Below, one piece after another: positions 1 to 64,000 of a DNA stretch of 64,000 nt (positions within the stretch are counted from its first letter, which is position 1; every line of letters starts with the position of its first letter). The notes under the pieces were generated by a model. It had not been told where the DNA came from, made no database searches, and was given only the letters and a program-made list of their open reading frames with translations. A program made the translations under genes and the position numbers. Source of the DNA: Mesorhizobium helmanticense (GTDB lineage: Bacteria > Pseudomonadota > Alphaproteobacteria > Rhizobiales > Rhizobiaceae). The DNA lies in contig NZ_PZJX01000025.1 in the NCBI RefSeq assembly GCF_003034915.1, forward strand, positions 1-64,000, given 5' to 3'.

Positions 1-824
1 TCGGCCGGCGCGATATCCTCGCGCACCTCCGGCACTGCCACCTTGGCGCCCTGCACGACGATCTCCCTGGATCCTTTCGCCAGCCCGCCGCCGAAGCCCA
101 GGAAATTCATCGGTGGCGAACCGATGAAGTCCGCGACGAACATGGTCGCCGGCCGGTCGTAGATCTCGCGCGGCGTGCCGAACTGTTCGATGACGCCGTG
201 GTTCATCACCGCGATCTTGTCGGCCATCGACATCGCTTCCATCTGGTCGTGGGTGACGTAGACGGTTGTGGCGTGGATGCGGTTGTGCAATTCGCGCAAT
301 TCGTGGACCATGAGATCGCGGAATTCGGTGTCGAGCGTGCCAAGTGGCTCGTCCATCAGGAAGCATTTCGGCCGCCGCACGATGGCGCGGCCGAGCGCCA
401 CGCGCTGGCGGTCGCCGCCGGCAAGGCCGGAGACGGATTTGTTGAGCAGATGATCGATGCGCAACAGCTTGGCCGTCTCTTCCACGCGCTGGCGGATTTC
501 GGCCGACGGCATGCCCTGCGCCAGCAGTGGGAAGCCGATGTTCTTCCTTACATTCATGTGCGGATAGAGCGCGAAGAGTTGGAAGACGAAGGCGATGTCG
601 CGCTCGCGCGCGCGCCGCATGGTGACATCCTCGCCGCCGAGCAGGATCTTGCCGCCGGTTGGCAGTTCGAGCCCGGCGATCATCCTCAGCGTTGTCGTCT
701 TGCCGCAGCCCGATGGCCCCAGCATGACGAAGAACTCACCGTCCTCGACGACGAAGTTGGAATCCTGCACGGCGACGAAATCGCCGAACGCTTTCCTCAG
801 ATGCTCAACGCGGATTTCAGCCAT
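1..824 (-). CDS. Sugar/polyol ABC transporter ATP-binding protein (MalK/UgpC type), C-terminus outside window
   Basis: This is the ATPase of a carbohydrate importer; it energises the two permeases encoded just upstream in the same operon. About 274 N-terminal residues are present and the gene runs off the left edge. Walker A (GPSGCGKT) lies at residues 36-43, the Q-loop glutamine at 82, Walker B (FLMDEP) at 155-160, and a switch histidine in YVTHDQ. The part after FIGSPPMNFLG is the start of the regulatory OB-like domain typical of the MalK subfamily. The signature motif reads LAGGD (134-138) instead of LSGGQ. The ATG lies three bases after the preceding stop codon, so it is the last gene visible in the operon. 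The substrate cannot be told from sequence. Confidence 0.93.
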   Translation of the reverse strand, partial: MAEIRVEHLRKAFGDFVAVQDSNFVVEDGEFFVMLGPSGCGKTTTLRMIAGLELPTGGKILLGGEDVTMRRARERDIAFVFQLFALYPHMNVRKNIGFPLLAQGMPSAEIRQRVEETAKLLRIDHLLNKSVSGLAGGDRQRVALGRAIVRRPKCFLMDEPLGTLDTEFRDLMVHELRELHNRIHATTVYVTHDQMEAMSMADKIAVMNHGVIEQFGTPREIYDRPATMFVADFIGSPPMNFLGFGGGLAKGSREIVVQGAKVAVPEVREDIAPA

Positions 825-827
825 CGT

Positions 828-1034
828 CTACTCCGGAAACTTCGAGACGATGATGAACATCACCGTGCCGGCCAGCATGGTGACGAAGGAATAGGTGTAG
901 AGCGACAGCGCGAAAGGCTGGAACAGCATCAGGAAGCCGATGGCGATGATCGCCGTGGCGATGTTTTCCATCAGCCCGCGCCTTGCCCACACCGGCCAGC
1001 GCGATTTGCGTTTTGCGGGTTGGGACAGGCTCAT
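828..1034 (-). CDS. Small two-helix membrane protein inside the ABC importer operon
   Basis: A 68-residue protein with a basic N-terminus (MSLSQPAKRKSRWPVWARR) followed by two hydrophobic segments at about residues 24-42 and 46-63. Its ATG overlaps the stop of the upstream permease gene (ATGA, 1031-1034) and its stop is 3 bases before the ATPase start, so it is almost certainly translated with the transporter. Small membrane proteins of this kind accompany some rhizobial glycerol/polyol importers (for example the GlpU position), but I cannot assign homology. It could be an accessory or stabilising subunit. I am confident that it is coding and unsure of its role. Confidence 0.75.
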   Translation of the reverse strand: MSLSQPAKRKSRWPVWARRGLMENIATAIIAIGFLMLFQPFALSLYTYSFVTMLAGTVMFIIVSKFPE

Positions 1035-1981
1035 TTGCGCACCGCGCCGAAGGTGATGCCGCGCAGCAATTGCTTGCGCAGCAGGATGGTGAAAACCAGG
1101 ATCGGCACCAGGAAGATCGTCGTGCCGGCGGCCACCGCTGGCCAGTCCTGCCCGCCTTCACCGATGATGGTCGGGATGAAGGGGGGCGCGGTCTGCGCCG
1201 TGCCCGACGTCAGGAGCGCGGCGAAGGCATATTCGTTCCAGGCGAAGATCAGGCAGAAGATTGCGGTCGCGGCAATGCCGGTGGTCGCCTGCGGCAAAAC
1301 CGTGCGCCAGAAGGCCTGCAGCCGCGTGTAGCCGTCGATCATCGCCGCTTCCTCATATTCGCGCGGGATCTCGTCAATGAAGCCTTTCAAGAGCCAGACG
1401 GCGAGCGACACGTTGACCGCCGTGTAGAGCAGGATCATGCCGAGCGCGGTATCGGAGAGGCCAAGCTCGCGATACATCAGGTAGATCGGAATCGCGACCG
1501 CGATCGGCGGCATCATGCGCGTCGACAGGATGAAGAACAAAAGATCGTCGGCCAGCGGCACCTTGAAGCGCGAGAAGCCATAGGCCGACAGCGTGCCGAG
1601 GAACACCGCGCAGAAGGTCGAGCCGAAGGCGATGATCAGCGAATTGACGAAGCGCGGCATGAAGTTGGACGGTCCGGCGATCACCATGTTGCGCTTGCGC
1701 ACGGTCTCGTCGCAGAAGCCGGTCGCCGGCCCGAGCGAGTTGATGTATTCCGGCGTCTGCCGCGTGCGCGTCGTGAACAAATTGCAATAGCCCTCGATGC
1801 TCGGCTGGAAGACGATCTTCGGCGGATAGGCGATCGAGTCCGGTGGCGTCTTGAAGCTGGTGGCGAAGATCCACAGCAGCGGCACGATCGAGATCAGCGC
1901 ATAGGCAACGATGATCGTGCCGGCGATAAGCTTCGCATTTGCCGAAGGTGCAACGACCGAATGGGCTGTGGTCAGGCTCAT
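1031..1981 (-). CDS. Sugar ABC transporter permease (MalG type)
   Basis: A 316-residue inner-membrane permease with six predicted helices. The ATPase-contacting EAA loop reads EYEEAAMIDGYTRLQAFWRT, close to the family consensus. It forms the membrane channel with the permease encoded upstream. Its ATG overlaps the last codon and stop of that gene by 4 bases (1978-1981), indicating translational coupling. A periplasmic loop near residues 75-105 (about YCNLFTTRTRQTPEYINSLG) is longer than in MalG itself. The substrate is unknown; sugars or sugar alcohols are most likely from the family. Confidence 0.95.
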   Translation of the reverse strand: MSLTTAHSVVAPSANAKLIAGTIIVAYALISIVPLLWIFATSFKTPPDSIAYPPKIVFQPSIEGYCNLFTTRTRQTPEYINSLGPATGFCDETVRKRNMVIAGPSNFMPRFVNSLIIAFGSTFCAVFLGTLSAYGFSRFKVPLADDLLFFILSTRMMPPIAVAIPIYLMYRELGLSDTALGMILLYTAVNVSLAVWLLKGFIDEIPREYEEAAMIDGYTRLQAFWRTVLPQATTGIAATAIFCLIFAWNEYAFAALLTSGTAQTAPPFIPTIIGEGGQDWPAVAAGTTIFLVPILVFTILLRKQLLRGITFGAVRK

Positions 1982-2964
1982 CTCTGCTTCACCTTGTTCA
2001 GCGCCTTGACGTAGATGTTGGCCAGCCCGAACACGGCGACGAACAGGATGATGGCGAAGGCCGAGGAATAGCCGGTGCGCCAGCTTTCGAAAGCCTGCCG
2101 CTTCAGCGTGATCGAGGCGACTTCCGTCGTCGAGCCCGGCCCGCCGCCGGTCAACAGAGTGACCATGTCGAACATCTTGAAGTTCTCGATGCCGCGAAAC
2201 AGCACCGCCAGCATGATGAAGGGCAGCGCCATCGGCAGCGTGATCGACCAGAACTGCCGCCAGTTGGAGGCGCGGTCGACCTCGGCCGCCTCATAGATGT
2301 ATTCGGGGATGGAGCGTAAGCCCGCGAGGCAGATCAACATCACGTAGGGCGTCCACATCCAGGTGTCGACGATGATGATCGACCACGGCGCCAGCGAGAC
2401 ATTGGACAGCATCTGGATATCGGTCGGCGGAATGCCCGACACGAAGGAGATGGCGTAGGCGAACAGCCCGATCTGCGGCTCGTAGAGGAAGCGCCAGAAA
2501 TTGCCGACCACGGCCGGCGACAGCATCATCGGCACCAGGATGATGGTCGTCCAGAAGGCGTGGCCGCGAAACTTGCGATCGATCAGCCAGGCGAGGGTAA
2601 AACCGATCAGCGTCTGCAGAAGAATGGTCCAGAACACGAAATGCGCCGTCGTCTGCATGGCGATCCAGATGTCCTGGTCTCCGAGGATGCGCTTGTAATT
2701 GGCAAGGCCGACATTCTTCACCACCTCGTTGGGGCGGTTGGCGCGGTAGTTGGTGAAGGAAAGATAGATCGCCCAGAACAGCGGGAAGATATTGATGGCG
2801 AGCAGCAACAGGATCGTCGGCGATATGAACAGCCAGGCGAGGCCCTTGTCGCTGATGCCCCGTACCTTGCGGGCCAACGGCTCAGGCGTGGCCCGGGCAA
2901 CGCTGTCCGCCGTCCGATTGAGCATGGTCAGTCCCGCTTCGGTCACTTCAAGTCGTCTCGACAT
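1978..2964 (-). CDS. Sugar ABC transporter permease (MalF/UgpA type)
   Basis: A 328-residue permease with a long cytoplasmic N-terminus (about 45 residues) and six helices. The EAA loop reads YIYEAAEVDRASNWRQFWSI. It pairs with the following MalG-type permease. The chosen ATG gives MSRRLEV; an internal ATG (MLNRTADSVA) is possible because the first residues are poorly conserved in such proteins. It is separated from the binding-protein gene by 71 bases containing a strong hairpin, which probably lowers its expression relative to the binding protein. Confidence 0.94.
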   Translation of the reverse strand: MSRRLEVTEAGLTMLNRTADSVARATPEPLARKVRGISDKGLAWLFISPTILLLLAINIFPLFWAIYLSFTNYRANRPNEVVKNVGLANYKRILGDQDIWIAMQTTAHFVFWTILLQTLIGFTLAWLIDRKFRGHAFWTTIILVPMMLSPAVVGNFWRFLYEPQIGLFAYAISFVSGIPPTDIQMLSNVSLAPWSIIIVDTWMWTPYVMLICLAGLRSIPEYIYEAAEVDRASNWRQFWSITLPMALPFIMLAVLFRGIENFKMFDMVTLLTGGGPGSTTEVASITLKRQAFESWRTGYSSAFAIILFVAVFGLANIYVKALNKVKQR

Positions 2965-2982
2965 TGGAATTTATCTGAACTG

Positions 2983-3010
2983 CGTCCCGTGCCAAGGGCG
3001 GCACGGGACG
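2983..3010 (-). promoter_or_regulatory. Intercistronic hairpin between binding-protein and permease genes
   Basis: A perfect 11-bp inverted repeat (CGTCCCGTGCC at 2983-2993 and its complement at 3000-3010) encloses a 6-base loop. There is no U-run after it on the minus strand. Hairpins at this place in ABC operons commonly protect the upstream binding-protein message or partly terminate transcription, giving more binding protein than permease. The structure is seen; the role is inferred. Confidence 0.6.
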
Positions 3011-3035
3011 CGCGGGTCTAGGCTCGGGAGGAGCC

Positions 3036-4367
3036 TTACATCTTGCCATCGTCCTGGAAGACCTCGGTCCAGTCCTTGACCAGGCCGTCAAGCGCATCCT
3101 TGGCCGATCCCTGGCCGGCGACGACATAGTCGTGGAAGCGCTTTTGCGACGCCTGCAGCAGCGGCGCGTAGCTGGGCTCGGCCCAGAAGTCCTTCACGAT
3201 GGCCATCGAGTCGAGGAAGGTCTGCGCATAGGGCTGGCTCGCCGGGAAGCTCGGGTCTTTCACCACGGCGTTGAGGCATGAATAGCCGCCGAGCGACCAC
3301 CATTTGGCCTGCACGTCCTTGTTGGCGAACCATTTGATATATTTGAGCGCCGCCTCCTGCTTGTCGGAATAGGACACCACCGAGATGCCCTGGCCGCCGA
3401 GCTGGGCGAACTGGTCGCCGTCTGGGCCCTTGGGATTGACGAAATAGCCGATCTTGTCGCCGCCGACATTCTCGTCCTTCTGCAGGCCTGGCCAGGTGAA
3501 GGCGAAGTTCATGTGCATCGCGACCTGGCCGGATTTGAAGGCATCGACGCCTTCGCCCATATAGCTGTTCGAGGCGCCGGGCGGGGTGCAGCAGTCATAG
3601 AGCGCCTTGTAGAATTCCAGCCCCTTCACCGATTTCTCGGAATTGACGAAGCCTTCCATCTCGTAGGGCTTCTTGGGGTTCTCGTACTGGAAGCCGAAGC
3701 TGTAGAGCACGTCCATGGCGCCCATGGTGATGCCTTCGGAGCCGCGCTCGGTATAGATCGAGGCGCCATAGACGGTCTTGCCGTCGATCTCGCGTTTCTG
3801 GAAGAACTCGGCGATCTGCTTGAGTTGGTCGAAGGTCGTCGGCGCGGCGAGATCCCAGCCATACTTCTCCTTGAATTCCTTCTGCAGTTCCGGCTTGGAG
3901 AACCAGTCCTTGCGATAGGTCCAGCCGACGACGTCGCCCATCGCCGGCAGCGCCCAGTAGTTCGGCGTGTTCTTCGGCCATTCCGAATAGCCGACGACGG
4001 TTGCGGGCACGAAGTCGTCCATGCTGATCTTCTCCTTGTCGAAGAAGTCGTTCAGCTTGACGTAGTGGCCGTTCTCGGCCGCGCCGCCGATCCACTGGCT
4101 GTCGCCAATGATCAGGTCGCACAGCTTGCCCTTGGAATTCAGCTCGTTGAGAAAACGGTCGGCATAGTTGGTCCACGGCACGAACTCGAACTTCATGCCG
4201 ATGCCGGATTCCTTGGTGAAGTCCTTGGACAATTCCACAAGCGCGTTGGCCGGGTCCCAAGCTGCCCAGCAAAGCGTCAGGTCTTCCGCATGCGCGACGT
4301 TCGAGACGGCTGTCGACGCCAACATCGCCGAGGCCAGACCCAACGTCAGTTTCAAGGTCGATTTCAT
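3036..4367 (-). CDS. Extracellular solute-binding protein, family 1 (sugar/polyol ABC importer)
   Basis: A 443-residue periplasmic binding protein that delivers substrate to the permeases encoded downstream. The first 27 residues are a Sec signal peptide (basic start, hydrophobic stretch, cleavage after VAHA). The mature protein has the two-lobed family-1 pattern, with phrases such as SGIGMKFEFVPWTNYADRF near the start and a GQGISVVSYSDKQEAALKYI segment in the C-terminal lobe. It is the first gene of the operon and lies about 100 bases downstream of a dyad operator. The ligand is not identifiable; a sugar or sugar alcohol is the family expectation. Confidence 0.95.
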   Translation of the reverse strand: MKSTLKLTLGLASAMLASTAVSNVAHAEDLTLCWAAWDPANALVELSKDFTKESGIGMKFEFVPWTNYADRFLNELNSKGKLCDLIIGDSQWIGGAAENGHYVKLNDFFDKEKISMDDFVPATVVGYSEWPKNTPNYWALPAMGDVVGWTYRKDWFSKPELQKEFKEKYGWDLAAPTTFDQLKQIAEFFQKREIDGKTVYGASIYTERGSEGITMGAMDVLYSFGFQYENPKKPYEMEGFVNSEKSVKGLEFYKALYDCCTPPGASNSYMGEGVDAFKSGQVAMHMNFAFTWPGLQKDENVGGDKIGYFVNPKGPDGDQFAQLGGQGISVVSYSDKQEAALKYIKWFANKDVQAKWWSLGGYSCLNAVVKDPSFPASQPYAQTFLDSMAIVKDFWAEPSYAPLLQASQKRFHDYVVAGQGSAKDALDGLVKDWTEVFQDDGKM

Positions 4368-4468
4368 GCCTTCCTCCCATTTGCGAAACGCGTCCGGATG
4401 ACGGTTTCAAGAAACCTTGACCCCCCTCCTCAGGGGCCCAAACACGGCGGCGCGATCGCGCCGCCAAT

Positions 4469-4506
4469 GTTTAGTAATTTGTTTAGTGATGCAATTTTTA
4501 CTAAAC
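4469..4506. promoter_or_regulatory. Dyad operator upstream of the ABC importer operon (ROK-repressor-like)
   Basis: GTTTAGTAA (4469-4477) and its exact complement TTACTAAAC (4498-4506) form a perfect 9-bp inverted repeat with a 20-base spacer. A third, imperfect half-site GTTTAGTGA lies inside at 4481-4489. The stretch is AT-rich in GC-rich surroundings and sits about 100 bases upstream of the binding-protein start. TTTAGTA half-sites resemble those bound by ROK-family sugar repressors in alphaproteobacteria; no such regulator is in the window. Confidence 0.6.
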
Positions 4507-4596
4507 AAGGCAAGCGAATTCGTTGCTGCGCCGCAGCAAACTCGCGGAACCTTGGTGCCGGCTAAGGAGAGTTGGCTGTCAGCGCGTTCGGCCGGC

Positions 4597-4992
4597 TCAG
4601 GTCACCGTCCTGGTGCTCACGGTTACAGGCCGGATCGCAGGCGCCGGCGGCAGCAGGGCGCCATGATAGTCGTTCGGCGCATGGGTGATCGCCAGATCCG
4701 GCTGCAAATCGCCGATCAGCGCCTTGAGGGCCGCGATCAGGGCGGCATCGGCAATCAGCGCACCATCCGGGAAATCGAGAAAGTGCGGCGTGGCGCCAAG
4801 CAGGCCCGCCGCGGCAGCCGCTTCCTCGCGGCGGACGCGGGCGAGCGCTGCCGGATCGCTCTTGCCACCCTTGGCCCCATCCGTGGCTATCGCAAAAATC
4901 AATTCCGCGCCTTGCGTGGCATAGGCGGCCATCGTACCGAACATGAAGATCTCGATGTCGTCGGGATGCGCACCCAGCGCCAATATTTTCAC
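4597..4992 (-). pseudogene. Truncated PIG-L/LmbE-family deacetylase
   Basis: The translation begins VKILALGAHPDDIEIFMFG, the classic zinc-binding HPDD start of LmbE/PIG-L N-acetylglucosaminyl deacetylases, and continues to THAPNDYHG, where family members carry the second metal motif (usually THGPxDYHxDH). It then ends after about 22 unrelated residues. Family members are normally some 90-100 residues longer, and I could not find the missing C-terminus in another frame between here and 4510. A GTG start at 4992 fits the conserved N-terminus better than the upstream ATG. It is probably decayed by a 3' deletion; a short functional variant is less likely because the DH of the second motif is gone. 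Confidence 0.65.
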
Positions 4993-5018
4993 TGCTCTCT
5001 CCCCGGAAATGGAAGAAC

Positions 5019-5909
5019 GTGACGAACGGAATCCTGCTCGCCCTGATCGCCTATGCAAGCTATTCGTGCAACGACGCCGTTGTCAAAAGCCTCGGCGGGC
5101 AGTTCACCGTGTTCGAGATCGGCTTCTTCTCGACGCTGTTTGCCGGCTTTTTCATGCTCTTCACCAGGCCGAATGGCGAGCGCTGGCGCGATTTCTGGCG
5201 CACGAAGCGGCCCTGGGCGGTGCAGGCCCGCGCCTGGGCGGGCATATTCTCCGGCGTGCTCAGCGTCTATGCCTTCACCACCATCCCGCTGACTGACGCC
5301 TATGCGCTGATCTTCCTGGCGCCGCTCTGCGTCACCATCCTCTCCACCGTCATTCTCAAGGAGAAGGTTGGCCCCTGGCGCTGGCTGGCGGTGGTCGCCG
5401 GCTTTGTCGGCGTCATGCTGGTGGTCAGGCCTGGCTTTCGCGAACTGCATCTCGGCCACCTTGCCGCCTTCTGCGTCGCTTTCCTTGCCGCCGCCAGCAT
5501 CATCCTGATGCGCTCGCTTGCCCAGCAGGAGAAGCGCACGACCATACTCGGCGTGCTGATCGGCTATGGCCTGATCTTCAATGGCGTCGGCGCCGCGGCC
5601 ACCTCGTTCACGCTGCCGGACGCTAGGCAATTGGTATGGTTCGTCATATCGGGCGCCTTCACCTCCTGCGGGCAATTGCTGCAGCTGCTCGCGGTCAAAT
5701 ATGCGCCCGCCAACCGCATCGCGCCGACGCATTATTCGCAGATCGTCTGGGCGGTGATCCTCGGCGCGCTGTTCTTCCAGGAGTATCCGGACGCGCTGTC
5801 GCTGGTCGGCCTGGCGATCGTCGGCGCTTCCGGGCTGCTGACCATGGTGCGCGAGGAGGTGCGGCTGGGTACGGTGCGCTGGAATCCGTTCACGCGCACG
5901 AGGCTGTAA
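5019..5909 (+). CDS. EamA/DMT-family permease
   Basis: A 296-residue inner-membrane protein with ten predicted helices arranged as two EamA repeats (about residues 1-135 and 150-285). The drug/metabolite transporter superfamily exports metabolites, but the substrate cannot be predicted. The start is a GTG (MTNGILLALI); it lies 26 bases from the divergent LmbE fragment, so both would share a very short promoter region. It is one of three EamA permeases in this window. Confidence 0.9.
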   Translation: MTNGILLALIAYASYSCNDAVVKSLGGQFTVFEIGFFSTLFAGFFMLFTRPNGERWRDFWRTKRPWAVQARAWAGIFSGVLSVYAFTTIPLTDAYALIFLAPLCVTILSTVILKEKVGPWRWLAVVAGFVGVMLVVRPGFRELHLGHLAAFCVAFLAAASIILMRSLAQQEKRTTILGVLIGYGLIFNGVGAAATSFTLPDARQLVWFVISGAFTSCGQLLQLLAVKYAPANRIAPTHYSQIVWAVILGALFFQEYPDALSLVGLAIVGASGLLTMVREEVRLGTVRWNPFTRTRL

Positions 5910-5958
5910 GTTACCCCGCCGGTTGCGCGCCGGCCATGGCCGCTGATATGCGGGCGCG

Positions 5959-8421
5959 ATGAAGATGAGAGCCTTGCCGGACCTTCCGGTGTCCGCCGTG
6001 CTGCCGGCCCTGAGCGAAGCGCTCGGCAGCGGCAACGCCGCCGTGCTGGTGGCGCCGCCCGGCGCCGGCAAGACGACGTTGGTGCCGCTGGCGCTGCTCG
6101 ACGCGCCATGGCTTGGCACCGGCAAGATCGTCCTGCTCGAGCCGCGCCGGCTCGCCGCCCGCGCCGCCGCCCGCCGCATGGCCGAGCTTATCGGCGAGGA
6201 GCCTGGCGAAACCGTCGGCTATGCCATGCGCATGGAAAACCGCATTTCGGCGCGGACAAAAATCCTCGTCGTCACCGAAGGCGTCTTGTCGCGCATGATC
6301 CTCGACGATCCGGAGCTACCCGGCGTCTCGGCGGTGATCTTCGACGAATTCCACGAGCGTTCGCTCGACGGCGATTTCGGTCTGGCGCTGGCGCTCGACG
6401 TGCAGGGCGCGCTCAGGCCCGATCTGCGCCTGCTGGTGATGTCGGCGACGCTCGACGGCGCGCGCGTCGCCAGGCTGCTGTCCGCAGCGCCGGTGATCGA
6501 GAGCGAGGGCCGCGCCTTCCCGGTCGATGTCCGCTACGACGAGCGACCGGCCGGCATCGCTATTGAGGACGCCATGGCCAAGGCGATCCGTTCGGCACTT
6601 GCCGAGGAAAGCGGCAGCGTGCTCGCCTTTCTGCCCGGCCAGCGCGAGATCGAGCGCACCGCCGAGCGGCTGGCGGGCAGGGTCGGCGCCGACACCGATA
6701 TCGTGCCGCTCTATGGCCAGCTCGACGGCAAGGCGCAGGATGCGGCGATCAGGCCGGCACCGCCGGGCCGCCGCAAGGTGGTGCTGGCAACCTCGATCGC
6801 CGAGACCTCGATCACCATCGACGGCGTGCGCGTCGTTATCGATTCCGGCCTGTCGCGTCTGCCGCGCTACGAGCCGGCCAGCGGCCTGACGCGGCTGGAG
6901 ACGGTGCGTGTTTCGCGTGCATCGGCCGATCAGCGCGCCGGCCGCGCCGGCCGCACGCAAGCTGGCATCGCCATCCGGCTGTGGCGGGCCGAGCAGACGT
7001 CGGCACTGCCCGCCTTCACCCCGCCGGAGATCCTCGAGGCCGATCTTTCCGGCCTGCTGCTCGATTGCGCCGCCTTCGGCGTTGCCGATCCGGTAAGCCT
7101 CGCCTTCCTCGATCCGCCGCCGGCCCCGGCGCTCAACGAGGCAAGGGCACTGCTGCGCGCGCTCGACGCCATCGACGAAGCAGGGCGCCTGACGGACGCG
7201 GGTGCCGCGATGCGCAAGCTGGCGCTGCCGGTGCGGCTGGCGCATATGGTTGCCGAGGCCGCCAGGACCGGGCAGGCCTATGAGGCGGCCATGCTGGCCG
7301 TGCTGCTCACCGAGCGCGGTCTCGGCGGTGATGGCGCCGACCTCGAACGGCGGCTGATGCGGTTTCGCACCGAAAGATCGCCGCGCGCTACAGCGGCGCG
7401 GCAGCTTGCAGAGCGGCTGGCGAAACAGGCCGGTGGCGGGAGAAACAATGAGCAGGCCTTCGCCGGCGCCCTCCTCATCCATGCCTGGCCGGACCGCGTG
7501 GCGAGGGCGCGTGGCGAGCGTGGCCGGTTCGTGCTGGCCAACGGCTCCGGCGCCATGCTGGACGCCGCCGATCCGCTGGCCGGCGAGGCCTGGCTGGTCG
7601 TCGCCGACCTGCAGGGCAAGGCGCAGAACGCCCGCATCACCGCGGCAGCCGCGGTCGATGAGGCCGATATTCGTGCGGCACTCGCGGAGAAAATCGAGAC
7701 CCGCCGGGAAACCGGCTTCGACCGCGACAGGCGTGCAGTGCGCATGCGCGAGATCGTCCGCCTCGGCGCCATCACGCTCTCCGAGCGCATGCTGCCGGCG
7801 CCATCGGGCGCAGATGCGGATCGCGCCATCCTGGACGCCTTGCGCGAACATGGCCTCTCGCTTTTGCCGTGGAGCAAGGAGGCGCAAACGCTGCGCCAGC
7901 GGCTTGGCTGGCTGCATCGCGGCCTTGGCGCGCCCTGGCCCGACATGTCCGATGCCGCACTTCTCGAACGCCTCGACGACTGGTTGCTGCCGTTTCTTGC
8001 CGGCGCTGCATCCTTCGCCGCGATCGATCAGGGCGTGCTTTCGGCCGGCCTCATGACCCTGGTGCCGCACGACCTCCAGCGCAAGGTCGAGGCGCTGGCG
8101 CCGACCCATTTCGACGCGCCGTCAGGCAGCCATGTACCGATCCGCTATGACGGGGAATGGCCGGTGCTGGCGGTCCGTGTGCAGGAGCTTTTCGGTCTCG
8201 ATCGGCATCCGGCGATCGCCAATGGCACGGTGCCGCTGACGCTCGAACTCTTGTCGCCGGCGCACCGGCCGATCCAGACGACGCGCGACCTGCCCGGCTT
8301 CTGGCGCGGTTCCTGGGCCGATGTTCGCACCGACATGCGCGGCCGCTACCCCCGCCATGTCTGGCCGGAGAACCCGCTTCTCGCCACCGCCACCAGCCGC
8401 GCCAAGCCGCGCGGGACGTGA
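5959..8421 (+). CDS. hrpB: ATP-dependent helicase HrpB (DExH family)
   Basis: An 820-residue superfamily-2 RNA/DNA helicase. It shows Walker A in APPGAGKTTLVPL (near residue 33), the DExH box as DEFHER, which is typical of HrpB, motif III SATLDG, and motif VI QRAGRAGR. The C-terminal HrpB domain follows, with the normal length of about 820 residues. The cellular role of HrpB is poorly defined. It is encoded immediately upstream of the ActS/ActR pair, as in other Rhizobiales. The ATG gives MKMRALPDLPVSAVLPALSE. Confidence 0.96.
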   Translation: MKMRALPDLPVSAVLPALSEALGSGNAAVLVAPPGAGKTTLVPLALLDAPWLGTGKIVLLEPRRLAARAAARRMAELIGEEPGETVGYAMRMENRISARTKILVVTEGVLSRMILDDPELPGVSAVIFDEFHERSLDGDFGLALALDVQGALRPDLRLLVMSATLDGARVARLLSAAPVIESEGRAFPVDVRYDERPAGIAIEDAMAKAIRSALAEESGSVLAFLPGQREIERTAERLAGRVGADTDIVPLYGQLDGKAQDAAIRPAPPGRRKVVLATSIAETSITIDGVRVVIDSGLSRLPRYEPASGLTRLETVRVSRASADQRAGRAGRTQAGIAIRLWRAEQTSALPAFTPPEILEADLSGLLLDCAAFGVADPVSLAFLDPPPAPALNEARALLRALDAIDEAGRLTDAGAAMRKLALPVRLAHMVAEAARTGQAYEAAMLAVLLTERGLGGDGADLERRLMRFRTERSPRATAARQLAERLAKQAGGGRNNEQAFAGALLIHAWPDRVARARGERGRFVLANGSGAMLDAADPLAGEAWLVVADLQGKAQNARITAAAAVDEADIRAALAEKIETRRETGFDRDRRAVRMREIVRLGAITLSERMLPAPSGADADRAILDALREHGLSLLPWSKEAQTLRQRLGWLHRGLGAPWPDMSDAALLERLDDWLLPFLAGAASFAAIDQGVLSAGLMTLVPHDLQRKVEALAPTHFDAPSGSHVPIRYDGEWPVLAVRVQELFGLDRHPAIANGTVPLTLELLSPAHRPIQTTRDLPGFWRGSWADVRTDMRGRYPRHVWPENPLLATATSRAKPRGT

Positions 8422-8447
8422 TGTCCCAAACAGGAGATCGAAGCATC

Positions 8448-8495
8448 ATGGACCATCGCACCATTCACTTTCCCGGCTATAATCCCTGGCCATGA
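8448..8495 (+). CDS. Possible 15-residue leader peptide upstream of actS
   Basis: A short frame, MDHRTIHFPGYNPWP, begins at an ATG preceded by a purine-rich stretch (CAGGAGATCG). Its TGA stop overlaps the ATG of the sensor-kinase gene (ATGA, 8492-8495). Such an arrangement would couple kinase translation to that of the peptide. No comparative evidence is available here; it may be chance. Confidence 0.3.
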   Translation: MDHRTIHFPGYNPWP

Positions 8496-9817
8496 TCAAC
8501 CTCCTGCGCGCGCCCGACTTCCAGCAAAGCCAGCGGCTGCGCCTCAACACGCTGATCAGGCTGCGCTGGCTGGCCATCGTCGGCCAGAGTCTGACGGTGC
8601 TCGTCGTTGCCTATGGGCTGAAGTTCCCGCTGCCGGTCAGCCTGTGCTTCGCGCTGATCGCCTGTTCGGCCTGGATGAACCTGCTGCTGACCTTCCGCTA
8701 TCCGGCGGCGCATCGCCTGACCCCGCTTTCGGCCTTTGCCATCCTGACCTTCGACAGCCTGCAGCTCGCCGGCCTGCTCTACATGACCGGCGGCCTCACC
8801 AATCCCTTTTCCGTGCTGGTGACCGTGCCCGTGGTCATTTCGGCGGCGTCGCTGCCGCTGCGGCTGACCGCCGTCCTCGGCGCGCTGGTGATGGTGGCGG
8901 TGAGCCTTTTGGTCTTCTTCCATTTGCCGCTGCCCTGGCACGAGGGCGCGCCGCTGGAGATGCCGTTCATCTATGTCGCCGGCATGTGGATGGCGGTGTT
9001 TTCCTCGATCGCCTTCACCGCGATCTATGCCTTCCGGGTGGCCGAGGAAGCGCGCCTGCTCGCCAACGCGCTTGCCGCAACCGAACTGGTGCTGCAGCGC
9101 GAGCAGCATCTGTCGGCGCTCGACGGTCTTGCGGCCGCCGCCGCGCATGAGCTTGGCACGCCGCTCGCCACCATCGCACTGGTCTCCAAGGAGATGGAGA
9201 AGGCGCTCGGTAAAGACCCGAAATATGGCGAGGACGTCACGCTGCTGCGTTCGCAGAGCGAGCGCTGCCGCGAAATCCTGAAACGCCTCACCAGCCTGTC
9301 CTCCGAGGGCGAGGCGCATCTCTCCCGCCTGCCGCTGACCTCGCTGGTCGAGGAAGTGACGGCTCCGCACCGCGACTTCGGCATTTCAATCAAGCTTCGG
9401 CCCGGGGAGCGCATCGGCCCCGAGCCGGTCGGGCGGCGCAATCCCGGCGTCATCTACGGCCTTGGCAATCTGGTCGAGAACGCTGTCGACTTCGCTCGCA
9501 AGACCGTCACCATAAGCTGGAGCTGGGACGAGGCCGCGGTCACCTTCTCGATCATCGACGACGGGCCCGGTTTCCCGCCTGAAATCATCGACCGCATCGG
9601 CGAGCCCTATATGTCGACACGCCAGGGCACCGAAGCCGGCGGCGGCCTGGGTCTCGGCCTGTTCATCGCCAAGACCTTGCTGGAGCGCTCGGGCGCCACG
9701 CTCGATTTCCGCAATTCGAGCGGGCTGGGCGAGGGCGCCATCGTGCAGATAGCCTGGCCGCGCAGCGTCTTCCTCAATCCCGAGCAGGCTCCGGCCACCA
9801 TGTTCGACACGGCCTGA
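8492..9817 (+). CDS. actS: Redox sensor histidine kinase ActS (RegB/PrrB family)
   Basis: A 441-residue membrane kinase that senses the redox state of the respiratory chain and phosphorylates ActR. Six helices span about residues 25-190. The quinone-binding heptapeptide GGLTNPF is at residues 100-106. The phosphorylated histidine is His219 in AAAHELGTPL. A cysteine in SERCREIL (Cys259) matches the redox-active cysteine of RegB. The ATPase domain carries N, G1 (DDGPGFP) and G2 (GLGLGLF) boxes. It is followed 76 bases later by its response regulator. All residues needed for RegB-type sensing appear present. Confidence 0.95.
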   Translation: MINLLRAPDFQQSQRLRLNTLIRLRWLAIVGQSLTVLVVAYGLKFPLPVSLCFALIACSAWMNLLLTFRYPAAHRLTPLSAFAILTFDSLQLAGLLYMTGGLTNPFSVLVTVPVVISAASLPLRLTAVLGALVMVAVSLLVFFHLPLPWHEGAPLEMPFIYVAGMWMAVFSSIAFTAIYAFRVAEEARLLANALAATELVLQREQHLSALDGLAAAAAHELGTPLATIALVSKEMEKALGKDPKYGEDVTLLRSQSERCREILKRLTSLSSEGEAHLSRLPLTSLVEEVTAPHRDFGISIKLRPGERIGPEPVGRRNPGVIYGLGNLVENAVDFARKTVTISWSWDEAAVTFSIIDDGPGFPPEIIDRIGEPYMSTRQGTEAGGGLGLGLFIAKTLLERSGATLDFRNSSGLGEGAIVQIAWPRSVFLNPEQAPATMFDTA

Positions 9818-9893
9818 CAAGTGCTAAGAATTGGACATTGGCGCTTCAAAACTATATCTGCGTAAAATTCAGGCAGCAGGAATTCCAGAGACG

Positions 9894-10457
9894 ATGAGTG
9901 GCGACGAAACGATTGGCGCAATGGTTGAAGGCGAGGACACCTCGCTGTTGATCGTCGATGACGACAAGCCGTTCCTGACGCGCCTTGCCCGCGCCATGGA
10001 AACCAGGGGTTTCCTGGTCGAAACGGCAGAGAGCGTCGAGGAGGCGGTGGCCAAGGCGCGCGCCAATCCGCCCGCCTATGCGGTGGTCGACATGCGGCTT
10101 GCCGACGGCAACGGCCTCGATGTCGTCGCCGCCATCCGCGAGAAGCGCGACGACGCCCGCACCATCATCCTGACCGGCTACGGCAACATCGCCACGGCGG
10201 TGACGGCGGTGAAGCTCGGCGCCGTCGATTATCTGTCGAAACCGGCCGATGCCGACGATGTTTTTGCCGCACTCACCCGCACGGCGGGCGAACGCGCAGC
10301 ACCGCCGGAAAATCCGATGTCGGCCGACCGCGTGCGCTGGGAACACATCCAGCGCGTCTACGAAATGTGCGACCGCAACGTCTCCGAGACCGCGCGCCGG
10401 CTCAACATGCACCGCCGCACGCTGCAGCGGATACTGGCCAAGCGCGCCCCGCGCTGA
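9894..10457 (+). CDS. actR: Response regulator ActR (RegA/PrrA family)
   Basis: A 187-residue regulator: receiver domain at about 18-135 with acidic residues in IVDDDKPF, phospho-acceptor Asp66 in VVDMRLADG and the conserved lysine in YLSKPAD. A C-terminal Fis-type helix-turn-helix follows (SETARRLNMHRRTLQRIL). It is a global regulator of redox-dependent genes in rhizobia and photosynthetic bacteria. The ATG at 9894 (MSGDETIG) is preferred to an upstream in-frame ATG at 9831 because the extra 21 residues fall in the AT-rich spacer and do not match the family. Confidence 0.95.
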   Translation: MSGDETIGAMVEGEDTSLLIVDDDKPFLTRLARAMETRGFLVETAESVEEAVAKARANPPAYAVVDMRLADGNGLDVVAAIREKRDDARTIILTGYGNIATAVTAVKLGAVDYLSKPADADDVFAALTRTAGERAAPPENPMSADRVRWEHIQRVYEMCDRNVSETARRLNMHRRTLQRILAKRAPR

Positions 10458-10466
10458 ACCCGGCTT

Positions 10467-10644
10467 CGTCATCCTTGGGCGTAGCGACGCGAAGCGGAGC
10501 GAAGACCCGAGGATCCATGCCGTGATGTCAGGCGCGGAACGCAACGGAGCAGAATTCTGTACCGTAGCAGCGCTCTGAAGGCCCGGCATGGATCCTATGG
10601 TCTGCGCTGCGTCGCTTCGCTCCTTGCTCCGCCATAGGATGACG
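10467..10644. repeat. Intergenic palindromic repeat element (rhizobial type)
   Basis: Two arms of about 56-61 bases (10467-10522 and 10584-10644) are imperfect inverted copies of each other. The left begins CGTCATCCTTGGG and ends GGATCCATGCCG; the right begins CGGCATGGATCC and ends CCATAGGATGACG. They enclose about 60 bases. Such mosaic palindromes are scattered between genes in rhizobial genomes. It fills most of the 317-base gap between actR and nhaA, in which I see no gene. Confidence 0.75.
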
Positions 10645-10774
10645 AACTGATGGGCGTTTCGGCCAATCTCCGAGGCGCGATCTGCCAAGGTGAAGAGGCG
10701 ACCTTGCGTCGTCTGCTACGCTTGCGCATCATCCCGCGAAGTGATTCCGTCCGACCGGGAACATGAGAGGCGAC

Positions 10775-11959
10775 ATGCAGGACGACAAACCGCGGCCGGT
10801 CTCCATTTTCCGCGAATTCCTCGACAGCGAGGCGGCCGGCGGCATCGTCCTGATGGCGGCCGCCGCCCTTGCCCTGATCGTCGCCAATTCGCCGCTGGCC
10901 GAGACCTATTTCTCCGCCCTTCACGCCTATCTCGGGCCGCTCAGCGTCTCGCACTGGATCAATGACGGCCTGATGGCGGTGTTCTTCCTGCTGGTCGGCC
11001 TGGAGATCAAGCGCGAGATGCTGGACGGCCAGCTTTCGACTTGGCCCAGGCGCGTCCTGCCCGGCGTCGCCGCCGCCGGCGGCATGCTGGTTCCCGCACT
11101 GGTCTATGTCGCCATCAACAGCGGCAATCCAGCCGCTCTGTCCGGCTGGGCGATCCCGACCGCCACCGACATCGCCTTTGCGCTTGGCGTGCTGTCTCTG
11201 CTCGGCAGCCGCGTGCCGGCCTCGCTGAAGATATTCCTCACCGCGCTCGCCATCATCGACGATCTCGGCGCGGTCATCATCATTGCGATCTTCTACACCA
11301 GCGGCCTGTCGCTCGCCTATCTGGGTGCGGCCTTCGCCGTCATCGCCGTGCTCATCGTGCTCAACCGCATGCGGGTGATGCATCTGCTGCCCTATCTCGT
11401 GCTTGGCGTCATCCTGTGGGTGCTGGTGCTGAAATCGGGCGTACACGCCACGCTGGCCGGCGTCGCGCTGGCGCTGACCATCCCGCTCGAGCGCTCGCCC
11501 GGCATCGGTCATGATCTCGACCATTCGCCGCTGCACCGGCTCGAACACGGCCTGCACGGCATAGTGCCGTTCGTCGTCATCCCGATCTTCGGCTTCGCCA
11601 ATGCCGGCGTCTCGCTCGCCGGCCTCAGCCCCGCCGCCTTGGTCGAGCCGCTGACGCTGGGGGTGGCCGCCGGCCTCGTCGCCGGCAAGCTGGTCGGCGT
11701 GTTCGGCTCCTCCGCGCTTGCCATTCGCTTCGGCCTTGCCGATCTGCCGGTCAATGCCACCTGGCTGCACATGGTCGGCATTTCGCTGCTCTGCGGCATC
11801 GGCTTCACCATGAGCCTGTTCATCGGCCTGCTAGCCTTCGCCAACGACGTGGCGCTGCAGGACGCGGTCAAGGTCGGCATCCTCGCCGGCTCCTTCATCG
11901 CCGCCATCCTCGGCGCGGCGGTCTTGCTGATGGCGCCGGCGGTGGCGGACGAGGAGTAG
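10775..11959 (+). CDS. nhaA: Na+/H+ antiporter NhaA
   Basis: A 394-residue inner-membrane antiporter that expels sodium in exchange for protons. The first helix segment [17 protein letters not shown] is characteristic. The unwound [12 protein letters not shown] helix and the paired ion-binding aspartates in AIIDDLGAV are intact. Length matches the family (380-400). An ATG at 10763 would add four residues; the ATG at 10775 is preferred because GAGAGG lies 4 bases before it. It stands alone between palindromic repeats. Confidence 0.95.
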
Positions 11960-11980
11960 AGCCGGTCGCAGCTCTTGGGT

Positions 11981-12209
11981 TCCTCGCCCCCGCCAAGCGG
12001 GGGAGAGGTGGCCCGGCGAAGCCGGGACGGAGAGGGGGGACGACGCTCGCGACATCAGAACCGATGACGGATAGAGCGCCTGACTGGCCGCGATACGAAG
12101 CCTGTCATCAACTCTTAAGGCGATGAAACTTCCGGTCGCCGCGAAGACCCCTCTCCGTCCCGGCTTCGCCGGGCCACCCCACTTCGTACCCACTTCGTGG
12201 GGCGAGGAA
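11981..12209. repeat. Long inverted repeat between nhaA and mmcB
   Basis: A perfect 31-bp inverted repeat lies at 12007-12037 and 12148-12178 (core GGCCCGGCGAAGCCGGGAC), itself containing smaller palindromes. It is flanked by outer arms of looser similarity (CCTCGCCCC at 11982 and GGGGCGAGG near 12199). The nhaA and mmcB genes converge here, so it may double as a bidirectional terminator. The core differs from the 10467 element, so it is a separate repeat family. Confidence 0.7.
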
Positions 12210-12224
12210 TTCGAGTGCTGCCAA

Positions 12225-12725
12225 CTACTCGCTCTCCCCGTCCAGCGCCGGCACCGACACGCCTGCCAGTTCCGCCGCCAGGAGCCGCGAAGCACCCGCC
12301 CGCGCGATCCGCAGCATCAGCGCCTTGCGCGTTGCCGCCGCCATGCGGTGCTCCGGCGCATCGCGCAGGATTTCCGCGCCATAGCCGTCGGAGAGGATGA
12401 AGCCGCACTCCTGGGGAAAGATCTCCGAGGGCACGCCGGGATGGGTGGCGAAGAAAAAGCGGTCGGAATGCAGCCGGTAGTCAGGCCATTTGCGGTCGAC
12501 CCTGAAATCCTCGATCGAGGATTTGATCTCGATGATCCAGATGTCGCCCTGGCGGGTCAGCGCAACGAGGTCGGCGCGGCGACCGGTGGCCAGAGAGATT
12601 TCGGGCAGCACATGCGCACCCATTTCCCTGAGCAGCCCCTGCACGCCGCGCCGCACCAGCATGGCGCGTTCCGACTGGCGGCCGTCGATCAGGGGATTGA
12701 GGGGAATCGGGGAAATGATTGGCAT
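12225..12725 (-). CDS. mmcB: MmcB-family DNA repair nuclease
   Basis: A 166-residue protein of the MmcB family, known in Caulobacter as an SOS-linked repair factor with a restriction-endonuclease-like fold. The nuclease core is visible as RRADLVALTRQGDIWIIEIK, followed by SSIEDFRVDRKWPDY, matching a PD-(D/E)xK arrangement (D, E-x-K). The start ATG at 12725 gives MPIISPIPLNPLIDG. A much longer open frame continues upstream but only because it reads antisense through a transposase. The IS1595-family element starts 48 bases upstream of the ATG, so the native promoter is now more than 3.3 kb away. Confidence 0.9.
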   Translation of the reverse strand: MPIISPIPLNPLIDGRQSERAMLVRRGVQGLLREMGAHVLPEISLATGRRADLVALTRQGDIWIIEIKSSIEDFRVDRKWPDYRLHSDRFFFATHPGVPSEIFPQECGFILSDGYGAEILRDAPEHRMAAATRKALMLRIARAGASRLLAAELAGVSVPALDGESE

Positions 12726-12765
12726 AGCGAAACCATGCCAGATTTTGTTCACGGTTTGAACTCTT

Positions 12766-12773
12766 TTATCCAG
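12766..12773. repeat. Left copy of the 8-bp target-site duplication
   Basis: TTATCCAG directly abuts the left inverted terminus and recurs exactly at 16038-16045 directly after the right terminus. Eight bases is the usual duplication length of the IS1595 family. Confidence 0.92.
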
Positions 12774-12796
12774 GGCGATTATGTACTTTACAAACA
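12774..12796. repeat. Left terminal inverted repeat
   Basis: 23 bases beginning GGCGATTATGTACTTTAC match the reverse complement of 16015-16037 without a mismatch. Similarity stops at the next base. Confidence 0.93.
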
Positions 12797-12815
12797 CGGC
12801 GAACGCTGATACCTT
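12787..12815 (+). promoter_or_regulatory. Candidate transposase/cargo promoter starting in the left terminus
   Basis: TTTACA (12787-12792) lies 17 bases before TACCTT (12810-12815), 24 bases upstream of the transposase ATG. The -35 box is inside the inverted repeat, an arrangement common in insertion sequences. The -10 match is only moderate. Confidence 0.4.
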
Positions 12816-12839
12816 GATTTCACAGTAGGAATCCGGTTT

Positions 12840-13766
12840 ATGAGCGTCCTTTCCGAGCCACATTTCCACAACGAAGAAGCTGCTTTCGAGCGGCTGGAAG
12901 CGATTGTGTGGCCGGAAGGTCCGGTTTGCCCGAAGTGCGGGAACTGCGAACAGAACCGCATTACCCGCGTCACCGGGACGACCGCTCGCACCGGCCTTCG
13001 CCGCTGCCTGGAATGCAAGAAACAGTTCACCGTGAAGGTTGGAACGGTGTTCGAAAGCAGCCATGTGCCGCTGCATAAATGGTGGCAGGCGGCGCATCTT
13101 CTGGCGTCCAGCAAGAAGGGTATTAGCGCTCATCAGCTGCACCGGACTTTGCAGGTCCAGTACAAGACAGCTTGGTTCATGTTTCATCGCTTGCGCGAGG
13201 CTATGCGCGATGGCGTCCTTTCCCCGATGGGCGGCGAAGGCAAGCATGTCGAAGTTGACGAGACTTACATTGGCCGTCTGAAAGGCGCGCCGGTAAAGGC
13301 TGGCGGCTCTCATAAGAACACGGTCGTTACGCTTGTCGAGCGCGGCGGCCGTGCCCGTTCCTTCCACGTCGATACCGCCCGCATGGGCAATGTCATGCCG
13401 ATAGTTCGCGCCAACATCGCTCGCGAGAGCGCCTTGATGACTGACGAGAGCGGCATCTATCGCCGCGCCGAACAGGATTTCGCTTCCCACGATTTTGTCA
13501 CGCACTCCAAAGACGAGTATATTCGCGGTGACGTAAATACGAATACCGTGGAAGGCTACTATTCGATCTTCAAGCGTGGCATGAAGGGCATCTATCAGCA
13601 TTGCGGTGAGCAGCACTTGCACCGCTATCTTGCTGAATTCGACTTTCGCTACAGCAACCGCATCGCGCTTGGCGTCGATGACAACAACCGGACGGTAAGG
13701 GCTATGGCTGGCATCGTTGGAAAACGACTGAAGTACCGGGACTCATCGGGCGTCGGGGCGGAATAG
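12840..13766 (+). CDS. IS1595-family transposase (ISXO2-like, DDE)
   Basis: A 308-residue transposase. The N-terminal zinc ribbon is formed by CPKCGNC (about 30-36) and CLECKK (about 56-61), the hallmark of the IS1595 family. The catalytic residues are visible as Asp140 in VEVDETYIG, Asp202 in MTDESGIY and Glu238 in TNTVEGYYSIFK. Length and motifs are complete, so the protein should be active. It is followed 8 bases later by the first cargo gene and probably shares its transcript. Confidence 0.95.
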   Translation: MSVLSEPHFHNEEAAFERLEAIVWPEGPVCPKCGNCEQNRITRVTGTTARTGLRRCLECKKQFTVKVGTVFESSHVPLHKWWQAAHLLASSKKGISAHQLHRTLQVQYKTAWFMFHRLREAMRDGVLSPMGGEGKHVEVDETYIGRLKGAPVKAGGSHKNTVVTLVERGGRARSFHVDTARMGNVMPIVRANIARESALMTDESGIYRRAEQDFASHDFVTHSKDEYIRGDVNTNTVEGYYSIFKRGMKGIYQHCGEQHLHRYLAEFDFRYSNRIALGVDDNNRTVRAMAGIVGKRLKYRDSSGVGAE

Positions 13767-13774
13767 GCGAGAAA

Positions 13775-14629
13775 ATGGACCGTGTCGTCATAACGGTGCA
13801 CCCCACCGTCTCCGACGAAAAGTTGCTGAGCGTCACCGACGCCATGCAGCAGGTTCTCGACCACATGAAGCTATTTGAGGCCGCTCAGCAGTCGATGGGC
13901 GACCCGCACTCGCGTTTTGAGTGGAGGCTAGAGAAAGCCAGCACCAATAGCCCGTTTACTGTCGTTGCCGTTGCGCAAGCGTCCAATCCTTCGGTCAATG
14001 TGTCGGCCATGGCTAAGCTCGTCAAAACCGAAGTCTCGCAAGGTCTTCGAAGCCTCATGACGCGCGGCACTCCTCCGGAATGGATGACGCAAGATACCTT
14101 CGCTGTTGCCAAAGGCATCTTCGCCAGAAATCTAAACGGCATCGGTGAGACTTATATTGATTTTGAAGACGGTGACGTGATCTCGATCACGCCCGATCAG
14201 GCGAAAGCCGGTATCAACACGCTTGATGCTTTCAACGTGATGGATTTCGAGCAAGATCTAGTGCCGCGACAGTCGTTCGGCGAGATTGAAGGAGTGATGC
14301 TTGCGGCTGGTCGTTATCGCAATAGAGAGGCTATCCAGATCAAAAACGAAATGTATGGCTTCATCTGGTGCACTCTTTCCAGAGACATAATCGAAAGGTT
14401 CGGTGACGAGCATTCCATGAGCGATATTTGGAAGGGAAAGACCCTTGGGGTACATGGGCGGCTCAACTACATCGCCGGCGGAAAATTGCAGACCATAGAC
14501 GCGGTCGAAGTGCGGGAAATAGAGTTTGCCCCTCTTGTGAATTTGGAAGCGATACTTGATCCTGATTTTACGGCGGGGATGGACCCTCACGAATATTTAG
14601 AGCAATTGCACGAAGGGCGGCTTGGCTAA
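13775..14629 (+). CDS. Transposon cargo gene 1, unknown protein paired with a PIN nuclease
   Basis: A 284-residue soluble protein with no signal peptide or membrane helix and no motif I recognise. A C-terminal stretch near residues 222-252 (KTLGVHGRLNYIAGGKLQTI) looks like a small beta-barrel or OB-like fold. It begins 8 bases after the transposase and overlaps the PIN gene by 8 bases, the arrangement expected of an antitoxin-toxin pair, although it is much larger than known VapB antitoxins. Its base composition is lower in GC than the host genes. The function is unknown; a regulator, sensor or inhibitor of the PIN protein is a reasonable inference. Confidence 0.85.
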   Translation: MDRVVITVHPTVSDEKLLSVTDAMQQVLDHMKLFEAAQQSMGDPHSRFEWRLEKASTNSPFTVVAVAQASNPSVNVSAMAKLVKTEVSQGLRSLMTRGTPPEWMTQDTFAVAKGIFARNLNGIGETYIDFEDGDVISITPDQAKAGINTLDAFNVMDFEQDLVPRQSFGEIEGVMLAAGRYRNREAIQIKNEMYGFIWCTLSRDIIERFGDEHSMSDIWKGKTLGVHGRLNYIAGGKLQTIDAVEVREIEFAPLVNLEAILDPDFTAGMDPHEYLEQLHEGRLG

Positions 14630-15128
14630 AAGAGTGTATTGGGATTCCTGTACGTTTCTCGGCCTCATAAACCAGGAGCCGGGCAAGCTGAATAATTGTG
14701 CCGCAGTGTGGAAGGAAGCCGAAGTCGGCGACGTACTGATCTACACGTCATTCTTCACCTTTGCGGAGGTCTTCAAGGCGAAGTGCGAGGACGCCGGCAA
14801 GCCGCTTTCTGAGGATGGCGATAAGCAAATCGAATTGTTGCTGCGGCAAAAATGGATTCGCGCGGTCGTCGTTGACGAAAAGATTGGTGTCGCCTGTCGA
14901 AGGCTTATGAGACATCACACCGAATGCAAGAAGCCATCCGATGGCATCCATTTGGCAACGGCGCTGGCCTTGAACGTCGATGAGATGCACACGTTCGATG
15001 GGGCCGATTTGCTCATGCTGGACGGTAAGGTGAACCGCGCTGATGGCAAGCCGCTGAAAATCTGCCCTCCAAAACCAACGCCTAAGCCACCTAAGCCGCA
15101 GCACGATATATTTGAGGGCGCCCAATGA
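14622..15128 (+). CDS. Transposon cargo gene 2, PIN-domain nuclease (VapC-like)
   Basis: A 168-residue PIN-domain protein, the fold of VapC toxins and other Mg-dependent RNases. The acidic site is complete: Asp8 in VYWDSC, Glu49 in FAEVFK, Asp107 in PSDGIHLATAL and Asp126 in TFDGAD. The last 25 residues are proline/lysine-rich (PPKPTPKPPKP), absent from ordinary VapC. It starts with TTG inside the end of cargo gene 1 and its stop overlaps the ATG of gene 3 (ATGA). It probably cleaves RNA; whether it is a toxin controlled by gene 1 is inferred. Confidence 0.88.
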   Translation: MAKRVYWDSCTFLGLINQEPGKLNNCAAVWKEAEVGDVLIYTSFFTFAEVFKAKCEDAGKPLSEDGDKQIELLLRQKWIRAVVVDEKIGVACRRLMRHHTECKKPSDGIHLATALALNVDEMHTFDGADLLMLDGKVNRADGKPLKICPPKPTPKPPKPQHDIFEGAQ

Positions 15129-15316
15129 CCGCGAAGCACAAGTCCGCAGAGCGGGATGACGCAACACAGTCGCGCGCGTTCATAGAGAAGGCGCGCGAGA
15201 TTGAAGCGGACGAAGGGAAATCCGATGCCGATGCCCTAATGGGCAAGCTGGCGCGGACGCCACCCAGTCAAAAGAAGGTTATGCCTTCGAAACACGGATC
15301 AAAGCAAAATAAATGA
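15125..15316 (+). CDS. Transposon cargo gene 3, small charged protein
   Basis: A 63-residue, highly charged, probably partly disordered protein (starts MTAKHKSAERDDATQ, ends lysine-rich KKVMPSKHGSKQNK). It overlaps the neighbours on both sides by 4 bases (ATGA at 15125 and 15313), so it is translated as part of the cargo operon. No family recognised. Its size and charge would suit a small antitoxin or adaptor, but nothing shows this directly. Confidence 0.7.
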   Translation: MTAKHKSAERDDATQSRAFIEKAREIEADEGKSDADALMGKLARTPPSQKKVMPSKHGSKQNK

Positions 15317-15714
15317 TACGACATGACGCAAAGATCGATGACTTGGAGGTGCTAACGTCTGGAGTCCTTGTTTTCTATAAGGATCAAACTGTTGAAATAT
15401 ATCCGTTCGTGGAAGACGGGGATACGGACTATAAATTGGTTGTAACCGTCGCGCTATCTGACGACGCAGATGAAAGAGCAAATATAAAAGTCATTCCGGA
15501 TACTGGAAAAGAGTCTATTGTGAATGTCACTGTATCTAGGGGATTCAAGCCCGGACCATTCTCTACAACCAGGCCGGTTGGTATCGCCAATGACAAAGAT
15601 TCAGACTTTCTGCTGTCTTGTGTTGTAGATATTGTAGGGAAGAGTGCCGATCGATACACTGTTATTTTTACGTATACGGTCTTGAAGAAGGGCAGGGCGG
15701 GCGATGGTCGCTAA
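15313..15714 (+). CDS. Transposon cargo gene 4, beta-rich protein of unknown function
   Basis: A 133-residue protein with alternating hydrophobic residues suggesting a beta-sandwich (for example YKLVVTVALS and YTVIFTYTVL). No catalytic motif is apparent; it may belong to the DUF6864 group, but I am not certain. The gene is noticeably AT-rich compared with the host chromosome. It overlaps gene 3 by 4 bases and gene 5 by 11 bases. Likely a binding or scaffold partner of the membrane protein encoded next. Confidence 0.75.
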   Translation: MIRHDAKIDDLEVLTSGVLVFYKDQTVEIYPFVEDGDTDYKLVVTVALSDDADERANIKVIPDTGKESIVNVTVSRGFKPGPFSTTRPVGIANDKDSDFLLSCVVDIVGKSADRYTVIFTYTVLKKGRAGDGR

Positions 15715-16006
15715 AAAAGTCGCCGGTCCGGCCAAGAGCGAAGTTCCTGTAAACACGCAAGTGACGGAAACCGACCTCAAGCATCACTCTCAGGAACTTG
15801 GCTACTTCGGGAGTCTATTTGGTTCCAAAGAGAATGCCCCGGTATATATCGCCGGCCTAATAGCCGTCATCGCGCTTTTCGGTGCCATTGGGGTCGGCAT
15901 TTGGGGACCAACTCCAGAACGTGCGGAATATGTGAAAATGCTCGGCGGCATAGTTATTGCGGCGTTATCATTTATCGGCGGTGCGTCCGGACGCAATCAG
16001 AGTTGA
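15704..16006 (+). CDS. Transposon cargo gene 5, small membrane protein
   Basis: A 100-residue protein with a soluble N-terminal 45 residues and two membrane helices (about 49-68 and 78-94). It overlaps cargo gene 4 by 11 bases and its stop codon lies only 8 bases before the right inverted terminus. No family recognised. A two-helix protein at the end of a nuclease-containing operon could anchor a complex at the membrane or act as a membrane effector; both are inference. Confidence 0.8.
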   Translation: MVAKKVAGPAKSEVPVNTQVTETDLKHHSQELGYFGSLFGSKENAPVYIAGLIAVIALFGAIGVGIWGPTPERAEYVKMLGGIVIAALSFIGGASGRNQS

Positions 16007-16014
16007 ACTGCGTT

Positions 16015-16037
16015 TGTTTGTAAAGTACATAATCGCC
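16015..16037. repeat. Right terminal inverted repeat
   Basis: 23 bases (TGTTTGTAAAGTACATAATC then GCC) are the exact reverse complement of the left end at 12774-12796. Confidence 0.93.
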
Positions 16038-16045
16038 TTATCCAG
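16038..16045. repeat. Right copy of the 8-bp target-site duplication
   Basis: TTATCCAG, identical to 12766-12773. Joining 12773 to 16046 restores the pre-insertion sequence. Confidence 0.92.
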
Positions 16046-16049
16046 GGCG

Positions 16050-16078
16050 ATTATATATTTGACAGACCAAGTCCTCAA
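16050..16078 (-). promoter_or_regulatory. Probable original mmcB promoter, now cut off by the transposon
   Basis: On the minus strand TTGAGG (16073-16078) precedes TATAAT (16050-16055) by exactly 17 bases, a near-consensus sigma-70 promoter. In the pre-insertion sequence it would lie about 45 bases upstream of the mmcB ATG and point at it. The transposon now separates the two. Its -35 box overlaps the stop of the upstream 83-residue gene. Confidence 0.6.
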
Positions 16079-16326
16079 CTCTCGGTCAGTTCCTTCCGGG
16101 CTCGCTGCCACTCTTCCCAGCAATTTTCTGGATCAATATCGCGGTAGCCTCGTGACTCATCCACCTGTCGAGCAACGTCGGGAGGCATCGCGATCGCCGG
16201 ACAGGTGTCGCGGATTTGGATCACCTCTTCCTCTGTCAAAGGACTACCCTTTGTTCGCTCCCGGTTAAGCAGGGTCGCGACAAGGCTGGGTACCGGATAT
16301 ATAATAAGGCCGACGTTCTCGCTCAT
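16075..16326 (-). CDS. Small conserved-looking protein of unknown function
   Basis: An 83-residue soluble protein (MSENVGLIIYPVPSLVATLL at the start; acidic, tryptophan-containing C-terminus ending CWEEWQRARKELTES). It lies between the transposon and tRNA-Cys, on the same strand as mmcB. Normal amino-acid composition and an ATG at the expected spacing from the tRNA support coding. No family recognised. Confidence 0.6.
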   Translation of the reverse strand: MSENVGLIIYPVPSLVATLLNRERTKGSPLTEEEVIQIRDTCPAIAMPPDVARQVDESRGYRDIDPENCWEEWQRARKELTES

Positions 16327-16392
16327 TGGACGCCCTAGCTGTCAGTCCTTTTTGCCCACGATACTTCCGCGGAACAAATCAGCGCCGGTGTA

Positions 16393-16466
16393 TGGAGGTC
16401 TGAGTGGGAATTGAACCCACTCCGTCGGTTTTGCAGACCGGTGCGTCACCGTCCCGCCCTCAGACC
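16393..16466 (-). tRNA. tRNA-Cys (GCA)
   Basis: A 74-base gene including encoded CCA. The acceptor stem pairs perfectly (GGTCTGA with TCAGACC), the T-arm is GTGGG-TTCAATT-CCCAC, the anticodon loop is CTGCAAA giving anticodon GCA, and the D-arm is GCG...CGC. The bottom anticodon-stem pair (C27-A43) is mismatched. No attachment-site repeat of its 3' end was seen nearby. Confidence 0.93.
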
Positions 16467-16602
16467 TTGGTGCCTCTATGCCCAATCCATCAGCGCCTAG
16501 TCAACCTGGTCGATGCCCAGATGACGCTGGCAAAACTGGCGCGACGGCTTAACGCTCGGTTTCCCTCTTATGGCGCGCCAGGTCCTTTATGGCTTTCGGG
16601 CC

Positions 16603-17022
16603 TCAAGTCCTTCCGTCCCCCGCCATCTCGATCTCCACCGGCACGCCCCGCCGCAGCGAGTTGCCGACCGCGGTGATCGCGTTGGCGCCGTCGATGATTG
16701 TCCTGGGGTCGGAGCCGTCCAGTGTCTCGCAGGAAACCGTCATCCTTGCCGATGTCGCCAGCAAGGGCTTGCCTTCGAGGTTCACCGTAACGGTGACACC
16801 GACCTTTCCGAGCTTCACGCCCATGTCCTCGGCGACATAGCGAAGGTCGTTGCAGAAGCATCCGCCGATCGCCAGCGCCAGCAACTGGGCGCCATTGAAG
16901 CCGAGGCCCATGCCGCCTGCTCTGCCTTCGGGCCGGTCGACGACGATCGTGTGTCCGCCGGCCCAGCCCATCGCGGCTTGCGTGCCTTCCACCGTGCGCA
17001 GTTCGACGGTCATGGAAACCAT
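16603..17022 (-). CDS. OsmC/Ohr-family protein
   Basis: A 139-residue OsmC-family protein; members reduce organic hydroperoxides or have related thiol chemistry. Cysteines in AIGGCFCNDL (about 54 and 56) and in MTVSCETL (about 98) occupy roughly the positions of the catalytic pair, although the first site has an additional neighbouring cysteine. Its start is 50 bases downstream of the stop of a CueR-like regulator on the same strand, so the two may be cotranscribed. Confidence 0.85.
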   Translation of the reverse strand: MVSMTVELRTVEGTQAAMGWAGGHTIVVDRPEGRAGGMGLGFNGAQLLALAIGGCFCNDLRYVAEDMGVKLGKVGVTVTVNLEGKPLLATSARMTVSCETLDGSDPRTIIDGANAITAVGNSLRRGVPVEIEMAGDGRT

Positions 17023-17072
17023 GTGTGGATATCCCCCTCGTTGCGGATCTTCAACGCGTTGGCGTGCAGCAC

Positions 17073-17495
17073 TTATACTGCCGACGAAGCGCCCTTGTCG
17101 CCATCCTGCGCATCACCCGCAATATCATCCAGGATCGGGCAGTCCGGCCGGTCGTCGCCGTGGCAGGCGTAGATCAGCTTCTGCAGGGTCGAGCGCATCG
17201 ATTGCAGCTCGCGCACCTTCTCCTCTATTGCCGTGACATGGGCGGCCGCGATCTCGCGTACATCGTGGCTGGCGCGGCTGCGATCCTGGTAGAGCGCCAT
17301 CAGCTGACGGCAATCGTCGATGGAAAAGCCCAGGTTGCGCGCGCGGCGCAGGAAAGCCAGCCGGTGGATGTCCTCGCCCGTATAATCGCGGTAGCCGTTA
17401 CCGGCGCGCCGGGGACGAATCAGGCCGATCTCCTCATAGTAGCGGATGGTCTTGGCCGGCAGGCCGGAACGGTGGGCGGCATCCCCGACATTCAT
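17073..17495 (-). CDS. cueR: MerR-family regulator, CueR/HmrR type (Cu+ responsive)
   Basis: A 140-residue MerR regulator. The winged helix-turn-helix is at 1-70 (VGDAAHRSGLPAKTIRYYEE), followed by a dimerisation helix. The metal loop has Cys111 and Cys119 in ACHGDDRPDCP, the C-x7-C spacing of CueR. Ser76 corresponds to the serine that marks sensors of monovalent ions. The ATG at 17495 gives MNVGDAAHRSG; longer upstream frames do not fit the family. A CueR-type promoter is present 9 kb away before copA, a likely target. Its own upstream region (17496-17721) shows no matching dyad. Confidence 0.88.
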   Translation of the reverse strand: MNVGDAAHRSGLPAKTIRYYEEIGLIRPRRAGNGYRDYTGEDIHRLAFLRRARNLGFSIDDCRQLMALYQDRSRASHDVREIAAAHVTAIEEKVRELQSMRSTLQKLIYACHGDDRPDCPILDDIAGDAQDGDKGASSAV

Positions 17496-17721
17496 GGTGA
17501 CTTCCTCGAATTCGGCAGCCCTAATGGGTTGCCCCATTGATTTTGCTTCACAATCCTGTGAGGCCTGTTGCCAAAATGCCATAGTAACGGGGTTACCGGC
17601 ACGTAAGCTCTCGCATATAGGCATCGGGCGCTTGGCAAGCAAAGCAAATGCCAGCATGAATGATGACGACAAAGCGGCCGTAACGAGCCGCGCTATTTTA
17701 GGCGGGGCATCGGACCTTTTT

Positions 17722-18339
17722 ATGCGCTTGAAGTCATTTGCAATCCTCGCCGCCCTCGCGCTGTCGACCGCTATCACCGGTTGCAGCACCATCGGCTCGC
17801 GGGTGTTCTCCAACGACTACGGCGCGATGACCGATGCCGGCTATTCATTGCCGCGTATTCCGATCGAAAAGGTGCCGTTCAAGTACCGCCGGCAAGTGGT
17901 GGAGTACGACACCAGGGAAAAGCCGGGCACCATCATCGTCGATACGCAGAACAAGTTCCTCTATTTCGTCATGGGCGACGGCGAGGCGATGCGCTACGGC
18001 ATCGGCGTCGGCCGCGAAGGCTTTGAATGGCATGGCACCGCCCGCATCGCGCTGAAGCGCGAATGGCCGACCTGGACACCGCCTGGTGCGATGATCAAGC
18101 GCCAGCCGGAGCTCGCAAAGTTTGCCGGCGGCATGGAGCCGGGGTTGAAGAACCCGCTCGGCGCGCGCGCCATGTATCTTTTCAACAGGGGTGGCGATTC
18201 AGGCTATCGCCTGCATGGCAGCCCGGAATGGAACTCGATCGGCAAGGCGATGTCGTCAGGCTGCATTCGGCTGATGAACCAGGACATTATCGACCTCTAC
18301 GACCGCACATCGGTCGGCGCCAAGGTCATCGTCTTGTAA
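17722..18339 (+). CDS. L,D-transpeptidase lipoprotein (YkuD domain)
   Basis: A 205-residue lipoprotein: signal peptide with lipobox ending ITGC (Cys21), then a YkuD domain with HGSPEWNSIG and the active site SSGCIRLMN (Cys181). It would make 3-3 peptidoglycan crosslinks or attach proteins to peptidoglycan in the periplasm. The ATG at 17722 gives a clean signal peptide; the frame remains open upstream without family similarity. A strong terminator follows. Confidence 0.9.
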   Translation: MRLKSFAILAALALSTAITGCSTIGSRVFSNDYGAMTDAGYSLPRIPIEKVPFKYRRQVVEYDTREKPGTIIVDTQNKFLYFVMGDGEAMRYGIGVGREGFEWHGTARIALKREWPTWTPPGAMIKRQPELAKFAGGMEPGLKNPLGARAMYLFNRGGDSGYRLHGSPEWNSIGKAMSSGCIRLMNQDIIDLYDRTSVGAKVIVL

Positions 18340-18388
18340 GACCAATTCTACGCGGACCGTCTAGGCAACAACTGACGTCCAAAACAGA

Positions 18389-18417
18389 AAACCGGGCAAT
18401 TCGGCCCGGTTTTTTGT
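18389..18417. terminator. Bidirectional Rho-independent terminator
   Basis: ACCGGGC (18391-18397) and GCCCGGT (18404-18410) form a stem with a 6-base loop, with A-rich sequence on the left and TTTTTT on the right. It lies between two convergent genes and can serve both strands. Confidence 0.85.
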
Positions 18418-18450
18418 TTTTGCCCGAAGGGCGAATTGTTACCGAGTCTC

Positions 18451-19020
18451 TCAGGAGACCTGTTCGACCTGCTGCACCTCGGGCACAAAATGCCGCAAAA
18501 GGTTCTGGATGCCGTGCTTCAACGTCGCCGTCGATGACGGGCAGCCGGCGCAGGCGCCTTTCATGTGCAGGAATACCGTGCCGTTCTCGAAGCCGCGGAA
18601 GGTGATGTCGCCACCATCCTGGGCGACGGCCGGGCGCACCCTGGTATCGAGCAGTTCCTTGATGGTGATGACCAGTTCCTCGTCGGCCTTGTCGTAGAAT
18701 TCGCCGGTCTGGCTGGTTTCGGCGGCGGGGCCGGCCTTGACCATGACCGGCGCGCCGGACATGAAATGCTCCATGATGGCGCCGAGGATCGCCGGCTTCA
18801 AATGCTGCCAGTCGGGGCCGTCTTTGGTCACGGTGACGAAGTCATAGCCGAAGAAGACGCCGGTGACGCCCGGGATCTCGAACAGCCGGCCGGCCAGCGG
18901 CGAGGCAGCCGCGGCAGCGGCGGCGTCGCGGAAATCGGCGGTGCCTTCGACAAGCACTTCCTTGCCGGGCAGGAATTTCAGCGTCGCCGGGTTCGGCGTC
19001 GATTCGGTCTGGATGAACAT
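18451..19020 (-). CDS. NifU/Nfu-family iron-sulfur carrier protein
   Basis: A 189-residue Nfu-type protein that delivers Fe-S clusters. The N-terminal Nfu_N domain begins MFIQTESTPNPATLKFLPG; the C-terminal NifU domain ends with GACAGCPSSTATLKHGI, containing the cluster-binding CxxC. The start was chosen at the strongly conserved MFIQTE, although in-frame ATGs exist a few codons upstream. Confidence 0.93.
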   Translation of the reverse strand: MFIQTESTPNPATLKFLPGKEVLVEGTADFRDAAAAAAASPLAGRLFEIPGVTGVFFGYDFVTVTKDGPDWQHLKPAILGAIMEHFMSGAPVMVKAGPAAETSQTGEFYDKADEELVITIKELLDTRVRPAVAQDGGDITFRGFENGTVFLHMKGACAGCPSSTATLKHGIQNLLRHFVPEVQQVEQVS

Positions 19021-19161
19021 GGCCGTCTCCATACCCGTTTCGGGCAATAGTTTGGAATAATTCTAAATAGGCTTTATCGGCTGGACATTCAAGCGAAACG
19101 CATCGCCGGAATGGCTGGCTGGCGGAATGTTTTGCCAGGGGTTCTAATCCCTGCGCCCGCA

Positions 19162-19653
19162 CTAAGCGAGGCTGTCGATCTCCTCATCGGAAAGGTTCTG
19201 CGGCACCACGGTCACTGGAATCGGGAAGGCGGCGCCCTTGCCGGCTACCGCGCCGACCAGCGGCCCCGGCCCCTCCTTGCCGGCGCCGGCCGCCAGCACC
19301 AATATGGCGATGTCCTGGTCTTCCTCGATCAATTTGTGGATCTCTTCCGTCGGCTTGCCTTCGCGCACCACCAGTTCCGGCTCGATGCCAAGCTTCTGGC
19401 GCACCTTGTTGGCATAGCTGTCGAGAGCCGCGCGCGCCGTCGCGGTAGCTTCCTCGCGCATGATCTTCTCGACGCCCAGCCAGTGCTGGAAATCGTCCGG
19501 CTCGATCACATAGAGCAGCACCAGCACGCCGCTCGTGCTCTGCGCGCGCTTCGAGGCGTAGGCGACGGCGCGTTCGCATTCCGGCGTGTCGTCGATGATC
19601 GCCAGGAACTTGCGGCGATGACCGGCTTCGCGGCTGAGGCGTTTTGAGACCAT
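19162..19653 (-). CDS. Universal stress protein (UspA family)
   Basis: A 163-residue single-Usp-domain protein. It begins with a basic stretch then KFLAIIDDTPECERAVAYA, with the family pattern of alternating strands and helices ending in FPIPVTVVPQNL. An ATP-binding glycine-rich loop is seen only in modified form (LAAGAGKEGPGPLVG). It lies downstream of trpS on the same strand, about 105 bases away. Confidence 0.88.
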   Translation of the reverse strand: MVSKRLSREAGHRRKFLAIIDDTPECERAVAYASKRAQSTSGVLVLLYVIEPDDFQHWLGVEKIMREEATATARAALDSYANKVRQKLGIEPELVVREGKPTEEIHKLIEEDQDIAILVLAAGAGKEGPGPLVGAVAGKGAAFPIPVTVVPQNLSDEEIDSLA

Positions 19654-19758
19654 GTCTATCTACTCGGTGGTTTTTCGACCGCAATCTGCCACCGCCGCAG
19701 ACCGGCCGCAAGCGGCCGGCCATTGTGGCTGTGTTGGGTGGCAATGCCAGGACAGAGA

Positions 19759-20826
19759 TCAGGCCTGCAGCAGCCCGATAATGTCGCGCACGGTCTTCAT
19801 CGTCGTCTCGGCCAGGACGCCGGCGCGTTCGCCGCCATCCTTCAAGACGGCGTCGACATAGGCGCGGTCGCCGGAAATCCGGCGCATCTCGCTGGCGACC
19901 GGCGCCAGCCTTTCCACGGCAAGGTCGGCCAGCGCCGGCTTGAACACGGAAAACTGCTGGCCGCCGAACTCCTGGAGCACCGCCTCCTTCGACATTTCGG
20001 CGAGACCCGCATAGATGCCGACGAGATTTTCCGCCTCGGGCCGGCCGGCCAGGCCGTCCAACTCGCCCGGCAACGCTTCGGGATCGGTCTTGGCCTTGCG
20101 GATCTTCTTCGAGATGGCGTCGGCATCATCGGTCAGATTGATGCGCGACAGGTCCGACGGGTCCGATTTCGACATCTTCTTCAAGCCGTCGCGCAGGCTC
20201 ATAATGCGCGCCGCCGGCCCGCCGATGACCGGTTCGGTCAGCGGGAAATAGCCATTCACCGTCTCCTCGCCGACCTGCATCTCGACGCCGACGCCAAGGC
20301 GCGCGATGCGGTCCGAGAAGTCATTGTTGAATTTCTGCGCGATGTCGCGGGTCAGCTCCAGATGCTGCTTCTGGTCCTCACCCACCGGCACGTGGGTGGC
20401 GCGATAGAGCAGGATGTCGGCAGCCATCAGGCTCGGATAGGCTAGCAGCCCGAGCGAGGCGTTCTCGCGGTCCTTGCCGGCCTTGTCCTTGAACTGCGTC
20501 ATGCGGTTCATCCAGCCGATGCGCGCCACGCAGTTGAAGATCCAGGCAAGCTCGGCGTGCTGCATGACCCGCGACTGGTTGAAAACGATGTGTTTCTTCG
20601 GGTCGATGCCGGAGGCGAGGAAGGCAGCGGTGATCGAGCGCGTCTGGTCGGCAAGATCATCATAGACGAGCTGCGCGGTCAGCGAATGCAGGTCGACGAC
20701 GCAATAGATGCAGTCGGACGTGTCCTGCAGGGCGACGAATTTCTTGATGGCGCCGAGATAGTTGCCGAGATGCAGGTTGCCGGTCGGCTGGACGCCGGAA
20801 AAGACGAGTGGCTTGAAGGCGGTCAT
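19759..20826 (-). CDS. trpS: Tryptophanyl-tRNA synthetase
   Basis: A 355-residue class I synthetase that charges tRNA-Trp. The HIGH-type motif appears as [13 protein letters not shown] near residue 13 and the KMSKS loop as [10 protein letters not shown] near 205. Start [15 protein letters not shown] matches the family; a longer open frame upstream carries unrelated sequence. Length is that of rhizobial TrpS. Confidence 0.96.
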
Positions 20827-21073
20827 GATGTCCTCATGGCTTGTGGAGGGCCGTTTCGCGCGCGGCGAAAGTCTTGCGACGGCGCGCTTATGGACGAGAG
20901 CGATGAGAGGATCAAGAGGCTGTAGGCGATCGCGGCGGAGCAATTGCTTCAGGCCGGATTGCTTGTTCCTTGTTGTTGGGCGTCGCGCTTGTGCGCCTGT
21001 CTCGTGCAGATACAAGGGGCGGCGCCGACATCGACATGTATGATATAGTTAGACGTGTCTTGCATATCATCTG

Positions 21074-21253
21074 ATGAGAAAATGGATGACCATCACCATC
21101 AACAATGAGAAAGCTCTGGAGCGCCGACACGACCGCGAAACGCCGCTGGAGACGGCAGCACGGCTCCGGGCCGAGTTCGGCATTGAGTTGAGCGAGCAGG
21201 CGCGCAACCCGCTGCCACGCTCTGTCTACGACGAGTTGTCCGGCGAAGACTGA
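21074..21253 (+). pseudogene. VapB-like antitoxin remnant without a toxin partner
   Basis: A frame of 55-59 residues starting MTITINNEKALERRHDRE (ATG 21086; in-frame ATG also at 21074) and ending PRSVYDELSGED. The first nine residues resemble the start of Rv0623-type VapB antitoxins and the rest resembles the C-terminal half (DxETP..RLRAEFG...LPRSVYDE), but the central part that normally joins them is missing. No PIN gene follows; the next gene, on the other strand, ends 16 bases later. Most likely an internally deleted antitoxin; a short functional orphan is possible. Confidence 0.5.
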
Positions 21254-21268
21254 TGTTTGAATTCCGGC

Positions 21269-22867
21269 TTACGGATCTGGAGACTGTTCCGTAACCGGCG
21301 GCGCACCCTTGCGTTTGATATTCCTCCGGATCATGCCGAAATCGGCGCCGCCGGTAGCGAAGGCGGTGACGAAATAGAGCAGCGCCCCGCCGGCGACGAG
21401 CCCGAGCACCGTCGTCGCCTTGATCAGCAGCGGCGACCCGGGGCCGATCCTGGCCGCGAACCAGTGCTCGGCGAAATAGAGCGCCGCCGCCATCACCGCC
21501 GCCGACAGCACCAGCCGCGGAATGCGTTTCAAAAGCGGCACGTCGCGGCCCCAATGGCCGCGCCGGATCAGCACGCCGAGCAGCATCAGCGCATTGACCC
21601 AGCCGGCCACGGCTGAGGCCACCGCTATGCCTGGCGCACCCATCGACGGGAACAGCGTCAGCGCGGTCGTCACGTTCACCGCCACCGAGATGGCGGCGAA
21701 GATCATCGGCGTGCGCGTGTCCTCGCGGGCGAAATAGCCTGGGGTGAACGCCTTGATCAGCACGAAGGCAGGCAGGCCGAGGCCGAAGATCGCCAGGATC
21801 GCCGCCACGGTGGGGGTCGAGTTGTTGGCGGCGAACGCACCGCGCTCATAGACCAGCCGCACGATCGGCTCGGACATGACCAGCAGTGCGGCGGCGGCCG
21901 GCAGGGTCATGAACAGCGTGAACTCGACCGAGCGGTTCTGCAGATTGGCCGCTTCGATGAGATTGCCCGACTTCAGCGCCCGCGACAGTTCCGGCAACAA
22001 AACGATCGCGACGGCGACGCCGACGACGCCGAGCGGCAACTGGTAGATGCGGTCGGCATAGGCAAGCGACGAAACCGCGCTGTCCTGCGCCGACGCGATC
22101 GCCGTGCCGATCAGCTGGTTGATCTGCGTGATGCCGCCGGTGATCGCCGCCGGCAGCGCCAGGACCAGGAGCCGCTTGACGCTGGGCGTCATCTTCGGCC
22201 GGCGAAAGCCGATCGAGATGCCGGCATGGCGCACCGCGACCCAGACGATGGCGAGCTGCACCAGCCCCGCCGCCAGCACGCCCCAGGCCAGCCCGAAGCC
22301 GACCGTGCGGGCGTCCGACCCCTTGTACCAGGCATAGGCGAGCACGCTGATCAGGATGATGTTGAGGAACACCGGCGCCACAGCGGCCGCGAAATAGCGG
22401 CGCAGCGAATTCAGCATGCCGGCCATCATGGCGCCCAGCGACATGCAGATCAGGTAGGGAAACATGACGGTCGCAAGCTCGACCGTCGTCTCGAACTTCC
22501 CCGGCGTGTCGGCAAAGCCCGGCGCCACCAGGTAGCGCACGATCAGCGGCATCGCCAGTTCCATCGCGATGGTCAGCGCCAAAAGTGCCGTGAACAGCAC
22601 GCCGAACACTTCTTCGGAAAAGCGCTTGGCGCCGTCGGTGCCGTGGGTTTCGATCTCCTTGGCAAAGAGCGGCACGAAGGCGGCGTTGAAGGCGCCTTCG
22701 GCGAACAGCCGGCGGAAGGTGTTGGGGAACTGGAAAGCGGCGTTGAAGGCGTCGGCGACCGGCCCGGTGCCGAGTGCTGCGGCCATCAGCATCTCGCGGC
22801 CGAAGCCGAGGGCGCGGCTCATCAGCGTGCCGGAAGCGACGGTGGCGAATTTCTTGACAAGGCTCAT
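21269..22867 (-). CDS. murJ: Lipid II flippase MurJ
   Basis: A 532-residue polytopic membrane protein with about 14 helices that moves the peptidoglycan precursor lipid II across the inner membrane. Start MSLVKKFATVASGTLMSRAL with RxxGFxRE (LGFGREMLMA) is the family signature, and GAFNAAFVPLFAKE follows near residue 60. The ATG at 22867 is chosen over an upstream in-frame ATG that only adds an arginine-rich stretch. It lies 46 bases downstream of glnD, which suggests cotranscription. Confidence 0.95.
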   Translation of the reverse strand: MSLVKKFATVASGTLMSRALGFGREMLMAAALGTGPVADAFNAAFQFPNTFRRLFAEGAFNAAFVPLFAKEIETHGTDGAKRFSEEVFGVLFTALLALTIAMELAMPLIVRYLVAPGFADTPGKFETTVELATVMFPYLICMSLGAMMAGMLNSLRRYFAAAVAPVFLNIILISVLAYAWYKGSDARTVGFGLAWGVLAAGLVQLAIVWVAVRHAGISIGFRRPKMTPSVKRLLVLALPAAITGGITQINQLIGTAIASAQDSAVSSLAYADRIYQLPLGVVGVAVAIVLLPELSRALKSGNLIEAANLQNRSVEFTLFMTLPAAAALLVMSEPIVRLVYERGAFAANNSTPTVAAILAIFGLGLPAFVLIKAFTPGYFAREDTRTPMIFAAISVAVNVTTALTLFPSMGAPGIAVASAVAGWVNALMLLGVLIRRGHWGRDVPLLKRIPRLVLSAAVMAAALYFAEHWFAARIGPGSPLLIKATTVLGLVAGGALLYFVTAFATGGADFGMIRRNIKRKGAPPVTEQSPDP

Positions 22868-22913
22868 TTGCGTGGAGATTGCCTGCGTGACGGGGAAAAA
22901 TCGAGGACGGCGT

Positions 22914-25715
22914 TCACTCGGCCGCGGCCTTGGTCTTGCCGCCACGCTCGGGCGCTTTGCCTTCGAGTGCCGCGATCAGCCGGTTATGGATGGCGGCGAT
23001 GCGCGCCGGGCTGTCGATCTTCTGGCCGGTGAGATCGGTGACGTAGAAAGTGTCGATGACCTTTTCGCCGAAGGTGGTGATATGGGCCGACGCGATGTCG
23101 AGCGACAGGTCCGACAGCGCCCCGGTGATCTCCGAAAGCAGGCCCGGCCGGTCCAGCCCCTCGACCTCGATCACGGAAAACCGGTTCGACAGCGTGTTGC
23201 GGATTTCGGCGCGCGGCGGGATGCGGAACACCTTGGAGCCACGCCGCGGCTTGGTGCGCTTTTCGATCATCTCGGGCAGCCAGCTCTTGCCCGACAGCAC
23301 GTCCTCGATCAGCCGGCCGACGCGCTCGGCGCGACGGCGCTCGTCCTCGTCGCGGTCGAATTCGCGCGAGATCAGGATGGTGTCCAGCGCGCGGCCGTCC
23401 GAAGTGGTGAAGATCTGCGCATCGACGATGTTACCGCCGGCCCCGGCACAGGCGCCGGCAATGACCGAAAGCAGCCGGGGATGGTCCTGCGCCAGAACGG
23501 TGATTTCCGTCACCGCCTCGAACTGGTGGGTCTTGACCATGGTGGCGAGCTTCTTGCCCGCGGCATCCGCCTCGCGGATGAACTCGGCATGACGGAGCTG
23601 GTCGGCGAGATCGACCGTCAGCAGATAGTTCTCATAGTGCAGGCCGACATAGCGCTTGCGGGCCTTGTCGGGCCATTCGGCGAGCGCTTCGGCCAATAGC
23701 TCGCGCGCCGCCGCCGTCCGCTTGGCGCGCGACACTTCCGAGAACCCGCCGGTCAACAACAGCTCGGTCTCGTAGTAGAGCGTTCGCAGCAATTGGCCTT
23801 TCCAGCCGTTCCACACGCCCGGGCCGACGCCCCTGATGTCGCAAACGGTGAGGATCAGCAGCAGCTTGAGCCGCTCGACCGACTGCACGACCGCCGCGAA
23901 ATCCTCGATCGTCTTGCGGTCGTTGAGGTCGCGGGTCTGCGCCGTCATCGACATCACGAGATGGTTCTCGACCAGCCAGGCGACCGTTTCGGTGTCGGCT
24001 GGCGAGAGCCCCATATGCGGACAGATGCGCCGCGCGATCCGGGCGCCCGCTTCCGAATGGTCCTCCGGCCGTCCCTTGGCGATGTCGTGCAACAGCACCG
24101 CGACATAGAGCGCCTCGCGGCTTTTCCGCAAGCCCGGCATCAGTGTGTGCGAGAGCGGATGGAGCTTTTCGCCGTCGCCGCGCTCGATCTCGGCCAGCAC
24201 GCCGATGCAGCGGATCAGGTGCTCGTCCACCGTATAGTGGTGGTACATCGAGAACTGCATCATGGCGACGATCTTGCCGAAATCCGGGATCAGCTTGCCC
24301 AGCAGGCCCGCCTCGTTCATGCGCCTGAGATTGAGCTCGGCATTGCGGTCCGAGGTCAATATGTCGAGGAACAGCCGGTTGGCCTCCTCGTCGCGGCGCA
24401 GCGACTTGCCAACAAGGCCAAGCGACCGGGTCAGAAGCTTCAGCGCATCGGGATGGAATTCCAGCCCGTGCTTGTCGGCGAACCAGAACAGCCTCAACAG
24501 GTTGACCGGATCGCGCTCGAACACCTGGTCGTCGGCGATGTTGATGCGGTGATTGTCGACAATGAAATCGGAGGTGCCGGCAAGCTTGCGCTTGCGGCGC
24601 GAGAAAGTGAGGAAGATGCGGTTGAAACCCGGCACATGCTTGGCCTGTTCCTCCTCGAGCGCCGCGCAGAAGATGCGGGTGAGGTCTCCGACATCCTTGG
24701 CGACGAGGAAGTAGTGCTTCATGAAGCGTTCGACCGCCGACAGGCCCGGATGGGTGGTGTAGCCCAGCCGCTCGGCGATCTCGCGCTGGATGTCGAAATG
24801 CAGCCGCTCCTCAGCCTTGCCGGTGAGGAAATGCATGTGGCAGCGCACGGCCCAAAGGAAGTCCTCGGCCTTCTGGAATTCCCGGTATTCGGCATCGGTG
24901 AAGACACCTTTGTCGACCAGTTCCTCGCCGGTGCGCACCCGGTAGAAATATTTGCCGATCCAGAACAGCGTCTGCAGGTCGCGCAGTCCGCCCTTGCCGT
25001 CCTTGACGTTGGGTTCGACCAGATAGCGACTTTCACCGGCCTTGGCATGGCGCTCGTCGCGTTCGGCGAGCTTGGCCTGCACATATTCGGGGCCGGTCGT
25101 GCGCACCACCTCGCGGTCGAAGCGCAGCAGGAGCTCGTCATAAAGCTTCTGCTCGCCCCACAGGAAGCGTGCTTCCAGGATCGAGGTGCGGATGGTGATA
25201 TCGGTGCGCGACAATCTCAGGCATTCGTCGATGTTGCGGGTGGCATGGCCGACCTTCAGCCCGAGATCCCACAGCATGTAGAGCATGTATTCGACGATCT
25301 GCTCGCCCCACGGCGTCTGCTTGTAGGGTAAGAGGAACAGGAGGTCGATGTCGGAGCCCGGCGCCAGCGTGCCGCGGCCATAGCCGCCGACCGCAACGAC
25401 GGCCATGCGTTCGGCCGATGACGGGTTTTTCACGCGATAGACATGGTTGGCGGCGAAATCGTAGAGCGCGCGGATGATCTCGTCCATGAGATGCGACAGC
25501 CGGGCGGCGCAGGCGCTGCCGCTGCCATCCTCCATCAGCATGCGTTCGGCGATTGTGCGGCCCTCGTTGAGCCGGCTTTTGAGAAGCTGGAGCACGCCAC
25601 TGCGCACTGCCTGCCCGGCGCCATTGCCTGCCGTGGCCGCGGTCAGAGCTGTCATGTCACGGCGCAAGGCTTCGCCGTCGATCAAATCGTCGAGTTTCAG
25701 GGCTATTTTTGCCAT
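22914..25715 (-). CDS. glnD: Bifunctional PII uridylyltransferase/uridylyl-removing enzyme GlnD
   Basis: A 933-residue nitrogen sensor that uridylylates PII proteins when glutamine is low and reverses this when it is high. Domains in order: nucleotidyltransferase ([20 protein letters not shown] near 110), central region, HD domain ([14 protein letters not shown] near 520) and two C-terminal ACT domains (from about 720 and 830). All signature residues are present and the length is normal. It heads a likely operon with murJ. Confidence 0.96.
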
Positions 25716-25748
25716 AAGTGCTGTTCGGCCTCGCCGTTTCGGCGGCGT

Positions 25749-26600
25749 CTATAGCGCGTTTTCGCGGCGCTGGGTATGGGGCGGGCGGATACGTTCTCCG
25801 CGATAGTCGAATGGGATGATTGTCTCTTGCCGCAGCCGGCAGAGGTCGGAAATCTGTTCGACTATCCGCTTGATCTCGGTGCTGATTTTGTTCAGTCCCG
25901 TCTTCCTGCGTCTTTTGATCATCTCGATTACGTCACGCTGCTCGCCGCGTTCCTGCTTGAGCATGCTCGGCAATCCGACAGCCCGCTCACCCAGGAACTG
26001 ATCCTGCAGGCACAGTGCCGGAACGAGCTGATAGATGGTCTTGCTGGACGACGTTGCCAAGGCCGGATTGAAGACGACGTGGTCGACCGGTATACCGATA
26101 TCCTCGGTGCCGGCGACGAGGTCGCGCGCGGCTTGCCTTGAAATTATGTAGCCCGCTGTCCCGATATGGAGCCCGTAGAGCCTGGAGACGGAAAAACCGT
26201 GGCCGGCCGAAACGCGCTTTCGGGCGACCTTGGTTTTCTTGAAGAATGTCTCCAGCTTGACGATGTCGGCGTCGGCCGGAATCCAGCCGGTATCGGCAAG
26301 CAATGCGCCGGCCTTTGCGGAAAAGACGATATCGTCTTCGAAGATGGCGCCGTAGGCATCGTCGCCGGCCGCGACGATCGCCCAGCAGGCCTTATGGCTG
26401 AGCAGGCAGCCGATCTCGGCGTCCGTCATGCGAAGCGGCGATTTGCGCTTGACGCGCAGCGGCATAAGGGCGAGGTCGGGCCGGTCCTGGGCGTCGATCG
26501 CCGCCAACCGCTCGAACCCAACGCCGATCCGGGCAAACTCGGCCGTCATATGGGCGAGCCTGTCGCCGGACCGATCGAGATTGATGACCAGACATTTCAT
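25749..26600 (-). CDS. Glycosyltransferase family 25 (LPS-type)
   Basis: A 283-residue protein beginning MKCLVINLDRSGDRLAHM, followed by the GT25 features CLLSHKACW and the AIFEDDIVFS acidic motif, and later PVDHVVFNPAL. GT25 enzymes add hexoses to lipopolysaccharide or other surface glycans in the cytoplasm. The ATG at 26600 is set by the family N-terminus; the frame stays open far upstream only because it is antisense to the copper ATPase. Its stop lies 33 bases before the glnD start. Confidence 0.88.
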   Translation of the reverse strand: MKCLVINLDRSGDRLAHMTAEFARIGVGFERLAAIDAQDRPDLALMPLRVKRKSPLRMTDAEIGCLLSHKACWAIVAAGDDAYGAIFEDDIVFSAKAGALLADTGWIPADADIVKLETFFKKTKVARKRVSAGHGFSVSRLYGLHIGTAGYIISRQAARDLVAGTEDIGIPVDHVVFNPALATSSSKTIYQLVPALCLQDQFLGERAVGLPSMLKQERGEQRDVIEMIKRRRKTGLNKISTEIKRIVEQISDLCRLRQETIIPFDYRGERIRPPHTQRRENAL

Positions 26601-26739
26601 TTGCCAGGCACTTCGTTTGGATGGGATCGACGCGGTTGCCCTAAAGTGGTCGCGTCCATAGCACACCGGCACAAATGCGTGCGGTTTTTTCCGCCATGCG
26701 GTTCTGCGAGGAGTAGGCTCGAAAAATTGTGACTGGCCC

Positions 26740-26770
26740 TTGACCTTCCAGTTACTGGAAGCACTACCTC
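26740..26770 (+). promoter_or_regulatory. CueR/HmrR-type copper-responsive promoter of copA
   Basis: A perfect 7-bp dyad, CTTCCAG-TTA-CTGGAAG (26745-26761), sits between TTGACC (-35, 26740-26745) and TACCTC (-10, 26765-26770). The spacer is 19 bases, the overlong spacing that MerR-family activators correct by twisting DNA. The sequence closely matches known CueR copA operators. It lies 31 bases before the copA ATG. Confidence 0.85.
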
Positions 26771-26801
26771 CGCATCGTATCGAGACACCGAGGCAATTCG
26801 C

Positions 26802-29306
26802 ATGACGCATTCCGACCACGATCATCACGCGCACAGCGGCTGCTGCTCGACGAAAGCAGCTCCATCCGCCGCGGAAGCCGTCATCCGCGATCCGGTCTGC
26901 GGCATGACCGTCGATCCAGCCGCCGGCAAGCCGACGGCCGAGCATGGCGGCCAACTCTATCATTTCTGCAGCGAGCGCTGCCGCCAGAAATTCGTCGCCG
27001 AGCCGGAGAAATATTTGACGGCCACCGATCCCGTGTGCGGCATGAGCGTCGACCGCGCCACCGCGAAGCACTTTTCCCGACACGAGGGCCAGGGCTTCTA
27101 TTTCTGTTCGGCCGCTTGCCAGGCGAAATTCGAGGCGGAGCCGGCAAAATATCCTGGCGATCGGCCACAGGCACCGGCGATGCCGAAAGGCACGCAGTAC
27201 ACCTGCCCGATGCATCCCGAAATCGTTCGCGACAAGCCAGGCTCCTGCCCGATCTGTGGCATGGCGCTGGAGCCGATGGGCGTACCGACCGGCGATGAAG
27301 GCCCGAATCCGGAGCTGGTCGACTTCACCAGGCGCTTCTGGGTAAGTGCGGTGCTGTCCGTGCCATTGCTGATCACTGCCATGGCGCCGATGCTCGGTCT
27401 GACCTTTCAAGCCTTCATCGACGATCGGACGAAGGTCTGGGTGGAACTGGCGCTGGCCAGCCCGGTGGTGCTGTGGGCCGCTTTCCCCTTCTTTCATCGC
27501 GGTTGGGATTCGGTTCTCAACCGCAGCCCCAACATGTGGACGCTGATTTCGCTCGGCGTCGGGGCCGCGTATGTCTACAGCGTCGTCGCCACGCTGTTTC
27601 CGGACATCTTTCCGCACCAGTTCCGCGGTCATGGCGGCACGGTGCCGGTCTATTTCGAGGCGGCCGCCGTCATCGTGGCGCTGGTGTTCCTGGGCCAGGT
27701 GCTGGAACTGCGCGCCCGGGAAAAAACCGGCTCGGCGATCCGCGCGCTGCTCGACCTGGCGCCGAAGACGGCGCGGCGGATCTTCGAGGACGGTACCGAA
27801 AACGATGTGCCGCTCGATGCGGTCAAGGCCGGCGACCGCCTGCGCATCCGTCCCGGTGATGCCGTGCCGGTCGACGGCATCGTGCTCGAAGGTCGCTCTT
27901 CCATCGACGAATCGATGATATCGGGCGAGCCGCTGCCGGTCGAAAAAACCGAAGGCGATGCCTTGACCGGCGGCACGCTCAACAAGAACGGCTCGCTGGT
28001 CATGCGCGCCGACAAGGTCGGCGCCGAGACCACACTGGCCCGGATCGTCGAGCTCGTCGCCAAGGCGCAGCGGTCGCGCGCGCCGATTCAAGGGTTGGCC
28101 GACCGCGTCTCCTTCTATTTCGTCCCGGCCGTCGTGCTGGTCGCGATCATTGCCTTCATCGCCTGGGCGGTCTTCGGCCCGCAGCCCAGCCTCATCTTTG
28201 CCATCGTCTCGGCGGTCTCGGTACTGATCATCGCCTGTCCCTGCGCACTGGGCCTAGCGACGCCGATGTCGATCATGACCGCCACTGGGCGCGGCGCGCA
28301 TGCCGGCGTGCTGATCAAGGAAGCGGCGGCGCTCGAAAGTTTTGCCTCCGTCGACACGTTGATAGTAGACAAGACCGGAACGCTGACCGAAGGCCGGCCG
28401 CGGTTGACCGATGTTGTCGCCCTCGACGGCATGCCGGACGATGAATTGCTGGCGCTTGCCGCTGCTTTGGAGAAGGGCTCGGAGCATCCGCTGGCCGAGG
28501 CGATCGTCGATGGCACCGGCGAGCGGGGATTGAAAATCGCCGACGCCAATGACTTCGAGGCGGTCACCGGCAAAGGCGTTTCCGGCACGGTGTCGGGCAA
28601 GAAGGTCGCGCTCGGCAATACGGCCATGATGGCCGATCTCGGCATCGACACCGCGCCGCTCGGTGAACAGGCCACGGCGCTGCAGGCGGACGGCAAGACG
28701 GTGATGTTCGTTGCCATAGGGAAAAAGCTGGCCGGCATTGTCGCCGTCGCTGATCCAGTCAAGGCGACGACTGCTGAGGCAATCAAGGCGCTGCACGACA
28801 GGGGCTTGAGGATCATCATGGCGACCGGCGACAATGAGCGTACGGCCAGGGCTATCGCCGGCAAGCTCGGCATCGACGAGGTTCGCGCTGGCCTGCTGCC
28901 GGAACAGAAGGCGACACTTGTCGAGGAATTGCGCTCGAAAGGCGCCGGCGTCGCCATGGCCGGCGATGGTGTCAATGATGCACCGGCGCTGGCCGCCGCC
29001 GATGTCGGCATCGCCATGGGTACCGGCGCCGACGTGGCGGTCGAAAGCGCCGGGATCACGCTGGTCAAGGGCGATCTCAACGGCATCGTCCGGGCCCGAA
29101 CGCTCGCACAGGCAACGATCCGCAACATCCGCCAGAACCTGTTTTTCGCCTTCCTCTACAATGTGCTTGGCGTGCCTGTCGCGGCCGGTGTGCTCTACCC
29201 GCTCACCGGCACGCTGCTTTCGCCGATGATTGCGGCGGCGGCGATGAGCCTGTCTTCGGTTTCGGTCATCGCCAACGCTTTGCGGCTCAGGACGTTGAAA
29301 CTCTGA
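26802..29306 (+). CDS. copA: Copper-translocating P-type ATPase with two YHS domains
   Basis: An 834-residue P1B-type ATPase exporting Cu+. Instead of the usual CxxC ferredoxin-like domains, the N-terminus has a His/Cys-rich stretch (residues 4-15), two tandem YHS domains (about 29-72 and 75-118, each with DPVCGM and a FCS..C pair) and a heavy-metal-binding domain (YTCPMHPEIV...CPICGM, about 133-160). The transport site is Cys479-Pro-Cys481, the phosphorylated residue Asp523 in DKTGTLTEG, the SEHPLAEA motif follows, and GDGVNDAPAL is the hinge. It is controlled by the adjacent CueR-type promoter and followed by a DUF305 gene. Confidence 0.95.
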   Translation: MTHSDHDHHAHSGCCSTKAAPSAAEAVIRDPVCGMTVDPAAGKPTAEHGGQLYHFCSERCRQKFVAEPEKYLTATDPVCGMSVDRATAKHFSRHEGQGFYFCSAACQAKFEAEPAKYPGDRPQAPAMPKGTQYTCPMHPEIVRDKPGSCPICGMALEPMGVPTGDEGPNPELVDFTRRFWVSAVLSVPLLITAMAPMLGLTFQAFIDDRTKVWVELALASPVVLWAAFPFFHRGWDSVLNRSPNMWTLISLGVGAAYVYSVVATLFPDIFPHQFRGHGGTVPVYFEAAAVIVALVFLGQVLELRAREKTGSAIRALLDLAPKTARRIFEDGTENDVPLDAVKAGDRLRIRPGDAVPVDGIVLEGRSSIDESMISGEPLPVEKTEGDALTGGTLNKNGSLVMRADKVGAETTLARIVELVAKAQRSRAPIQGLADRVSFYFVPAVVLVAIIAFIAWAVFGPQPSLIFAIVSAVSVLIIACPCALGLATPMSIMTATGRGAHAGVLIKEAAALESFASVDTLIVDKTGTLTEGRPRLTDVVALDGMPDDELLALAAALEKGSEHPLAEAIVDGTGERGLKIADANDFEAVTGKGVSGTVSGKKVALGNTAMMADLGIDTAPLGEQATALQADGKTVMFVAIGKKLAGIVAVADPVKATTAEAIKALHDRGLRIIMATGDNERTARAIAGKLGIDEVRAGLLPEQKATLVEELRSKGAGVAMAGDGVNDAPALAAADVGIAMGTGADVAVESAGITLVKGDLNGIVRARTLAQATIRNIRQNLFFAFLYNVLGVPVAAGVLYPLTGTLLSPMIAAAAMSLSSVSVIANALRLRTLKL

Positions 29307-29348
29307 GTGAAGCCCCCAAATACGAATCCATTCAACAGGAGATCATGG

Positions 29349-29738
29349 ATGAGCTTGGCTAAAAAAATCGTGCTGTTGCTGATGGCGGCGGGGATGCTGG
29401 TTGCAGTGTTTCTCGAAAGCGTCCCAGCGCAGTCCGAAGAGATGAAACACGACATGGGCGCGATGGCGATGGGCGCCGATGGCCCCTCGACCGAAGGCTA
29501 CAAGGCGGCGATGGACAAGATGCACACCGACATGATGATCGAATATTCCGGCGATGCCGATGTCGACTTCGTCCGCGGCATGATCCCGCATCATCAGGGC
29601 GCGATCGCCATGGCCAAGGTCGAATTGGCCAACGGCAAGGATCCGGAAATCCGCAAGCTGGCCGAGGCGGTCATTAAGGCACAGGAAGCCGAGATCAAGC
29701 AGATGCAGGATTGGCTCGCCGCTCATCCGGTGAAGTAG
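29349..29738 (+). CDS. DUF305-family periplasmic copper-associated protein
   Basis: A 129-residue exported protein: signal peptide to about residue 27 (ending VPAQS), then a methionine/histidine-rich stretch ([13 protein letters not shown]) and the DUF305 core with [16 protein letters not shown]305 proteins such as CopM bind copper in the periplasm. The start at 29349 has AGGAG 8 bases upstream. It follows copA by 42 bases and is surely in the same copper-induced operon, where it would handle exported or periplasmic Cu+. Confidence 0.88.
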
Positions 29739-29752
29739 CCACCACGTTGAGT

Positions 29753-29777
29753 TCCGGGAAGGTCCTTTCCGGATTTC
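29753..29777 (+). terminator. Weak hairpin terminator after the copper operon
   Basis: TCCGGGAAGG and CCTTTCCGGA face each other around a short centre (29753-29773), followed by TTTCTC. The T-run is poor, so termination is uncertain. Confidence 0.4.
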
Positions 29778-29820
29778 TCCCGCCGGCTATGATAGTTTCC
29801 GGCCCCGACTGGAGCACGTG

Positions 29821-30666
29821 ATGCCATCAACGATTAGAACCACCACGCTGCCCTCTGGCGAAGCCGTTCAGGTGCTTGGCCAGGGCACGTGGAAGATGGG
29901 CGAGGACGCCCGCCGCCGTACCGATGAGGTCAACGCCCTCAAGCTTGGGCTGGACCTTGGCGTCACGCTGATCGATACGGCGGAAATGTATGCCAGCGGC
30001 GGTGCCGAGGAGGTGGTGGCGCAGGCTATTGCCGGGCGCCGCGACGAGACCTTCCTGGTCTCCAAGGTGCTGCCGTCCAACGCCTCGCGCGCCGGCGTGG
30101 CGCGTGCCTGCGAGAACAGCCTGAAGCGCCTCGCCACCGACCGCATCGATCTCTATCTGCTGCATTGGCCCGGCAGCGTGCCGCTGGCGGAAACAGTCGA
30201 GGCGTTCGAGGCCTTGAAGAAGGCGGGCAAGGTCCGCCACTGGGGCGTCAGCAATTTCGACACCCACGAGATGGAGGAACTGGTCGGCCTGCCGGGCGGC
30301 AGCAATGTCCAGACCAACCAGATCCTCTACAATCTGTCCCAGCGCGGCCCCGAATTCGACCTTTCGCCCTGGAGCCGGCAGCGCGGCATTCCGCTGATGG
30401 CCTATTCGCCGGTCGATCAAGGCACGTTGGCGCGCAACCCCAGGCTCGAAGCCATCGCTGCCCGCCACAATGCGACGCCGGCGCAAATCGCGCTTGCCTG
30501 GGTGATGCGCCAAGACGGTGTCATCGCCATTCCCAAGGCCAGCCGGCAGGAGCATGTCCGCCAGAACGTCGCCGCGCTCGATATCAGGCTCACCCCGGAA
30601 GATTTCGCCGACCTCGACCGCGCCTTCCCGCCGCCGACCCGCAAGCGTGGTTTGGAGATGATCTAG
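29821..30666 (+). CDS. Aldo/keto reductase
   Basis: A 281-residue NADP(H)-dependent oxidoreductase with a TIM-barrel fold. The catalytic tetrad is visible: Asp52 and Tyr57 in IDTAEMYASG, Lys82 in LVSKVLP and His115 in YLLHWPG. The coenzyme region AIPKAS is near 235. Substrate unknown. ATG at 29821 follows an in-frame GTG one codon earlier. The next gene starts 46 bases after its stop. Confidence 0.92.
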   Translation: MPSTIRTTTLPSGEAVQVLGQGTWKMGEDARRRTDEVNALKLGLDLGVTLIDTAEMYASGGAEEVVAQAIAGRRDETFLVSKVLPSNASRAGVARACENSLKRLATDRIDLYLLHWPGSVPLAETVEAFEALKKAGKVRHWGVSNFDTHEMEELVGLPGGSNVQTNQILYNLSQRGPEFDLSPWSRQRGIPLMAYSPVDQGTLARNPRLEAIAARHNATPAQIALAWVMRQDGVIAIPKASRQEHVRQNVAALDIRLTPEDFADLDRAFPPPTRKRGLEMI

Positions 30667-30712
30667 AATCCGAAAATTGGGAATCGGTTTTCGGAAGATG
30701 AGAGAGTGAGCA

Positions 30713-31522
30713 TTGGAACGAATTTCAGCCGGGCATCATCACACGGCGTACAAAATCGGGGATATGACGGTCACGTCGCTGCGCGACGGTTATGTCGACA
30801 TGCCAACCAGGCGGCTGCGCCAGCCCGGAAACATCGTATTCGGTGATGACCTGCCATCGCAGGTGGCGCTTGTCGACGGCGCGCTCAGGCTATCCGTCAA
30901 CGCCTTTGCCATTGATGACGGCGACGAAATCACGCTGATCGACACAGGGGCTTCGAACGCCTGGCACCCGACAATGGGGCATCTGCCCGAGGCGCTGCGC
31001 GAGGCGAAGATCGCCGTCGGCCGAATACGCACTGTTGCCTTCACCCACACCCATCTCGACCATATCCACGGGCTCATCCTTGCCGACGGTCGGGACGGCT
31101 TCCCGCAGCTCTCTCGCCTGCTTGTCCCGCGAGCCGAGCTCGACATGTTCCGGGCGGAGGCGAGGCTGGAACGTTTCCACGGTCGCGCCCGGCCCTTCGA
31201 CCCTGGGCAGCGCCTCAGCGCGTCTATCGATACGATCGCCACCCCTGGCCATGAAGTCGGCCACACCTGCTTCCGCGTCATGAGTGGAGGCGAAACATTG
31301 TTGACCTGGGGCGACATCGTGCATGTGCCGTCGCTTCAATTCGACCACCCGGAGATCACGTGGGAGTTCGACGCCGACCAGGAACAGGCGCGGGCAAGCC
31401 GGCTGCAAATACTGGCGATGGCAACCGGCAACGGCTGCTACGTCGCGGGAGCGCATCTCGATTCGCCCGGCGTCGGTAGGGTTTCCCGCACCGAAACAAC
31501 CTTCCGCTTCGAGCCCTTGTAA
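30713..31522 (+). CDS. MBL-fold metallo-hydrolase
   Basis: A 269-residue metallo-beta-lactamase-fold hydrolase. The zinc motif FTHTHLDHIHG (HxHxDH) is intact at about residues 107-117; further ligands are probably His183 in GHEVGH, Asp in WGDIVH and the terminal GAHLD. The start is taken as TTG 30713 because homologous-looking sequence begins before the first in-frame ATG (30764). Substrate unknown; members open lactones or hydrolyse thioesters. Confidence 0.88.
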   Translation: MERISAGHHHTAYKIGDMTVTSLRDGYVDMPTRRLRQPGNIVFGDDLPSQVALVDGALRLSVNAFAIDDGDEITLIDTGASNAWHPTMGHLPEALREAKIAVGRIRTVAFTHTHLDHIHGLILADGRDGFPQLSRLLVPRAELDMFRAEARLERFHGRARPFDPGQRLSASIDTIATPGHEVGHTCFRVMSGGETLLTWGDIVHVPSLQFDHPEITWEFDADQEQARASRLQILAMATGNGCYVAGAHLDSPGVGRVSRTETTFRFEPL

Positions 31523-31527
31523 GAACT

Positions 31528-32082
31528 CTAGCCCAGTGCCGCCCGTGCTCGCTGCAGGGCGCGAGAAAAGACCGCCGTATCGTCGAAAGCGCGTCCCAGC
31601 GTGAGCGCGCCCTGGATGGCGCAGACCGTCTCTTCGGCCAGTTCGTCCGCCCTGGCCGGGCTATGTCCGGTGCGGGTCAGCGCTTCGGCTAGATGCGCCA
31701 CCCAGCGGCCGAAATAGCTTTTGATCGCCTTGGCAAAAAGGTCGCGGGACTCGTCAAGCGCGAAGGCGCCGATCAGACACACCCGCCGACCGGAGCGGAA
31801 ATAGCGGTCGGTGGCCTCCAGCATGCGTTCGATGCCGGCATGCGGGTCAGCCCTGTCCTGCAGCGGCACGAAGACATTTTCCTCGAACCATCCATCTATA
31901 TGGGCGATGATGGCCGCCGCCATCTCTTCCTTGCCGCCGGGAAAGAAGTGATAGAGGCTGCCTTTGCCTAAGCCGGTCGCCGCGCCGATCAGCGCCAGGC
32001 TTGCCCCTTCATAACCGTGCTCGCGGAAAACTTCGCCGATGATGGAGAGCAAGTCGGCGCGATCGGGCGCGATCCTGCGCAT
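31528..32082 (-). CDS. TetR-family transcriptional regulator
   Basis: A 184-residue regulator: N-terminal TetR HTH (GYEGASLALIGAATGLGKGSLYHFF at about residues 23-47, read in part) and a ligand-binding C-terminal domain. It lies 7 bases downstream of a DUF1348 gene on the same strand, and both are preceded by a dyad at 32590-32605 that it probably binds. Its 3' end converges with the metallo-hydrolase gene with only 5 bases between the stops. Confidence 0.9.
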   Translation of the reverse strand: MRRIAPDRADLLSIIGEVFREHGYEGASLALIGAATGLGKGSLYHFFPGGKEEMAAAIIAHIDGWFEENVFVPLQDRADPHAGIERMLEATDRYFRSGRRVCLIGAFALDESRDLFAKAIKSYFGRWVAHLAEALTRTGHSPARADELAEETVCAIQGALTLGRAFDDTAVFSRALQRARAALG

Positions 32083-32089
32083 GCGCCCG

Positions 32090-32554
32090 TTACAATCCGA
32101 GCTCGGAAAGGCCGGGATGGTTGTCGGGCCGGCGGCCGAGCGGCCAGTGATATTTGCGCTCGCTCTCGCTGATCGGCAGATCGTTGATGCTGGCGACGCG
32201 CCTACGCATCAGCCCGGCGGCGTCGAACTCCCAGTTCTCGTTGCCGTAGGAACGGAACCAGTGGTCGCTGTCGTCGCGCCATTCATAGGCAAAGCGCACG
32301 GCGATGCGGTTTTCGTTCCAGGTCCACACCTCCTTGATGAGGCGGTAGTCGAGCTCGCGGGCCCATTTGCGCGCTAGGAAGCCGACGATCTCCTTTCGCC
32401 CGCTGACGAATTCTGCGCGATTGCGCCAAGCGCTGTCCTCGGTATAGGCGAGCGAAACCCGTTCGGGATCGCGGCTGTTCCAGGCATCCTCGGCAAGCCG
32501 CGCCTTTTGTGTCGCGGTCTCAAGCGTGAAGGGCGGCAGCGGTGGACGGCTCAT
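32090..32554 (-). CDS. DUF1348 / NTF2-like family protein
   Basis: A 154-residue protein of the NTF2-like fold. The family phrases [18 protein letters not shown] and [20 protein letters not shown] are clear, as is [11 protein letters not shown] near the end. No catalytic function is established for the family. It is the first gene of a two-gene unit with the TetR regulator, so it is likely induced by that regulator's ligand. Confidence 0.88.
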
Positions 32555-32589
32555 GGCATTATCCCATCGATTGAAGCGATGGGGAGTAT

Positions 32590-32605
32590 TGTACCAATCG
32601 GTACA
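32590..32605. promoter_or_regulatory. Probable TetR operator upstream of the DUF1348-tetR unit
   Basis: TGTACC (32590-32595) and GGTACA (32600-32605) form a perfect 6-bp dyad with a 4-base centre, 36 bases upstream of the DUF1348 start. It is typical of TetR-family sites, and the regulator gene is in the same unit, so autoregulation is likely. Confidence 0.65.
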
Positions 32606-32630
32606 GTAGCGTCAAGGGCACTGAATGGTG

Positions 32631-35363
32631 CTATGGTTTCCCCGCCATCCCCTTCAGCCTGTACAGCGCCTCCAGCGCCTCTCGCGGCGTCATCTCGTCG
32701 GGGTTGATCGCGCCCAGCGCCTCACCCAGCGCATCGTTCCTGGCCTGCTTCGGCGCCTCCCGCTTCAGCGCCACCGAAAACAGCGGCAGGTCGTCGACCA
32801 GCCGGTTGGCCTTGCCCGAGACTTCGCCGGCTTCGAGCTGGTGCAGCACTTCCTTGGCCCGGCCGACCACGGCTTCCGGCAGGCCGGCCAGCCGCGCTAC
32901 CTGCACGCCATAGGAGCGGTCGGCCGCGCCCTTGCCGACCTCGTGCAGGAAGACGACGTCGCCCTCCCATTCCTTGACCCGCATGGTGACGTTGTGCAGC
33001 CGCGGCAGCTTGCCGGCTAGCGCCGTCATTTCGTGGAAATGGGTGGCGAAGATCGCCCGGCAGCGGTTCTTCTCGTGCAGATATTCGACCGCCGCCCAGG
33101 CGATCGACAGACCATCGAAAGTGGCGGTGCCGCGGCCGATCTCGTCGAGGATGACCAGCGCGCGCTCGCCGGCCTGGTTGAGGATCGCCGCCGTTTCCAC
33201 CATCTCGACCATGAAGGTCGAGCGGCCGCGCGCCAGGTCGTCGGAGGCGCCGACCCGCGAGAACAGCCGGTCGACGACGCCGATATGGGCTGATGTCGCC
33301 GGCACGAAGGAGCCGGTCTGGGCAAGGATGGCGATCAGCGCGTTTTGCCGGAGAAAGGTCGACTTGCCGCCCATGTTGGGCCCGGTCAGCAGCCAGATCG
33401 CGCCATTCTTCGCACCGCCTTCCGGTGACAGGTCGCAATCATTGGCGACGAACGGACCTTCGCCCGAACGCCGCAGCGCCTGCTCGACCACTGGATGGCG
33501 TCCGCCCGAAATCTCGAAGGCAAGGCTTGCATCGACCACCGGCCGGCACCAGGCCTCGCTTTCCGAGAGCAGGGCGAGCGCTGCCGAGACGTCGAGCACG
33601 GCAAGCGCTTCGGCGCCGGCGCGGATTTTATCCGCCTCGCCGACGGCTTCAGCTGTCAGCCGGTCGAAGGCGGCAAGCTCGATCGCCAGCGCCCGGTCGG
33701 CGGCATTGGCGATCTTCGATTCCAGCTCGGCCAGCTCCGTCGTGGTGAAGCGCATGGCATTGGCCATGGTCTGGCGATGGATGAAGCGCGCCTTCGCCCC
33801 GTCGCTGCCGGTCATGATCGAATGGTGGTTGGCGGTAACTTCGATGTAGTAGCCGAGCACATTGTTGTGCCGGATCTTCAGCGAGCGGATGCCGGTCTCC
33901 TCGATCAGCGAGCGTTCCAGCCCGGCAATCACCTTGCGCGATTCGTCGCGCAGCGCCCGCATCTCGTCGAGCTCGCCGTGATAGCCGGAGCGGATGAAGC
34001 CGCCGTCGCGCTTCAGCAGCGGCAACTCCTCGCCCAGCGCTTGCATCAGATGCGCGGCGAGCTCGCGTGGCAGCGCTTCGATCGCCGCCAGCGCCGACAC
34101 CACCTCCTTGGGCAGGGTGGCTTCTCCAAACAGTTCGGCAATCGCGCCCGCCGCCTCGAACCCGGCGCGCAGCGCGCCGAGATCGCGCGGGCCGCCACGG
34201 TTGAGAGCCAGCCTGGACAGCGCGCGCGGCATGTCGGCGACACTCTTCAGCCTCGCCCGCACCGCCTGGCAGAGCCGCGTCTCGGAGCGGAAGAACGACA
34301 CCGAGTCCAGCCTCGCGCCGATGGCCGCCGGATCGGTCAGCGGTGCCGTCAGCCGGTCGGCGAGCAGCCGTGCCCCGCCACCGGTCACCGTGCGGTCGAT
34401 CGCCTTGAACAGCGAGCCTTCGCGGTTGCCGGACAAGGTGCGAAGCAGTTCAAGATTGGCGCGCGTCGCCGGGTCGATGAACAGCGTCGAGCCCTGCTCC
34501 TCGCGTTCGGGTCGCGACAATGGTGGCCGCTCGGCCTTCTGCGTCTTCTCGACATAGGCGATCGCGCCCGAGATCGCCGACAGCTCGGCGCGCGAAAACG
34601 TACCGAAACTGTCCGGTGTCGCCACCTCGAAGAAGCGGGCGATGCGCCCTGCCGCCGAGGCCGAATCGAACAGCGAAGGCGGCTGCGGATTGGCGACGCG
34701 GCCAAGCACGTCGAACACCGGTTTCAGCTCCGGGTCATAAAACACCGGCTCGGCGACGATCAACTCGCGCGGGTCGACGCGGAAGACATCGGCGAGCAGC
34801 CGGTCGGCGGTGGTCTCGGCGACGCGAAAGCTGCCGGTCGAGATATCGATCCAGGCAAGCGCGAAGGAGTGCTCCGCTCCGCCCTTCACCCGTCCCAGCG
34901 CCATCAGGAAACTCGATTCCGACGGCGCCAGCAATTTGTCCTCGGTGATGGTGCCGGGCGTCACCAGCCGCACCACGTCGCGGCGCACCACCGATTTGCC
35001 GCCGCGTTTCTTCGCTTCCGCCGGATCCTCGATCTGCTCGCAGACGGCGACGCGGAACCCCTGTCCGATCAATTTCTGCAGATAGTCGTCGGCCGCATGC
35101 ACCGGCACGCCGCACATCGGAATGTCGTGGCCCTGGTGTTTGCCGCGCTTGGTCAGCACGATGCCCAGCGCCCGGCTTGCCTTTTCGGCGTCGTCGAAGA
35201 ACAGCTCGTAGAAATCGCCCATGCGGTAGAACAGCAGCGAATCCGGGTTCGCCGCCTTGATCTCGATATACTGCTCCATCATCGGCGTGACGGCGCCGCC
35301 CGTTACGGGCGCGGGCGTCGCCGCCTCGGGGGGGTCGGGCTCGGTTGGCATGTGCATGTTCAT
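32631..35363 (-). CDS. mutS: DNA mismatch repair protein MutS
   Basis: A 910-residue mismatch-recognition ATPase. The mismatch-reading motif [11 protein letters not shown] (Phe-x-Glu) is near residue 50, Walker [10 protein letters not shown] near 660, Walker [11 protein letters not shown] near 735 and ATHFHE near 768. Domain order and length are normal. Upstream in-frame [12 protein letters not shown] is taken as the start; a later Met (MMEQYIEI) is possible. It stands alone on this strand. Confidence 0.97.
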
Positions 35364-35499
35364 GCCGGCACGCTAGCAGATGTGACTGCCGGGTTTAATG
35401 CCGGCGGCTCGAAAAGCAGGGGAAAGGGGCGCCGGGTTCGCCACGTTGCCTGAAATCCAAATCGCGAATACTGAGGGATCGGAGCTTGGGCAGGGCACA

Positions 35500-36693
35500 G
35501 TGGACAAGGACAGGCACGAGACATTCGAGGAGATGATCGGCCCTGTCGGGTCGCCGCTGCAGCGCGTGCTGCTCAAGGCGGCGCGCCGCGCCAACCGAAC
35601 CGCGGACAAGCTCAGGCTCTCGGCGCGAAAGCGGTTTCCCTTCATTCTTCCGTCCCGTGGTCCGCTGTCCGACCTCGATGGCGGCATCCAGGTTTCCGTG
35701 CACGTGGTCAGCCGCGATCCGCTGGTCTTGTATACGCCGGTCGGCGGGCCGCGCCCGTTTTACTCCGTTGCCGCCATCGGCCGGCGCCTGGCGTCGCGGC
35801 GCGCGGCATTCCTGCTGATGCCGAGCTGGACTTTGGAGCGGCCGGCCGTCGTCGAGCAGATCGGCCGGGATCTCGCCTGGTATGCCAGGCTTTGCCCCGA
35901 TCACGAGGTCATCTTCCTCTGCAACACCGAGGAGGAGCGCCGCCTGATCGCCGCGGTTGGCGGCACCGCGATCTTTTCCAACCACAATCTGATGATATCC
36001 GACGACGTGTTCCGGCCATTGCCGGATGTGCCGGTCGAGTTCGACGCCGTCTACACCGGCCGCATATCGCATACCAAGCGGCATTACCTTGCCTTCGACA
36101 TCGAAAAGCTGGTTCACATCGCCACGTCGATCGGCGAACTGCCGCCTTCCAGCGCTCGCGCCTTCATCCGCCGCCTCCAAGCGCAGTCGCCGCTCCATCG
36201 CATCGCCAACCCGATCGTCGAGGGCATGACCGCAAGCCTGTCGCAGGCGGAAGTCAATCGCGTCTACAACCAGGCCGCGGTCGGGCTCTGCCTGTCGGCG
36301 GCGGAAGGCGCGATGTATTCCAGCATGGAATATCTGATGGCCGGGCTGCCGATCGTCTCGACGCCGAGCCTCGGCGGTCGCGACGTCTATTTCGATCCGG
36401 ACTATTGCCTGATCGCCGAACCGGAGCCCGCGGCGATCAGGAAGGCTGTCGAGACGCTGCGCGACCGTCGGATATCGCGCCAGGAGGTCCGTGCCCGTAC
36501 TCTTGAAAAGGTGCGCGCGCAGCGGCTGGAACTGATGGCCTATCTGTCGGCGCTGCTGCGGCGCATGGGCAGCGACGCACCGCCGCTCTCGCAATGGCCA
36601 TTTCCCCCGACCTCTGCGCTGATGCGATGGGCCCCGGTGCGTGACCACGCGCGAGAGCTTGCCATGCTGGCCTCCCCGGCCGATCGGGCCTGA
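35500..36693 (+). CDS. Glycosyltransferase-like protein (GT4-like C-terminal lobe)
   Basis: A protein of about 397 residues. The C-terminal half carries a donor-binding pattern of GT-B enzymes (LCLSAAEGAMYSSMEYLMAG then LPIVSTPSLGG). The N-terminal half includes VSVHVVSRDPLVLYTPVGG. The start is uncertain: GTG at 35500 is preferred because the stretch from an ATG at 35398 reads as intergenic sequence close to the divergent mutS start. Substrate unknown; a surface polysaccharide role is likely from the family. Confidence 0.7.
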   Translation: MDKDRHETFEEMIGPVGSPLQRVLLKAARRANRTADKLRLSARKRFPFILPSRGPLSDLDGGIQVSVHVVSRDPLVLYTPVGGPRPFYSVAAIGRRLASRRAAFLLMPSWTLERPAVVEQIGRDLAWYARLCPDHEVIFLCNTEEERRLIAAVGGTAIFSNHNLMISDDVFRPLPDVPVEFDAVYTGRISHTKRHYLAFDIEKLVHIATSIGELPPSSARAFIRRLQAQSPLHRIANPIVEGMTASLSQAEVNRVYNQAAVGLCLSAAEGAMYSSMEYLMAGLPIVSTPSLGGRDVYFDPDYCLIAEPEPAAIRKAVETLRDRRISRQEVRARTLEKVRAQRLELMAYLSALLRRMGSDAPPLSQWPFPPTSALMRWAPVRDHARELAMLASPADRA

Positions 36694-36828
36694 CCAAAGA
36701 CGCCGCGCTCAACCACGATTCCCTGTCGCTTGGCGGTTTACAGCGGCGGCGTGTGGCCTTAATTCGGAACTCCACAAAAAAGCACCCGTCTCAAGCGGTG
36801 CTGTACCGGCGAGGAAATCGAAAGCATC

Positions 36829-39108
36829 ATGGCCAGGAAAACTGAAAACAACGGCCCCTCCGTCAGTGCCCAGGAGGCGCTGGAGTTCCACGCCATGGGC
36901 CGGCCCGGCAAGCTGGAGATCGTTGCCACCAAGCCGATGGCGACGCAGCGCGATCTGAGCCTTGCCTATTCACCGGGCGTCGCGGTGCCTGTCCTTGCCA
37001 TTGCCGAGGACCCAAGCCGCGCTTTCGACTATACGACGCGCGGCAACATGGTCGCCGTCATCTCCAACGGCACCGCCATCCTCGGCCTCGGCAACCTTGG
37101 CGCGCTGGCCTCCAAGCCGGTCATGGAAGGCAAGGCGGTGCTGTTCAAGCGCTTCGCCGATGTCGATTCCATCGATCTCGAGGTCGATACCGAGGATGCC
37201 GACGAATTTATCAACTGCGTGCGCTATCTCGGCCCTTCCTTCGGCGGCATCAACCTCGAGGACATCAAGGCGCCGGAATGCTTCATCATCGAGCAGCGCC
37301 TGCGCGAATTGATGGATATTCCGGTCTTCCACGACGACCAGCATGGCACCGCCATCATCTCGGCCGCCGGCCTGATCAACGCGCTGGAGATCACCGGCCG
37401 CGACATGAAGACCACCAAAATGGTCTGCAATGGCGCCGGTGCGGCCGGCATCGCCTGCATCGAACTGATGAAGGCGATGGGTTTTTCGCCGGAGAATATC
37501 ATCCTGTGCGACACCAAGGGCGTCGTCTTCCAGGGCCGCACCGAAGGCATGAACCAGTGGAAGTCGGCGCATGCGGTCAAGACCGAGGCGCGCTCGCTGG
37601 CCGAGGCGCTCGACGGCGCCGACGTCTTCCTCGGCCTCTCCGCCAAGGGTGCGCTGACCGCCAAAATGGTACAGTCGATGGCCAAAAACCCGATCATCTT
37701 CGCCATGGCCAATCCCGATCCGGAGATCACGCCGGAGGAGGTGGCCAAGATCCGCACCGACGCCATCATGGCCACCGGCCGTTCGGACTATCCGAACCAG
37801 GTCAACAACGTGCTGGGTTTCCCCTACATCTTCCGCGGCGCGCTGGATGTACGCGCCACCACCATCAACGACGACATGAAGATCGCAGCCGCACGAGCGC
37901 TCGCCGAGCTGGCGCGCCAGGACGTGCCCGACGACGTCGCCGCCGCCTATCAGGGCAACCGGCCGAAATTCGGCCCCAGCTACATCATCCCGGTGCCGTT
38001 CGATCCGCGCCTGATCGCGGCCATCCCGATGGCGGTGGCCAAGGCGGCGATGGACAGCGGCGTCGCCCGCAAGCCGATCCTCGATCTCGACCGCTACGCG
38101 CAGGAACTGTCGGCCCGCCGCGATCCGATCGCATCGACCTTGCAGCGCATCTACGACCGCGTCCGCCGCCAGCCCAAGCGCATCGTCTTCGCCGAGGGCG
38201 AGGAGGAGCAGGTCATGCGCGCCGCCGTCTCCTATGTGAACCAGCGGCTCGGCACCGCCATCCTGCTCGGTCGCGACGACGTCATCAAGGAGAACGCCAG
38301 GCATGCCGGCATCGAGCTCAACAAGCAGGGCATCGAGATCATCAACGCCAGGCTGTCGCGCCGCAACAGCGTCTACACCGACTATCTCTACGAGCGCATG
38401 CAGCGCAAGGGCTTCCTGTTCCGCGACTGCCAGCGCCTGATCAACAATGACCGCAACCATTTCGCCGCCTGCATGGTGGCGCTGGGCGACGCCGACGGCA
38501 TCGTCACCGGCGTCACCCGCAACTATTCGACCGCGCTCGACGACATCCGCCGCGTCATCGACGCCAAGCCCGGCCACCGTGTCATCGGCGCCTCGATCGT
38601 GCTGGCGCGGGGCCGCACCGTGATCGTCGCCGATACCGCCGTGCACGACATGCCGAATGCCGAACAGATCGCCGACATCGCCGAGGAGGCCGCCGGCTTC
38701 GCCCGCCGCATGGGCTACGAGCCAAGGCTCGCCATGCTCGCCTATTCGACGTTCGGCCACCCGCAGGGCGAGCGCTCCGAGCGCGTCCAGGAAGCGGTGC
38801 GTATTCTCGACAAAAGGCGCGTCGATTTCGAGTATGACGGCGAGATGGCCGCCGACGTGGCGCTCAATTCGCGCGCCATGGCGCAATACCCGTTCATCAG
38901 GCTCACCGGCCCGGCCAATGTGCTGATCATGCCGGCCTTCCACTCGGCCTCGATCTCGACCAAGATGCTGCAGGAACTCGGCGGCTCCACCGTCATCGGC
39001 CCGCTGCTGGTCGGCTTGAACAAGCCGGTGCAGATCGTCTCGCTCAACGCCAAGGACTCGGACATCGTGAATATGGCGGCCATCGCGGCTTATACCGCGG
39101 GGGCCTGA
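36829..39108 (+). CDS. maeB: NADP-dependent malic enzyme with phosphotransacetylase-like domain
   Basis: A 759-residue chimeric malic enzyme converting malate to pyruvate. Malic enzyme domain at about 20-430, with [10 protein letters not shown], the metal-binding [10 protein letters not shown] and a NADP site in [11 protein letters not shown]. The C-terminal 320 residues are a phosphotransacetylase-like domain (from [17 protein letters not shown]), known in rhizobia to regulate rather than catalyse. Rhizobia have two such enzymes (Dme and Tme); I cannot tell which this is. Confidence 0.95.
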
Positions 39109-39193
39109 AATGCCAAAAATTCAACAGACACCTAACGTCAGAAAGGCTCTCTTAGCAAAGACCAGGGGCGACAACAGATCAACAGATAGCACG

Positions 39194-41026
39194 TTAGACG
39201 TCATTTTTCCTTACTTGGTCAACGAGCTCCTTCACATATTTAACTAAGGGAGAAAGTTGGTCAGGTTTTTTTAAAAAAATGTATTTTAGAAGAAATAAAG
39301 AGTCTGCCTTCTTTGAAAAAGTGACTTTACATTCAGACGTCTCAGAGCATACACGATTTATAAACCTCGCAGCATCAAGCGCGCCAAGCCAATTGGGATC
39401 CGCAATATCTCCCCGCCATTTGCGATTATTGAATTCCTTTTGTGGGCCCAGCTCCAGAATTTTCTTCCTAATGATCTCACCTGAGACCGAGGTCGATCCA
39501 TCAACATCCTTTTCGGCAATAAATGCCGCGATAGCTTCTGGGTCCACTAGGTAGCATTCCAAGTGACGTCTAGGCAAGAAATGGACTAAACCCCCAGATT
39601 CTCTTCGCATTTCGGCGCACTGTTCAGGCGAGAGTTTCTCGGTATCGAAGCTGAATACGACAGAAACTCTAAGAGGCGTAGTTGCAGAGCTAAGTCGTTT
39701 GTACACGTCATAGACCAGTGCGCGGCTACGACGGCCAGTCATAAAATCCCCTGTAGCGGAAACCGCTGTAAAAATGATACCTCTTAGTTCAGAACTACCG
39801 CTATGCTGATAGATAAGTGGGAAACACAGTTCTTCGGTGGGACCTTCAACCCAAATTATCCGTTCTGCTGCAAAGACATCCGCCATGGAAACGCCAAGGT
39901 GCTCGGCAACGTTGCGAAACGCGTCAACATCATCAAGCTTGAGGGGTTCAATGCTTGACTCGTAACCTGTTCGTTTCACAATGTGAATGGTATCTGGATC
40001 ACAGAAACTTATGACTTCCGGCGCGTGCGTAGAAATTATATACTGATGGCTACCGTAATGGGTCTTGATGACACGTATAAGAGACTTGACCGCCGATGGA
40101 TGAAGAAAACTGTTGATCTCGTCAATAATGATCACGGAATCATTAATAGTCATAATGGCGGTAAGTATTGCAATTGCTTGAGCTACACCGGTGCCACTGG
40201 CATTTAACGGAAAGCTGAGTTCGACGGCGTTCATTTCCTCGGTGGGCCAAACTCGTATTTCGAGTTGGTTGTTGTTGGGATTAGGCCTGACGCTCAAATT
40301 ACCTACGGTGGGGAAGATATCTCGCAAATGACTTACCAGTTTTTGGAACATAGTTCCACGGCTTCCGATCAAGGTATGAAGGACAGCCGGAAGGTTCTGT
40401 GCATCTGGAGTCAATCTATCAGCATGGGAGTGAGCCGACTCGCCGATGGCGAAGCGCTCCGCTGAAAAGTAAAACATGTTTCTCTGCCACAGCTCCCAGA
40501 CAATTTGTGCTCCGTCGTCGGTGTCAGATCGCGTAACTGTGTGATACTTTATCTCTCCATTGACGGCAGATAAGGATATGGAATTCTTCTTGTGTTGGCC
40601 TAGAGAAAAATTGCCGCATGCTGGATAAGCGCGCGATTGAAAATTCGTGCTTGAGTGATTAATCACATCAACAATAATAGTTGGCCAGCTAAAAAGGTTT
40701 TTAATTTGGTCAGCAGGACTGCCATTTTGCTCGCTTTGATGTAGCACAGGTAGATTCGCTGAACCTCTAATAAGAATCGTCTCTTCCAATTCGGCTCCTG
40801 TAACCCGAATTGTCAACTCGACCCTCGGTTGAGGGACTTGATGATTACTATATCTCTGAGGGGCGCGATGCCTGTCGTCTTTCAAGGCGGGTTGCAGAGC
40901 ACGCAGAACAGAACTCTTGCCAGAGTTGTTTTGCCCAACTATTAGATTTATTCCGGATTGAAATAATATATTGCCCGAATCGCCAAATGACTGAAAGCCG
41001 TGAATTCGCGCTTTTGATATCCACAT
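39194..41026 (-). CDS. OLD-family ATPase with TOPRIM-type nuclease domain
   Basis: A 610-residue protein. The N-terminal ABC-type ATPase has Walker A GQNNSGKSS (31-39) and a Walker B/D-loop region DSVIIIDEINSFLHPSAV near 300, with a switch histidine in ISTHAPEV. The C-terminal region has a TOPRIM-type glutamate in WVEGPTEEL (Glu394) and an acidic FSFDTEK (Asp461). This matches OLD-like and related phage-defence nucleases such as GajA. It is strikingly AT-rich compared with the flanking maeB and other genes and stands alone, with no helicase or reverse-transcriptase partner. Likely horizontally acquired; an anti-phage role is inferred. Confidence 0.85.
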   Translation of the reverse strand: MWISKARIHGFQSFGDSGNILFQSGINLIVGQNNSGKSSVLRALQPALKDDRHRAPQRYSNHQVPQPRVELTIRVTGAELEETILIRGSANLPVLHQSEQNGSPADQIKNLFSWPTIIVDVINHSSTNFQSRAYPACGNFSLGQHKKNSISLSAVNGEIKYHTVTRSDTDDGAQIVWELWQRNMFYFSAERFAIGESAHSHADRLTPDAQNLPAVLHTLIGSRGTMFQKLVSHLRDIFPTVGNLSVRPNPNNNQLEIRVWPTEEMNAVELSFPLNASGTGVAQAIAILTAIMTINDSVIIIDEINSFLHPSAVKSLIRVIKTHYGSHQYIISTHAPEVISFCDPDTIHIVKRTGYESSIEPLKLDDVDAFRNVAEHLGVSMADVFAAERIIWVEGPTEELCFPLIYQHSGSSELRGIIFTAVSATGDFMTGRRSRALVYDVYKRLSSATTPLRVSVVFSFDTEKLSPEQCAEMRRESGGLVHFLPRRHLECYLVDPEAIAAFIAEKDVDGSTSVSGEIIRKKILELGPQKEFNNRKWRGDIADPNWLGALDAARFINRVCSETSECKVTFSKKADSLFLLKYIFLKKPDQLSPLVKYVKELVDQVRKNDV

Positions 41027-41244
41027 CTGCCCCTCATGGTCGTTCTATCTTGCTTGTCGCCATTAATCGGGCGGTCATTTTGCACCAGGCTTAGCTGTTG
41101 TAAAAATGCCGCAGAGCCATGCGACTAGGACGTGATTCAGAAGGCAACGCCAAAAAGAATTCGTTGAGCGAGGATCCAGTCATATACTTCGACTTGGGCA
41201 GCTTGACGAGACCGTCGTGGCTCGGCCACCCAACAGAGGCAAAA

Positions 41245-41268
41245 GCCTTCCCCGCATGCGGGGAAGGC
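41245..41268 (-). terminator. Perfect 24-bp palindrome, probable terminator
   Basis: GCCTTCCCCGCA and its exact complement form a 12-bp-arm palindrome with no spacer. On the minus strand it follows the stop of the 225-residue protein gene by 34 bases and is followed by TTTT, so it can act as a Rho-independent terminator. The rest of the 275-base gap (41027-41301) shows only a short tandem copy of CAGATACAT. Confidence 0.6.
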
Positions 41269-41301
41269 CAGATACATCCAGATACATGGTGATGGGATAG
41301 C

Positions 41302-41979
41302 TTACTGCCAGCCGCGGCAGCTCTGATAGGCATGCCGCCAGTAGCGCCAGCCGGTCGTCTTCCATTTCCAGAATTCATAGCCGCAGCCACCATGGTCGGA
41401 AGCGACGATCGTCACGCCGCCCCAGAACCAGGAGCCGTGCTTGTGATGGCCGTGGTGACTGCCGTGCGGGCCGTCATGGTCCTTGCCGGGTTTGCATCCG
41501 AACACCTTGCAATGCAGCTTGGGCCTATGCTTCAGGATCGGCGGCTTGGCCTTGCAGCCAGTCACGGCGCAGTCGATTTTCGCATTTATCCTGGGGCGGA
41601 TCTTGTCGCCAAGGGACGGCAGCTTGCCTGCTGGGCTGAAGGTTTGGGTGCGACGGGCGAGGCGCGTTTGCGGCATTGCCGAATTCTGCTTCACGGCCTG
41701 TGAAATGCCGTGTTTCATCTTGAACTTGTTTTCTTCGGCCTGGGCGCCGTTGGTGACGGCCATGGCTCCGATGATTGTCGCCAGCAGCAGGACGATGCCG
41801 GGGAGGCGACGTCCGATGCTGAACATCGATGTCAGGCGCGCCATGCCCTTGGTGGGCACGGCCGATCTTTCCTGACGCGCGCGAGCCATCGCGCCGGTGT
41901 AGAGTTTTTCATGCTGCGTCGGCGTCAACGCGCCGGGATCGACGCCGCTGAAAGCGTCGACTGCTGCGGGAGTAAACAT
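41302..41979 (-). CDS. His/Trp-rich protein with one membrane segment, unknown function
   Basis: A 225-residue protein. A cytoplasmic N-terminus of about 55 residues (including LTPTQHEKLYTGAMARARQE) precedes one hydrophobic segment at about 60-78. The exported part is basic and has cysteine-containing repeats (IDCAVTGCKAKPP and LHCKVFGCKPGK), then a histidine-rich block (HGSHHGHHKHG) and a tryptophan-rich end (FWKWKTTGWRYWRHAYQ). The repeats and histidines suggest metal binding. No family recognised; composition is host-like. Confidence 0.7.
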   Translation of the reverse strand: MFTPAAVDAFSGVDPGALTPTQHEKLYTGAMARARQERSAVPTKGMARLTSMFSIGRRLPGIVLLLATIIGAMAVTNGAQAEENKFKMKHGISQAVKQNSAMPQTRLARRTQTFSPAGKLPSLGDKIRPRINAKIDCAVTGCKAKPPILKHRPKLHCKVFGCKPGKDHDGPHGSHHGHHKHGSWFWGGVTIVASDHGGCGYEFWKWKTTGWRYWRHAYQSCRGWQ

Positions 41980-42190
41980 CTTCCTGATCCTTCAGTTGGT
42001 TAGCGGCCTCGACCGCGGAGCCGTCCCGACGGGTTCGCTCCATGGCGCGGTTTTTCGCTGCCGCCTGTTTCGGATGAATGCCGAAACTCGACTGAAGTGT
42101 TTCAATTGTTGCGGTTCGACCATGCAGCGTGAGGGCAAAAAGCCGCCGCCGGTACGCCACAACGTCCCCTCAAGGGGGAGGCAAAAATCC

Positions 42191-43183
42191 CTAAATCAGC
42201 CCCGCCTGCTCGGCCTCGTGGCGCAAATTCTGGCGCGGCCTTGGCCCGATCTGCTGGATGACCAGCCCGGCCGCCAGCGAGCCGAGATCGCCGCACGCCT
42301 TGAGACTGCGGCCTTGCGTGTAGCCGTAGAGGAAACCTGCGGCATAGAGGTCGCCGGCGCCTGTCGTGTCGACCAATTCCCTGATTCTCGTCGCCTGGAT
42401 GGTGACGGTTTCGTCGCCGCGCACGATCACCGATCCCTTTTCCGAGCGGGTGACGGCGGCGATCTTGCAGTCCTTGCGGATCCGCGCCAGCGCCTCGTCG
42501 AAGGAGGCGGTCTGGTAGAGCGACTTGATCTCGTGGCTGTTGGCAAAGACGATGTCGACGGTGCCCGAGCGCATCAAATCGAGGAACTCGTCGCGGTAGC
42601 GGTCGACGCAGAACGAATCCGACAGCGTCATCGACACTTCGCGCCCCGCCGCATGCGCGAGTTTCGCCGTCTGCCGGATCGCTTCCTTGGCGCGCGGCGG
42701 GTCCCACAGATAGCCTTCGAAATAGGTGACCGCCGCACCCGAAGCCTTGTCCGCCTCGACATCCTCCGGGCCGAGCTCGATACAGGCGCCGAGATAGGTG
42801 TTCATCGAGCGCTCGCCGTCGGGCGTCACGAAGATCATCGAGCGCGCCGTCGGCGGTTCGCCCTGAAGCGGCCTTGTGTCGAAGGCGACGCCCTGCGCAT
42901 GGATGTCATGGGCATAGATCTCGCCGAGCGGGTCGTTCGAGACCTTGCCGAAGAAGGCGGCGCGTCCGCCGAAGGAGGCGACGCCCGCCGCCGTGTTGCC
43001 GGCGCTGCCGCCGGAGGCTTCGATCGCCGGCCCCATGCGGCTGTAGAGCAGTTCGGCGCGGTGGGTGTCGATGAGGTTCATCGCGCCCTTGATGATGCCG
43101 TTCGTCTCCAGGAATGCCTCGTCGCACTGGGCGATGATGTCGACAATGGCATTACCGATGCAAAGCACGTCATAGTCCGGCAT
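42191..43183 (-). CDS. Adenosine kinase / PfkB-family sugar kinase
   Basis: A 330-residue ribokinase-family kinase. N-terminal CIGNAIVDIIAQ and the glycine pair GGSAGNTAAGVASFGG form the substrate side; the anion hole and catalytic base are in DTTGAGDLYAAGFLYG (near 285). Rhizobial proteins of this length and pattern are annotated as adenosine kinases. The ATG at 43183 (MPDYDVLC) has GGAG 8 bases upstream; a TTG at 43198 would add five residues. The 211-base gap downstream to 41980 shows no feature. Confidence 0.9.
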   Translation of the reverse strand: MPDYDVLCIGNAIVDIIAQCDEAFLETNGIIKGAMNLIDTHRAELLYSRMGPAIEASGGSAGNTAAGVASFGGRAAFFGKVSNDPLGEIYAHDIHAQGVAFDTRPLQGEPPTARSMIFVTPDGERSMNTYLGACIELGPEDVEADKASGAAVTYFEGYLWDPPRAKEAIRQTAKLAHAAGREVSMTLSDSFCVDRYRDEFLDLMRSGTVDIVFANSHEIKSLYQTASFDEALARIRKDCKIAAVTRSEKGSVIVRGDETVTIQATRIRELVDTTGAGDLYAAGFLYGYTQGRSLKACGDLGSLAAGLVIQQIGPRPRQNLRHEAEQAGLI

Positions 43184-43445
43184 CAATATCTCCGCCAAGA
43201 ACCCACCGGCTTTTCTGCCACGCCGGCCGCAGGCGGGTCTAGCGATTTGCTGCTACTTTGCCTACCCCGAAAATCATCGCACGCTTGGCGGCGGCGGTTG
43301 GTCGCCGGCTGCTGCAGCCATCGCATCGAACTGGATCATATCAGCCGCCAAGCCTGCGGGTATGGTTGCATCCACATCGAAGCGTTTCGCTTGGGTGGTA
43401 GGCTAGAAGCAGACCGATCGAAGTTTCCGAAGGCGCGGACAAGCT

Positions 43446-44348
43446 ATGCCAGTAAAGATCAACATGACGACGGAACTGGCCCTGCTCGGCGTGCTGGCCG
43501 TCCTATGGGGCGCGTCCTATTCTTTCATCAAGGTCGGCGTCGAGACGATCCCGCCCGTGACCTTCATCGCGGGACGGACCCTGATCGCCGGCGGCATCCT
43601 GCTCGCGCTCCTCCGCTGGCGTGGCCTTGCCATGCCGAGGGATGCGGCAACCTGGCGCCGGTTCATGTTTCAGGCTTGCATGAACAGCGTGGTGCCGTTC
43701 ACGCTGATCGCCGCCGCCGAACGCACCATCGACGCGGGTCTTGCCACCATCCTCAACGCGACGTCGCCGATCTTCACCTTCCTCTTGACTGCGCTCATCA
43801 CCCGCCACGAGCCTGTGACCATGCGCAAACTGTTCGGCGTCGGGGCGGGCATCGCGGGCATATGCCTCATTGTCGGCACCCAGGCGCTGGGCGGTCTTGG
43901 CCATCAGCTCTGGGCGCAGCTCGCCGTCATCGCCGCCACCGTCAGCTACGCGGGCGCCGCTATTTTCGGGCGCAACTTCAGGGGACTCGACCCCATGGTG
44001 CCGGCGGCCGGCTCGATGATTTGCGGCGCGGCAATCCTCATCCCGCTGAGCCTTGTTTTCGACCGGCCTTGGACGCTCTCGCCGTCGACGGCCTCAATCC
44101 TTGCGCTGCTAGGACTTTCGGTATTTTCGACCGCGCTCGCCTTCTCGATCTTTTTCCGGCTCATCCACACGCTGGGCTCGGTCGGCACCACATCGCAAGC
44201 CTATCTGCGCGTGCCGATCGGCGTCGGCATCGGCGCGCTCTTCCTTGGCGAGAGCCTCGGCCCGACAGCCTGGTTCGGCATGGCCTTCGTCGTCGCCGGC
44301 GTGGCGGCGATGACCATCCCCGCCCGCAAGCCCGCGCTCGCGCGGTAG
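43446..44348 (+). CDS. EamA/DMT-family permease
   Basis: A 300-residue inner-membrane transporter with ten helices in two EamA repeats. Typical phrases are LWGASYSFIKVGVETIPP in the first repeat and RVPIGVGIGALFLGESLG in the last. Substrate unknown. ATG 43446 or 43464 could be used. The 262 bases upstream to the adenosine kinase start hold no gene I can see. Confidence 0.9.
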   Translation: MPVKINMTTELALLGVLAVLWGASYSFIKVGVETIPPVTFIAGRTLIAGGILLALLRWRGLAMPRDAATWRRFMFQACMNSVVPFTLIAAAERTIDAGLATILNATSPIFTFLLTALITRHEPVTMRKLFGVGAGIAGICLIVGTQALGGLGHQLWAQLAVIAATVSYAGAAIFGRNFRGLDPMVPAAGSMICGAAILIPLSLVFDRPWTLSPSTASILALLGLSVFSTALAFSIFFRLIHTLGSVGTTSQAYLRVPIGVGIGALFLGESLGPTAWFGMAFVVAGVAAMTIPARKPALAR

Positions 44349-44444
44349 GGGCCCTATCAGCCCTAGTTGCGTTGGTGGCCGGTCCTTCCTATCTCGGGAG
44401 CGTCCTGCCCGAAATGGGCTTCACACATTGGGTTCGACAACGCC

Positions 44445-45215
44445 GTGATATCAGACGCCGCCCGCGCCGCCTTGAGCCGGCTGTTCTCACCCGAATTCCG
44501 CTCGGTTTTTGTCAAGACGCTGGGGCTCACCTTGCTGGCGCTGGTGGCCTTGTGGTTCGGGCTGACCAGCCTCGTGGAATGGCTGGCCCTGCCATGGCTT
44601 GAGGCACTGATGCCTGGCCTGCCGTCCTGGGCCGGCTGGCTGGGCGGCATCATCGCCGCTATCGCTCTTGCCTTTGGGATGGCGCTGCTTATCGCGCCGG
44701 TGACGGCGATCATTGCCGGCCTGTTCCTCGACGATATCGCCGAGGTGGTCGAGCGCACCGACTATCCCGGCGATCCGCCCGGCCGCACCATGCCGGCACT
44801 GCGCTCGCTGGTGCTGGCGATAAAATTCTTCGGCGTCGTCATCCTCGGCAACATCTTGGCTCTGCTGCTGCTGCTGGTGCCGGGCATCAACATCGCCGCC
44901 TTCTTCATCGTTAACGGCTATCTGCTCGGGCGCGAGTTCTTTGAATTCGCCGCCATGCGCTTTCGGCCTGAGGCCGAGGCCCGGGCGTTGCGCCGGAAAT
45001 ATGCCGGCACGGTGTTCCTGGCCGGCCTTCTCATCGCTGCCTTCCTCGCTGTGCCGTTAGTCAACCTTGTGACGCCGCTTTTCGCCGCCGCCATGATGGT
45101 GCATCTGCACAAGGCGATTTCGGCACGGGAGGGGCGGGAGACCGCTCAGAACAGCAAGAAGCCGCGTCCCAACTCGTCGTCGGGCTCGACGATGAATTCG
45201 GCTCGGCCCGAATAG
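44445..45215 (+). CDS. EI24/CysZ-family membrane protein
   Basis: A protein of about 256 residues with four or more membrane helices and the EI24 pattern: SRLFSPEFRSVFVKTLGLT at the start and YLLGREFFEFAAMR in the middle. In E. coli the related CysZ imports sulfate. A GTG at 44445 (VISDAARAALSRLF) fits the family start better than upstream codons. The last 28 residues (from AREGRETAQN) are a low-complexity tail whose coding overlaps the 3' end of the convergent gene by 70 bases. Confidence 0.82.
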   Translation: MISDAARAALSRLFSPEFRSVFVKTLGLTLLALVALWFGLTSLVEWLALPWLEALMPGLPSWAGWLGGIIAAIALAFGMALLIAPVTAIIAGLFLDDIAEVVERTDYPGDPPGRTMPALRSLVLAIKFFGVVILGNILALLLLLVPGINIAAFFIVNGYLLGREFFEFAAMRFRPEAEARALRRKYAGTVFLAGLLIAAFLAVPLVNLVTPLFAAAMMVHLHKAISAREGRETAQNSKKPRPNSSSGSTMNSARPE

Positions 45216-46144
45216 TAGGCGCGGCCGCCGACGCGGGCGATGACGGCGTCATGCGGTCCGGCTTTTGCCGTCCGTGTCACGCTGCCGGAAAAACGCGAGC
45301 CGGCGATGCTCTCGAAGGTCCGTGCCTGCCCGATCGCGATCTCGCCCCTGGCATACATTGCCGCCAGCCGCGCGGTGACGCCCGAGCCGGTTGGCGAGCG
45401 GTCGACCTGAGCCTCGGCGAAGACGCAGATGTTCTTTGTCGCCTCGCCGGAAAACGCGTCCATGCCGTCGGTCAGGATGCTGCCATAGAGAAAGGCGAGA
45501 TCGGCATGGTCGGGGTGCGACAGCGGGAATTCCGTCTTCAGCGTCTCCGTCAGCACCGTTGCCGCATCGACGAAATCGCGCACGCGGCTCCTGCCGAATT
45601 CCAGGCCGAATTGGTGGCAATCGGCCAGCGCGTAGAACGCGCCGCCATAGGCGATGTCGAAGCCGATCGCCCCATAGTCCGGCAGCTCGATCTGTTGGTC
45701 GCGGGCGAACAGGAAGGCCGGCACGCTCTCGAACGACACCGCACCCGCCTTGCCATCCCTGACCTCCACCGAAGCCACAACCAGCCCGCATGGCGCCTGG
45801 ATGTTGACTGTCGTTACCGGCTCCCGCCGGGCCACCAGCCCCTCGTCGACGGCATAGCGGCCGAGCGCGACCATGGCGTGGCCGCACATGGTCGAATAGC
45901 CCTCATTGTGCATGAACAGCACCGCGAGGTCGGCGCCGGGCAGGTCGGGCTCGACCAGCAGCGCGCCATACATGTCGTAATGGCCACGCGGCTCGAACAT
46001 CAGTATCTTTCGGAGATGGTCGAGGTGATCGCGCACATAGGCGCGTTTTTCCAGGATGGTGCCCTTGGGTAGCGCGGGGTAGCCGCCGGTGACGATCCTG
46101 AGCGGCTCGCCGCCGGTATGCATGTCGACGACGGTGAGCGTCAT
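45146..46144 (-). CDS. Proline racemase-family enzyme, trans-3-hydroxy-L-proline dehydratase type
   Basis: A 332-residue member of the proline racemase superfamily. The first catalytic cysteine is Cys87 in YSTMCGHAMVALGRY. At the second site, where racemases and epimerases have Cys, this protein has Thr252 in DRSPTGSGVTAR. The Cys/Thr pair is the established mark of trans-3-hydroxy-L-proline dehydratase, which removes water to give pyrroline-2-carboxylate. The preceding gene on this strand encodes a PEP mutase-like protein 14 bases upstream; an operon is likely. Confidence 0.88.
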   Translation of the reverse strand: MTLTVVDMHTGGEPLRIVTGGYPALPKGTILEKRAYVRDHLDHLRKILMFEPRGHYDMYGALLVEPDLPGADLAVLFMHNEGYSTMCGHAMVALGRYAVDEGLVARREPVTTVNIQAPCGLVVASVEVRDGKAGAVSFESVPAFLFARDQQIELPDYGAIGFDIAYGGAFYALADCHQFGLEFGRSRVRDFVDAATVLTETLKTEFPLSHPDHADLAFLYGSILTDGMDAFSGEATKNICVFAEAQVDRSPTGSGVTARLAAMYARGEIAIGQARTFESIAGSRFSGSVTRTAKAGPHDAVIARVGGRAYYSGRAEFIVEPDDELGRGFLLF

Positions 46145-46158
46145 GCGTCGGGGCCTAT

Positions 46159-46962
46159 CTAAGCCAGGGATTTGGAGAACAGCTCTTGCAGCTTGCTGAA
46201 AGGCATGGCGGCGCGAGTGAAGCCGAACGTGCCGTCCTGCTGGATCTCGCGTGCCGCTGTCTCCAGCATGCCGAAAGCGAAATTGGTCAGCCAAGGCCCG
46301 AGCGAAATGCGCTTGACGCCTGCCAGGGCAAGATCGGCAACGGTGAAGCCGGGCCTCGCCATGACGTTGACCGGCTTGCTCACCGACGAGCAGATAGTCT
46401 GCACCGTCTCGATATCGCCGATGCCCGGCGCATACAGCACGTCCGCGCCGGCCTTTTCGAAGGCTTGCAGCCGCTTGATCGTGTCGTCGATGTCGGGCCT
46501 GCCCCAGAGGAAATTCTCGGCCCTCGCGGTGAAGACGAAATCGTGCTTCAGCGCCCGCGCCGCCTCCGCCGCGGCAGCAACACGCTCGACCGCATGCGAA
46601 AAATCGTAGATCGGCTTGTCGGGTTCGCCGGTATGGTCCTCGATCGAGCAGCCGGCGAGGCCCGCCGCTTCGGCCGCGAAGATGGTCTCGGCGGCACTTG
46701 TGGCGCTGTCGCCCTTGCCCTTTTCGAGATCGGCCGAGACCGGCAGGGCGGTCGCCGCCGTCACCTCGCGGCAGTGATGGATCATGGCGTCGAAGGTCAC
46801 CGCGCCGTCGGGCAGGCCGCGCGAAAAGGCAAAGCCGGCGCTGGTCGTCGCCAGTGCCTGGAAGCCGAACGAGGCGAGCAGCTTCGTCGTGCCGACATCC
46901 CACGGATTGGGCATGACGAAGGTCGAGGCATGCAGGTCGCGAAAGATCTTGCCCTTGTCCAT
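46159..46962 (-). CDS. Isocitrate lyase / PEP mutase-family protein
   Basis: A 267-residue TIM-barrel protein of the ICL/PEPM superfamily. It shows FVMPNPWDVGTTKLLASFGF at the start, the VSADLEKGKGD segment near 75 and SIEDHTGEP near 107 with metal-binding acids. The catalytic loop typical of true isocitrate lyase (KKCGH) is absent, so it is more likely a carboxyphosphonoenolpyruvate mutase-like or oxaloacetate-related enzyme. Cotranscribed with the dehydratase-type gene. Confidence 0.85.
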   Translation of the reverse strand: MDKGKIFRDLHASTFVMPNPWDVGTTKLLASFGFQALATTSAGFAFSRGLPDGAVTFDAMIHHCREVTAATALPVSADLEKGKGDSATSAAETIFAAEAAGLAGCSIEDHTGEPDKPIYDFSHAVERVAAAAEAARALKHDFVFTARAENFLWGRPDIDDTIKRLQAFEKAGADVLYAPGIGDIETVQTICSSVSKPVNVMARPGFTVADLALAGVKRISLGPWLTNFAFGMLETAAREIQQDGTFGFTRAAMPFSKLQELFSKSLA

Positions 46963-47041
46963 GAATGCTCCTCTTCAGATGCAAAGATGTGAAAAGGATT
47001 CTAGCGTGCCGATTTGCGCCGGGCAAACGAATGCGATTGGT

Positions 47042-47896
47042 TCAGAAGCGTTTGGCGTTTTCTGCTGACAAACGCTCGAACGCATCGGAGTCCTTCGCGT
47101 AACGCGATGCTGCCTTGTCCCAACGATAGGTGACGGAAATGTCGTGCGACGAAGCCTCGGGTGGCGCGTCGTCGCAGCTTTCTCCGCTCGGCGCGGTGGC
47201 TTCGGTGACCGTAGCCTTGATGGCGGCATAGGGCTGGTCGTCCGCAAGGGTACTGAAGGCGACGTTCTGCGTGCGTTTATAGGCGCACAAATTTTCGTCG
47301 AACGTGTAGATCGTGTCGATCAGCTTGAATCTGTCGTTGCGGATCATGATCAGCGGCGTGCTGACATAGCCCTGATTTGAATTGAAATGCGTGCTCATGG
47401 TGATGATGGCGTCGTCGTTGGCGCTGAGTGACACCTTGCCGGGATCGCGGAAATAGGTGCTCCGGTCGGTGGCCACGTTGACCGCGTCGAGCAGTTTCGG
47501 CTTGCCGGTGAGATCGTAGAGCGCCAGCACTGCATAGCCCTCGGCGCTGTCCCCGGCTTGCCCGAGATCGAACAGCATCGTCAGCCGATCCTTGCCGCCG
47601 GCCTTGATGCCGAGCACGGCGGCATTGGGCAGGCTTGTTGTCGACGGTGGCGAGCCGCCGTCGTCGGCGCCGCTGATGTCACGCATCTCGATCGGCAAGG
47701 TGCCGCCGTAGAAGCCGTCCGCGCCGATCTTCAAGTCTGGTATGACCATCCGGCCAAGGTCGAGATAGGTGATGTCCTCGTGGCCGGGAACGGCGCTGCC
47801 GAGGTCGGGAAAGCCGACGGCCTGTGCGATGGCCGCTCCCCATAACCATGGCAACATCAGGCAAGCGAGGAGGAAGCGAAGCAGGATGGAAGTCAT
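47042..47896 (-). CDS. Exported protein of unknown function
   Basis: A 284-residue protein with a clear Sec signal peptide (cleavage near GAAIAQA, residue 25). The mature part is rich in beta-type sequence with two cysteines near residue 205 and 240 that could form a disulfide (FDENLCAYKR and SGESCDDAPP). No family recognised. It has its own promoter region upstream and is not evidently part of an operon. Confidence 0.75.
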   Translation of the reverse strand: MTSILLRFLLACLMLPWLWGAAIAQAVGFPDLGSAVPGHEDITYLDLGRMVIPDLKIGADGFYGGTLPIEMRDISGADDGGSPPSTTSLPNAAVLGIKAGGKDRLTMLFDLGQAGDSAEGYAVLALYDLTGKPKLLDAVNVATDRSTYFRDPGKVSLSANDDAIITMSTHFNSNQGYVSTPLIMIRNDRFKLIDTIYTFDENLCAYKRTQNVAFSTLADDQPYAAIKATVTEATAPSGESCDDAPPEASSHDISVTYRWDKAASRYAKDSDAFERLSAENAKRF

Positions 47897-47976
47897 GGAG
47901 TGGCGCCCCTAAACCGAGCGCACGCTAGCACGGACCAATCCGACCTACAGCCGTTGCATCGGCTGAAAAAATCCGA

Positions 47977-48633
47977 TCAGTGGATCGGCACCAGCCCGGC
48001 CAGCTCGCGCATGTCGTCAAACAGGATGCCACCGGCTCCGGCGAGGCCGTCACGGTCGGAATAGGGGTCGCCGTGATAGGAAAACACCCGCATGCCGGCG
48101 GCAATGCCGGCTTGTGTTCCGGCGACGCTGTCCTCGATGACGATGCAGTCGGCGGGCGCGAAGCCCATCGTGCTTGCGGCATGTAGGAACAGATCGGGGA
48201 ATGGCTTGCCGCGCGAGACCATGGTGGAGCTGAACAGCGCATGCTCGAACAGCGGCAAAAGCCCGGTCTGGCCGAGCGTGATATGCATTTTCGACACGCG
48301 TGCCGACGATGCGACGCAAGCTGGGATGCCGGCAGCGTGAACGGCCTCGATGAAGTCCCTGACATAGGGGATCGCTTCGACGCCATGGGCGAACAGATCC
48401 GGCAGGCCGGCGTTCCAGCGATCGACGAAATCGACGCCGAGGCTGACGCCGGTCGCCTCGACCTCCTTCTGCACCGAGACCATGCTGCGGCCGGAAAAAT
48501 GCTTGCGGCAATATTCGAAGCTGGCTGGATACCCGGCGGTAGTAAGCCATTCGGCGAGGCGGTGATTGGCCAGGTTCTCGGTGTCGACCAGAACCCCGTC
48601 GCAATCGAAGATGACGAGTTTGGGTATTTTCAT
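47977..48633 (-). CDS. HAD-family hydrolase (phosphoglycolate phosphatase / beta-PGM-like)
   Basis: A 218-residue haloacid-dehalogenase phosphatase. Motif I VIFDCDGVLVDTE (nucleophile Asp9, acid Asp11), motif II VASSARVSK, motif III lysine near GKPFPDLF and motif IV CIVIEDSVAG are all present. A small helical cap lies between motifs I and II. Substrate unknown; related proteins act on sugar phosphates. It follows dut by 13 bases and is probably cotranscribed. Confidence 0.9.
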   Translation of the reverse strand: MKIPKLVIFDCDGVLVDTENLANHRLAEWLTTAGYPASFEYCRKHFSGRSMVSVQKEVEATGVSLGVDFVDRWNAGLPDLFAHGVEAIPYVRDFIEAVHAAGIPACVASSARVSKMHITLGQTGLLPLFEHALFSSTMVSRGKPFPDLFLHAASTMGFAPADCIVIEDSVAGTQAGIAAGMRVFSYHGDPYSDRDGLAGAGGILFDDMRELAGLVPIH

Positions 48634-48646
48634 CTCGCTACGCTCA

Positions 48647-49132
48647 TCAGGCCGTGCCGGTCGATCCGAACCCGCCCGAGCCCCGCGCCGTGCCGCCGGC
48701 CAATGTGCGTTCCTCGACCGTCGCCTGCATCACCGATGCAAAGACGATCTGGGCAATCCGCATGCCGCGCGTCACCGCGAAATCCTCTTCGCCGAGATTG
48801 ATCAGCAGCACCTTCACCTCGCCGCGATAATCGCTGTCGATGGTGCCCGGTGTGTTGAGGCAGGTGAGGCCATGCTTGAAGGCAAGTCCCGAACGCGGCC
48901 GGACCTGGCCTTCCATGCCTTCCGGGATTTCCAGGATCAGCCCCGTCGGCACCAGCGCGCGTTTCCCGGGCAGGATCAGCAACGGCCGATCGTCCGGCAC
49001 AGCGGCGCGCAGATCCATGCCTGCCGCACCCGCACTTTCATAGGCCGGCAGCGGCAGGCCTTCGCCATGCGGCAGCCTGACGAAACCGACGGAGGGGCCG
49101 ATGACGGGAGTGGGATAAAGGGCAGCACGCAT
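48647..49132 (-). CDS. dut: dUTP diphosphatase
   Basis: A 161-residue trimeric dUTPase that hydrolyses dUTP to dUMP. The five motifs are visible: [40 protein letters not shown] and the mobile C-terminal [10 protein letters not shown]. Length is normal. The HAD hydrolase gene follows closely. Confidence 0.95.
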
Positions 49133-49216
49133 AAAGCCACTCCTATCGGCACGAATGCCGATTCGGTCAACTCGGCCGCAGGGCTATCAACGGCTTTCTT
49201 TTTAGGTAGTTCCGCC

Positions 49217-49687
49217 TCAACGCAGTTCCACCGGAACGATTGTCGTCTCCTTGATCTCCTCCATGACGAAGGAGGCCGAAACATCCGACAGCGCCACCTT
49301 GGCGATCAGCCGCTGGTAGAGCCGGTCATAGGCTTTCATGTCGGCGACTCGGGCCCTGAGCACATAGTCGAGGTCGCCGGACATGCGATAAACCCCGGTG
49401 ATCTCGGGGAAACCGGTCACCGCCGCGCGGAACTTCTGCAGCCAGCCCGGATCGTGGTTGGAGGTTCGGATCAGGATGAACACCGAGAGGCCGAGCCCAA
49501 GCTTGTCGGCATCGACCAGGGCCACCCGCCCGGTGATGACGCCACCTTCCTCCAGCCGCTTCACCCGACGCCAGCAGGCATTGCGCGACAAAGCCACCCG
49601 TTCCGACAACTGGTCGACCGACAGCGTGCCGTCGCGCTGCAACTCGGCCAGCAATCTTCGATCGATTTCATCGATATCGGGCGCCAT
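49217..49687 (-). CDS. Lrp/AsnC-family transcriptional regulator
   Basis: A 156-residue regulator with N-terminal HTH (LSVDQLSERVALSRNACWRR) and a C-terminal RAM domain (GVYRMSGDLDYVLRARVADM). Lrp/AsnC proteins respond to amino acids. The ATG at 49687 (MAPDIDEIDRRLL) is set by the family start. The divergent 49804 gene is a possible target. Confidence 0.92.
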   Translation of the reverse strand: MAPDIDEIDRRLLAELQRDGTLSVDQLSERVALSRNACWRRVKRLEEGGVITGRVALVDADKLGLGLSVFILIRTSNHDPGWLQKFRAAVTGFPEITGVYRMSGDLDYVLRARVADMKAYDRLYQRLIAKVALSDVSASFVMEEIKETTIVPVELR

Positions 49688-49803
49688 TTGGGATATTTGT
49701 CCCAAAACATCACCGGGAACAAGGACAATTTGAGACCAATGCACCGCAAATCTGTGTCAGGTTACCCAGCATCGCGGGCTTATCCCGGCAGGAGGGGATC
49801 ACC

Positions 49804-50058
49804 ATGACAACACGGCTTGCAAGTCTCTTCACCTCTCACCCGGCCAAGGTGGGCGAGACCTATTTCAGCCATATGGCCTTTGCCGCGTGGTTCTGCTCGC
49901 GCCTGTCCATGGCCGCGGGCGCCGCGTTCGTTCACGCTTTCTTGCCATTTCTGTTCGAGACTACGGCCAGCCGAATCGTCCGTGAGCTCTACGAGCGCAC
50001 GAACAACAGAGGCACACACACGGTCAAGGAGCCGGCGGCTCTCATGGATCGCGCATAA
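49804..50058 (+). CDS. DUF6356-like small protein
   Basis: An 84-residue protein with one hydrophobic stretch (about 24-50) and a C-terminal RIVRELYERTNNR segment. The start TSHPAKVGETYFSHMAFA resembles the DUF6356 family, which has no known function. It is preceded by AGGAGGGG 7 bases upstream and diverges from the Lrp-type regulator. It ends 16 bases before the amidotransferase gene, so the two probably form an operon. Confidence 0.78.
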   Translation: MTTRLASLFTSHPAKVGETYFSHMAFAAWFCSRLSMAAGAAFVHAFLPFLFETTASRIVRELYERTNNRGTHTVKEPAALMDRA

Positions 50059-50074
50059 CGAACGGTAGAAGCGA

Positions 50075-50869
50075 ATGTGCCGATGGGCGGCCTATCTTGG
50101 TGAAGCGCTCTTCCTCGAAGACATCGTCACGGCGCCCTGCCACTCGCTGATCGCCCAGAGCCATTGCGCCCAGGAAGCCAAGTCGCCGACCAATGGCGAC
50201 GGTTTTGGGCTCGCCTGGTATGGCGATCGTCCCGAGCCCGGCCTCTATCGCGATATCCTGCCGGCCTGGTCCGATCCCAACCTGAAGAGCCTGTGCCGGC
50301 AGATCCGCTCCGGCCTGTTCCTCGCTCATGTGCGCGCCTCGACCGGCGGCGCCACCAGCCGCATGAACTGCCACCCGTTCATCTCGGGCCGCTGGTCGTT
50401 CATGCACAACGGCCAGATCGGCGGCTTCGAGAAGATCCGCCGCGCGCTGGAAAATTCGCTTTCCGACGCTGTCTTCGACCAGCGCGAAGGCACCACCGAT
50501 TCCGAACTCTTTTTCCTGCTGATGATCGACGAGGGTCTGGCCAGTGATCCGCAAGGCGCTGTCGCCCGCGCGACCAGCCGTGTCGTCGACGCCTCCCGCC
50601 GCGCCGGTGTTGAGCCGGCTTTGAAACTCACCGCCGCCTTCTCGGACGGGCAAGCGCTCTACGCTGTGCGCCATGCCAGCGACGGCCACGCGCCGACGCT
50701 CTACACCGCTGCCAAGGGCGCCGGCCGCTGCATTGTCTCCGAGCCGTTCGACCGAGACGGCGGCGACTGGCAGGCCATCCCGCCGTCGAGTTTCGTCACC
50801 ATCACGACATCAGGCATGAGCATCCACCCCTTCGCCGCGGCCGTAGAGAAACTGGCGCTGGTAGGTTGA
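50075..50869 (+). CDS. Class II glutamine amidotransferase (YafJ-like)
   Basis: A 264-residue N-terminal-nucleophile amidotransferase. The catalytic Cys2 follows the initiator Met in MCRWAAYLGE; the family signature SPTNGDGFGLAWYG is near 38, HVRAST near 89 and HNGQIGGF near 110. It would release ammonia from glutamine for an unidentified acceptor. No synthetase partner is adjacent. Confidence 0.9.
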   Translation: MCRWAAYLGEALFLEDIVTAPCHSLIAQSHCAQEAKSPTNGDGFGLAWYGDRPEPGLYRDILPAWSDPNLKSLCRQIRSGLFLAHVRASTGGATSRMNCHPFISGRWSFMHNGQIGGFEKIRRALENSLSDAVFDQREGTTDSELFFLLMIDEGLASDPQGAVARATSRVVDASRRAGVEPALKLTAAFSDGQALYAVRHASDGHAPTLYTAAKGAGRCIVSEPFDRDGGDWQAIPPSSFVTITTSGMSIHPFAAAVEKLALVG

Positions 50870-50981
50870 GCAGCACAATTCCGATCAAGCGCCTCTGACC
50901 GCCGAATGCTGAACTTGGCTTGAAGCCGCGCCGCAATCCTCCATTTGACAAGAGCACGGCCAGCAAGTCGGAGCATTCGTC

Positions 50982-52355
50982 ATGGATATTGCCTTTTCCT
51001 CGACCATTGAACTCGCCGCCGCGATCGCCGGGCGAAAAATCTCCGCCGTGGAAGCGCTGGATGCGCATCTGGCCGAGATCGACAGGCACAACAAAACGGT
51101 GAATGCCGTCGTCACGCTCGATCGGGAAGGGGCCCGCGAGCGCGCGAAAAGGGCCGACTCCGCAGTGGTGCGAGGCGACATTCTCGGACCGCTGCATGGC
51201 GTACCGTTCACCTTGAAGGACACCCACGACACGACGGGCATGAAGACCACAGTAGGGTTTCCGCCCTTTGCCGGCTATGCGGCCGGACAAGACAGCCCAG
51301 TGGTCGCGAGGCTGAAGGCCGCTGGCGGTATTCTGCTCGGCAAGACCAATGTCGCGACAATGCTGGGAGATTGGCAATCGGACAATCTGCTGTTCGGCCG
51401 AACCAGCAATCCGTGGGATTTATCGCGTACATCAGGCGGCTCCAGCGGAGGCGCGGCGGCAGCACTCTGCGCCGGCATGACGCCGTTCGAGATCGGCACC
51501 GACATGCAGGATTCCATCCGCTTGCCGGCTGCTTTCTGCGGCGTATACGGCCTGAAGCCGACCGAGCATCGCATCTCACTCACCGGCGCCTTTCCCGATC
51601 CGGGCGGTGCTGCACGCAGCGTGCGGCTGATGTCCTGCCTCGGGCCGCTGGCGCGCAGCGTCGAGGATCTGGCGCTGATTTACAAAATTATCGCCGGACC
51701 CGACGGCCGTGACACTGACCTTGCGCCAGTTCCGGTAGAGGATATGCCGGAGCCTGATCTAAGGGCGCTGCGCATCGCCTTCGCACCGTCCTTCCCGGGT
51801 TTTCCGGTGGCTTCCGAGATAAGCGCGACCGTCGAAAATTTGGCCAAGCAACTCGAGTCTGCGAGCGCAAGCGTTGAGGAAGCAAGATTGCCGAAGCTCG
51901 ATCTGCATGACGACCTGGCTGAGGGCGGTGCGCTGATCGGCATGATGCTGGAGACCGCGCAGCCTGAGCCGCCCGAGCATCCGACCTCGGTCACGCGCTG
52001 GTTCGCGACACTTGCCCGCCGTGACCGCTCGATCCTTGCCTGGGACCGGTTCTTAGAAAGCTGCGACGCCCTGTTGTGTCCCGTCGCCATGACCACGGCA
52101 TTTCCGCATTGCGAGCCGGGGACGCCGATCGAGGTCGACGGCAAGGAGCAGAGCTACTGGATGCTGCCGGCCTATGGCGCGGTGTTCAACTATAGCGGCC
52201 ACCCGGCGCTTGCGCTGCCGTGCGGGCAGGATCGCGACGGCCTGCCCATCGGCCTGCAACTTGTTGGGAAGCGCTGGTCGGAGTCGCGCCTACTCGGCAT
52301 CGCCAAGGCGATGGCGCCGCTGACCGGCGGTTTTGTCCGGCCACCTGGCTATTAG
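50982..52355 (+). CDS. Amidase (amidase-signature family) with altered nucleophile loop
   Basis: A 457-residue amidase. The catalytic Lys79 (PFTLKDTHD), cis-Ser in TSGGSSGGAAAA (154/155) and nucleophile Ser178 are in place. The usual GSDTGGSIR loop reads GTDMQDSIR, replacing the two glycines that shape the oxyanion hole. The rest of the family pattern (GLKPTEHRISL, GLPIGLQLVGKRWSE) is intact. Substrate unknown. It ends in a palindromic repeat shared with the convergent oxidoreductase. Confidence 0.9.
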   Translation: MDIAFSSTIELAAAIAGRKISAVEALDAHLAEIDRHNKTVNAVVTLDREGARERAKRADSAVVRGDILGPLHGVPFTLKDTHDTTGMKTTVGFPPFAGYAAGQDSPVVARLKAAGGILLGKTNVATMLGDWQSDNLLFGRTSNPWDLSRTSGGSSGGAAAALCAGMTPFEIGTDMQDSIRLPAAFCGVYGLKPTEHRISLTGAFPDPGGAARSVRLMSCLGPLARSVEDLALIYKIIAGPDGRDTDLAPVPVEDMPEPDLRALRIAFAPSFPGFPVASEISATVENLAKQLESASASVEEARLPKLDLHDDLAEGGALIGMMLETAQPEPPEHPTSVTRWFATLARRDRSILAWDRFLESCDALLCPVAMTTAFPHCEPGTPIEVDGKEQSYWMLPAYGAVFNYSGHPALALPCGQDRDGLPIGLQLVGKRWSESRLLGIAKAMAPLTGGFVRPPGY

Positions 52356-52452
52356 AGCGCCGCGCGTCCAACTGGACGCGCAAAGGACGCTCTAACACTT
52401 TGAGTTGGCGCATGATCCTTCCGGAAACCGAGGCTTCCGGGGTCATGCGCTA
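52356..52452. repeat. Double palindrome between convergent genes
   Basis: A perfect palindrome GCGCGTCCA-AC-TGGACGCGC (52362-52381) is followed by a longer imperfect one (52408-52450, arms GCGCATGATCC and GGTCATGCGC, inner TTCCGG/CTTCCGG). This composite with the AAAGGACGCTCTAACACTTT linker matches a repeat seen widely between rhizobial genes. It may also terminate both flanking genes. Confidence 0.7.
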
Positions 52453-53517
52453 AGTGAAGCGTGACAATCCGTATAGCGCCAACAGTGGATCACGGTCCCC
52501 GTCGAGGATCTCCCGGCTAGCGAACAGGCCGACGGCGGGCGCCAGCGTGATACCGGAATGCATGACCGCGACGTATAGGCCGGGCACGCCCTCGGCGCGG
52601 CCGATGATCGGAAAGCCGTCGATCGGCGTCGGCCGGTAGCCGACCGTATGGAAATCGAGTTCCAGTCCATCCGCGCCTCGCAACATGGCTTTCATCGCCG
52701 CGAACAGGTCGCGCGCGGTGGCTTCGGCATCCATGCCCGGATCGGCGCCGCCGAAATCCGAGCCGGCGATGATGCGGCCCTCCGCCGTCTGGCGCATATG
52801 CAGCCGCTCGGCCAGAACCAGGCCGTTGAGCAATTTTTCAAAGGGGCGTGAATGGACGATCAGGCCTGGCGGGGTCTCGATCGGCAATTTTACGCCAGCC
52901 GTCGCGGCTATGTCCGGTGATCCGACACCGGCCGCGACCACCACCTCGTCGGCGGCAATCAGCCCGGAAGACGTGTCCACCCCGACGACCCCGCCGTTAG
53001 TCTGCGCTAGCGCGGTCACAGCCGCCCCGGCCAGGATGCGGGCGCCGCGTCGTTCGGCATCGGCCAGCAGGGCGCGCGTAACGGCGACAGGTTCGGCAAC
53101 GCCTTCCCCAGGTACATGAAGGGCGAAATCCGGAAGCTCCCGGAGATTGGGTTCAATGCGCGCCGCGCCCGCCCGGTCGACCCGTTCGATGCCGTAACCC
53201 CAGGCGGAATGCTCCGCGGCATAGGTCTCGAGCTCGGCCGCCGGCAGGTCCCAGCACAGGCCGCCGCACCATTCCAGCGGCATACCGGCTACGTCTTGCG
53301 CCAGCCGCGTCCATTCGGCCATCGAGCGGGTCCGCAGCCGGAAATAGGGTTGCGGATTGCCCCAGCTTGCATTGATCCAGGCAAAGGAATTCGGCGTGGC
53401 GACGCCGCCGGCGTCGCTTTCGGCAATGACCGTCACCCGCGCCCCGGCCTTCGCCAGATGCCAGGCGATCGAGGCGCCGACGATGCCGGCGCCGATGACG
53501 ATGACTTGCTTGCTCAT
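52450..53517 (-). CDS. FAD-dependent oxidoreductase (DAO family)
   Basis: A 355-residue flavoenzyme of the D-amino-acid oxidase/glycine oxidase superfamily. The dinucleotide motif IGAGIVGASIAWHLAKAG is at the N-terminus, and the C-terminal FAD region is YRPTPIDGFPIIGRAEG with GLYVAVMHSGITLAPAVG. Substrate probably an amino acid or secondary amine. ATG at 53517 (MSKQVIVIG) is chosen over an upstream in-frame ATG. Confidence 0.9.
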   Translation of the reverse strand: MSKQVIVIGAGIVGASIAWHLAKAGARVTVIAESDAGGVATPNSFAWINASWGNPQPYFRLRTRSMAEWTRLAQDVAGMPLEWCGGLCWDLPAAELETYAAEHSAWGYGIERVDRAGAARIEPNLRELPDFALHVPGEGVAEPVAVTRALLADAERRGARILAGAAVTALAQTNGGVVGVDTSSGLIAADEVVVAAGVGSPDIAATAGVKLPIETPPGLIVHSRPFEKLLNGLVLAERLHMRQTAEGRIIAGSDFGGADPGMDAEATARDLFAAMKAMLRGADGLELDFHTVGYRPTPIDGFPIIGRAEGVPGLYVAVMHSGITLAPAVGLFASREILDGDRDPLLALYGLSRFT

Positions 53518-53658
53518 GCTGGACCTCTGCAGAACCGGGTCTTCTGATGCCATTGCGGCGAGCCTATCTCAAGTGTAGCCAGGGCCTGTTCGGCCAAAAC
53601 CGTCGACAGGCCACAAAAGCGCTGCTAGAAGCCCGCGCCACAGACAGGATTCCAGACA

Positions 53659-55251
53659 TTGGCTGAAGACATTGAAAACGCGGTATCGCGCCGCCGCACT
53701 TTCGCGATCATCGCGCACCCCGACGCCGGCAAGACGACGCTCACCGAAAAGCTGCTGCTGTTCGGTGGCGCCATCCAGCTTGCCGGCGAGGTCAAGGCCA
53801 AGAAGGACCGCATCCAGACCCGGTCCGACTGGATGAAGATCGAACGCGAGCGCGGCATTTCGGTCGTCACCTCGGTGATGACCTTCGAATATGAGGACAA
53901 TGTCTTCAACCTGCTCGACACGCCCGGCCACGAGGATTTCGCCGACGATACCTATCGCACGCTCTCGGCGGTCGACTCGGCCGTCATGGTCATCGACGCC
54001 GCCAAGGGCATCGAGCCGCGCACGCTGAAACTGTTCGAGGTCTGCCGGCTGCGCGACATCCCGATCATCACCTTCGTCAACAAGATGGACCGCGAGAGCC
54101 GCGACCCGTTCGAGATCCTCGACGAGATCGAACAGAAGCTGGCGCTGGACACGGCCCCGATCACCTGGCCGATCGGCCGCGGCAAGACCTTTGCCGGCAC
54201 CTACCATCTGGCGCTGAACGCCGTGCGCAGGGGCGACGCCGAAAAGGAGCGTACGCCGGTCAACGGTCCCGATTCCAACCGCGTCGCCGGTCTTTTGCCG
54301 GAAAACGAGCGCGAGGCCTTCATCGAGGAACTGGAACTCGCGCGCGAAGCCTGCCGTCCGCTCGATATCGATTCCTTCCGCGAAGGTCACCTGACGCCGG
54401 TCTATTTCGGCTCGGCGCTGCGCAATTACGGCGTGCGTGACCTGATCGAGGCGCTCGGCGCGTTCGGGCCGCCGCCGCGCGCGCAGGAGGCCGACACCCG
54501 CAAGGTCGAGGCGACCGAGGAGAAGATGACCTCCTTCGTGTTCAAGATCCAGGCCAACATGGACCCCAATCACCGCGACCGCATCGCTTTCGTCCGCGTC
54601 TGCTCGGGCAAGCTCGAGCGCGGCATGAAGGCCAAGCTGGTGCGCACGGGCAAGCCGATGAGCCTGTCGGCGCCGCAATTCTTCTTCGCCCGCACGCGCG
54701 TCACCGCTGATGAGGCGTTCGCCGGCGACGTCGTCGGCATTCCCAATCACGGCACGCTGCGCATTGGCGATACCTTGACCGAAGGCGAGGAAATCCTGTT
54801 CCGCGGCGTGCCCAACTTCGCTCCGGAAATCCTGCGCCGCGTCCGCCTCGGCGATGCGATGAAGGCCAAGAAACTCAAGGAAGCGCTGCATCAGATGGCC
54901 GAGGAAGGCGTCGTGCAGCTGTTCTCGCCGGAGGACGGCTCGCCGGCAATCGTCGGCGTCGTCGGCGCGCTGCAGCTCGACGTGCTGAAGGAGCGGCTGA
55001 ACTTCGAATACACGCTGCCCGTCGATTTCGAGATGTCACGCTTTTCCGTCTGCCGATGGATCTCCGCCGACGACAAGGCCGAGGTGCAGCGCTTCATCGA
55101 GGCGCATCGCGGCGACATCGCCCGCGATCTCGACAACGACCCGGTGTTCCTCGCCCAGCACGCCTTCTCGCTCAACTACGAGGCGGAGCGCTGGAAGGCG
55201 ATCCGCTTTGCAGCGGTCAAGGATTATCAGGTCCGTGACAAGGCGGCGTGA
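53659..55251 (+). CDS. prfC: Peptide chain release factor 3
   Basis: A 530-residue translational GTPase that recycles RF1/RF2. G motifs: AHPDAGKTTLTEK (G1), DTPGHEDF (G3) and FVNKMDRES (G4), with domains II and III of normal length. The start is a TTG (MAEDIENAVSRRRTFAI); no nearby ATG fits. It diverges from the oxidoreductase gene by 141 bases and is followed by an inverted repeat. Confidence 0.95.
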   Translation: MAEDIENAVSRRRTFAIIAHPDAGKTTLTEKLLLFGGAIQLAGEVKAKKDRIQTRSDWMKIERERGISVVTSVMTFEYEDNVFNLLDTPGHEDFADDTYRTLSAVDSAVMVIDAAKGIEPRTLKLFEVCRLRDIPIITFVNKMDRESRDPFEILDEIEQKLALDTAPITWPIGRGKTFAGTYHLALNAVRRGDAEKERTPVNGPDSNRVAGLLPENEREAFIEELELAREACRPLDIDSFREGHLTPVYFGSALRNYGVRDLIEALGAFGPPPRAQEADTRKVEATEEKMTSFVFKIQANMDPNHRDRIAFVRVCSGKLERGMKAKLVRTGKPMSLSAPQFFFARTRVTADEAFAGDVVGIPNHGTLRIGDTLTEGEEILFRGVPNFAPEILRRVRLGDAMKAKKLKEALHQMAEEGVVQLFSPEDGSPAIVGVVGALQLDVLKERLNFEYTLPVDFEMSRFSVCRWISADDKAEVQRFIEAHRGDIARDLDNDPVFLAQHAFSLNYEAERWKAIRFAAVKDYQVRDKAA

Positions 55252-55278
55252 GCGGCCGCTTTCCTCGCCGAAGGCTAC

Positions 55279-55387
55279 GGATGAGGGGTGTTCCAGGGAA
55301 CGCCAACGTCTCACTTCGCTGGAACACCCCTCATCCGTCTCGGCGCTGCGCGCCGATCCACCTTCTCCCACAGGGGGAGAAGGGAAG
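55279..55387. repeat. Intergenic inverted-repeat element, copy A
   Basis: A perfect 18-bp inverted repeat (55279-55296 and 55319-55336, core GGATGAGGGGTGTTCCAG) is followed by a CGGCGCTGCGCGCCGATCC segment and a CCTTCTCCC...GGGAGAAGGG palindrome to 55387. Its parts recur in the same order at 57982-58130, so the two are copies of one repeat family. It lies between convergent prfC and the VOC gene. Confidence 0.75.
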
Positions 55388-55399
55388 ATCGCGCAGTTC

Positions 55400-55870
55400 T
55401 CAGCCTTTAGCCGCCGCTTCGATCTTGGCGATGTCGATCTTGCTCATCTGCATCATCGCTGACATCACCCGGCCTGCCTTGGCCCGGTCCGGATCCAGAA
55501 GCAGGCGCGGCAGTTGCTCAGGCACGACTTGCCAGGAGATGCCGAATTTGTCCTTCAGCCAGCTGCATTGCGACGGTTCGCCACCGCCTTCGATGAGCCT
55601 GTCCCAGAAATAATCGACCTCTTCCTGCGTCTTGCAGTCGATCGACTGCGACATCGCTTCGTTGAACTTGAATTGCGGTCCGCCGTTGAGCGCCTGGAAC
55701 TGCACGCCGTCGAGTTCAAACGTGGTCACCAGCACTTTGCCTTCATCGGCGTGGCCTTCGGGCCAACGCAGCACGCTCAGCACCTTCGAATTCTTGAAGA
55801 TGGAGACGTAGAAATTCATCGCCTCTTCGGCCTGGTCGTCGAACCACAGGCAGGTGGTGATCTTTTGCAT
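55400..55870 (-). CDS. VOC-family protein (PhnB / 3-demethylubiquinone methyltransferase-like)
   Basis: A 156-residue vicinal-oxygen-chelate fold protein. MQKITTCLWFDDQAEEAMNF at the start and QALNGGPQFKFNEAMSQSI in the middle are typical of the group often labelled PhnB-like. The labels methyltransferase or glyoxalase are not supported by known active-site residues. The ATG at 55870 is set by the family start. Confidence 0.88.
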   Translation of the reverse strand: MQKITTCLWFDDQAEEAMNFYVSIFKNSKVLSVLRWPEGHADEGKVLVTTFELDGVQFQALNGGPQFKFNEAMSQSIDCKTQEEVDYFWDRLIEGGGEPSQCSWLKDKFGISWQVVPEQLPRLLLDPDRAKAGRVMSAMMQMSKIDIAKIEAAAKG

Positions 55871-56126
55871 GTCTTGCTCCTCGGGCTGTTTCAGTTGGCT
55901 ATCGCAGGGAAACGGCCTGGCTTGACGTTTGGCGTCATTTGCCCTGCCGTTTGTCCAAGGACGTCCGGGCGGCACGCAATCCGACAGTGGGATCAAATTT
56001 TCGTGGGAAAATCTGGCGCATTGCAAAATTGTGGCCAGACCAGGCTTCGGCGTCTATAACGCCTGCGGTCCGAATTCAGCGCCGCCGCGCCATCCCTCGG
56101 CGTGGCCAGCCAGCTAAGGAAAGTTC

Positions 56127-57971
56127 ATGCCCGCCTACCGTTCCCGCACCACCACTCATGGCCGCAACATGGCCGGCGCCCGCGGCCTGTGGCGCGCCAC
56201 CGGCATGAAGGACAGTGATTTTGGCAAGCCGATCATCGCCGTGGTCAATTCCTTCACCCAGTTCGTGCCGGGCCACGTCCATCTCAAGGACCTTGGCCAG
56301 TTGGTGGCGCGCGAGATCGAAAAGGCCGGCGGCGTCGCCAAGGAATTCAACACCATCGCCGTCGATGACGGCATCGCGATGGGCCATGACGGCATGCTCT
56401 ATTCGCTGCCGTCGCGCGAGCTGATCGCCGACTCCGTCGAATACATGGTCAACGCGCACTGCGCCGACGCCATGGTCTGCATCTCCAATTGCGACAAGAT
56501 CACGCCCGGCATGCTGATGGCCTCGCTGCGCCTCAACATCCCGACCGTCTTCGTTTCGGGCGGACCGATGGAAGCCGGCAAGGTGGTGCTCGCCGGCAAG
56601 ACGCAGGCGCTCGATCTGGTCGACGCCATGGTTGCGGCCGCCGACGACAAGATTTCCGATGAGGACGTCAAGGTCATCGAGCGCTCGGCCTGCCCGACCT
56701 GCGGCTCCTGCTCGGGCATGTTCACCGCCAATTCGATGAACTGCCTGACCGAGGCGCTGGGCCTGTCGCTGCCCGGCAATGGTTCGACGCTGGCGACGCA
56801 CGCCGATCGCAAGCGTCTCTTCGTCGAGGCCGGCCATCTGGTCGTCGATCTCGCCCAGCGCTATTACGAGCAGGACGACGAAACCGCACTGCCGCGCTCC
56901 ATCGCTTCCAAGGGCGCCTTCGAGAATGCCATGACGCTCGACATCGCCATGGGCGGCTCGACCAACACCGTGCTGCACATATTGGCTGCCGCGCATGAAG
57001 GCGAGGTCGATTTCACCATGGAGGACATCGACCGGCTGTCGCGGCGTGTCCCGGTGCTGTGCAAGGTGGCGCCGGCGAAATCCGACGTCCATATGGAGGA
57101 TGTCCATCGTGCCGGCGGCATCATGGCGATCCTCGGCCAGCTCGACAGCGCCGGACTGATCAATCGCGATCTGCCGACCGTGCATACGGCAAGCCTCGGC
57201 GAGGCGCTCGACCATTGGGACATTTCGCGCACGACGAGCCAGAATGTCCGCGACTTCTTCCTCGCGGCACCGGGCGGCGTGCCGACACAGGTCGCCTTCA
57301 GCCAGGACCGCCGCTGGGACGAGCTTGATCTCGACCGGGAGAAGGGTGTCATCCGCTCGGCGCAGACGCCTTTCTCGAAAGATGGCGGCCTTGCCGTGCT
57401 GAAAGGCAATCTGGCGCTGGACGGCTGCATCGTGAAGACCGCTGGCGTCGATGAGTCGATCCTGAAATTCACCGGCCCGGCGCGTGTGTTCGAAAGCCAG
57501 GACGCCAGCGTCAAGGCGATCCTGTCGAACGAGATCAAGGCCGGCGATGTCGTCGTCATCCGCTACGAGGGGCCGCGCGGCGGCCCCGGCATGCAGGAAA
57601 TGCTCTACCCGACCAGCTATCTGAAGTCGAAGGGCCTGGGCAAGGCCTGCGCGCTGGTCACCGACGGCCGCTTCTCCGGCGGCACGTCGGGCCTGTCCAT
57701 CGGCCATGCCTCGCCGGAAGCGGCGGAAGGCGGGCTGATCGGGCTGGTGCAGGAGGGCGACACGATCGAGATCGACATCCCCAACCGCACCATCCGCCTT
57801 GCGGTCGATGACGCCGAACTGGCTGCCCGCCGCATCGCGATGGAGGCGAAGGGCGCCGCTGCCTGGAAGCCTGAGGAAAAGCGCAAGCGCAAGGTGACGA
57901 CGGCCCTGCGCGCCTATGCCGCGTTCGCCACCAGCGCCGACAAGGGTGCTGTGAGGCACGTGCCGGAATAG
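56127..57971 (+). CDS. ilvD: Dihydroxy-acid dehydratase
   Basis: A 614-residue Fe-S enzyme of branched-chain amino-acid synthesis, forming 2-oxo acids from dihydroxy acids. Cluster cysteines are visible in [10 protein letters not shown] (near 125) and in [14 protein letters not shown] (near 195), with the C-terminal TDGRFSGGT near 514. Length is normal for the longer IlvD class. It is a single gene with 256 bases upstream in which no attenuator was recognised. Confidence 0.96.
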
Positions 57972-57981
57972 CGCAGTTCTT

Positions 57982-58130
57982 CCCTTCTCCCCTTGTGGGA
58001 GAAGGTGGCCGAGCGAAGCTCGGTCGGATGAGGGGTGTTCCAGGGAACGCTGGCGTCTCATTCCGGCCAGCACCCCTCAACCGTCTTGGCGCTGCGCGCC
58101 AATCCACCTTCTCCCACAAGGGGAGAAGGG
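57982..58130. repeat. Intergenic inverted-repeat element, copy B
   Basis: The outer arms are a perfect 27-bp inverted repeat (57982-58008 and 58104-58130, beginning CCCTTCTCCCCTTGTGGGAG). Inside are sequences shared with copy A at 55279 (GGATGAGGGGTGTTCCAGGG and GGCGCTGCGCGCC). It lies between convergent ilvD and the ABC exporter and could serve as a terminator for both. Confidence 0.78.
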
Positions 58131-58136
58131 AGGACG

Positions 58137-60032
58137 CTACGGCATCAGCTGATATTCATAAAGCTTCTGATAAAGCCCGCCCTGCTTGAGCAAGGTCTTA
58201 TGCGGGCCGCTTTCCACCACCTTGCCGGCCTCCAGCACCACGATCGTGTCGGCCTGGTGCACGGTCGACAGCCGGTGCGCGATGACGATCGTCGTGCGCC
58301 CGACCGTCAGTTGCTGCAGTGCGTCGCGGAACAATGCCTCGGATTCCGCGTCGAGCGCGCTGGTCGCCTCGTCGAGCAGCAGGATCTCGGCATTGCGCAG
58401 CATGGCGCGCGCGATCGAAATGCGCTGGCGCTGACCGCCGGAAAGCAGCGCGCCGTTCTCGCCAACATCCGTCTCATAGCCTTTGGCCAAGGCGGTGATG
58501 AAGTCATGCGCATTGGCCGCCCTGGCGGCGGCGATCACCTCGTCGTCGGTGGCGTCCTGACGCCCAAGCCGGATATTGTGCATGATCGTGCCCGCAAACA
58601 GGAACGTGTCCTGGCTGACATAGGCGATCTTTTCCCTGAGCGAAGCGATGGTTGCGTGGGAGATGTCCTGGCTGTCGAACAGCACCTTGCCGCTCTGCGG
58701 ATCGTACATGCGCATGATCAGGTTGAGGATGGTCGACTTGCCGCCGCCCGATGGCCCGACCAGCGCCGTCATCTTGCCGGCCGCCAGCGTCAGGTCGAGC
58801 CCATCGAACACCGGCGGACTTTCCGGATAGGCAAAGCCGACATTGTCGAACCGGATTTCGCCCGGTCCCGCCCGCAGCGGCTTGGCGTCCGGCTTTTCGG
58901 CCAGCGTCAGCGGCCGGTCGGCGAGCTGGAACATCATGCGCACGCCGACGATGCCGGTTTCCAGCGAGATGCGCACGCGGGCCAGGCGTTTGGCCGGTTC
59001 ATAGGCAAGCAGCAGCGCCGCGATGAAGGCCATGATGTTGCCCGGCATCTGGCCGCCCCCAAGGACCAGAAGGCCGCTGACCAGAATGGCGCCGGAGATC
59101 GCCAGTCCGGCAAGTGTTTCCATCACCGGGCTGGTGGCGGCCTCCAGCGTGGCAATGTTGTTGGCGCGGTTTTCGACATCGGACACCGCCTTGTACATGC
59201 GCTTGCGCATCGCGCCTTCGAGACCGAAGGATTTGACGACACGCACGCCGATTGCCGTTTCCTGCATCACCTGCACGATCTGGCCGAGCGAGCGGAATTC
59301 CTGCGCGGCGATCTTGCGCACGCGCTTCAGGATGCGGTTGACCCCGTAAATGGCTATTGGCCCGACGACGAAGCAGATCAGGGACAGCGCCGGCTGCTGC
59401 CAGACCATCACCCCCACCAGGACAAGCAAGGTCAGCAGGTCGCGCACATAGGACGTGACGACGAGGTCAAGCACGCTGCGTGCCGCCTGCGCGTTGTTGG
59501 TCATGCGGGTGATCAGGTCGGATGACGAGGTCGAATGGTAGAACTCGATGCCTTGCTCCAGGATACGGTCGTAGATCTTGCGTTGTCGTTCGGCGATGAT
59601 GCTGTTGCCGACCCGGCTCATGAAATAGGCCTGGACGAAATTGGCGATGCCCTTGGCGACGAAGATCCCGGCAACCGCCGCGGCAATCCAGTTGACGCGC
59701 TCTACCCTCTTGTAGATCACGAACTCATTGGTGATTTCGCGCAGGATCCAGGCGCTGGCGCCCGTCATGGCGGCCACCACCAGCATCGACAGGATGGCGG
59801 CGCCATATCCGAACTTGTGCTCGTGGAAGGATTCCCTCACCAGCCTTGCGATGAGGCGCTGGTTTTCCGTCGAACGGAAGAAGCGAAACAAATGGCTGAT
59901 CCCATGCCTGGCTGAGACGGATTTCGGATTCGCCACGGGGGCGAAAGGCGGCTTATAGAGCGAGTTGCGTCCGGATGGAACCTGCCACCCGCTTTGAAAC
60001 AAACGGCTGCGGCAAGCTGTCTTTTGCGCCAC
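58137..60032 (-). CDS. ABC exporter, fused membrane and ATPase domains (MsbA-like)
   Basis: A 631-residue half-transporter that would work as a homodimer. The first 50 residues are cytoplasmic; six helices follow at about 70-360. The ATPase has Walker A LVGPSGGGKST near 433, the Q-loop YVSQDTFLF, the signature LLSGGQRQRIS and Walker B ILLLDEATSALD, all canonical. The substrate (lipid, drug or other) is unknown. It diverges from codA with 36 bases between the starts. Confidence 0.92.
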   Translation of the reverse strand: MAQKTACRSRLFQSGWQVPSGRNSLYKPPFAPVANPKSVSARHGISHLFRFFRSTENQRLIARLVRESFHEHKFGYGAAILSMLVVAAMTGASAWILREITNEFVIYKRVERVNWIAAAVAGIFVAKGIANFVQAYFMSRVGNSIIAERQRKIYDRILEQGIEFYHSTSSSDLITRMTNNAQAARSVLDLVVTSYVRDLLTLLVLVGVMVWQQPALSLICFVVGPIAIYGVNRILKRVRKIAAQEFRSLGQIVQVMQETAIGVRVVKSFGLEGAMRKRMYKAVSDVENRANNIATLEAATSPVMETLAGLAISGAILVSGLLVLGGGQMPGNIMAFIAALLLAYEPAKRLARVRISLETGIVGVRMMFQLADRPLTLAEKPDAKPLRAGPGEIRFDNVGFAYPESPPVFDGLDLTLAAGKMTALVGPSGGGKSTILNLIMRMYDPQSGKVLFDSQDISHATIASLREKIAYVSQDTFLFAGTIMHNIRLGRQDATDDEVIAAARAANAHDFITALAKGYETDVGENGALLSGGQRQRISIARAMLRNAEILLLDEATSALDAESEALFRDALQQLTVGRTTIVIAHRLSTVHQADTIVVLEAGKVVESGPHKTLLKQGGLYQKLYEYQLMP

Positions 60033-60068
60033 GATGGCACGGTGATTCCTTAGAGAGGATGGCTACAG

Positions 60069-61352
60069 ATGGATTTCGACCTTATCGTGCGAGGCGGCAC
60101 GCTGCCCGACGGCACGATTGCCGACATCGGCATTATCGGCGAGACGATTGCGGCGATCGAGCCCGAACTGAACGTCACTGCAGGCATGGCGGTCGATGCC
60201 CAGGGCAATCTGGTCTCGCCGCCCTTCGTCGATCCGCATTTCCATATGGACGCCACGCTCTCCTACGGCATCCCGCGCATCAATGCCTCGGGCACGTTGC
60301 TGGAAGGCATTTCGCTGTGGGGCGAGTTGAAGCCGCTTTTGACCCACGAGGCGGTGCGCGACCGCGCGCTCGCCTATTGCGACTGGGCGGTATCTATGGG
60401 CCTGCTCGCCATCCGCACCCATGTCGATGTCTGCGACGACAGGTTGCTGGCGGTCGAAGCCCTGCTCGACGTGAAGAAGACGGTCGCGCCCTATATCGAC
60501 CTGCAACTGGTCGCCTTTCCGCAGGACGGATTCTACCGCTCGCCGACCGCACGCGACAACACCATCCGCGCGCTTGACCTCGGCGTCGACATCGTTGGCG
60601 GCATACCGCATTTCGAGCGCACCATGGCCGACGGCACGCGTTCGGTGACGGAACTGTGCGAAATCGCCGCCAGGCGCGGCCTGATGGTCGACCTGCATTG
60701 CGACGAAACCGATGACCCGCTGTCGCGCCATATCGAACAACTGGCCCATGAAACGCAGCGCCTTGGTTTGCAGGGCAGGGTGGCCGGCTCGCACCTCACC
60801 TCCATGCATTCGATGGACAATTACTACGTCTCCAAGCTGTTGCCGCTGATCGCCGAGGCCGGTGTCTCGGCAATCCCCAATCCGCTGATCAACATCATGC
60901 TGCAGGGCCGCCACGACACCTTTCCCAAGCGTCGCGGCCTGACCCGCGTCAAGGAAATGCTGGCCATGGGCATCCGCGTCGGCTGGGGCCAGGATTGCGT
61001 GCTCGACCCCTGGTATTCGCTCGGCACCGCCGACATGCTCGACGTCGCCTTCATGGGCCTGCATGTCGCCCAGATGTCGAGCCCCGCCGACATGGCGCGC
61101 TGCTTCGACATGGTCACCAATGTCAACGCCGCCATCATGGGGCTTGATCATCTGGGTCTCGGCGTCGGCAAGCGTGCCAGCCTCGTCGTCCTCGATGCCG
61201 GCAATCCGGTCGAGGCCATACGCTTGCGCCCCGAACGTCTGTGCGTCATTGCCAGGGGCAAGGTGGTTGCGGAGCGGACGAAGCAGGAGACACGGCTGTC
61301 GATCGCCGGCCGGCCTGCACAGGTGAACCGCCGGCATGGGGCGGCCGGTTGA
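60069..61352 (+). CDS. codA: Cytosine deaminase
   Basis: A 427-residue amidohydrolase of the CodA group, converting cytosine to uracil with a metal ion. Metal ligands are visible in FVDPHFHMDATLSYG, DLHCDETDDPLS and GWGQDCVLDPWYS. The N-terminal RGGTLPDGTIADIGIIGE and the C-terminal VLDAGNPVEAIRLRPER are family features. Substrate assignment is by overall pattern; related enzymes act on other pyrimidine-like rings. Confidence 0.9.
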   Translation: MDFDLIVRGGTLPDGTIADIGIIGETIAAIEPELNVTAGMAVDAQGNLVSPPFVDPHFHMDATLSYGIPRINASGTLLEGISLWGELKPLLTHEAVRDRALAYCDWAVSMGLLAIRTHVDVCDDRLLAVEALLDVKKTVAPYIDLQLVAFPQDGFYRSPTARDNTIRALDLGVDIVGGIPHFERTMADGTRSVTELCEIAARRGLMVDLHCDETDDPLSRHIEQLAHETQRLGLQGRVAGSHLTSMHSMDNYYVSKLLPLIAEAGVSAIPNPLINIMLQGRHDTFPKRRGLTRVKEMLAMGIRVGWGQDCVLDPWYSLGTADMLDVAFMGLHVAQMSSPADMARCFDMVTNVNAAIMGLDHLGLGVGKRASLVVLDAGNPVEAIRLRPERLCVIARGKVVAERTKQETRLSIAGRPAQVNRRHGAAG

Positions 61353-61473
61353 GCCGGGCCTGGCGGGCCCCAACAGGCCCGGCCTCTCTGCATCAAGGCT
61401 CTCCGCTTCGCTTGGCCACAATTAAGTCTACAATAACACTCCACTTTAGGTGCGTCGAGAGGAGGATTACGCG

Positions 61474-61728
61474 ATGTGGCAGAAGACGATGATCGTGGTC
61501 GCGCTGGTGGTGCTCTGCGCGGGCTGCATGACGGCGCAGGATCGTCGCGCCGCCGATGAGGCGAAATGCCGGTCCTATGGCTTCACCAGGAAGAATGACG
61601 CCTTCGCCGAATGCCTGCAGCGCATCGATCTCGATCGGCGCGCGGAACTGCGAAGCGCCTCGGCCTTCGATCCGTGGGAGAGGCCGGTGATCTACCGCCC
61701 GGTCATCATTCGGCCGCGGCCAAAGTAG
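61474..61728 (+). CDS. Small lipoprotein of unknown function
   Basis: An 84-residue exported protein. The signal peptide ends in a lipobox (VLCAGC, lipidated Cys near 18), followed by a cysteine-containing segment (AKCRSYGFTRKNDAFAECLQ) and a proline/arginine-rich end. The ATG at 61474 has GAGAGGAGGA about 10 bases upstream, a strong ribosome site. Alpha-proteobacterial genomes contain many similar small lipoproteins without assigned function. Confidence 0.75.
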   Translation: MWQKTMIVVALVVLCAGCMTAQDRRAADEAKCRSYGFTRKNDAFAECLQRIDLDRRAELRSASAFDPWERPVIYRPVIIRPRPK

Positions 61729-61891
61729 GCGGAATCGCGATCCGGCCAGCAAAGCGGCCATTCAAGCCGCGATCTGCGTCATAGGCCCAGCCGATTTCCG
61801 GCTCTGGTCCGGCCAGGTTTCAAGATTTCCGCTCGTCAAGCCGACTGCTTGCGTCTACGAGGCGATACGTGCGGGAGGAACTGATAACGGC

Positions 61892-62815
61892 ATGGCACAG
61901 CCGATAGTCCAGAATCCGACGATCAGGAACGTGCTGCTGGCGGGCATTCTGCTGATGCTGGCCGGCGATTTCCTGTTTGCGTTGAACGATGCGATGGGCA
62001 AATGGCTGGTCGCCAGCTTTTCCGTCGGCCAGGTCGTGCTGATCCGTTCCGTCGGCGCCTTTTTCGTGCTCGGCCCGATGATCGCGCATCAAGGTACGGC
62101 CAAGCTGTTCCGGATGGAGCGTCTTGAACTGCAGGCTTTGCGCGTCCTCATGACGACGCTCGACACCGCGCTGTTCTACGCCGCCGTCGTCTATCTGCCA
62201 CTGGCCGACGTCATGAGCTTCTACATGGCCGGGCCGATCTACGTCGCGGCGTTGTCCCACCTTCTGCTCGGTGAAAAGGTCGGCTGGCGCCGCTGGGTGG
62301 CGATCCTTGTCGGCTTCTGCGGCGTGCTGATCATGCTGAAACCATCGTCGTCGGCGTTTTCGCTGTCCTCGATCTTCGCGCTGGTCGGGAGTATTTCATT
62401 CGCCTTCGCCATCATCCTCAACCGCCGGCTGCGTGGCACCAGCGACACCTCGCTCGTCACCTGGCAGACCATCGGCACGCTGCTGGTCGGCGCGGTGCTG
62501 ACCGTCGGCAACTGGCAGACGCCGTCCGCGCTCGATTTTGGCGCCATGCTGCTGCTCGGCATCGTCTCCTGCGGCGCGCATCTGATGATCACCAGGGCGC
62601 TGAAACTGGCGCCGGCCTCGACGCTGGCGCCGCTGCATTATACGCTGCTCTTGTGGGCGGTGGTCTTCGGGCTGGTTTTCTTCGGCGACGTTCCCGGCCC
62701 CCGCATCCTGATCGGCTCGGCCGTCATCGTGCTGGCCGGCTTGTTCATCTTCCACCGCCAGAAGGTGGTCGATACGACGGTGCCGCCCGAAAACGTGCCG
62801 AAGGGTGTAAATTAG
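61892..62815 (+). CDS. EamA/DMT-family permease
   Basis: A 307-residue transporter with ten helices in two EamA repeats (LLAGILLMLAGDFLFALND at the start; ALKLAPASTLAPLHYTLLLW in the second repeat). Substrate unknown. Its stop codon overlaps that of the convergent kinase gene by 4 bases. Confidence 0.9.
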   Translation: MAQPIVQNPTIRNVLLAGILLMLAGDFLFALNDAMGKWLVASFSVGQVVLIRSVGAFFVLGPMIAHQGTAKLFRMERLELQALRVLMTTLDTALFYAAVVYLPLADVMSFYMAGPIYVAALSHLLLGEKVGWRRWVAILVGFCGVLIMLKPSSSAFSLSSIFALVGSISFAFAIILNRRLRGTSDTSLVTWQTIGTLLVGAVLTVGNWQTPSALDFGAMLLLGIVSCGAHLMITRALKLAPASTLAPLHYTLLLWAVVFGLVFFGDVPGPRILIGSAVIVLAGLFIFHRQKVVDTTVPPENVPKGVN

Positions 62816-63714
62816 CCCGCGCGCACGGCCGCCAGATGCCCTGAAAACTCCGGCGTTTCCATCAGCGCCTTGCAGCGCGAAAAACGCCCGTCGGCATAGG
62901 CGCGGAAATCGTCGACCGGATTGTTGTTGGCAAGCTGGATCAGCCCCCACAACGTCCACAGGAGATCGCACATCGCCTTGTAGATGACGACACGGCCGCG
63001 CTCCACCGGCGTCGGCTCCGCGCCGAAATACGCGCGCATCATCTCCTCATCTTGCGCCGCATCGAACTTTCCTTCGACGCTGAGGTCGCCAAGGTCCCAG
63101 AGCGGATCGTTCATCCCCGAATACTCCCAGTCGACGATCCACATTCGCTCGCCCGTATCGAGAAAGTTCTCGCACAGCGGATCGCAATGGCAGGCGACAA
63201 TCGACAGGGGATTGGCGGCAAGGGCCGAGCGCACGGTTTCGGCCTCGCGCACGACGTCGTGGTAGCCCGCGGGCAGGGCAACATCCTTGGTCGACAGCAC
63301 CTTCAGATAGTCGTCGATCATCGCAAACAGCTCGAAGCGAAAGGGGAAGACCGCACCCGATGTATGCAGTTTGCGTAAGGCTTCGGCGGCGCGCGCCGGG
63401 CTGCCCGGCCGGGACTTGAACTTTTCCGGCGACATCGTCTCGGCGCCGGCGATGAAGCGCGTCACCATCACGCCCGTGGCGCCGTCGACATGCAGCACAT
63501 CGGGGCTGACGCCGGCCCTGGCGGCTTCCTGCGCCGCCACCGCCTCATTGGCGCGGTTGATATACTCCTCGGTACCCTTGCCGGGGATGCGCAGGCAGGC
63601 ATCCCCGGCCTTGAAGACGAGATTGGTGAGGCCGCCAAGGCGCTCCAGCGGCCCGTCATAGCCGACCAGCACCGGAATGTCCGCAAGCCTGGCGCGCGCC
63701 TCGTCAACCTCCAT
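62812..63714 (-). CDS. Choline/ethanolamine kinase-like phosphotransferase
   Basis: A 300-residue protein-kinase-like phosphotransferase of the choline/aminoglycoside kinase fold. The glycine-rich start GGLTNLVFKAGDACLRI, the catalytic Brenner motif ACHCDPLCENFL and the metal-binding IVDWEYSG are present. It would phosphorylate choline, thiamine or a related small molecule; the exact substrate is unclear. Confidence 0.87.
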   Translation of the reverse strand: MEVDEARARLADIPVLVGYDGPLERLGGLTNLVFKAGDACLRIPGKGTEEYINRANEAVAAQEAARAGVSPDVLHVDGATGVMVTRFIAGAETMSPEKFKSRPGSPARAAEALRKLHTSGAVFPFRFELFAMIDDYLKVLSTKDVALPAGYHDVVREAETVRSALAANPLSIVACHCDPLCENFLDTGERMWIVDWEYSGMNDPLWDLGDLSVEGKFDAAQDEEMMRAYFGAEPTPVERGRVVIYKAMCDLLWTLWGLIQLANNNPVDDFRAYADGRFSRCKALMETPEFSGHLAAVRAG

Positions 63715-63799
63715 CGCCTTGCCCCCTATTCACACATCGTTATTTTCTTGCGGCGACGGTTCCACAATTTTCGCCATTTGGCTATCATTCGGATGGCGT

Positions 63800-64000
63800 A
63801 TGAGCCACGAGTCGGCGGACGGGACCGGGATGACGGACAAGAAGAACAAAAGCCCGCTCGCCGCGGCCTATGCGGCAAAGCGCCCCGAGGACGTGGCGGC
63901 CCTCTATGACAGCTGGTCCGACACTTACGACGCCGACATGTCGGCGGCCGGTTATCGCCATCCGACCATCTGCCTTGCCTTGCTGGCCCGCCATCTGCCG
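63800..64000 (+). CDS. SAM-dependent methyltransferase, N-terminal part (runs off window)
   Basis: At least 67 residues are visible. The stretch SPLAAAYAAKRPEDVAALYD then SWSDTYDADM is the N-terminal signature of class I methyltransferases of the type often found with or without TPR repeats. The SAM-binding GxGxG lies beyond the window. The start may be ATG 63800 or 63830 (in frame). Substrate unknown. Confidence 0.65.
   Translation, partial: MSHESADGTGMTDKKNKSPLAAAYAAKRPEDVAALYDSWSDTYDADMSAAGYRHPTICLALLARHLP

Follow-up and report, generated by a model that had tools for sequence, protein, structure and literature searches.

A 2023 review names two open points: whether broad phage defence can come from an OLD protein acting alone, and whether fused AriAB proteins make up a separate class (PMC10568477). 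Lone examples have been reported since, namely Vibrio cholerae OLD and YbjD (PMC13261556). Both points are raised by a 64,000-nucleotide stretch of the Mesorhizobium helmanticense genome (hereafter the window), in which a solitary AT-rich gene for a 610-residue ABC-ATPase–Toprim protein lies behind maeB in GC-rich surroundings. How did this gene come to lie there, which known proteins does it resemble, and is it a defence system in its own right?

A foreign single-gene insert behind maeB

The original prediction had placed an OLD-type gene at positions 39194-41026, limits that are exact and to which we add the minus strand; the gene and maeB (36829-39108, plus strand) are convergent. As had been proposed, its base composition is unlike that of maeB and the other neighbours: GC content is 0.46 over the whole gene and 0.45-0.48 in 500-base windows within it, against 0.61-0.71 in windows more than 500 bases away, and GC3 is 0.442 compared with 0.884 for maeB. 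The top-scoring AT-rich segment spans 39106-41195. A promoter scan returned one weak site 5' of the gene, with the number of sites at chance level.

To delimit the insert, the DNA between 38500 and 42300 was compared with 119 genomes of the genus, our own included. Three close relatives (G076, G040 and G501) are empty at the site: their match ends at the last base of maeB, 39108, and restarts at 41241, with 22, 23 and 36 bp between. The insert thus runs from 39109 to about 41240 and exceeds the ORF in size; the tail of a further ORF within it (41094-41231) has no match in 101 genomes beyond our own, nor in plasmids. The stretch 3' of maeB could be retrieved for 113 of the 118 other same-genus genomes, and although 14 of the resulting 114 maeB loci are incomplete, through a contig end or the end of the retrieved stretch, that of the window is not among them. 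The gene is found in none of the 113 other loci, so that the comparison of the maeB downstream region suggested earlier speaks against a gene conserved at this place across the genus with host-like composition. Moreover, the insert holds this one gene without a partner, as predicted, flanked by maeB and a convergent 225-residue ORF (41302-41979).

The borders carry no obvious signature. A single two-copy 14-nt direct repeat (86%) and no inverted repeats occur in 38900-41500, which agrees with the predicted lack of repeats at the limits, and a repeat-borne insertion was rejected for want of flanking repeats. At the far side, the hairpin at 41245-41268 is probably the terminator of the convergent ORF, judging by its sequence; a terminator scan made no call at this position, and the A-rich run at the hairpin is longer in relatives. 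We also considered whether the maeB 3' end of the window had been replaced: identity to the nearest relative is 95% over 600 bases and 87% over the final 60. However, 22 of 102 insert-free loci are equally low, and we therefore make no such claim. The gene is horizontally acquired, well bounded and mobile (table 1). Elsewhere in the window, a second AT-rich patch (12840-15714, GC 0.51-0.57) holds what we take to be an IS1595-like transposase, a PIN-like ORF and two hypothetical ORFs.

Table 1. Features of the insert, its borders and the encoded protein (window coordinates)
Feature	Position	Strand	Remarks
maeB (name from the original prediction)	36829..39108	+	left border of hotspot; 3' end present in 113 other genus genomes
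Foreign insert (~2.1 kb)	39109..~41240		base after maeB stop to return of homology with empty relatives
Family gene (610-aa stand-alone ABC-ATPase-Toprim ORF, intact)	39194..41026	-	ATG at 41026, stop at 39194; Pfam AAA_15, AAA_21
C-terminal Toprim and helical part, residues 386-610	39197..39871	-	model pLDDT 91.5, pTM 0.88
K572, candidate catalytic lysine, helical part	39311..39313	-	34/34; putative role from BpOLD K562 (PMC6755086)
E490, candidate second-metal ligand	39557..39559	-	34/34; putative role from BpOLD E508 (PMC6755086)
D461xE463, counterpart of Toprim DxD	39638..39646	-	D461 34/34, E463 33/34
Toprim E394 to E398 (EGPTE)	39833..39847	-	both glutamates 34/34
ATPase part, residues 1-380	39887..41026	-	SMC, Rad50, PtuA heads, VIA-align Z 17-20
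Walker B end D302-E303	40118..40123	-	34/34
Walker A GQNNSGKS, residues 31-38 (K37)	40913..40936	-	G31, N33, G36, K37 identical 34/34
GAGGGGCAG, ribosome-binding-site-like (putative)	41027..41035	-	directly 5' of ATG, by sequence reading
Hairpin (perfect 24-base palindrome) at far side of insert	41245..41268		TTTTG after palindrome on minus strand
Kinase-like gene	42191..43198	-	right border used in hotspot survey

The maeB 3' side as a cargo hotspot

The 3' side of maeB is a cargo hotspot. Its right border in our survey is a gene that presumably encodes a sugar-kinase-like protein, and the maeB–kinase interval ranges from 14 to 7856 bp across 100 closed loci (median 2565). In the 77 genomes where both intervals could be measured, it spans 945-7857 bp and exceeds 3 kb in 16, whereas the interval from kinase to transporter is 184-1299 bp, with a median of 259 and a single value over 1 kb. 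In several relatives, the stretch at which the kinase-like gene ends (42190-42296) also matches a second site at more than 90% identity, perhaps a paralogue.

AT-rich inserts were called by a cut-off of our own choosing (at least 1200 bases in 500-base windows below 55% GC), which nine of the 114 maeB loci pass; since at least 700 AT-rich bases occur in 45 of the 114, many of them through common porin-like genes and the borders, smaller inserts may have been missed. One locus (L136) was dropped because its ORF resembles the porin-like ones that are common at the hotspot (69-76% identity), which leaves eight of 114, that of the 610-residue protein included. The other cargos comprise a Hachiman system (G044; HamA 7.6e-129, HamB 4.9e-287), a TIR protein (G069; PDC-S66 9.2e-22, TIR_2 5.9e-29) beside a second ORF with no PADLOC match, and a type IIG restriction-methylase (G492; 8.2e-55) beside an ORF that we take to be PIN-like and that likewise has no PADLOC match. 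Mutually related NACHT-like ATPases occur in G010 and G491; that of G491 scores slightly below the NACHT cut-off, has no PADLOC match and is interrupted, about 600-1570 behind maeB, by two ORFs that are presumably IS630-like and transposase-like (L092). G017 carries a gene with a weak NACHT match (8.3e-4) and no PADLOC match, and G001 a 277-residue ORF with 79% identity to the second G017 gene. Overall, three of the eight AT-rich cargos are clear or likely defence genes, four, among them the 610-residue protein's, are candidates, and one is of unassigned function. The spot also holds ordinary genes, presumably encoding, among others, a GGDEF-type enzyme and porin-like proteins.

One locus may retain a trace of how cargo enters. 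In G017 (L122), the two cargo genes are separated by a 114-bp duplicate of the maeB 3' end (86%), which follows the first of them and might have arrived as the maeB end of the incoming DNA itself; this is a single case, and matches to the maeB end at the other maeB loci are only 22-40 bases long. No report of a maeB hotspot was found in the literature, as judged from titles and the openings of abstracts.

A rare family of about 40 relatives

A scan of genome contigs with a five-sequence alignment returned 45 loci; the single protein had returned none from the same contigs. The alignment covers most of the chain at 38 loci (L159-L196, 25-59% identity), and the remaining seven are partial matches, mostly to the ATPase end. 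Three of the 38 are frame-broken (L159, L166 and L178), L173 ends after 489 residues, and L177 and L187 begin at a contig edge. Further members are a full-length copy on a viral contig (L204), one on a conjugative plasmid of Rhizobium jaguaris (51%) and one in G494 (52%). A phage gene as such was rejected, with no match among 50,697 phage records, yet L204 is a full-length relative on a viral contig. The family, of about 40 relatives, is rare and has no conserved partner. Its tree spans five phyla (Pseudomonadota, Nitrospirota, Cyanobacteriota, Acidobacteriota and Bacteroidota), and the 34 full-length members are 595-676 residues long. Occurrence was 4/150, 2/397 and 2/398 genomes, our own included each time and with few candidates scored per genome. 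The family may already figure in the ABC-ATPase classification paper or the V. cholerae OLD paper.

The genomic setting recurs. Gene GC is below locus GC in 39 of 40 loci, and a contrast is seen in 30 of the 32 with sufficient flank; the AT-rich stretch ends within 250 bp of the gene on either side in 18 of these 30 and reaches further in 12. Leaving aside broken halves of the gene itself, any adjacent gene recurs at two of the 40 loci (our own included) at most. Within 5 kb, no neighbour is common to more than four loci: of three clusters, one covers four loci and one three, neither of them directly next to the gene, and the last again consists of its broken halves. L166 and L170 share flanks at 85-92% DNA identity and are thus one site with one copy broken. 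The five Mesorhizobium copies require three changes on the tree and form one clade in no bootstrap tree, and may reflect several gains, or fewer gains and losses; the other four, and the copy in G036, lie elsewhere in their genomes, since their maeB loci lack the gene.

At a PADLOC threshold of 1e-12, at most about six of 100 scanned ORFs near the relatives matched (282 nearby ORFs in all), a weak sign of defence islands, the models being mad3 (two), LmuA, mad8 and PDC-S15. In M. sangaii (L163), a low-GC ORF of 206 residues that we take to be caspase-like (CHAT-like) precedes the family gene (7207-7824, plus strand). The surroundings of the family gene on the R. jaguaris plasmid (L007, 1353-5171) include a ParDE-type toxin-antitoxin pair and a large gene of the SIR2 family.

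Domain anatomy and conserved residues

The protein has the SMC/Rad50-like ATPase features of the superfamily (Walker A, Walker B and an H-loop histidine) and the E and DxD-type acids of a C-terminal Toprim fold, for which the best structural matches are AriB, BpOLD, XccOLD and TsOLD. The motifs that the original prediction described as intact are indeed so: K37, D302, E303, H309, H334, E394 and D461 are identical in all 34 aligned members, which extend down to 25% identity, and D427 is kept in 31. AAA_15 (1.6e-18, 67.9 bits, cut-off 32.1) and AAA_21 (4.4e-14, 53.7 bits, cut-off 27) are well matched, and Pfam OLD-like_TOPRIM is sub-threshold for this protein. Compared with the PDB by sequence, the Toprim part alone gave no significant match (E 0.03, chance level), and no model had a best stretch covering the whole chain among the best 25 of 157 PADLOC or the best 25 of 43 NCBIfam matches, the NCBIfam scores being far below their cut-offs. 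In the C-terminal model, helices extend from residue 496 to 607.

Relationship to known systems

The earlier description as OLD-type and GajA-like holds at the level of the superfamily, that is, an ABC-ATPase carrying a nuclease-like Toprim domain at its C terminus. It fails in its narrower sense: there is no helicase gene, the Old match is weak and the C-terminal part is as AriB-like as it is like any OLD. Whole-chain Foldseek ranks the OLD effector of retron Eco8 (Class 3) first (5.9e-14), with GajA (2.8e-11) and TsOLD (3.3e-11) following, and PDB profile matches include GajA (1.1e-12), Eco8 OLD (1.2e-12) and TsOLD (1.5e-11). The whole-chain matches to Eco8 and PtuA rest mainly on the ATPase part. 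When the C-terminal part is aligned by itself with VIA-align, AriB comes first (Z 11.3, 189 aligned, rmsd 4.1; a second AriB entry 10.2), ahead of BpOLD (9.6), XccOLD (8.8-9.2), TsOLD (8.2), GajA (7.0) and Eco8 (only 6.8); reading of the neighbouring ORFs likewise revealed none that is reverse-transcriptase-like, as an Eco8-type retron would have. The best PADLOC E-value belongs to the candidate defence ATPase HEC-01A (1.5e-25), which matches all 34 members, but its 363-position model covers only residues 196-369 of the ATPase part and leaves the Toprim part unmatched.

The likeness to Gabija GajA (Class 2 OLD) lies in the candidate catalytic residues, which are the same set in the same order, including a lysine in the C-terminal helical part, and PADLOC GajA models match pieces of the protein. 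In BpOLD these residues are E400, E404, D455, D457, E508 and K562 (PMC6755086). The order in the 610-residue protein is that of BpOLD, with the second acid of the DxD replaced by E, and the predicted helices would be compatible with a putative active-site lysine supplied by the helical domain as in Class 2. Membership of Gabija was nevertheless rejected in the absence of a helicase gene, the neighbours being maeB and the 225-residue ORF and no adjacent partner being shared across the 40 loci. A probable Gabija pair, separate from this gene, is found elsewhere in the same genome (L218, G000:C66:6000-14000), where a 599-residue OLD/GajA-like gene (ORF 2611-4410, minus strand; Old model 2.1e-30) overlaps a 614-residue gene (ORF 837-2681, minus strand) that we take to be a UvrD-like helicase.

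Two rival readings deserve weighing. One, possible though doubtful, overlaps with ours and differs in the substrate: the protein might be a DNA nuclease of the Class 1 OLD kind, directed at phage DNA or responding to failed RecBCD-type repair, as in the textbook view of P2 Old. Class 1 comprises solitary genes by definition (PMC10568477), and the present gene, like those of P2 Old, Thermus scotoductus OLD (TsOLD), V. cholerae OLD and E. coli YbjD, is a single isolated gene joining an N-terminal ABC-ATPase to a C-terminal Toprim domain. P2 Old residues K37, E398, E402, D453, D455 and K550 all have counterparts in it, the catalytic layout is that of the DNA-cutting BpOLD (PMC6755086), and the profile matches to GajA, Eco8 OLD and TsOLD point the same way. 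Against this, TsOLD is described as having no C-terminal helical domain and as about 50 residues shorter than Class 2, whereas the C-terminal helical part of the 610-residue protein is long and contains an invariant lysine; its C-terminal fold is nearer to AriB and BpOLD than to TsOLD, and the PADLOC Old match is weak and fragmented (1.5e-9), its pieces ending where the Toprim part begins. Alternatively, and rather less probably, the gene could be a divergent single-gene PARIS, in which an AriA-like part that senses phage anti-restriction proteins is fused to an AriB-like tRNase. PARIS likewise combines an ABC-ATPase and a Toprim domain in one system, AAA_15 and AAA_21 exceed their cut-offs, and AriB leads the VIA-align ranking; of the 34 C-terminal parts, moreover, 22 are matched by PADLOC AriAB (best 2.3e-8) and three by Old, and the AriAB match on the window protein, at model positions 330-554 of 694 (2.0e-9), starts in the ATPase end and continues into the Toprim part. 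However, PARIS fusions are detected through DUF4435 (PMC9122126), and this domain (PF14491) gives a match in none of the 34 C-terminal parts at E 0.01, compared with 26 of 34 for OLD-like_TOPRIM, on which ground strict membership was rejected. The protein is also shorter (610 residues against 694 model positions), Foldseek of the C-terminal part puts BpOLD (1.0e-3) over AriB (3.5e-3), and the AriAB model finds matches in 14 of 14 control genomes, so the ATPase share of its score is unspecific. Since the structural and sequence lines disagree in part, the best reading of these comparisons is that the family sits between Class 1 OLD and fused PARIS, falling strictly within neither.

Function and proposed mechanism

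We propose, with a probability of roughly 0.6, that the gene encodes a horizontally acquired stand-alone ABC-ATPase–Toprim nuclease, that this protein belongs to the OLD/PARIS superfamily and that it most likely acts as a one-protein phage-defence system. Defence is probable on the indirect grounds of superfamily, sparse distribution and the presence of defence genes at the same spot in other genomes; the scarcity of defence genes near relatives counts against it. A role outside defence, whether as an ATPase-nuclease of host DNA or RNA metabolism or as a selfish or neutral passenger, appears unlikely. Broken copies within the family (three of 40 frame-broken and one ending early) imply a dispensable gene, and ordinary genes, as we take the GGDEF-type and porin-like occupants to be, use the same spot; but both active sites are sharply conserved across five phyla, which argues against a neutral passenger, and the patchy distribution in AT-rich inserts argues against a core host role.

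In the proposed defence system, the SMC/Rad50-like ATPase part would oligomerise and keep the C-terminal domain in check; a phage product or damaged DNA would then alter the nucleotide state of the ATPase part and lift this inhibition. The Toprim site would bind two metals, one through E394, D461 and E463 and the other through E398 and E490, with K572 acting at the transition state, and the activated domain would cut nucleic acid and so stop the infected cell. As substrate, by analogy, host tRNA may be slightly ahead of DNA: AriB cleaves host tRNA (PMC12409363) and P2 Old reportedly cleaves a host tRNA (cited in PMC13261556), and TsOLD and GajA cleave DNA (PMC10568477). A simple transfer of function would be unsafe, because the phage phenotype of YbjD is independent of its Toprim domain (PMC13261556) and archaeal Cran1 is reported to be non-defensive (PMC12796447). 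More tentatively, these proteins may constitute a separate, undescribed class, pairing an SMC-like ATPase with a Toprim domain that resembles AriB, cuts tRNA or DNA and has a Class-2-type catalytic lysine, and moving alone among ordinary genes in at least five phyla; the same speculative picture would include an undescribed Mesorhizobium defence hotspot behind maeB, with cargo exchanged by recombination in the maeB 3' end.

Implications

What is new here is a set of about 40 relatives in five phyla, their invariant candidate active-site residues and the cargo hotspot on the 3' side of maeB. For Mesorhizobium, the region behind maeB offers a convenient target in the search for further defence genes. 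In the space between Class 1 OLD and fused PARIS, the family contributes some 40 proteins whose active sites are conserved and most of which stand alone, so that sensor, switch and nuclease can be tested together in one small gene.
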